Position numbers and translations under genes: made by a program
Shown: positions 1-33,423 of the stretch, in pieces
Position numbering within the stretch: position 1 is the stretch's first letter
Layout: every line of letters starts with the position of its first letter
Assembly (NCBI GenBank): GCA_000310025.1
Contig: FN649739.1
Span: 2,639,020 to 2,672,442 of the forward strand
Direction of reading: 5' to 3'
Length of the DNA: 33,423 nt
DNA from: Ectocarpus siliculosus
Lineage: Eukaryota > Sar > Phaeophyceae > Ectocarpales > Ectocarpaceae
The notes under the pieces: generated by a model
Databases searched by the model: none
What the model was told of the DNA's origin: nothing
Seen by the model: only the letters and a program-made list of their open reading frames with translations

Positions 1-130
1 TCGATCGGGCGGCCTTGGGCCGCGTTAGTCGATCGCGCCGCCGTCGCTCCGTCGATCGTCGCCGTCGATCGCCCTTGTAATAAATAGGACGAAAACACAC
101 AACACACACATGTATCCTCGTTTATATGTA

Positions 131-180
131 TTCTCTCTCGCTCTCTCTCGCTCTCGCTCTCTCTCTCTCTCGCTCACTCT
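131..180. repeat. CT-rich microsatellite
   Basis: A run of CT dinucleotides interrupted by CG, about 50 bp long. The Leu/Ser-rich reading frames over it are products of the repeat and are not taken as genes. Confidence 0.9.
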
Positions 181-559
181 CAACTGCTATCAGTCGCTCC
201 CGATGTTTTGGAAACAAGACGACCGTTCAACCAGTTTGTGTTGCAATCAGCGTGCTGTATTATTTTCAAGTGATTGGGGGTATCCTGAAGTTTGTTGTAG
301 GATGCGCAACGATTAAACATTTTATTATGTATCCAACCAAGAGGAAGGGGGGCGGCACTCGCTGCTATCTCACGTGGGTAAGGTCCCGGTCAAGATAATC
401 ACCAACCGCCTAACTAAGCGCCTTCGGCGAAACCAACATACCTGAGGAACAGTGCGGGTCCAGACCTAGGCGATCCACCATCGACATGTTATTCGTCGTG
501 CGCCGACTCCTGTTTGCACCATCAACGACTTTCTTTGTGCGGACACTTTTGGTCCACCA

Positions 560-745
560 AATTTCGTCCATTTACTACTCGGCTCCCAAGGTTTCGGATC
601 GCATTGATTGCTGACCATAATGAATGCTCGCGTGCAGCGTTAGCAGCCGGACACTATTATTATACTGTGTTCAACTTTACCTACCTACACCGGGTCCAGC
701 AAAGGTTCAGCGGTAAGCGAAGCTGATTTTCTTTCGCGGTTGGTT
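560..745 (+). pseudogene. Possible RNase H tail of a decayed Ty3/gypsy pol
   Basis: Around 705-735 one plus-strand frame reads EADFLSRL, which resembles the (V/A)-D-x-L-S-R-L motif that closes the RNase H region of Ty3/gypsy Pol proteins; the minus-strand element in this window has NADMLSRLP at the same place. Upstream, near 590-615, RFRIALIADHNE could be a worn form of the RNase H strand with its catalytic Asp. It lies upstream of, and on the same strand as, the integrase remnant at 1850-2560, which is the expected order. The match is short and the frame is broken, so this is tentative. Confidence 0.3.
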
Positions 746-1849
746 GCCTTTGCCCGCGAAATACGCAGCTAGCTGTGGCAAGTTTGGCCCCGACAACATC
801 GACGGTGTCGACCAACCGGGGGGTGTTTTTCTGTTTTTCTCATTCATGCTTGTGGGCTCACGTATCACTCCTCGTCTGTCTTCAACCGAGGTCGGCATTG
901 GTTGGGTGGGCAGGAATTTCCGCCCTCTCATCACAGCAGGTGGCCTCAGAATTTGGAGTACTTTTTTTTCAGCCGACGCTACCACCCACGCATGCATGCT
1001 CTCCCCCTGCCCTCTTTCTCGTGAAACTTCTCGGAGGTCTTCGAGGCTCCATTGTTTCGTCTGTCGCCAGACCTACCGGCACTGGTTCCTCGCCTTCCTC
1101 CATTTTTCCCGTGATGTGCCCCCTCCTCGGTACAGTAGCTACATTGTGCCTTCGGCTTTGCCGACCTGTACATGTTTCGTCTTCGCTTGCGGAACGAAGA
1201 CCGGTCATTTCTTTCGGGGACAAGAACCACAGGCTTCGGCCGCGTCGGGTACACACAGTTGGCGCCCGCGATTAAGAACCGTCAATTAAGTGGTCGACGC
1301 TCACTTTCTGATTTCGTCGCCCACCGTCGAGTTTTAGGTCATTATGTTGAGTTTAGTGCGGACTCCACGGCTGAGGGTGCGATTCTTTGTCGGTTTTTCA
1401 TATTTATCGCCAAAATCTGGGCCTTCGTGTCATATTCAAGGTTTGTTTCTTATTCGCGGGCGTTAATTGTACCCCCGTCACTGGTCCTAATATACATACC
1501 TTCGGATGGAAGCCACGGATTACGGTCATCCCTCACCCCTCGTTGCCTGCTCGTTGGTCTACCAGGTCTCGCCAGGAAGCCCAACAAGGCGGCGGGGCAC
1601 GCTTCCGGTTCGCCTTGGCAACCTGCGACGTCTACATGGATGGGCAGTTTCGTCGAATGTTTCGGCGCCGTTGGTGGTGCCCCCATCGCCGGCTGCGCTC
1701 TCTTTCCCCTGTCTCGCCTGGGATTGCGCCGCCGCCTTCCAGGGTGTAACCCGAGGCCGCAAACTATTGTGCCGCCTCTTCGGTTGGCTCGTCTGGAGCC
1801 GTTCCTGGTTCAGCTGCCACCGACACCTGCCTCTCATTTACGGGATTGA
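746..1849 (+). other. Degenerate spacer between RNase H and integrase remnants
   Basis: Several overlapping frames of 80-225 codons are open here on both strands, but none shows a recognisable domain or a consistent start. By position it corresponds to the variable Pro/Ser-rich linker that separates RNase H from integrase in the related minus-strand element. No independent gene is supported. Confidence 0.35.
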
Positions 1850-2560
1850 TCGTGTCCAGAGCCTCTACACGGTGGTTTGGGCTCGAGAACAACAACAACA
1901 GACAGAGCGGATGTGTGGCAAGAATCATTTTTTTCTCTCCCGCGTTCTCGTGCCCCGCCTCCGACGGATTTTGTCGGATCTCTCGCCCTCTCTTCCCTCC
2001 AAATGTACAGGATGTTCTACCGTTGGCCGTAAAAGCTCGATGGATTGTAACGACAGACAGACGTCAACATCACGCTTGCTTCTCGTGCACAAATGGGCGT
2101 CTCTGACGGTTGGGTGCTCTGAGATAGGTCCACCCGCTTGCCGGTCACTAGAGTTCTCCGTGTCTACGCGCCCATCCATGTTAACGCACCCGCGTGTTCT
2201 CCGTGCTTGCCATACCGCAGTTGCGGTTGGTTTAGGAGTTCATCGTGCGTTGCGAACACTCGAGCGCTTCTGGACTGTCCTGGGTCGCTCTGTTCGTTGG
2301 TGGCATATATCAAGCTCGCAAGACTTTGCGTCAGCCCGCTCGGTGGCCTCTCATCGATGTCCTTTTGCCTTAGGGCCCTGACATTATGGTGGGGGTAGAT
2401 TTTGTTGGGCTTTGCCGGTGACTGCCAAGGGAAATTCCTACATGATGGTGTTCACGGACCATTTTAGCCGGCGGGCGGATATGTTTGCTGCCACTGCTTG
2501 CCGAGTTCACGGCAACATGCGTTACGTAAAGATGGATGGCGCGCGCCCTCACAATAAGAG
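1850..2560 (+). pseudogene. Ty3/gypsy integrase remnant
   Basis: This is a decayed integrase, related to the one in the minus-strand element. WAREQQ near 1880 matches WAREQQ in that element. A stretch reading VLRACHTAV followed by LERFWTVLGRSVRWW (about 2195-2310) corresponds to the N-terminal zinc-binding region, with the histidines and cysteines partly lost. The catalytic core starts at about 2392 as VGVDFVG, keeping the first catalytic Asp (codon 2398-2400). After a frameshift it continues as NSYMMVFTDHFSRRADMF to about 2505. Frames change at least twice and stops interrupt it, so it cannot make a working enzyme. It points rightward, convergent with the element at 5.7-17.1 kb. Family assignment is firm; the limits are approximate. 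Confidence 0.75.
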
Positions 2561-3147
2561 CTTGGGAGATAACGACATGCATGCTCAATGAATTCAATAA
2601 TGTAAGAACTTTTGGCCATATCAAGAACAGAACAATAATTTAATCAAGAACAACCTTCATTGTGGTGTACAATGCGCGTACAGATTAGTCTAAAGAACGG
2701 ACCCCGAAAACGCGGCGGCTGCACGCAAAGAACGCAGGAAGAAGGTGGGGGGCGACCCCAACAGTTTATAGATCTGGGGCGGGGAGTAGGGGGGGGGTCA
2801 TGAAATAAACCTGGTACCTGCGGAGGGCGCGGCCGGGTAGGTGCCCACAGGCGCGGCGTTTCCCTCTCGTAACGTGTGCAAGTTAACCTTGTGGGCATTG
2901 TTACTGCTTTATTCTTGAGGAGCATGGCCAACCTTCCTTGTTGAAGGGAAGGGAAGGACCGACATTTCGAGGCGATCAACAACATGCCATTACGGGCAAC
3001 TGCTCGAACACTGGAAGACCACCGAGTTCACGTGGGGAGGGGTGAATATCGAGGTAGGTGCTGGGGCGAGGGGGATAAGAGCAGGGAGGGCATGGAGGAC
3101 GGCGGTCCCAGAGATGAAGACGATGACGATAAGCTGCATGGTTGGAT

Positions 3148-3203
3148 GTCGTTGTCGTTGTCGTTGTTGTTGACCTTGTCCTTGTCCTTGTCGTTTTCTT
3201 TGC
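3148..3203. repeat. GTCGTT/GTCCTT hexamer repeat
   Basis: Short units of GTCGTT, GTT and GTCCTT in tandem. They give poly-Val on one strand and poly-Asn/Asp or poly-Thr on the other. This low complexity inflates several overlapping open frames. Confidence 0.8.
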
Positions 3204-4051
3204 TTCCGCGGGTAATTGGCAGAGGTTCTTGTTGATGAAAGTCAGTTTTTCCTTCGTCAGTTCTTGCTGTGATTTGCAATGCGCTTTCTTTGCAGGTACG
3301 GTCCACGGCCAGAACGACTTCCTGAGTCTCCTGGATGAAAACAGCAGCATGGCCCCGGGGGATGAGCTTATACGGCTTTCCCATTCAATCAAGCATCTGT
3401 GCCCGCTGCTCTCGACTGTTCCTTTCTGCTGCTTAGGGTGGTACTCCTTAGGGGAGACATGGGCTGGTTTGGTCGGCTGATCCCTCGGCAATCTCAGTAG
3501 TGTGCCCGCCAACCTTACGATCTCACCGTGTGCATTCGAACTGGACCAAAGTACGCACAGCATGATGAACCGGCCGTTACAATAACAACGGAGATCCGAA
3601 TACCGTCGCAGGATCGTGTGGGTTTTGATTGAGCAGGGGGCAGTTTAGAGCACCGGGGGGGGTGTCCTACCATCGCAGAAGAAGACGAAGGGTTTGGCCT
3701 TCACCATGTAGCTGCGGCGGGGTGCGGGGAGGACACGAACGAACGCCCAACGTAACGCTAACCCTGTGGTTGCGTGTTGCTCATGATGGGTTTTGTTTTT
3801 GCTTGGCGAGGCCTGCCACGGTCTGTACTTGTCTACTGGAAGTGAGTGGGAGAGCTGATTTCGTCATTACAATGTAGGTGGATGCCTGCTCAAAGTGAGA
3901 CCTTCGAATATTACATAGAACACGGAGCATTGAACCCTCCCAAATAAGCGTTTAAGGGTTAAGGGCGGGCGCCACCCGTTATGATGACATGAATGACCAC
4001 CAGTCACCACAGGATCAACCGATTGATTCCACGGTACGTTTTTTCCCACCC

Positions 4052-4232
4052 AGGCACAAAAACAACAACAGCTGCAGCACCAGCGGTAAAGGCTCTCATG
4101 TGCGTGGATGATCGACCCACGAATCCGCGCTCGTTGATTCTTGGGGCTGCAGCACCGAGTACCCCTTTCGCGGCACATAGACGGCCTTGCTTCTTGGTCT
4201 CACGTCGCAGGAGAAGATCCCACACGCCAAGG
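4052..4232 (+). other. Exon-like open stretch, unassigned
   Basis: A pyrimidine-rich tract ending CCCAG precedes 4052 and a good donor (AAGG then GTATGT) follows 4232. The next intron-like segment ends in TTGTCCGCAG at about 4303. The open frame between these sites has no known domain. It may be a small internal exon of an unidentified plus-strand transcript or chance; transcript data would decide. Confidence 0.15.
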
Positions 4233-5409
4233 GTATGTAGTGGTATTTGACCCCTTCCTTCAGAATCAATCACCTTTGTGCTGTGTGTCTCTCTTGTCCG
4301 CAGCAGAAGCAGGTTGTTGTTGCTTTTTCCGTTGTTCTCTTTCTCTTGATTAACCCTTTTCAAGCCAATTCACAATATCCCACGCACACACGATCAGGGA
4401 TCGTCTGTACGCTCACACTGAACAGAAGAGCACATGTCTCGGCATAAAGCCCTGATCTAGCATGACGTCACGTCCTAGCATCCGACGGCGCCAATAACCA
4501 TGATCAACCACGATCACATGTCTACCTCCAAATGCCATAACACTAGCCCACCCTGAGTGGACGTAGATGCAGAAACAGAAGCAAACCTCGGAGGGACTCT
4601 AGTCAACCAAGAGGATTGCGGTATGGATCGAAAATGCGACAACTCACAACCCTCACCCGCACCTCTCCGTTAACCAAACAAAAAAAAAACGGAACCAAGA
4701 AACAAGAAAACAAAGGAGACCGGGGCGGCACACTCGCGGGATAAAATCGGAAAAAGGCACATGGGTGCGAAAAAAAACAAACCATCCGAACCGATTAGAC
4801 CATAACACGAAGTAAGGAAATCGTGAAGGGAAAATCATAAACAATCTCGCACGAATGAACCGATCGGATACGCAATCAAGTAAGCCAAAACCTTACGGGA
4901 AGGTGGGCTATGCGATAGAGAATAAGAAACGAAAACCGAACCTGCAAGGGCTAAAACGACATGGAAAACCGTTAAGGGTCGAAAAGCAGGGAAAGAGGGG
5001 GTTTCCGGGGAAAGTAAACAACGGCCAAAGAAAAGGACAGGAACCAAACGCCAAAAACCCGCTTTCGCATGCCACGATAAAACGAGCTTGCGATCGGGGG
5101 GGCGCGTGAATAAACGATCCTAGTCGTACGTCATGGCCAATTGCAGGAATAAAATGCTAAAGAAAGTAGCAAGATGTGGAACACGTTGTTGGCCGTGGCA
5201 TGCAAAAGAAGCACTGGCGGGACGTTGGATCATAAAATATGCAAAGAAAACCATAGGGAGGGAAGTTAAACGATGCACAAAGCTGGGTGTCACCGCAACT
5301 AATGACGAACCTAGGTCGCATTGAAAAATAGGGAAAGGGAAGCGAAAACTTTCGACAACTGACCGAGAAGTGACAAACGGGGGCGAGAACGTAAGCAACA
5401 CAAAAGCAA

Positions 5410-5608
5410 GAGATAGTCTCAAGGAGATTGAGAGGGCGAGCGGAGAGCATAAAGGAGCAATAGCCAGTCTCGAAATAATCGAGAGGGCGAGCTAGAAACA
5501 AACAGAAGCAATAGCCAGTCTCAAAAATAGATCGAGAGGGCGAGCTAGAAACATACAGAAGCAATAGCCAGTCTCACACTAGATCGAGAGGGCGAGCTAG
5601 AAATACAC
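5410..5608. repeat. 52-bp minisatellite, about four units
   Basis: Four units share the core CGAGAGGGCGAGCTAGAAA and a CAATAGCCAGTCTC segment, with cores at about 5431, 5483, 5535 and 5587, a spacing of 52 bp. The array begins about 100 bp beyond the pol stop of the minus-strand retroelement, so it lies in that element's 3' untranslated region or 3' LTR. Between it and the stop is a CA/ACATA-rich stretch (5604-5690). Confidence 0.85.
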
Positions 5609-5703
5609 AGACAAACATCCATAAACGCAAACAAACATACAACACACAAACATATACACATACATACACACACACATTAAACAAAGGCAAGGGCAACAGC
5701 CCT

Positions 5704-6120
5704 TTAGCCAGGGGGAATAATATCCGTACCACGCGATTCGTCTACATTGCGCAAGATACCTCGCATGAAGGGACTATTTCGGTTCAGCTGAAGGTACCAA
5801 AGCTGTCGTGCAGCGCGAAGGGGAGAGGGTGATCTTGACAGGTCCAGGGTCATCCAGGAAGCGAACGAAGAAGGCGTTTGTAGTTGGAGCATGTGCGGAG
5901 ATTTTCCCTAGCCACCATAGAGCGTCTTGAGCCTTGTACCAGAAGTGTGCGCCAACAGGCAGCACGGTGTTGCGAAAACGGCGGGCCCAAACATCGCGGG
6001 GAACATATTCGTACCCAGGCGACGAGGACCGCTCGCCTTTGGTGCGAGACAGTTCACGTTCCGCTGCGCCGATGCGCATGCGACGATACAGACGGTTAGT
6101 CTGCCGGTGTTGGTCGGATG
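5704..6120 (-). pseudogene. Pol C-terminus: Tudor-like module
   Basis: The last part of the polyprotein. The minus frame ending at 5774 reads VGAHFWYKAQDALWWLGKI and then FFVRFLDDPGPVK, an aromatic-rich, SH3-like pattern typical of Tudor or other Royal-family barrels. A frameshift just after this moves the frame to one that reads LRNVDESRGTDIIPPG and ends in TAA at 5704-5706, which looks like the natural end of Pol. The module follows the chromodomain directly. Its likely role is binding modified histone tails or guiding integration, inferred from the fold-like pattern only; a structure-based search would test the Tudor call. Confidence 0.55.
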
Positions 6121-6300
6121 TACCAGCCCAATACAGAAGAATCTCTCTTTGGGAGTGTTGGAGGTCCATTTCTCGTTCCCACGAGGGGCGCATAACACCT
6201 TTTCAGTGGGTCTAGTACATGACTGCGATGACGCCGCCACGTCCTCGAACCGACTGGTGTCCGGTGATTTTCTCAACCTCGAGCCTGCGGACAGGCGCCG
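6121..6300 (-). pseudogene. Chromodomain of the retrotransposon integrase
   Basis: The minus strand reads RRLEVEKITGHQSV, then GVIAVMY, then KGVMRPSWEREMDLQH and ILLYW. This is the chromodomain pattern (V-E-K-I-L-x-H, Y-x-V-K-W-K-G, S-W-E-x-E-x-D-L, I-x-x-Y). In chromoviruses such a domain at the integrase C-terminus binds methylated histone H3 and steers insertion into heterochromatin. Here two stops in the same frame interrupt it at the Y-x-x-x-W-K-G strand: TAG at 6212-6214 and TGA at 6203-6205. The latter sits where Trp (TGG) is expected, consistent with a single G-to-A change. The domain is therefore identifiable but not translated past that point. Confidence 0.75.
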
Positions 6301-8007
6301 AAACATCGTCCGCGGTAACATGGTACGGCGGAGACTTCGTCGTGTAGTTGTTGAAAACATACTGCGTGAGGCCTGCAGGCAAGAACCGGGGCATGTCGTC
6401 ACTATCGTGTGGGTTCGCACACGATTTGCAACGAGCGACAGAAACTCGGCGCTTGGCATCCAGTCCGGGCATATCGGAGGGAAGATCCAAGTACAGGAGC
6501 TTGTCAGCCACCGGGCTGCCATAGGGAGCCTTGTTGCAAGGACCATCTGCGAGGATTTTAAAAGGACCTGTCCAATTCAAGGACAGCTTCTTCTTGAGTA
6601 CCTGGGAGTCAGCGTCTACGCGGGCCTTGGAAGTGAGTTTGGCACCTTGGCAGATGGTAGCCAAATGGTTGTAGACCCACACCCAACCACCGGTAGCGTA
6701 AACGGGTAGTTTGTGTAAGGCATCAGACAGTTTCGAGTTCCGTCATTCCATACGGGAAACTGTGAGTGCGTGTTGTTCACGCACTAGCTCGTAGGAGCGC
6801 CGTTGCCGATCGGCGGCAAGGTTGCAATACTCGAGCTGATCGCGGGCAAGCGACTGGTGACCACGAGCGTAAATGTTGTCAAAAACGGTCAGTGGAAACC
6901 TGGGAAGGTGCGCCATATGCACCTCATTGGGCGCCATTCCTGTGGCAGCGCTAACGGAGTTGTTGTATGCGAATTCAACATGAGGGAGATGAACGTCCCA
7001 ATCATCTTGTCGTTCATTCACAACCATAGCCAGCATCTGGGCCATGGTGTGGTTCACGCGCTCAACTCCTCCGTTGCCGCTAGGATGGTACGCGCTCGTC
7101 GTAATTTTTCGGACTCGTAGCAGTTTCAGGTGGCAACCGAAAGTTTGGAGCAGACCTGCAATCCGTTGTCAGAAAGAATGCTGAGGGGGCATCCCCAAAC
7201 ACGCATGTATGTATTGACAAGGACGTCGGCTGTACCTTCAGCTGTGAACTCGGCGTCAGTCACTGCGTACATATTGGCTCTCCGACTGAAACGGTCAGTG
7301 AATAGCTAAATATACGAGAAACCTCGCGGAGTTGTGGGAAGCGGACCAAAAAAGTTGACGCCAATCGCGACTCCTGGTGCCGAAGGTAGAGGGATAGTGA
7401 GAATCGGCCAGCGAATAGTCTGCCGCGCAGTTTTGCGGGCCTGACATTTCAAACATCGCCGAATCCACCAACGAGTACTAATACTCATCCCAATCCAACA
7501 GTAAAACCTCTCAAGCAAGCTAAGCGTGCGAGCGGTACCAAGGTGGCAGAGGGCGTTGGCATGACAAGCTTGCATGACCCAAGGTCGCATTAACATGGGC
7601 ACGTACATACGAGTAGGTTCGTCATTCAAGAGGCGTGTAGCTCCTCCTCCGGGGCGGTCAGAAAAGACCGGGGGCTTGGTATTCTTTCGTACCAAGAGGC
7701 AAAAGCCATCGTCAGTGACGAGGCGTCCTTTCTCTGCAAGCTCTCTAATATCCTCCAACGATGGTCTATGCCTGGAGTGATATGACACTCCGGCAAAGAA
7801 ATCGACAGGTAGACTCTGAGGGCGTTTGAGGAGAATGTAGCGGATGGTGGCTTCACACACCGGCTCTTTCTGCTGTTCCCGCGCCCAATCGGCGCGCGTG
7901 TAGCGTTCGACGGACTCACGGAATTCTAACTCTGCAGGGTTGAGGACCATGGAATCCACCGCGGGCGTTGCCGTGCCAGCTGTAGCAGCCGGTTGTGACA
8001 AACCCAA
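6301..8007 (-). pseudogene. Ty3/gypsy integrase
   Basis: The N-terminal zinc-binding part shows HANALCH (about 7540-7570) and CLKC (about 7445-7456), the HHCC set. The catalytic core follows. IGVNFFGPLP carries Asn (codon 7354-7356) where the first catalytic Asp is expected; the second Asp is in SDNGLQ (7169-7171) and the Glu is in GGVERVNH (7061-7063), about 35 residues later. A TAG at 7306-7308 and a frameshift near 7120 break the core, and a TGA at 6743-6745 breaks the linker to the C-terminal part (6212-6682). Sequence between 6850 and 7057 is well kept (WDVHLPHVEFAYNNSV). Integrase joins element cDNA to host DNA; this copy should be inactive on three separate grounds. Confidence 0.9.
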
Positions 8008-8890
8008 CAGAGGACCGTAGGGGCGTCGGTAACCGTCTCCGGCGGCGCTATGGGCACCGTTGGGACAGGTTCGACAGCAGGCTCAGGCGCGGTGTCGGCT
8101 GGCGGCACTCGTGTTTGACGACGAGAAGCGCCTGCAGCGGCAGCTGCACGCGGAGCGTGTGGGGGGATCGACAAATCAGGACCGAAACCGTAGTTTACAT
8201 CGGGTTGAGGCTGACCCGCACCAGCCGCGGTTAGGCGACGCGTACGAGCAGATACCAGTTCCGACGGATCAAGACGATGCGGTTGCAACCGAGAGGTCGA
8301 AGGCCGCGGCAATGAGTCGGCGGCATCCAAACGATCAGACGTCGACAGTTGCTGTCGCAGGAGACACGACAGGGGGCAACCGAGAGTTATCGTCGGCGGT
8401 CTGTGTGTCGTGGGTAGGGAGCGCAAATGCAGCTGTATCCGTGTGGGGTCGCGCAGACGGTCCGTAAACCATGGCGGTGTCCCTATACAATGGTCTCATC
8501 GGAGACTCCACAGGAGAAACTGAAGACCTGAGTGCCGGCACAGCGCCCTATTTTTTCTGGGTTGCAGCGGAAATAGCCTCAGGCACAGCAAATACGGAGT
8601 GTTCGGTACAAGACAATGCACGATCGTCCGCAAGGTGTCACAAAGGTCGTCGCGCAGTGATGTGCGGAAAAACACGAGCGACGAATTCTCCTGCAGGAGC
8701 ATCAAGGTCGTCAATCCTCATTCGAGGCCCGTGTTTGCGAAAATCCGCAAAATCATCGGAAGTAAGGGGTAGCCCACCAAAGCGGTGTTCTCGCTCGGGG
8801 GCGCCAGCCCACCCAAACCAGCGCCAGGCGTGATTTGCCCGGGTGATGCGTGACCTGTCGCTCGGATCAGATACACACCAACGTCCTCGG
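8008..8890 (-). pseudogene. Pro/Ala-rich linker between RNase H and integrase
   Basis: Minus-strand frames at 7926-8426, 8335-8541 and 8496-8714 overlap and together look like one disordered Pro/Ala/Thr-rich linker broken by frameshifts. No catalytic motif is seen. It joins the NADMLSRLP end of RNase H to the integrase zinc finger, which in related elements is a variable spacer. Limits are approximate. Confidence 0.5.
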
Positions 8891-9480
8891 GGGACGTCAA
8901 ACTACTGTTACCGTTGATGTCGGCGTCAGGAGGCCCAATCGGCAGACGAGATAGCATGTCAGCATTGCCGTTGGAGGCACCTCGTCGCTATTCCCACGTG
9001 TAGCTGTATGCTTCAAGGAGCTCAAATCAGCGTTGGACGCGTGGGTTGTGCTCGCTGATTTTTGACAAACTTTCCAGCGCCTTGTTGTCTGAATAGATGC
9101 GGAAGTGTGTGCCACGAAGGTATTCGCGGAGACGCTTCGTCGCCCATACAACGGCTCCTGCTTCGAGATCGAGAGCGGTCCAGTTGCGTTCAACGTCGAG
9201 CGTGGCTCTGCTGATGAAAACGATCGGCCGTACCGAGCCGTCTTTCTGCTCTTGCTCCAGCGCGGCGCCGAGACCCTCGGAGCTGGCGTCACAGCAAAGA
9301 CGTAAAGGGCGTGTACCGTCCGCGATAGCGTCCCAAGCAGGAACACTAAAATGGGCGGTTTCGCGAGCTCAGCAAGTATGCTGCAAACAGTTGTTTCCAT
9401 GTCGCTCGTGAAAGCGAAGGGAACACCTTTTTTGAGCAAGTGCGTAATGGACTTCACACGCTTGGCCATGTCTCTGAGGA
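8890..9480 (-). pseudogene. RNase H domain of the retrotransposon
   Basis: The first frame, from 9469, reads AKRVKSITHLLKKGVPFAFT, the thumb/connection region that precedes RNase H in Ty3/gypsy elements. Near 9340 the frame shifts, and a second minus frame continues with LRLCCDASSEGLGAALEQE (first catalytic Asp), then ALDLEAGAVVWA (Glu) and RIYSDNKALE (second Asp). It ends near 8960 with NADMLSRLPIGPP. RNase H degrades the RNA strand of the RNA-DNA hybrid during reverse transcription. Three of the usual acidic residues are present, so the domain is well preserved apart from the frameshift. Confidence 0.85.
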
Positions 9481-10300
9481 AACGTCAGTAGTAGCTCAGA
9501 CCACCCGTGAGTGACCTGAGTTGCTTGACGGTCATAGGCATGGGCATACCTGCCAGGGCGGCTACTATACGGGCGTTGGGGAAGACACCTTTCGAAGATA
9601 CGGTGTGCCCCAAGAAGTCAGCCTTGGTGGTACCGATGGTGGCTTTCGAGGGAGAAAGTTCGAGGTCGTACTTTCTCAGCTGTTCGAAGAGCATGCGCAT
9701 ATTACGGACATGCTGCAGCGGGCCTTCGTCAAAAACAAACGACGTCATCGACGTATGCCTCGACTCCATCGAGTCCTTTGAATACTTCGTTAATCACTTT
9801 TACAAAGTGGCCTGCGGATTGGCTAGCACCCATCGGCATGCGGAGCCATTCGAACAAACGAGTGGGGGTCGCAAATGCCGTAAGGGGGATAGTGTCCTTG
9901 TGGACAGTGATCTGGTGGAAGGAACCCGTAAAATCGAATAGCGAGAAAATCGAACCGCTGTTGAGTTTCGTTAGAATCTCGTCGACTCGGGGAATGGGAA
10001 GTTGACCAAAGCTGCTGATATGGTTCAACTTTCTGTAGTTAACTGTGATGCGTATTCCACCAGACTTCTTTGGTATAACCACGATGGGGCTGGAATAAGG
10101 AGAGGTCGAATGCTGAATTAGGCCAGCAGCTAGACTGGTCCAAAATGGCATCGACTAGCTTTGCAACCAACGGATTCATACGGTGCGATTTGGACGTCAC
10201 GGGGGGACAATCCGGAGGTACTTTGGTCTCAAACGGCATCAGGGAACAGGACCCCAAATCCGTCGAGGATGTGGAAAACACGTCTTGGGAGTCATGCAAA
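9480..10300 (-). pseudogene. Ty3/gypsy reverse transcriptase
   Basis: The minus strand reads SPIVVIPKKSGGIRITVNYR, LPIPRVDEIL, FSLFDFTGSFHQI, EWLRMPMGASQSA and AYVDDVV, which are the ordered fingers and palm motifs of a Ty3/gypsy reverse transcriptase. The active-site YVDD is at 9744-9755 and the first Asp is in LFDFTG. The frame entering from the protease side (ending 10039) shifts near 10120. A second shift just after YVDD (near 9733, in a T-rich run) moves the rest, with LELSPSKATIGTTKADFLGH, to another frame ending at 9485. The catalytic aspartates are kept, so damage is by indels only. Confidence 0.93.
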
Positions 10301-11092
10301 AGATCACCAAGGTCTGTGATGACCTCTGTTGACCAACCAGGACCGTGTAGATCAAACTTAACCAACTTCAGGTGAGGCGGCAAGCGATTCCACAATGACT
10401 CAAAGCTAACTCTCTGATCAGCGCTCAACCGCTCCATCACATGCTGTGGTGGCGGCGAGGGCGAAGTGTGGGCGGTGGCAGGGGCCGCAGGGGATGATTT
10501 CCCTGGGTCCGGCACAGGAGGATCAGTGGATCGTAGGTTCTGCACGAAGGGATCGTGGCAACGCACCTGTGGATCGACGGTCCTGTCCGCGTTATCCTCG
10601 GTAGAACCCAAAATAGGTCCAGGCACCGGACATGAAGTATCAGCTTCGTCGTTAGACTGTTGTTCTAAGTGCTCTACCGGGACGCGCATCAGCGGGGCGG
10701 CAGCAGTACCGAGCAAGTCTCCTGGCTCAAGTTCTGCGGCACCCGCGAGCGGCACAAACTGACGTCCGTCGGAGACAAAGATTTCTTCGTTCGACGAAAC
10801 ATCAGGCAACATGTCGACTAGGTATTGACCGGTCAGAGCCGGTGTACCGTTTGAACGCACCAAATTGACTTCAATCATTTGGTGGTCGTCTGACAATGAG
10901 GTACCCGTCGGCCCTGCATAACGGAGCTGGAATGGGTTCGCCGGGGCTGTGAAATCGGGCACATACGCGACCGCACCAGAGTCAGCCTGGTGGGCAAGCG
11001 TATATTCACCAAAAACGCGATTGTCCAGTGGCCTCGGAGGCAACATACGGTGCGTGCGAGTGTTAAATCGCATGAAACTATCGCGTCCCCAA
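10300..11092 (-). pseudogene. Protease-to-reverse transcriptase linker
   Basis: An open minus frame of nearly 400 codons (11229-10039) covers the end of the protease, a Pro/Ser/Asp-rich linker and the approach to reverse transcriptase. The first useful part is GRDSFMRF at about 11090, which should follow the protease ILLG motif; an extra G in a G run there shifts the frame. The segment at 10290-10420 (LKLVKFDLHGPGWSTEVI then DLLHDSQDVFS) resembles the conserved lead-in to gypsy reverse transcriptase, where the host-like PF-E-T-K motif follows (PFETKVPPDCPPV). Confidence 0.7.
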
Positions 11093-11704
11093 GAGGATGG
11101 GAAACTGCATGGTGTTTGCAGGGACGATGTGCGCCCAAACGGCAAGAGAAGCCGAAGGCGTATCACCGTGGAAAAATTGCACACTAAGACGGACTGTATC
11201 GGACGTCTGAAGAGACTCGGATTTACCAAAACCTCCCCAAGAACGTGCGTTGCCGTGCGAGATGCAAGCCTCTGAGATGGCTCCCATGGCTATGAGGGTA
11301 CCTACAGCGTTGCTGTTGATGAACGTGGCCGGTGATCCTGAATCGAGCAGAGCAGCGCAACCCGATTGTGATTTGGCTGGCCCAGCGTGGGTTTTGACTC
11401 GAGTCGTAAATGAAGCGTCGTCAACTGTAACAACACCACCTACAAGGCAAGGACCATGCTCAGCGAGCAACGGTACACGATCTTCCTCATTATACTCAGC
11501 GGACGTAACCGCGAGAACTTCAGCGCTGTGATCCCTTGGAACATGCGCTGATTTTATGCGGTAACCTGACGACGGGGCGGCCTCCTCGGCGGCAGCCGTC
11601 GAAATACGCTCTTGCGTTTCAGGGTTAACCTCATGTATTGTATTCCGGAGGTGAGCGTCGGACGAAACTTGTGGTGGAAGTGTCGGCGTCGGCGCGTGCT
11701 CTCG
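11078..11704 (-). pseudogene. Retropepsin-like aspartic protease
   Basis: In the same minus frame as the NADAR domain, CAALLDSGSPATFIN gives the D-S-G active site of a retroviral-type protease, with Asp at codon 11344-11342. About 80 codons later FPILLG forms the second half-motif (I-L-L-G-x-D). The protease releases mature Gag and Pol proteins and works as a dimer. A one-base insertion in a run of four G at about 11092 turns ILLGRD into ILLGTR followed by a stop, cutting the protease from the rest of Pol. The Ser/Thr/Glu-rich 60-120 residues before the active site join it to the NADAR domain. Confidence 0.85.
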
Positions 11705-12178
11705 GAGGAGGTTTCGAACAACCTGCAGGCTTTTGCCAAGCAGGGTGGAGCCCCGCCATAAAGAGGGTTGGATTGCAGCAGGATCATCCGCGCGATGTCC
11801 AATGCCCCATATGGCATCGAGTGGGCTAGCTTCGACGAGAATTTTGTCGCCGGTGCCCAAAAGATGTTGTCGCATAGCGGGATTTTGAGAAAATTTGAAG
11901 TAGGAGGCGACACGCACCACGTTTTCACGCTCGCCCTCCCAAACAGCTTCGTCAAACCCTTTAACTCGGCGTCCGTAACGCTTATGTTTAATCGGGTCAG
12001 AAACACGCATAGTCCGCCGCAACGTATCTTGGTCGCCAAAGAGACGAGCCTTGGTAGCCGCGAAGAATTGTTCTCCACAAGAGTATTCAACACCATCTAC
12101 AGTAGAGATGGAGAGCATCCGTTGCGAGAAAACCGACAGGGCTTGCCAGAACAACACCATGTCAGGTGTGCAGTACTC
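11705..12178 (-). CDS. NADAR (YbiA-like) domain inside retrotransposon Pol
   Basis: About 150 residues from the ATG at 12160 carry the NADAR fold signature. With that Met as residue 1, they show VDGVEYSCGEQFF (21-33) with Glu30, ATKARLFGD (35-43), DPIKHKRYGRRVKGFDE (55-71), W74 with R78, FKFSQN (88-93), TGDKILVEASPLDAIWGIG (103-121), W135-x-G, LLGKSL and VVRNLL (to 152). These line up in order with E. coli YbiA, which is about 160 residues, so the domain looks complete. NADAR enzymes cleave N-glycosidic bonds; members remove ADP-ribose from guanine or hydrolyse riboflavin intermediates. The frame runs without break into the protease, and upstream it is open to a TAG at 12263-12265. It lies between Gag and protease, where most Ty3/gypsy elements have nothing enzymatic. 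Function here is inference. Confidence 0.85.
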
Positions 12179-12262
12179 CTTGCTCGGATGAAATGCTGGT
12201 GGTGACCACCTGGCGTCGGTCGGAGGAGCAGGGTAGATACGAATACCAGCTAGCCGAGTCCT

Positions 12263-12684
12263 CTACTCTACCAACAGCGCAACCAGGTGGGGTGTACAGT
12301 CTGTAGTGCTTTCGCTAGAATCCATCACGTTGGAGACATGACGGCCCTCCCTTGACGAGGGTCGCGAGTTTTGGGCTGTTTGTTCAGCGAGGGGCGCAAT
12401 CGGAGCGTCCTCCGAATACGGTGTTGTCAGCACCTCCGTGGTCGTGGTTGGGGACCGCTCAGTTTTGGTTCTCCGCGAATCGCAAACCACGGGAATTCGA
12501 CGCATATTTCTTTCAACGCAATCGGTCTTACTCGCTTCACCGTGCGGCAAGTGACGTTTATCACCGTCTCGAGTTCCACCGGCTGTATCGCCGCAGGCTG
12601 TCGATGAACCGTACGCAGTGGACATGTCCAAATCATCGCTCGAGGTAGCTAGACTCGGCGACGCTTCATGTATTGTCGACAACG
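12263..12684 (-). pseudogene. Disordered linker ORF ahead of NADAR
   Basis: A Ser/Thr-rich open frame of about 139 codons, with no usual ATG start, that ends at TAG 12263-12265. The stop is in frame with the NADAR-protease ORF, which reopens immediately and reaches its first ATG 34 codons later. Most of it (12349-12684) is a duplicate of 16041-16381. The copy here keeps one frame through the whole repeat, while the other is shifted by a 5-bp insertion. It may be a Gag-Pol linker, with the stop being either decay or a read-through site; the many other stops in the element favour decay. Confidence 0.45.
12349..12684. repeat. Internal direct repeat, copy A
   Basis: 336 bp that match 16041-16381 in the same orientation with about a dozen mismatches and one 5-bp indel by hand alignment, roughly 96% identity. 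Weaker similarity continues to about 12745. The copies are about 3.7 kb apart, inside the retroelement. They are not LTRs: both have element coding sequence on each side and no TG...CA ends. Confidence 0.9.
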
Positions 12685-13092
12685 GTCGTGCCTAACGGTC
12701 TTACACGAGGACGTCAGAGCGGACCCCTTGGGCATGCTCGACAACCCCGACCTCCCGTATCTGCACCTCAAACCGACCCTTGCATTCGTGTAGCTAACAC
12801 GTAATGGTTTAGGCTGGTTCGCGGGCGGCAACGTGGTGTAATCGTGCGTTGTGCAAGCTGCTCGAGCTGTGTTTAAAGTCGGGGAGCCGCCTTCAAGACA
12901 GGTCACTTCTTGAGTTCCTAACCTTGGGGTATATATGCATTGACGACAGCGCTGAAGCTGCCGTGATCGGGAGTGTGGGCTACACCATCTGAACCCGATG
13001 AGACCGAGGCACTACCGCTTGTAGCGGGTCGGTTGTAGGAACAGGAGTGGTACACTCGACCGTACCTACGATGCGCGCATCCTGCGACACAT

Positions 13093-13309
13093 ACCGTATA
13101 TGACACAAGATAACACACCCCCTTGGCCGATTTTCAAAGCTCGATTTCTCAACAGCAGGAAGAGTCACGGCGCCGAAAACGGCAGCGTTGGAATCGTCTC
13201 GTCGAGAAAATTTCGAAAAAGTATCGTTTTGTTTGTGCATCCTCTTCGTCGTGGAGTAACCGAGCTTTGGAAATCGGTCCAGGGGGTGTGTTATCTTGTG
13301 TCATATACG
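13093..13309. mobile_element. MITE-like element with 50-bp terminal inverted repeats
   Basis: The ends 13093-13142 and 13260-13309 are inverted repeats of 50 bp with only about three differences, starting CCGTATATGACACAAGATAA. The interior is about 117 bp and non-coding. The dinucleotide TA flanks both outer ends, as expected for a Tc1/mariner-type target duplication. The gag frame of the host element runs into the right end of this unit and stops inside it. No transposase is present, so it would be a non-autonomous element. Confidence 0.8.
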
Positions 13310-14681
13310 GTATCTAGCTGCTCCCTCTTTTGCCATCGGCGGGTCTGAGTGTATTGTTGCGGGGTTTGAGCGTTACCTGCGTATTGAACTCTATGAGCTG
13401 GTCTGTGGGAACGGCGCCGGTTTTGTCGGCCATTCGAGTTGCGTGAGCCGTGTGTTGTGGCAGTCGCAGGCTTAGTCCTCCAGGACTGCAAGCGCTCTTG
13501 CCACAGGTGAAACGTGTCATCACCATCAGTCAGTGCACCTAAATCTGGGTTCAGTACACAACTAGCATTGGTGAAAGGTTGTTCACAATGTTTGATAGAG
13601 TGACCAGACCCGTGACAGTTTAAACAGCGGCCAGCAATCGCGCTGAACGCTTGTGCTCGGTCAGCTCTAGTCCTGAGGAGTGGTGTCCAAAGGGGAGGCA
13701 GTTGACGTTTGAAACCATTGGAAATAACAGCATGCATTGTCGCCCAATGATCATCGGTGGCCTGCGGCCAAGCACCAAAGCTAACACAAAACACATCATG
13801 AATTGGCTCTGCCTTAACACGCATGACCGATTTGCTACGTGCCCCCTGAGAGCTCCAAGGCTGCTGCGATTGCGTCGTCGAACGTCCTTGAGAACGATTA
13901 CCGCCTTGCGAATGCAACGATAATCCACTAAGCGAGAGCGTAGCATATTGCTCGCCATTCTCCTTAACCTTAGAGGTCGTGACCTTAGAGGTCGTGAACT
14001 CATTCAGCACTCGCCACATCTCATCCAGACTACTGTACGGTTCTGCAGCGGTACGCTTTGCACCCGGAAAACAGTCAGACATCATCACAGAAGACTGGTC
14101 GTTGATCTTATTCCTTGTGATCCCGACATTCCAAGTCTCGTTAAGGCAAAAAAGACTGGAATAGTGCGTGATGTTGTTCACGGCAGTACGATACTGTCGC
14201 AAAATTCTCCAAACGTAGTTCCGTTGGGAACACCGAACGCATTCAGCGTTGTCAAGGCGTCTCCACGGTCTTCATGCTTGAAGTGGGACGCCATCAGACG
14301 AAGAAGGTGCTTGAAAGCTTCTCCTCCGTTCATACCGTCGTCCATACGCTGCTTCACCTGCACAAACATGCCATTGATAGAGCTAATGAGGTCACCAGTG
14401 GTTTGCTTGTTCGGGGATACGGCGTTAATGATGGCTTTCTTCAGCGGGTTTTCCCACCCGCGAACCCACTTATCGGATTTGTCAAAATCGATGAAAGGGT
14501 CAGCCTGTTGCAAGACATCTAAGGCTGCAGTCTTTATAGAGTCTAACAACTGCGGCCCTGCCTGTTTAAGGTTTTGCCGGCCAAGGGATCGATGGTTGTT
14601 ATACGAATATCCTAAACCTCGTCTTGATGTACTTCGCACTGTCTTCTCTGACTCGTGCAGCTTCTGCAAGCGCTTCAGCAT
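13291..14681 (-). pseudogene. Gag, capsid-like part and CCHC zinc knuckle
   Basis: Two minus frames make up this part. The first (14681-14178) is helical and charged (PFIDFDKSDKWVRGW, GGEAFKHLLRLMASHFKHED), as in a capsid-type Gag region. A frameshift near 14190 passes to the second (14202-13291), which carries the knuckle CLNCHGSGHSIKHC at 13585-13626, a C-x2-C-x4-H-x4-C nucleic-acid-binding motif of nucleocapsid. After it comes a Gln/Arg/Thr-rich tail that runs into the MITE at 13309. With the MITE removed, the same frame would stop at TAG 13066-13068, so the insertion sits at the natural end of gag. Confidence 0.8.
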
Positions 14682-15655
14682 TTTCTATTTCTACTTGGCG
14701 AGCACGAGCAGTCGTTGACGACAACGGTTGAGCGTTATGGTCTACAAATGCACTGTTACGTGACATCAATGAGTGATCGTTGGCTGAAACATCAACCAAC
14801 AATGGTACTTGCCTGTCATCACGTGGGGCTGTCAGGGGTTGGTCCAGACGCTCCTCCAGTTGGAGATCGGTGGGCTGTTGCTGTTGGTGTGCGTCAAATA
14901 GCATCTCAGGGGAATGATCCCCATAGTGTGGAGCATCCGAGCCGTCGCTGCTTCTGCGCCCGCGGCGGTGTCCGCGGCAGCGTGGGCTACAGCTCCTGCT
15001 ATGACTCCGACTACGACGACGGCCACGACTCGTGTCCACCTTGCCGGCGCTTTTTGTCGCCGAAGGCTTGCGATCCACAGCGGCCTCATCCTGGTGGCCG
15101 TTGGACCCAGAGCGCTTCTTGCCACGTTTGCCTCAATTCGATCTCTTGGAGCTGCTGGCGGCCACGGAAAAGCCGACGCGTCGCTTTCGCTAGCTGCGGA
15201 AGAGCGCGACCCTCGCGAACCACGTTGACGGTGACCGTTACTGTTGCCACGTCCACGGTTGCTTGACGAACCTCGACCACTCTACCACGACCGCGGCTGC
15301 CACGGCTGCGGGAGCTGCTGCTGTCGGTAGCTCGCTCCTTCTTCACCTTGCGGTGAGTGACGACACGGAAATCGCCCGTCTGCTTGGCGAATGCTGCAGA
15401 AGCACCAAACGTCGTCGGCAGAATCGAAGGAGGAAGGTACCAGTTGACCTCCGCCCGGCGGTAGCCACCGGTAAGGTTAGCGTAACCTCTTCTGAGCCCG
15501 TTCAGAAGACGCGTTACCGATTCTACCAACGGGGCGTCTACCGTGGGGGTATGAGTGACGTGATGCAGGGATTCACGGAGCGTGACCGTAGGTCTCTCCA
15601 GCTTTCCAACATCGTCGTCAACACTGTAGCCGCCTTGGTGACTGGTATCCTGCAT
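14599..15655 (-). pseudogene. Gag N-terminal SR/RG-rich region
   Basis: Overlapping minus frames (15655-15086 and 15078-14599) join by frameshift. They contain an arginine-rich block SRSRGSRGRGRVVEVRQ (about 15275-15325) and an SR-type block RGRRRSRSHSRSCSPRCRG (about 14960-15015). A charged, possibly helical stretch follows (ARARQVEIENAEALAEAARV) and continues into the capsid-like part through a shift near 14640. Basic SR/RG regions bind RNA, so RNA packaging is a reasonable guess. No ATG start is evident; the beginning of this Gag is uncertain. Confidence 0.5.
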
Positions 15656-16218
15656 GCTTCCGTGAAGGCCTGCTGGTGCACGTGCGCGAAGTTAGACACC
15701 GGAATGTCAAGGAACAATTCATCCCCCTTTCGGAGGCTGAGGTCCGGCGGTCCTTGCGCCATTTGGCTGTATGACGGTTGGGCCGGGGGCGGTACAACAT
15801 AACCACCTCTAACGATGGACAGTGGTGGGTTCAGCAACAGCCCTTGCTGCTGGTATGGCATACGGTACCCCGCAGGGCCGGCTTTCTCGGGCTCGGAACC
15901 AAGCTCATTCGAGCCGGTGAGCGCCATGTGCTGCGAATCAAATCCCGAAGGACCGGTGAGCGTGTGCTCCGCACCGAACCCCTGTGGGCCGGTGGGAGGG
16001 CCTTGCGTCGAACCAACTCCCGTGGGATCGGCGAGCAAGTCCCTTGACGAGGGTCGCGAGTTTTGCGCTGTTTGTTCAGCGAGGGGCGCAATCGGAGCGT
16101 CCTCCGAATACGGTGTTGTCAGCACCTCCGTGGTCGTGGTTGGGGACCGCTCAGTTTTGGTTCTCCGCGAATCGCAAACCACGGGAATTCGACGCGTATT
16201 TCTTTCAACGAAATGCAA
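15538..16218 (-). pseudogene. Gag-like Pro/Gly-rich ORF
   Basis: An open minus frame of 226 codons. It begins inside direct-repeat copy B, passes through degenerate repeats of the type TGPxGFxSxHxLTG (about 15880-16030), and ends with an apparently folded part (GDELFLDIPVSNFAHVHQQA, KAATVLTTMLESWRDL). It leads by frameshift into the SR/RG-rich region. The family is not recognised beyond its position in the gag region of the element. Confidence 0.45.
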
Positions 16219-16381
16219 TCGGTCTTACTCGCTTCACCGTTCGGCACGTGACGTTTATCACCGTCTCGAGTTCCATCGGCTTTGTCGCCGCAGGCTGTCG
16301 TTGAACCGTACGCAGTGGACATGTCCAAATCATCGCTCGAGGTAGCTAGAGTGGGCGACGCTTCACCTATTGTCGACAACG
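16041..16381. repeat. Internal direct repeat, copy B
   Basis: 341-bp partner of 12349-12684. It has an extra 5 bp (AAATG, about 16210) that shifts the minus-strand frame which is open in copy A. It adjoins the left arm of the gag inverted repeat. Confidence 0.9.
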
Positions 16382-16407
16382 TAGGTGTCCGAACGGTCTT
16401 ATACGAG

Positions 16408-16650
16408 GAGCGAGCGTCCATGCTCGACAACACCCACATCTTGCTTCGAAACTTCGAAGAGGCGAAGCGTGAAGCGGATGCTAAAGCGCGGGCGTTGGCG
16501 GAAGAGGAAGTCGAAGAACAAAGGAGAGAGGCTGACGCGGCCTTGAGCGGTGCCAACAAGGCAAGTGCTCACTTGATGGATGAGCAGATCAGACAGCTCA
16601 CCCAGCAGCGCGAGCAGCCACGCGCGCTACAGGCCGAGTGCGTTGGCAAA
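16408..16650 (+). repeat. Gag coiled-coil inverted repeat, left arm
   Basis: 243 bp that are the near-perfect reverse complement of 16782-17024 and read the same Gag coiled-coil peptide on the plus strand (ASMLDNTHILLRNFEEAKRE). Only a few differences are seen by eye. The 131-bp spacer holds the normal continuation of the minus-strand gag. Confidence 0.92.
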
Positions 16651-17147
16651 GCAACAACAAGAGCTTGCTTCAAGCCATGCTCTTGCGAGCCGGCGAGCGG
16701 GTGGGACGATGCCGGAGCGGCGCCGTCCATACCGCCAAATTGCCTGGCGACGTTGGCCTGAGCTGCAGCAGCTGCGGTGGCCTTGTCAACGCACTCGGCC
16801 TGTAGCGCGCGTGACTGCTCGCGCTGCTGGGTGAGCTGTCTGATCTGCTCATCCATCAAGTGAGCACTTGCCTTGTTGGCACCGCTCAAGGCCGCGTCAG
16901 CCTCTCTCTTTTGTTCTTCGACTTCCTCTTCCGCCAACGCCCGCGCTTTAGCATCCGCTTCACGCTTCGCCTCTTCGAAGTTTCGAAACAAGATGTGGGT
17001 GTTGTCGAGCATGGACGCTCGCTCATTAGCAGCTCCGTCAAACGCACGTCAGAACGCACCAGCGGAGCGGTCGCCTTGAGTGATTCTGCCCCTGGTCTCG
17101 CTGTCGCAAGCCCCTGAGAAACTATCAATACGTTCTCTCGGCTGCAT
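16651..17147 (-). pseudogene. Gag N-terminus with coiled coil
   Basis: From the ATG at 17147 the minus frame reads MQPRERIDSFSGACDSETRG and goes on to FDGAANERASMLDNTHI. A strongly charged, Ala-rich helix follows (EEAKREADAKARALAEEEVE, then DEQIRQLTQQREQ) that should form a coiled coil, as in self-associating Gag proteins. A stop codon precedes the ATG. A TGA at 17049-17051 interrupts it where the context suggests Trp. Past 16651 the frame enters the inverted copy and becomes antisense sequence. Confidence 0.5.
16782..17024 (-). repeat. Gag coiled-coil inverted repeat, right arm
   Basis: The arm in the element's own orientation. Its minus-strand reading joins an upstream Gag-like frame without a break at the arm's edge, and it runs on into the spacer as ANVARQFGGMDGA. 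This arm therefore looks like the original and the left arm like the inverted copy. Confidence 0.92.
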
Positions 17148-17149
17148 TC

Positions 17150-18060
17150 CGACACCCCTTCTTTATCGCATTCCGAGAACACAACAAATAAATGTTTCGG
17201 AGACAGATGGACATGGCTCTCGCTGTCAAAGTTCGAGAGCCACTGCGACCTCACAGCAGTCGGATACCCTGGGATCCGCTGATGGAGAGACACTGCAAGC
17301 CACCAGCGGCGCACTTGCTTCGAGCAACCCTGCCCCGCCTGGTGCCGCGCACGATGCAAGCAACGCTGCACTTGTGCACCCGCATCCACAATCGCTTGAG
17401 TACGAAGACAGCAGTGTAGATGTTCCGACTGGAAACCGTGATTCTGCCCCTGTCCGCACCGATGCAATTGCATGCAGAGACGTAAGAATCTGTATCTAGT
17501 GTATCTTTACCAGCCGTAGCCGAAGATCGTAGCCGAAGATCGTACCCCTACGGCAGTCCCTCCTCTCATGCGATGAAACTCGTGGATTGAGAACAAAAAC
17601 ACTATCCACATTCGGCACATATCCGAGCTCGGAATGGGATGCAGTCGGGTTGGCGTCGGAAAAATTCAAACTGAGGTTCGAAAAATGCCGACAGCGGCAG
17701 CTGTATACTACCAAAAGGGGCAGGAGTACTAGACTCGACCGCGCCACTGGGGGCGTCCGACACGCGTACGACGGAGCTGTGAGCTTCAATCGTGTGCGTG
17801 CGTGAGGCGTCAATCAAACTCGGAGAGCGAGAGCCTTCACCCTCCAAGTCCGGCACATTGCTGTGTTCGGATATGGATGCGGGGTGTGAGCGTGCGCGTT
17901 GAACCACCGAGCGCATCTGCATTTCTGCAGGTGTCTCAAGGCGGTGTGCCACATCTGATGACCAGCGGCGAGCTGAATCACGAGAGGGCACAGACAGACC
18001 TGGAGCGCGGCGCGCGACCAAGGGCTTCGGTGTGCGATCGTGCAAACATCATCTTCCTGA
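17150..18060. other. Gag-like low-complexity region, no defined gene
   Basis: Ser/Pro/Ala-rich open frames exist on both strands (plus 17080-17499; minus 18045-17602), similar in composition to the disordered Gag regions next door, without domains. A 13-bp unit AGCCGAAGATCGT is doubled at about 17517-17543. It may be upstream gag or leader sequence of the same or a nested element. No LTR or primer-binding site was seen. Confidence 0.35.
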
Positions 18061-18107
18061 GAGTCTACGTCTGCTAACGTGCGTTCGAACAGCGATCGCG
18101 ATTGTGG

Positions 18108-18131
18108 CTGCTGCTGCTGCTGCTGCTGCTG
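18108..18131. repeat. (CTG)8 microsatellite
   Basis: Eight perfect CTG units. On the minus strand they read as poly-Gln in an otherwise unassigned frame. Confidence 0.95.
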
Positions 18132-18326
18132 AAAAGTCCGACCGCGAACATGCAAGTATCGTCTGTCGCTGATTGTGCTGCGTGCCATGTCGCAACGAAC
18201 GGGGGCAGCCAAGACGACGATACCGCCGTACCTAAGCATCCAACACACATGACCCAACAGCCCAACCATTCGAAACTGTGGACACCCCAAACCCCAGCTC
18301 TGCGCGCAAATTCTGCGCGCAACAAA

Positions 18327-18457
18327 TGGAACACCCTGACAAGAAGGACTATCCATCTGCGTGCCCCCCTACCGCGTTGCGCAAGGGGGCTCGTCAAGTG
18401 CACAGGTCGATGCACTGCTCAAAGCGTCCGAAAAAAATGGTTTGGGGCGGGGGGGGA
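18327..18457. repeat. Gap-flanking repeat, left copy
   Basis: The sequence from GGAACACCCTGAC to the G-run before the gap recurs, degraded, at 18566-18700. Part of it (18378-18420) also recurs inverted at 18703-18743. Such an arrangement next to an N gap suggests contig-end artefact as much as biology. Confidence 0.8.
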
Positions 18458-18557
18458 NNNNNNNNNNNNNNNNNNNNNNNNNNNNNNNNNNNNNNNNNNN
18501 NNNNNNNNNNNNNNNNNNNNNNNNNNNNNNNNNNNNNNNNNNNNNNNNNNNNNNNNN
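18458..18557. other. Assembly gap of 100 N
   Basis: Exactly 100 N, the conventional length for a gap of unknown size. Reading frames that run across it are not meaningful. Confidence 0.99.
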
Positions 18558-18565
18558 CCCCCAAA

Positions 18566-18700
18566 AAATGAAACACCCTGACAAAAGGGTTTTTCCTTTT
18601 GGGTGCCCCCTTACCGCTTTGCGCAGGGGGGTTCTTAAAGGCCCCAGGTGGAGGCACTGCTAAAAGCTTCGGAAAAAATTGTTTTGGGGGGGGGGGGGGG
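18566..18700. repeat. Gap-flanking repeat, right copy (degraded)
   Basis: A version of 18327-18457 with many homopolymer-type changes (runs of T, A and G), ending in 18 or so G. The error pattern looks like low-quality read ends. Confidence 0.75.
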
Positions 18701-18702
18701 GG

Positions 18703-18743
18703 GAGCAGTGCATCAACCTGTGCACTTGACGAGCCCCCTTGCG
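18703..18743. repeat. Inverted copy of 18378-18420
   Basis: About 41 bp that are the reverse complement of the left flank of the gap with one or two differences. The true locus may be a palindrome around the gap, or the contigs may be mis-joined. Confidence 0.8.
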
Positions 18744-18873
18744 TTGCGTCTTCGCATCCTCGCAGCGAGCAGCGGCGACAGCTGTAGGCAGACACGGACA
18801 GCTTTGTCTTTCCAGAGGCGTGAAGCCCCGCACGCAAGGACAGTGTGTCTGTGCGTGTGTACAAACGGCAGTT

Positions 18874-19116
18874 ATGGCGGCAGTTATGGCCGCATCCAAG
18901 AGTAGGAATCCCTCTCCAGGCTCTCGGTGTCGGAGGCACTGCTGTCAAACATGGTTAGCAGCGACGGCGGCCGTCGGCATGCTAGTGCTGCTGCTGGTGC
19001 CGGTCGCGTGGGTCGGCGCGTTCGTCAAACATCCATGTCCGCTCGGCCTTAGTAGCAGCTCCTTCATTCCGCCAGTTCAAGTTCTTCGCCCGAGCGTCGA
19101 CACCAGGAATTGCGCT
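18874..19116 (+). CDS. Putative first exon with signal/plastid-type presequence
   Basis: Two in-frame ATGs (18874 and 18886) open a frame with a basic start (SKSRNPSPGSRCRRHCCQ), a clear hydrophobic segment (WLAATAAVGMLVLLLVPVAW) and then VGAFVKHP. A hydrophobic signal followed by AF resembles the bipartite plastid presequences of algae with secondary plastids, where Phe follows the signal cleavage site. A strong donor, GTAAGTAAG, follows GCT at 19116 in phase 0. The next exon is unknown. A phase-0 acceptor at GCAGCAG, about 19618, would join it to the open frame that leads into the protease exon below, giving a membrane- or plastid-targeted N-terminus. It could equally be a separate gene. 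Confidence 0.35.
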
Positions 19117-19728
19117 GTAAGTAAGAGCCCTGTTTGCCTTGCTTCCGTACCCTATACTGGTGCACGTGTCCTGTAAGACTACGGTAGTACTGCCGTGCTG
19201 TAGATTTTCTCTGAAACGGCAACCATTGCGGAGTGCGTACCAGTGAAAGGGACGTAAGGATTGGCATGCAGTGTTGACTTGCGTGCAGCTCTCAGATGAA
19301 TGCGCTCAACGTGTCCAATACATATGCAACAGCAGAGTCTCATCGATGTGTTGTGACACGTGTCAGGAAGTGGGCGCTTGGAGCACCAGGCCGGACGGCG
19401 GCGTGCGCCGACAGTTTTTGAACACCCACCAACGGCTCACAGCTGACTGCTGTACTGCGAAGAGTCACCGACAGTATTGTGCAGCTCAGCCTCGAGTCTC
19501 ACGCCATCAATTCCCCTCCCCCGCGCACACACACTGCCGCTGCTGTTGAAACGTTTGCACGCCGGCACCCTCTTCACAAGTCAGCACGGGGGTGAGACAT
19601 GCCAGCCACTGCAGCAGGAGAGTTCGCCGACTAGCAGATCGCCCGACTTTCCTGGCCAACGACAACCTCACCCTCCCCCGCCCGGCCACCTGAAAGCTGA
19701 CCACGATGGCGGCAGCAGCGTTGGCTGG

Positions 19729-20189
19729 ATGGACTCCCTCAAGCGCGTCTGGAGCGACGTGACGTCTGGCTTGCTCTCTCGCCGTGAAGAACGGTCGCCG
19801 GAACGTTCCGACGAGCTTCTCCCCTCCGCCGAGTCTGCCCTCAGGCTTGCCAGGACTGCAAGAGGTGGGTCGGGCGGGGCGGCGGGGCGGGGGTGGTGGT
19901 TCCCGGGCCAACGCGCAAGGCGAAGGAGAAATCTCGCTAGGGCGGCGGAGCGCGCCGCGGCAAAAAGGACTGAGGCGGGCGGCGGCGGGGCAGCAGCAGC
20001 AGCAGCGAGCGCGCTCCCGAACGGGCTCGCGAACCAGGGCAACACGTGCTACCTTAACTCGTTGCTGCAGGCCTTGTACCACGCCCCGGGCCTGCGGGAG
20101 GCTGTTTTTGAGGCCTTGACTGGTGGGGGGGACAGCGAGACGGTGTTGGCGTTGGGGACGGTGTTCCGACAGCTGGAGCAGGGAGGGAG
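19729..20189 (+). CDS. USP exon 1 (Cys box)
   Basis: Starts at the first in-frame ATG; the frame is open upstream to about 19477 but without ATG. It holds an Arg/Ala-rich, probably disordered N-terminus and the catalytic Cys at 20047-20049. It ends in phase 2 before GTGCGA. Confidence 0.85.
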
Positions 20190-23100
20190 GTGCGAGAGCT
20201 GCTCTTGTTGTAGTTGTTGCTGCTGCTTTTTTTCAAATGGGGGTTGTTGCTGCTGTTGTTGTTGCTGCTGCACGTATAGGTTTGCGTCAGTGATGGCAGA
20301 CACTGGCGTCAAATATTGCCGCCGCTGCTGTCATTTCCTGCCTGTATGTACCTCGTAAGCTTGTAGGTTTGGCGCTTGAAGCGTTCTTCTGAAGGAGAGT
20401 CTTGTTCGTGTTGTCCTCAACGCCGCTCGAGTAGTCGCGGTATATGGTGCTGCTGTCTCTTGGGTACCGTAAACATGCGAGTGATCACACACACCCTAGA
20501 GTAGAATTTTTCAGAGCTCGGTTTCTGCACGGGTTGTGTACATAGTCCAACCGATACAACGTGCAAGTAAGGCTCGACGAGGTCATTTGCCAACATCATG
20601 ACCCTATTTCGGCATTGATTGACAGCCGTTTCGGTCTTGGAGCAATCTGTGAAAGCCGTTCAACCGGGGGTGTGCTATCACTCGCACTCTGTCTGGCTTC
20701 TCGAAGATAGAATACTACTTCAACGAAACAAGTCCATTCCGCAGCAGCAACTGGGCTTCCCCCTCCAACACGTTACCGTTTTCTTTTTGGGCAGCAGGCC
20801 TGCTTCCACGCTCCCGGTGACTCGCGCGATGGGGGTGGATCCAACGGTGCAGCAAGACGCGCAAGAATTCGGACGGTGAGAGGGAGAGTGAAATTTGATC
20901 GTTAAAAGTGAGGGTTTGGACGTTGGTGGCGAGAGTTCGAATGAGATTTGGAAACGGCAAGAGTGGAAACATTGTGCGGTAAGAGCGACAGTTGGGATGA
21001 GAAGTGGGACGGTGAAGGCAAGAGTTTTAGAGTGGGAGGGGCGGGAAACTCTACCTTGGTGGTCATCATCCACGGCTGTGTTTTTGTCAGTCCGGTGGTT
21101 GTGTTGTAGGAAAGGTAGGTGCAGCCCTCCTACAGTACTCCCTCTTGAGACGCGTGTTAGAATGTACCAAAGTTTATCACCCGTGCTGCGAAGCAATCGT
21201 TTGGTTTTCATGAAAACAACATCCTCAAAGAACGTGTTCTTCTCTTCCCTTCCCTTGGTGGTCGTTGTGCGTTCATCCAGTCTACACGTTGTATGATGAT
21301 ACTTTATTACCTAACGTTTTCACAATGTGCGTTTGTTTAGTACCTATACAATCCTACCCATACCCTCGAGCCAATCGGTAGTAGTGCTCCTTTGTTTACT
21401 AGCTGTAGCGTTCGAGCTCGTATCCTTTCTATTTGTCCTTGTGTTTTGTCTGCTGCTTGATCAGGTTTTTGTTCATGGCTCTTGAGGGCGAGAGCGATAT
21501 CCAAGGGTCATCACCAGACACGGCAGCAGGGGAGGCGGGGGGCGACAAAGAAGTGGGGGGGCTTTCGGCCGCCATCAAGGATCTTTTCGCGGGACGATTG
21601 ATGAGCTACGTCGAGGTGAGCATTGTGTTGAGTCCTGCTCATCTATTTACAACTGCTCTGTCGAGGTTTGGTGATGGACGATGCGTTGCCGGGCAGCTGA
21701 CGAATATTTCGGTTTCTTGTTGGTTGGTGATACTCAACGTAACGTGCTCTGTCTGTTGAGATAGGTTGTGGCCGTTTGATATGGCTGTCTGAAGCTGATA
21801 CACTCTGCCGAGAGAAGCTGACAACCTGCGTGCAAGAAAAGTGCATCGACAGGTTACCCTACCGTACCGATTTTGTTTTTTTCAGGGTAGAGGGATGACC
21901 ACGGTTCAGATTATCCAGACTTGTGTGCATAGCGCCAGTATCCGCAGGTAACGAAATGGCGACAAGTTTGAGTTCTCGCGACGCCAGCAGAACGCGCGTG
22001 TTCCTGCCAGTGGAAAGCCGAAGAAGGTTCGAGTGGTTTGTTTGTCCTGTTTTTTTGTTTTCCCTGCTGACCCTGGCGGCCCGCCTACAACACATACACT
22101 GCTGCTGGTAAAACATATGCAGTGTGTGGATGTGGCGTTCACGAAGGAAAAGGAGGAGGCGTTTTACGACCTGCCCATGGACATCAAAGGAAGCGGGACG
22201 CTCCAGAAATCGCTCGACAGGTGTGCGAAATATTGATTGAGATTGGCGTTTGGCGGTGAAGGTTGTTGCCCTTCGGCATGTGCTTAGGTGCGGGTGCTGT
22301 ATGTGGTGATGCGGCGGTTAATTGTCTGCTCAACAGCACGAACAAACTGTGTCCGCTACTTGGTTCGAGCTTGCTGAAATGTTCGTTGTATATTGAGCTC
22401 CTCTACGCAGGTATGCACACCCGAATCCATATTCATCTTTCGTTTGCAACAAGAATGATGCTCATTCCGTACGTACGTGTCGCCGCGGAAGTTCCCTCTT
22501 GACGTACGCGAGAGCGGAGTATTTCGTCGCAATTGGTTGATCATATTGAGGACAGCAGTCATGACACTATTTGTTTGGTAGTCCTAGAATACCGATATTT
22601 TTTACTTGTCTACAGTATGCTGTCACGTGAGCTGTTTGTTTGGTTCAGTGCAGCCGCATTCATTCAACGACCACAAGTTGTCCAATAATATGGTGGCGTT
22701 TTGGTGGCCTGTGTTTCGACCTTCCTTCACGTGTGTTGTGTTGCTTCTGCACTCGGCCAGGCGGCCAGGCGTTATCGCACTTTTCTATTTTGGTTTGCCG
22801 AAGAACGCGTTTGTCCGTGTTTACTGTTAACAGTTTCTGCAGTGAATTTGCATGTTTTTTTTTTTTGTGTGTTTTTGGTTTTAAAGGAACACGTTTGTTG
22901 CCTGTGAGCACGAAAACAATCTCTTTCCAACTCCCAACAGACTAACGGCGTCTGCTGATGATATAGTTGCCCTTCTTGCGATGCAAAGGTTTTTTCGAAA
23001 TGATCCATTGTACTTCGAAGTACCTCACGTCCCATTGGTCATACCGTTGGTCGCGTGCACGAAATGATTTCGATAATTTTGCAGGTTCATCGAGGCGGAA

Positions 23101-24778
23101 CTTTTGTCCGGAGACAACCGCCTTAGAGCTGGCGAGCATGGCTTGCAGGACGCGAGGAAAGGGATCCGTTTCCTACAACTCCCGCCGGTATTGCAGGTGA
23201 ACACACGCTTTTTGTCAACGTTTTTTGGATTCTCCGACTTCGTGATAAAATATTTCTTTGCTATTTGTCCACCCTGTATTTGTTAAGAATGTTTTGGCCG
23301 ACGCCTCGATAATGGTTACACTTTGATTCAGCGGCCCCCCGTTTTACCTTCGAAGAGCTTGGAGGGGCATCCACGCACGACGTCCAGGCAATAATCACCA
23401 CGAAGTACTCTCCGTCAACCACTTCAGGGCCGTTTTGATTTCTTGAGGTTTAGGTTGCTTTCGCTGTTTTGGTGAACGTGTGTGTGCGTTTTTTTTTCGT
23501 TGCGTTTTTTGTTGTTGTTGCAGTTTCACCTGAAACGGTTCGAGTACGACCCGTACCAAGGCGACCTGGTCAAGATACACGACCGATTCGAGTTCCCGAC
23601 GGAGCTTGACATGTCGCCATGGGTGACACCACCGCCGCTGTCACCGAAGGATGGCAGCAATAGCCATAGCGATAGCCACACCGATGCCGAAGACAAGGCG
23701 GACAAGTACAAGCTGTCGGCCGTGGTGATGCACGTGGGAGGCCCCGCAGCCGGCCACTACTACGCGTACGTGCGCTACAGGGAGCCCCCATCCCCGCACC
23801 AACCGTCGGAAGATAATGCAGGTGGGAGCGGCTCCGGTGTACCGGAAGCAGCAGCAACAGCGGGGGTCGTTGCTGACAAGCGGGGGGCACCGCCATCGAC
23901 GACATGGGTTAAGCTTGACGACCATCGCGTGACCAAGGTGTTTGAGGGGGAGGTGTTGCGAGATGCTTTGGGGGGAGGGGGGGGGGTGTACAGGGGGCCC
24001 GGGGCTGAGCTCCAAGGATTTTTCGGTCAGGTAAGGCGTGGCAAAGCATGTAGCACAGGAGCATTGGCGCGTAGTAGTAGGCGGCCAGTTCGCGTTAGGT
24101 GCAAGTGATATGCCGTGCCTGGCAGGGTGGAACGGAACGAGGTCCGCCTTCTGGTGAATCGCGTGTCGCCTGTGGCTAGCTCTGGTTTGTACGTATTTGG
24201 CTTTGCAGCGATCACGTGTTTTTTTGCAGTAAATTAACGTGGTAGGCCAGAAACGTTGCAACTGCCCCTCCAAACTCTTGCCCTGCTTTCGAGATGAAAT
24301 GCCGCACCCACGTGTCACTCGTCGCCCCACAACTCCCTTCAAGAGCAACCCATGGCCTCACGAAAATAAAACCCGTGGACTCACGAATAGAGAACCCGTG
24401 GAACACGAATAGAAAACCCGTGGAACACGAACCGGATGCTCGATACTTCACAGCATTTCAAAACAGCAATCGAAGATTTTCAGCATGCCGCCGTTCCTAA
24501 CCGTTGCGGTAGCTAGACCTCGTTCGGCTCGCCGTCCTGGCACCGTCCACGACCACCGCAACGCCATGAACATTAACCACAACAGCATGTCAACAACCAT
24601 CATGAGCAGCGAGGACGCAAATTTGAAACAGTAACAATGCCTCGTGTGACAGGTGGCAGGATCTGGGGGGGGAGGAACAGCGTCGGCCTACATGCTACAG
24701 TACGTCAGGGAAGAGAGGGTTGGCCGCGAAGCGACCGAGATGGCTTCCGCATTGGAGGGAAGAATACATGAAGACCAG
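19729..24778 (+). CDS. Ubiquitin-specific protease, USP7/Ubp15-like (C19), multi-exon
   Basis: A cysteine protease that removes ubiquitin from proteins. Exons: 19729-20189, 20798-20875, 21465-21615, 22123-22220, 23085-23196, 23524-24030, 24653-about 24778. The first six introns are GT-AG and all phases agree. Counting from the ATG at 19729, the Cys box is GLANQGNTCYLNSLLQALY with Cys107. Then come VQQDAQEF, AFYDLPMDIKGSGTLQKSL, FIEAELLSGDNRL, AGEHGLQDARKGIRFLQLPP, FHLKRFEYD, RFEFPTELDM, the His box AGHYYAYVR (His378), WVKLDD (Asp432) and SAYMLQYVRE. The order and the GDN-AGEHGLQ block match USP7, but no MATH domain precedes it and zinc-binding Cys pairs are absent. About 40 low-complexity residues lie between His and Asp. 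The C-terminal end is unresolved; USP7 continues into ubiquitin-like domains, which I do not see. Confidence 0.92.
20200..20272. repeat. TTG/CTG-rich tract in USP intron 1
   Basis: Imperfect TTG and CTG triplets just after the donor of intron 1. The Cys-rich reading frame through it is not coding. Confidence 0.75.
20798..20875 (+). CDS. USP exon 2 (QQD box)
   Basis: 78 bp encoding MGVDPTVQQDAQEF. The acceptor is GCAGCAG, a NAGNAG tandem: using 20795 instead adds one codon in frame. It ends before GTGAGA. Confidence 0.85.
21465..21615 (+). CDS. USP exon 3
   Basis: 151 bp, from acceptor TTGATCAG to donor GTGAGC. It continues QEFGRFLFMALEGE and ends LFAGRLMSYVE, the USP7-type LFRGKMVSYI block. 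Confidence 0.88.
22123..22220 (+). CDS. USP exon 4
   Basis: 98 bp, acceptor CATATGCAG, donor GTGTGC. It encodes CVDVAFTKEKEEAFYDLPMD and KGSGTLQKSL. Confidence 0.88.
23085..23196 (+). CDS. USP exon 5
   Basis: 112 bp, acceptor ATTTTGCAG, donor GTGAAC. It encodes FIEAELLSGDNRL and AGEHGLQDARKGIRFLQLPP, very close to the USP7 palm/fingers region. Confidence 0.9.
23524..24030 (+). CDS. USP exon 6 (His box)
   Basis: 507 bp, acceptor TTGTTGCAG, donor GTAAGG. It carries FHLKRFEYD, the catalytic His (23755-23757) and Asp (23917-23919), plus Ser/Pro/Gly-rich inserts before and after the His box. Confidence 0.92.
24363..24432. repeat. 22-bp minisatellite in USP intron 6
   Basis: Three units of about 22 bp with the core ACCCGTGGAACACGAATAG, slightly varied. 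Confidence 0.8.
24653..24778 (+). CDS. USP exon 7 (end of catalytic domain)
   Basis: Acceptor GTGTGACAG, phase 0. It encodes SAYMLQYVREERV, the last strand of the USP fold, then a charged helix. The 3' end is uncertain: a GC-type donor (CAG then GCGAGT) at 24779 or a GT donor at 24783 are possible, otherwise the frame runs to a stop at 24848. An open stretch LREVVEEHCPNETYIF after an acceptor at 24850 looks coding but does not fit the phase of either donor. Confidence 0.7.
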
Positions 24779-24849
24779 GCGAGTATATATTTATGTTTAT
24801 ATACGTATATTAAGTGTCAAGTGTTGACCATGACTGGCTTTTTTGCGTA

Positions 24850-27800
24850 GCTTGCGTGAGGTAGTCGAGGAGCATTGTCCGAATGAGACGTATATTTTTC
24901 GAAAGAGATTACGGTCCAGATTAAGCGGGCGTTGTTCGTTATTTTCTTCTTATTCCTAGGAAACCCGACCCAAGGTATCGTGTCCGATATTCGTTGTCCA
25001 TGCCAGAGACGAAGAGCAAGTACCGAACGCACGCCGTATTGTATGAAATCCTGCTGTGCCTGCCGTAGGGCCGACTGGAATACCGTATCGATGCCTTCTC
25101 CCTCTGGACCCAAGCCAACTCTAATGCGTTTTCATGAGGGTTGTGACTGTGTGATTGTTCCCTATGTACCAAGAACTGCTCGCGATAAGAAACACCAGAA
25201 ACGCAGACAGCGGTTTATGAATGGCGTTTATTGCGAAAACTGCAAAAGCTAAACGCTGCTAGAACATAATTTTGTGTCTGCACTGCTGGTTTGCTGTGTG
25301 TTGTGTCTCTTCGTGTCCACCAGGCGAGCGAGTGCCCTGAACCGTGAGAACAGGACGTACGTGACTACAAGGACAATCTACGGACCCCTTCCCCACATGC
25401 ATCTCGTCGCTAGATCGGAAGCGGCTGTGCGGGCTTCGATGATTGGGTGCTGCTTGCGAAGGGAGCTTGGGTCGAGTGATATGTTGCGCCAGGTTGCACC
25501 TAGCGTTGTGTGGTTGACCTTTGTGGAATGCTCTGCGGAGTCGTGGGTTAGAAAGCCAAGTTCCGGCGTCGTTCCAAAGGAGTCGTTGAAGCTGATGTGA
25601 CAGAAATGTACGATTGCTATGAAATTGCTAGTGTTTTTGTTCAAGTTGAGCGACCAGGATTGTGAGATTTGACGAGTTACAGTAGGCGAAAGCCCGCGTG
25701 TGGTGACAAAGATGAAATTCTCACGAAACCGCCAACAACACCTCCATGATCGGGTTGGGGAGGGAAGGCAGCCACATGCATGCATCATGACCGTTTGAGT
25801 TGCTTGAGGAAAGATGAACCGTTATACCGTGCGGGCGAAGGAGCAGGATGGTGTTGCTAAGGGAAATGCGATTTCGCGGCTGGTTGATGTGTCTGTCATC
25901 CTGCGACAAGAGCGCCCCCCTTTAAAGTCGGGTGAATGAACGGTAAAGGACAAACCTGTCCACAAAGTAACGGTATCCCACTACAACATCCAACAACGGT
26001 GTGTTCTGGAATCTTCCGATCGGGCACAGTTCATCTCGGAAGTGACACGCGTCGACATGTCGTGGGCACCACCGACATGGCATCACCGCCCGGCTGAGAT
26101 AGTCACGAACAGGAAGTTCATGTTTTTGGTGAATCCCGTGAGATCTGTCTACATGCAGTGTGTCCTTCCGGCGTAAAACCACTCAACATTCACTCTGCCT
26201 ATGAACGCTGGAGAAACTCAAAACAGAGTGGAGCGTCGAAGTTTTGACGTCTGTTACATCGCAGCGGCTGCCAACTCCGACGGTCACGAGAGCAAGGAGC
26301 CCATGTTGTCGTGACGGGTTTCCAGAAGCCGCTGGGAATCACACGCTACAGTAGCTCAGCCACCTGCTGATATCGGTGCCCCCAAGCACGTCGCATGTAG
26401 CACATCTAAGCAGCACCATTAGCCGCCGTATGAAGAATTGTTGACCGTGACTTTTTTCTTACTGCCGAAACGTCCGAACTTGAACCGTCGACATCCCCGT
26501 ACCCTCCTCCTCCAAACAACCAGCCCGCCTCATCCTGTGAAGGCACCGGCATCATCACTTTATCGTTTCCTCCAAAGACAGCCCTGGATAAATAAGATGG
26601 GGGTAGCGCCTCAGCACAGGGCACAGGCAAGCGTTGGGCTGACGCCCGCGATGCCCCCTGTTATACTCCCTGCGGCAAGCCGCACAAAGCATCGACAGAA
26701 TGAATATTCTTTGGGAGGTGTCTGGTCCGTCCTTCTATGATCGATCGTCCACAGGGTTTTGAGGCAGTCTATCAACGCGTATTGGAATGCATAGGGACAG
26801 AACCGATTTCAATCACGACTGGAATTCACTTTGAGCCGTCTCGTCGTAGTTACTGTAGTCCCGATACCAGCAGCATCATCGACCTCACACATTCTCGGGG
26901 CATAGAGAGGCTTTCGGACCTTTCCCTATAGGTTTGATGAGGTTCTCTGGGCTCTTCGAGTGAAAAACATGAGTGAAAAACACGTCAGCCGTGTGAGCTG
27001 TTGAGCTTGGGAAATGTCACGGCTGGAAGCTGGCACCCAGCTCTGGGCTGGGCCTGCTACCGTAGTACATTTCACCTTTCAACGCCCCTTGGATGGCGTT
27101 GTGCTCACATGGACCTCGTCCAATGGAATCCCTTCTATGGCCATCAGTGTGAGTGTCAGGCGTATTTCCAGAGTGAATTCGCCGCTCACTCGTCTGCATA
27201 GGAATTAAATCTAGACCGGCATATTGCCAAGACCACCCCGTAAAAGTCGCACCGAAAAGAGGGATCCATGCAGGGTACCGAAGGAAATCTGTTGGAAATG
27301 CAGGAATTATGGAGGCTGTAAACTGTATGTGAAAGAACTCAACGTGCAACTTGATTTGTCGGTTGTCAGGCCCAGAGGGCGCGCTGAAGCAAGAGATCAA
27401 CAACACGCGAACATGGTGCGGTGTGAAGGTGAACGACCAAGTGTGCCAGAACCCACAAGAGGACATGCCGGCAGGTGCGAACGAATAGGCCAAAGTATTG
27501 TGAGAATACCCTACGAACCCGATCCGCTAGATGATTGCAGGCAAGGGAGAAGGGCCAACGACTGAAGGTCACTCGGCGAACTACCACTTGTAGGAGCTGC
27601 TACTGTACCTTCCTTCCCGAATAGTGAGAGCGACCCTCGTCCTTATTGCTCATTTCACTCATGATGGCGAAGGCGATGACGATGGCGAACGGGAGTTTGC
27701 AAGGGAGAGTGAATGAGTCGATGTTTCGCTCGGAGAACGGAGAAGGAAGAGAGAGAGAAGCCTAGCAAGTGAGGTGGGTGCGGTGGCGGAAAATTGTTTC

Positions 27801-28700
27801 CAGCGCAAGGTACATCCTATACTGTCCATATTTTGTGATCCATCAAATGACACTCACGTAACGTACGTTTGCCTTTTCGCCCGCCCACCCACCGTGTGTG
27901 TTGGTACGTGCGTGTGTGTGTGACTTTACCACCTGAAGAATCTATCCATTAAAACGCCCAGAGCGAGAGGAACTCATAACGTTCAGGAAATATGTTGTCT
28001 AACCAAGAATGGTCAACACAACAAGACTCTTTACCGAAATACTTCAAGTGCAATACAAGGTCGTCCTTACGGACATGGGCGTCAAGCCTCCCGCGGGTGG
28101 CGCAAGCCCACATGCTGCGCATTGCCCGAAGAGGGGATGGATGTGAATCCAATTTTTGACGGGCAATTTTATAACGCATTTAGACTAAACATCGCGCACG
28201 CGGTTATTCTACATTGATTGGAGCCAGCTCGAGCGGACAGCAGCTTGCCAGCGAATAGCAATTTAGATGACGTGTGATGGGAACCGAATCTGAATCTGAA
28301 ACAACCAACAATCATGTTCAACACTGTGGTTCCAAGCGCTAAGACTTGTCTACAGCAACAGCGTGTCACTTGGCCCGCTGCGAAGAGAAGAAAGCGCAAA
28401 TTTTGGTGTTGTTGGACATTGCGATGATACAAACGAAGAGTCGTCACAGGAATCAGCGAATGATGAGTGAATTTATGTGTAGATGCATGTAGTTTTTGAT
28501 GGGTTTCAAACTTGCTCGTCAGGCATTGTCTGGGCGAAACGCACCCCCGGGTATAGAGCCAGTTTTCGCAACTTTGGCCGTTAACCACACGCGCCACCTA
28601 GGCCTACCGAGCTGCGGGCACCAGCATCAATGCACCGAGGGCCTCGAGCGTGCCCCTGAGAAGGAAACGCGAAAAAAGACTCGCTGCCGCGAGAGAAAGA
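24850..28700. other. Region without a convincing gene
   Basis: Short open frames occur on both strands (for example plus 24932-25252, plus 25274-25600, minus 27017-27493), but I recognise no domain. A minus frame at 26406-26630 with ATG and a Gly/Asp/Ser-rich part (GWLFGGGGYGDVDGSS) could be an exon. The first 700 bp may hold the 3' end or untranslated region of the protease gene. Sequence at 27660-27780 is GA-rich. Confidence 0.35.
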
Positions 28701-28822
28701 AATGACGAACCATGAAAAGTGACCAAATCAAATGTTCATTGTACAGAGTGCACGACAACACTACTACTATCAGGTTACAAAGAACCCTACACAGGGAATA
28801 TACCACCTTTGCCTAAAGGTCG

Positions 28823-29103
28823 AGTGGGAAAAACACAAGCAAATGTGCGGTTCGTTGTGTGGCAAGCTGTGGAGGTGCGAAAACAAGAAGATTTGGGGCA
28901 TTCCAGGCTCTGCTGCCGCCCGGTTGCAGATCCCCAGGAGCTATCTACATAACCCTGCTCAAGAACAGCGGCATGGAAGCTTCTCCCTCTGCGTTGGTGA
29001 GAACGGCAAGAAGGTTTCGTCACGTGAGACGACAACGACAACGGCATTGAGAACGTTTCTCGGGTTTCACATTTTACGGGGAATAATATGCATATGGATC
29101 TAA
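28823..29103 (+). other. Possible MYND-type zinc finger fragment
   Basis: After a TTTGCCTAAAG acceptor-like site the plus frame reads VEWEKHKQMCGSLCGKLWRC. The W-x-x-H-K-x-x-C spacing is how MYND fingers end, but the earlier cysteines of such a finger are not visible upstream. The frame then stays open to 29103. It may be one exon of a gene or a remnant; the evidence is a single short motif. Confidence 0.2.
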
Positions 29104-29316
29104 AACAATTGGCACCAAAACTCTTTATTACGTAGACAGACGCGAACTGCGTTGAGAACGGATCTACTGTACGGTTCTATGGGGGAATAAAAGGACCTCT
29201 ATAAAAAAATATGTCGTGGTTCCATAATTTGAGCAAGGTTCGACACGCGCGCCCTTCCTCTCACAAATATTTCGGACCCACCCATCTATTCATCATTCGA
29301 AATTCATTGGAAAAAT

Positions 29317-29799
29317 ATGTCTTTTTACTCCTTTGCCAGGTACATTTTGACAACCCCGATGAACTATGAGGGTAATCATCGTTCCGCTGCAATGGTTCAC
29401 TCTGCGAACCACCATGCTGACGAGATGAACCGAGCTTTTCTCGGGTCCGAATTCATGTGGGACAACGCTCGCCCGAGGGCACGCCAGGGACAGCGCGGTG
29501 ACCTGTTCGGGTTCGTCTACACATCAGGAGACTACGACGAGATTGACGTTCGTGTCATCCTGGAGGTGAGGACCACCCAGGACCGCCGTGCTCAGTGGGA
29601 TGAGGACATACCGGACCACAGTGATCGAGCGGCGATTGTTCTATCTGATTCAATCGGTTGGATCAGGAGCTCGGAACTTGCATCGAGCCAGAGCAATGCT
29701 CCTGTACGACCCAATGGAAAGATGTTGACCTCGAACGGGACTGCTTGCTACATATGGGACTCGGACATCCCAATCAAACCCTATGTTGGACTTGTATGA
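29317..29799 (+). CDS. Hypothetical protein, 160 aa, partly duplicated downstream
   Basis: ATG at 29317 and TGA at 29797. The product has a soluble, mixed composition with blocks such as GDLFGFVYTSGDYDEIDVRV and WDEDIPDHSDRAAIVLSDSI and a short aromatic end. I do not recognise the family. An AT-rich stretch CTCTATAAAAAAATATG at about 29197-29213 could be a TATA element about 105 bp upstream. A possible acceptor (TTTGCCAG, 29338) lies just inside, so the ORF could be the last exon of a longer gene. A diverged copy of its first part and upstream region lies at about 30645-30953. Confidence 0.5.
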   Translation: MSFYSFARYILTTPMNYEGNHRSAAMVHSANHHADEMNRAFLGSEFMWDNARPRARQGQRGDLFGFVYTSGDYDEIDVRVILEVRTTQDRRAQWDEDIPDHSDRAAIVLSDSIGWIRSSELASSQSNAPVRPNGKMLTSNGTACYIWDSDIPIKPYVGLV

Positions 29800-29898
29800 G
29801 ATTTGAATACATTCGTCGGAAGCTCGTCCGTGAGTTGGGATGATTGGGCGACGAGACATCGAACAGCATGACGTAATTGTAATGAAGTACACTACCTA

Positions 29899-30111
29899 AT
29901 GGAAAGTATGACGACCCGAAGCGGGCCGCGTAGAAGCGCAGTGATTTTATGTTCGCTCGGCAGTGTGCTGGAGCTCTTCCCTTCCTTCACGGAAAAGGGG
30001 ATCGGCGTCGTTGTTCCTGACTTCCCTCACGACGGCGAAGAGAACGACGACGAGCGACCGGAGGTAGAGAAGAGGAATGGAGGAATCGATTCGTCGCTCG
30101 TGGCAGATTAA
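29899..30111 (+). CDS. Small hypothetical ORF, 70 aa
   Basis: ATG at 29899, stop at 30109. The first half is hydrophobic (SAVILCSLGSVLELFPSF) and the second acidic (DGEENDDERPEVEKRNGG). It starts 100 bp after the preceding ORF. No family is recognised and it may be an exon of the same locus or chance. Confidence 0.2.
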   Translation: MESMTTRSGPRRSAVILCSLGSVLELFPSFTEKGIGVVVPDFPHDGEENDDERPEVEKRNGGIDSSLVAD

Positions 30112-30644
30112 GACATAAATATAACAAACATTATTTCATAAATACATGAAGGTGTAGGGGAGAGAGGGGGGGGTTGAGCGGTGCGGCATGTGTGGGCGTG
30201 GGCGTGATGTTTGATTACGGGAGCCAATATTTTTCGGCCGCAAAAAAAATTGACTGATGAATCAGTGCGTGGGATGAGCACACGCATGCACGCGGAACTT
30301 TGTAACAATTTGTTACGCGCCCACCAGCCGCATGTGTGGGCATGTGCGTATGTAGGTGCCAAGGAACGCCCAGCGAGAGCGAGGAAGTCGTTTACTGTAG
30401 TTTTGCGAGAGAACGTTGCAAAACAACGGGAAATAGAATGAATGGTTCATACCATCAACAATATTGAGGGCCGTTCAGCTCTGCCTGCCCGGCGGTAAAG
30501 CCCAGGGACTCTGCTCTGCCCCAGAAACGATGCCGTGGGGAGCTTCCAGCCCTTGCCTAGTATCTTCTCTCTCGTTACTGCGGTGGTTTGAGAACTGCAA
30601 GACGGGTTCGTCTCGTGAGACAAGAGTACGGGGTTAGTTTTGAA

Positions 30645-30953
30645 AAAAATGAGTCTTCAAAATTGAAATTTGTCATGGTTCCAGAACGTGAGCACGGGTT
30701 CTGCCGGGCCCTCCCTCTCACAGAAAGGATATATTCCATTTTATGCATATCGATTTTCATTTTTGCGCGCGTAATATCAACCACTACGAAGAACAATAGG
30801 AGGGTTATCATTGTTTTCGGCTGAGATAGTTCACTCTGCCAACCCTCATGTAAGACGACATGAACCCAGCCTCTTTCGGGTCCGAATCCCTGCGGGGCAA
30901 TGCTCGCCTGAGGTTTACGGACAACCCGGTGACCTTTTCGGGTTCGTCAACAC
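30645..30953 (+). pseudogene. Degenerate tandem copy of the 29.3-kb locus
   Basis: Matches about 29210-29523 in the same orientation, about 1.43 kb downstream. Shared runs include GGTTCACTCTG/AGTTCACTCTG, CTTTCGGGTCCGAA/CTCGGGTCCGAA, AATGCTCGCC/AACGCTCGCC and GGTGACC...TTCGGGTTCGTC. The reading frame of the intact copy is broken by indels and stops here, and the start region differs. Similarity ends sharply near 30953. Confidence 0.65.
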
Positions 30954-30959
30954 TACATA

Positions 30960-33406
30960 CATGTGTACCTACATAGACCAATGAAGAGAATGATAACACG
31001 ACATGGTGACCCATAGCAGGTTCTTCTCTGCTGTAGCCGCGCCGCACGAAGCTTCAACTACTTCTCAAGGAACTTTCCATGTGCTACTGTACATACATGT
31101 GCCACACAACCAACCACGGTTTGGCAAATGAGGCACCGCCAATGACGCTATCAGGGTTGCCTGTCTGTTATAGGGCTTCAGGTGTTTTTTGCGAGGTTGT
31201 TGACTTCGCTCCTTCAGGTGTTCCGGCTCTCCTAACAATGTACTTCTACTTGCAACAACAATGTGGCGGGGGCGCCCGGTAGGAGGAATAAAATAGTGAC
31301 ACCTCTCTTTGCCTGAAGAGCATTCATTCCCGTGTGCCCGTTTCGGCGCAGTACACGTATGTATGGAGCTAGCAAGTAACCGTTTGGGGGAACGCCAAGG
31401 CCGCACAAGAGCCTTCGCCAGATCCTAGGTCTGCGTTCGCTGAGAATCGAGGCAGCAACGAGGCTGGCAGCAGGGGGGAGGTGCCGGATAGAGTAGTACG
31501 CAAACAGGGCAGCCAAGTAGGAGAGGCTGGGCACGTTCAAGATAACATCAAACCTGGAATGATATGTGGAGGACGTCAGCTGTGTGTGGTGTTCCGTAAT
31601 CCAACCAAGGTGTAGAGAGAACAAGAGGATATGCCAAGAGAAAGCAAGCAGTCTCACGAACCTCCGTTGAGATGGATATTATTGTAGAGTGCCACTGGGG
31701 GTCTCGGTGTAGTTTGTACGTTCAGACCGCCTTTTCGGGGCCCTTACCACTGTTGACCTGTAAGGAAACGTTGACAGAGCACTGACTAAACGACAAGGGG
31801 CGGCGACCGGTGTCGCGCCGTCATGATGTGCCAGGTAGGAAACAATGATAATAATGACTTCGTAGATCGGATACAAACGTCCCCTGTGGACGAGAGAGGG
31901 TGCCCGAGTGCACGCTAAGAATTCCTTTTATTTCCAAAAACAATGTTGCTGTGTTGGCGATGAACAAACAACGGGAGTGGTGATATCGTCCACTACGAGC
32001 AAGTGCGAAGTCCCGCGTTGTTCAAAGCGACCAAGTTTCGCGCTGTACCCCGAGAATCCAGTATTTGTACCTTGTATCTATCATGTGTACGACACGAAAC
32101 GGGGGTGTAGTCGTAACACCAGAACCCGACGGCGTCAAGCCCTGGACTGTTCCTAAAGTACGGGGAATCTACATGGAGACATCGATATTGTCCATGAAAC
32201 CGGGTAAATACAAGGTGTGGCAAGTAGCTGGTTGTGTCCCGTCACGCCAAGCTTTGCACCGCCTGGGGGGCGCCAAACAGCCGGTGCTATCTCCGCTCAC
32301 GTGAAGGAAAAACCAAAAGTGTTCAATATCGTCACGAAACAAGTCAAAAATATATAGAAAACACACAAAAACCTGCCACCGTCAATCTCACGGACCAACT
32401 CAACTGCTGGAATCTCGCATGCACTGCCATGGTGCTTCTACAAAAGCGGCTGGCCTACTTGGGGGGGCATTGCAAGGACGCACCACGCCACAACGAACAG
32501 ATTCGGGCAAAAACACATGCCACGCACAACCGACAAGAAAAACGCAGAACGAAAAAATAAAAATGCGAAAAACATGCGCAACACCATGACTACAGTACTG
32601 CTGAGATACCACGGCACAATCCCCTATGCTTCTGTCTCCAAGCTGCGGACGAGGCATTCGCAATCCGACAGGGAGGAAATAGAATAAGGTCTAGGGAGAC
32701 TGATGTGCACGAGCTAGCCGTCCACAGGCATCTATCCGAATCAAATTCCGTAACCCTTCCAAAATCACGAGTTCTGGGTTGGGCATGCACCGAATCCAAC
32801 AAACAAGCCAAGCAGGAGAGACAGTGGTACCGACACACCCTGCCCTTTCAAAAAAATCCAAAATACGGTTCAAACTCGATGGCATGGTACCAGAAATAGG
32901 TCGGGCTTGGCAGCGCTATCAGGAGGTAGGCAGGCTCCAAGGGGGAAACATCAACGTAAGCATAATGCCTGCCGCATTGCCCCGCATCGTTCTACACGCC
33001 GGCGTGCAAAGCAGCCTTGTTGTCTGTCCTGTGTTGGTGTTTTCTGGGTGTCTGCCTTCTTGGCTTCCGCTTCCCGTACAGCAGCTTACCGTAGCTTCAA
33101 CCGGATGTAGGGCACCTCCCTCTCGTCGTCCGTTTCCATGTCACTCACGCAAACCTTCGTCGGAAGACGAAAAGAAAAAAAACGAACGAAAAGGGGCAAA
33201 AAAAACAAAATCGTGGAGTGACGATTTCAGCCGAGAAAAGCGTGTACGCCATTCAAGCTATGTACTGGAGTCCCTCTTCTCGGTCTAGCCTTTCATTTCA
33301 GTGTCCCCCACGTTAGCACAGGAGTGAATCTATCACATATTATAGAATTCCCCACCTGCACGATACGTCTGTGTATCCGTATCTTCGAGAAAACATCATA
33401 CAGCAG
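30960..33406. other. Region without a convincing gene
   Basis: Open frames up to 169 codons (plus 32779-33288, minus 31232-31657) show no recognisable domain, and no repeat family was identified. Exons of unrecognised genes cannot be excluded. Confidence 0.35.
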
Positions 33407-33420
33407 CCCCCCCCCCCCCC
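33407..33420. repeat. C14 homopolymer at window end
   Basis: Fourteen C followed by AAA at the end of the window. As with the G runs beside the 18.46 kb gap, it may mark a low-quality contig end. Confidence 0.9.
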
Positions 33421-33423
33421 AAA

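What the first reader, a model, noticed from the sequence alone, without database searches (positions are those of the whole stretch)
11705..12178. A complete NADAR domain built into a Ty3/gypsy polyprotein, next to the protease
The sequence shows an ordered, near-full-length NADAR signature (GEQFF, ATKARLFGD, DP-x3-K-x2-GRRV, FKFSQN, LVEASPLDAIWGIG, W-x-G, LLGKSL) in the same uninterrupted frame as the DSG protease. It lies downstream of a CCHC Gag and upstream of RT. Established knowledge: NADAR enzymes are N-glycosidases; some remove ADP-ribose from guanine, and one serves as the antitoxin half of DarT-type DNA ADP-ribosylation systems. Inference: the element may carry it to erase ADP-ribose from its own RNA or cDNA, countering a host nucleic-acid ADP-ribosylation defence, or to cleave ADP-ribosyl/NAD-related metabolites in the particle. 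I cannot exclude that similar fusions have been reported.
Basis: partly seen in the sequence, partly recalled or inferred. Interest (0 to 1): 0.88.

Follow-up and report, generated by a model that had tools for sequence, protein, structure and literature searches.

The report
NADAR enzyme inside algal Gypsy retrotransposons
A family of jumping genes in what is probably a brown-algal genome carries, next to its protease, a well-preserved enzyme domain of a type known to strip ADP-ribose off guanine in DNA and RNA; such a fusion was reported in 2025, but why the element keeps it is still untested.

The parts
11702..12136 (-). NADAR domain (YbiA type), near full length
11078..12262 (-). Open frame (394 aa) holding NADAR, linker and DSG protease
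   Evidence: Stop-to-stop ORF; 106 matches in own genome
11087..11503 (-). Aspartic protease region (LLDSGSP)
   Evidence: 95.7% identical to the same part of copy L031 (the piece was cut by me around the motif); no Pfam protease hit
9599..10076 (-). Reverse transcriptase, split over two frames
   Evidence: tblastn of L031 RT, itself RVT_1 E 4.2e-24
9006..9314 (-). RNase H
   Evidence: tblastn of L031 RT_RNaseH, 93% identity
7082..7602 (-). Integrase: H2C2 zinc domain (7429-7602) and core (7082-7380)
   Evidence: PF17921 E 3.4e-12; tblastn
5719..6406 (-). Pol C-terminus with chromodomain-like part
   Evidence: tblastn 92% to L243 over 5798-6406; L243 hits Chromo at E 0.0037, below the cut-off
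13342..15691 (-). Gag, broken, with CCHC knuckle
   Evidence: 92.8% to L031 gag over 13343-15610; ORFs
12263..12265 (-). Stop codon of this copy, just upstream of the NADAR frame
   Evidence: absent from L031
13091..13313 (.). Stretch with 63-bp inverted repeats standing where the gag/pol junction is in L031
16040..16409 (-). Rearranged second copy of a piece of pol linker
4236..4542 (-). 3' LTR of this copy; the 5' LTR was not found
   Evidence: 92% to the 309-bp LTR of the L243/L244 copy

Best explanation
A lineage of Ty3/Gypsy elements took up a bacterial-type NADAR gene, probably once, and keeps it as a working enzyme at the N-terminus of Pol. Gag ends at an in-frame UGA followed by C; a minority of ribosomes read through and make Gag-NADAR-PR-RT-RH-IN, so NADAR enters the particle with the polymerase. 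There it cleaves the N-glycosidic link of ADP-ribose on guanine in the element's RNA or single-stranded cDNA, clearing lesions placed by host (or invader) ADP-ribosyltransferases that would block reverse transcription. Shown: domain, order, active-site residues, fold, constraint, the UGA-C. Inferred: readthrough, packaging, activity, substrate and purpose.
Against: No activity, expression or packaging data. No DarT in the host (intron-blind). D86 is not kept, and R93 is C in 28 of 46 public relatives. Recent copies of group A show weak constraint (pooled NADAR ratio 0.627), close pairs scatter from 0.07 to 0.89, and in C against C2 NADAR (0.185-0.198) is no lower than the linker (0.155-0.186). 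9 of 63 copies have lost a key residue. No significant RNA structure after the UGA in three copies (z -1.28, 0.71, -0.67).
Confidence: 0.45

Rival explanations
1. NADAR acts on small molecules in the particle or cell: NAD- or ADP-ribose-derived signals or riboflavin-pathway intermediates, not on nucleic acid.
For: The domain scores above cut-off for TIGR02464, named for riboflavin-intermediate N-glycosidase. PMC9503650 argues that phage NADARs mainly target low-molecular-weight ADP-ribose derivatives (passages).
Against: It is fused into the polyprotein with RT, like the NADARs of RNA-virus polyproteins, which that paper assigns mainly to macromolecular ADP-ribose. A soluble target would not need packaging with Pol (inference).
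Confidence: 0.17
2. NADAR works on the host side: it removes ADP-ribose marks at the integration site or on host DNA or RNA to ease integration or silence a damage signal.
For: Four PARP catalytic-domain fragments and one macro-domain fragment match in the genome; Pol carries a chromodomain-like reader near the integrase.
Against: The NADARs tested in PMC11543638 act on guanine, not thymine; PARP marks are mostly on protein (recalled). NADAR sits near the protease, not the integrase.
Confidence: 0.13
3. The domain has become a binder or structural part (RNA or ADP-ribose reader, spacer) whose catalysis no longer matters.
For: D86 and R93 vary.
Against: E125 is kept in 72 of 74 copies, E43 in 59 of 64, K50 in 68 of 73 covering each; a spacer would be expected to drift like the linker.
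Confidence: 0.12
4. NADAR protects the element or cell against ART toxins of outside bacteria or viruses, not against a host defence.
For: C. crocatus YbiA is the antitoxin of the ART YarT (PMC11125620); element NADARs share a 99/91 supported clade with myxobacterial and planctomycete NADARs.
Against: Why an LTR element would gain from this is unclear; the C. crocatus protein itself was not placed in the tree.
Confidence: 0.08
5. Chance capture or host exon trapped by one insertion.
For: The window copy is broken.
Against: 106 and 99 matches with two queries, several subfamilies, constraint.
Confidence: 0.01

Closest known systems
NADAR-bearing Gypsy lineage of Ectocarpus sp. 7, e.g. Gypsy-12_Ec32 (Dinatale et al. 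2025, PMC12477816)
   Same: [quoted passage not shown] Gypsy-12_Ec32 also has a C-terminal chromodomain; all families of that lineage have NADAR (section 5 part 1 read).
   Different: The main text holds no 'stop codon', 'readthrough' or 'frameshift', and the parts read say nothing on active-site residues or selection; its supplements were not read.
Tx1 LINE ORF1 NADARs of Crassostrea gigas (same paper)
   Same: Retrotransposon carrying a YbiA-type NADAR.
   Different: Non-LTR element, ORF1 position, divergent; not examined here.
NADAR domains in RNA-virus replicase polyproteins (PMC9503650; BFVD matches)
   Same: NADAR embedded in a polyprotein with the polymerase.
   Different: Viruses with an RNA-dependent RNA polymerase; the named polyprotein rows are 20-24% identical to the model.
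DarT1-NADAR toxin-antitoxin and YarT-YbiA (PMC11543638, PMC11125620)
   Same: Same fold and catalytic core; guanine-ADP-ribose hydrolysis.
   Different: Bacterial antitoxins beside an ART gene; the element has E at 125 where DarT1-linked NADARs have D, and no ART partner was seen.
Gammaretroviral gag-stop-pol readthrough (recalled, no call)
   Same: One in-frame stop between gag and pol.
   Different: UAG with a pseudoknot there (recalled); UGA-C here, no significant structure in three copies.

Membership tests
NADAR superfamily (PF08719) | Profile match over curated cut-off | tested here: met
   136.8 bits against 35.1
NADAR superfamily (PF08719) | NADAR fold | tested here: met
   [not shown]
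YbiA subfamily | Glutamate at position E125 (aspartate in BC4488 type, histidine in phage type) | tested here: met
   E in the window and in 72 of 74 own-genome copies aligned
Guanine-ADP-ribose hydrolase | E43 and K50 equivalents kept | tested here: met
   E43 in 59 of 64 and K50 in 68 of 73 copies covering them; group D copies do not cover E43
Guanine-ADP-ribose hydrolase | Activity on ADP-ribosyl-guanine | not testable with these tools
   Needs a bench assay
DarT1-NADAR toxin-antitoxin | Adjacent or host DarT | tested here: inconclusive
   No DarT match in own genome; intron-blind, control rings in 1 of 14 genomes
DarT1-NADAR toxin-antitoxin | Aspartate in place of E125 | tested here: not met
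   Glutamate
Ty3/Gypsy LTR retrotransposon | Order PR-RT-RNase H-integrase in Pol | tested here: met
   Pfam on L031, L032, L033; PR by motif only
Ty3/Gypsy LTR retrotransposon | LTR pair | tested here: met
   305 bp at 99.7% and 309 bp at 99.0% in two of three copies looked at, none found in the third; in the window only one LTR
Ectocarpus NADAR Gypsy lineage (Dinatale et al.) | NADAR at N-terminus of Pol | tested here: met
   Starts at Pol residue 301, 384 or 444, before RT, in three copies
Ectocarpus NADAR Gypsy lineage (Dinatale et al.) | C-terminal chromodomain | tested here: inconclusive
   Chromo E 0.0037 and 0.0046, below cut-off, in two of three pieces; the third piece began too late to hold all of it
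Ectocarpus NADAR Gypsy lineage (Dinatale et al.) | RT phylogeny with those families | not tested
   Their sequences are not held; the own-genome RT search did not complete

The most novel reading that the evidence does not exclude
The element carries its own nucleic-acid eraser into the particle to undo host guanine ADP-ribosylation of retroelement RNA or cDNA. That would imply an undescribed ADP-ribosylation defence against retroelements in brown algae, with the element as its counter-defence.
Probability: 0.25. Interest if true: 0.88.

Novelty: already known. Interest (0 to 1): 0.5.

Why it matters
In the texts I read NADARs are antitoxins, phage and virus proteins and enzymes active in vitro, with no eukaryotic process that needs guanine de-ADP-ribosylation pinned down. 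A retroelement family that keeps the active site over deep divergence, in a fixed place and behind a fixed stop codon, points to a steady substrate, perhaps on retroelement nucleic acid. It offers a concrete system in which to look for it: many near-identical copies in a genome probably related to Ectocarpus, a genus with a published reference genome and TE map.

Tried and rejected
Chance or single capture: rejected. Gag belonging to another, nested element: suspected from the repeats at 12348-12684 and 16040-16381, rejected because window gag matches L031 gag in the same order. Relatives in viral contigs: for the element query 5 stretches matched a pattern and none encodes a relative; a bacterial NADAR query gave 127 relatives, best 80 kept, not examined for protease. 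Host NADAR gene as source: with a 105-aa piece of 8BAU the best matches (40-41%) are element copies (150 of 181 candidates scored; the highest identity listed, 43%, is in two copies also matched); I did not check each weaker row. Structure after the UGA: nothing significant in three copies. A guessed DNA pattern around the UGA matched only 3 of 244 loci and was dropped. NADAR-less sister elements by RT: search unanswered seven times, so when NADAR was gained on the RT tree is open. Nine of 69 public proteins with the element protease lack a NADAR match; in the seven seen the protease begins 8-111 residues from the start, so they are too short in front to show loss. Monophyly of element NADARs: one side of a branch at 77/95 (7 of the 26 rows have no protease in the piece held and were counted as element by similarity), and 90/91 in the first tree of 93 rows; neither starred. 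Rfam: no match in the window. ART genes beside bacterial NADARs: none noticed in the ORF lists of two loci; no family search made. Literature: 'NADAR'+'retrotransposon' (7 papers), 'DUF1768'+'retrotransposon' (67, none), 'NADAR'+'transposable element' (68, 7 papers), 'NADAR'+'brown alga' (80, 10 of 80 listed): of those listed only PMC12477816 is on this subject, the rest judged by title and abstract start. Recoding: searches (6 of 7 listed; 2 papers): none on this element by title. (5 of 2,948 listed) was too loose to use.

Full report
What is there. The minus-strand ORF 11078-12262 holds a NADAR domain (Pfam E 1.1e-39; TIGR02464 E 8.5e-37) and, in the same frame, an LLDSGSP protease motif. 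Around it lie Gag, RT, RNase H, integrase and a C-terminal chromodomain-like part, the order of a Ty3/Gypsy element read on the minus strand from about 18 kb to the 3' LTR at 4236-4542. The window copy is dead: a stop just before the NADAR frame, pol in several frames, the gag/pol junction missing, and rearranged pieces at 16-17.5 kb.

A family, not an accident. The NADAR-PR ORF gives 106 matches in its own genome, about 104 places since two copies are split in two (105 of 355 candidates scored, so a lower bound); many lie in open frames of 2000-2580 aa. A query from another subfamily gave 99 (98 of 373 scored). I call the subfamilies A (window; copies 82-93% identical to it over most of the frame), A2, B, B2, C, C2 and D. 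In some searches A and C are 44-55% identical to the other main groups. Elsewhere, 60 of the 304 public proteins collected from three searches (each listing at most 120, of 345, 125 and 486 hits) have NADAR followed by the element protease; 46 of them have full-length NADAR, in 11 clusters at 80%. Two element-like proteins with an organism name, P0021 and P0276, are from Ectocarpus sp. CCAP 1310/34; P0021 (no protease match) sits beside copy L029 in the tree. So the host is probably an Ectocarpus relative; its name is not known to me.

Constraint. Nei-Gojobori counts: B against B2 gives NADAR 0.062 and 0.066 (third pair saturated), PR 0.071-0.085. C against C2 gives NADAR 0.185 and 0.198, PR 0.028 and 0.034, linker 0.155 and 0.186: there NADAR is no better than the linker. 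Between seven representatives NADAR is 52-79% identical, PR 46-91%, linker 14-57%. Among recent copies the pooled NADAR ratio is 0.627 in A, 0.175 in B, 0.168 in C and 0.321 in D; single close pairs scatter from 0.07 to 0.89 (the last with a damaged copy, L077). Copies dead since insertion would pull it up. Most pairs between main groups have saturated dS and gave no ratio.

A recoding stop. In L031, L032 and L033 (groups A, B, C) gag and pol are in one frame, parted by one TGA followed by C. Of 53 loci examined, 44 aligned over the junction (22 A, 22 C, among them the L031 and L033 copies again) and all 44 read TGA-C; in C the next two bases differ between halves of the set (CTT 11, CAT 11). 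The 9 that did not align are L011, L024-L029, L042 and L055. Read by frame, A2 copies L025 and L027 and B2 copy L029 have TGA CTC; L024 and L026 are too damaged to read. Of junction-spanning genome matches, 82 of 83 and 45 of 46 (C and D rows) contain a TGA; 64 and 37 have one TGA and no other stop. Those two searches do not give the position of the stop. Readthrough is the simplest reading: it would make NADAR-Pol a minor Gag fusion carried into the particle. No significant structure follows the stop in three copies. The main text of Dinatale et al. holds none of the words readthrough, read-through, stop codon or frameshift.

Origin. Scanning one genome per prokaryote species with an alignment of the nearest standalone NADARs gave Nannocystis and other Myxococcota first, then Planctomycetota and others (best 80 of 271 kept). 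A 77-row tree with 32 of these and 14 viral rows puts element NADARs with myxobacterial and planctomycete ones in a clade at 99/91, order inside unresolved; the 26 element rows stand on one side of a branch at 77/95. One uptake from a bacterium is the simplest reading, not proved. Dinatale et al. also inferred possible horizontal transfer from bacterial blast hits.

Function. Published: NADARs free ADP-ribose from guanine in DNA (PMC11543638) and RNA (PMC11833690, passages), not from phosphate ends; a myxobacterial YbiA is active and an antitoxin (PMC11125620, section 6). This favours guanine in the element's RNA or cDNA over RNA-end repair. Host side: no DarT, four PARP catalytic-domain fragments (this search rang in none of its 14 control genomes), one macro-domain fragment; all these searches ignore introns. 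The writer of the mark, if any, is unknown, and the counter-defence story stays inference.

Known or new. Dinatale et al. 2025 (PMC12477816; [quoted passage not shown] The finding is therefore already known in kind. The residue-level, selection and UGA-C results add to it and make it testable.

Noticed in passing
L031:6548-6550, L032:6834-6836, L033:2232-2234; own-genome junctions: In-frame UGA-C between gag and pol in the NADAR Gypsy subfamilies examined, a probable stop-readthrough signal.
   Followed up: yes
L241, L243, L240 (Pol C-termini): After the chromodomain-like part comes a conserved stretch (WYKARDG-WW-GKI ... VVRFLDDPG) that looks Tudor- or Agenet-like by eye; Pfam shows nothing for it.
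   Followed up: partly
window 2178-2504 (+): A second Gypsy integrase relic (36-61% to the A element) on the other strand.
   Followed up: no
window about 19960-24108 (+): Exons of a host ubiquitin-specific protease-like gene (GLANQGNTCYLNSLLQ ... HVGGPAAGHYYAYVR), by eye.
   Followed up: no
window 16408-17024: 248-bp arms of an inverted repeat, 98% complementary, near the 5' part of the element; the segment 17026-17531 is inverted against copy L244.
   Followed up: partly
L080:2268-2777 and 2992-3519: Nannocystis pusilla carries two different NADAR-like genes close together, one YbiA-like (by eye) and one near the element type.
   Followed up: no
G000:C3:3913169 and C489:435177: Copies reported in open frames of 10887 and 6365 aa, far beyond one Pol; possibly withheld N stretches.
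   Followed up: no
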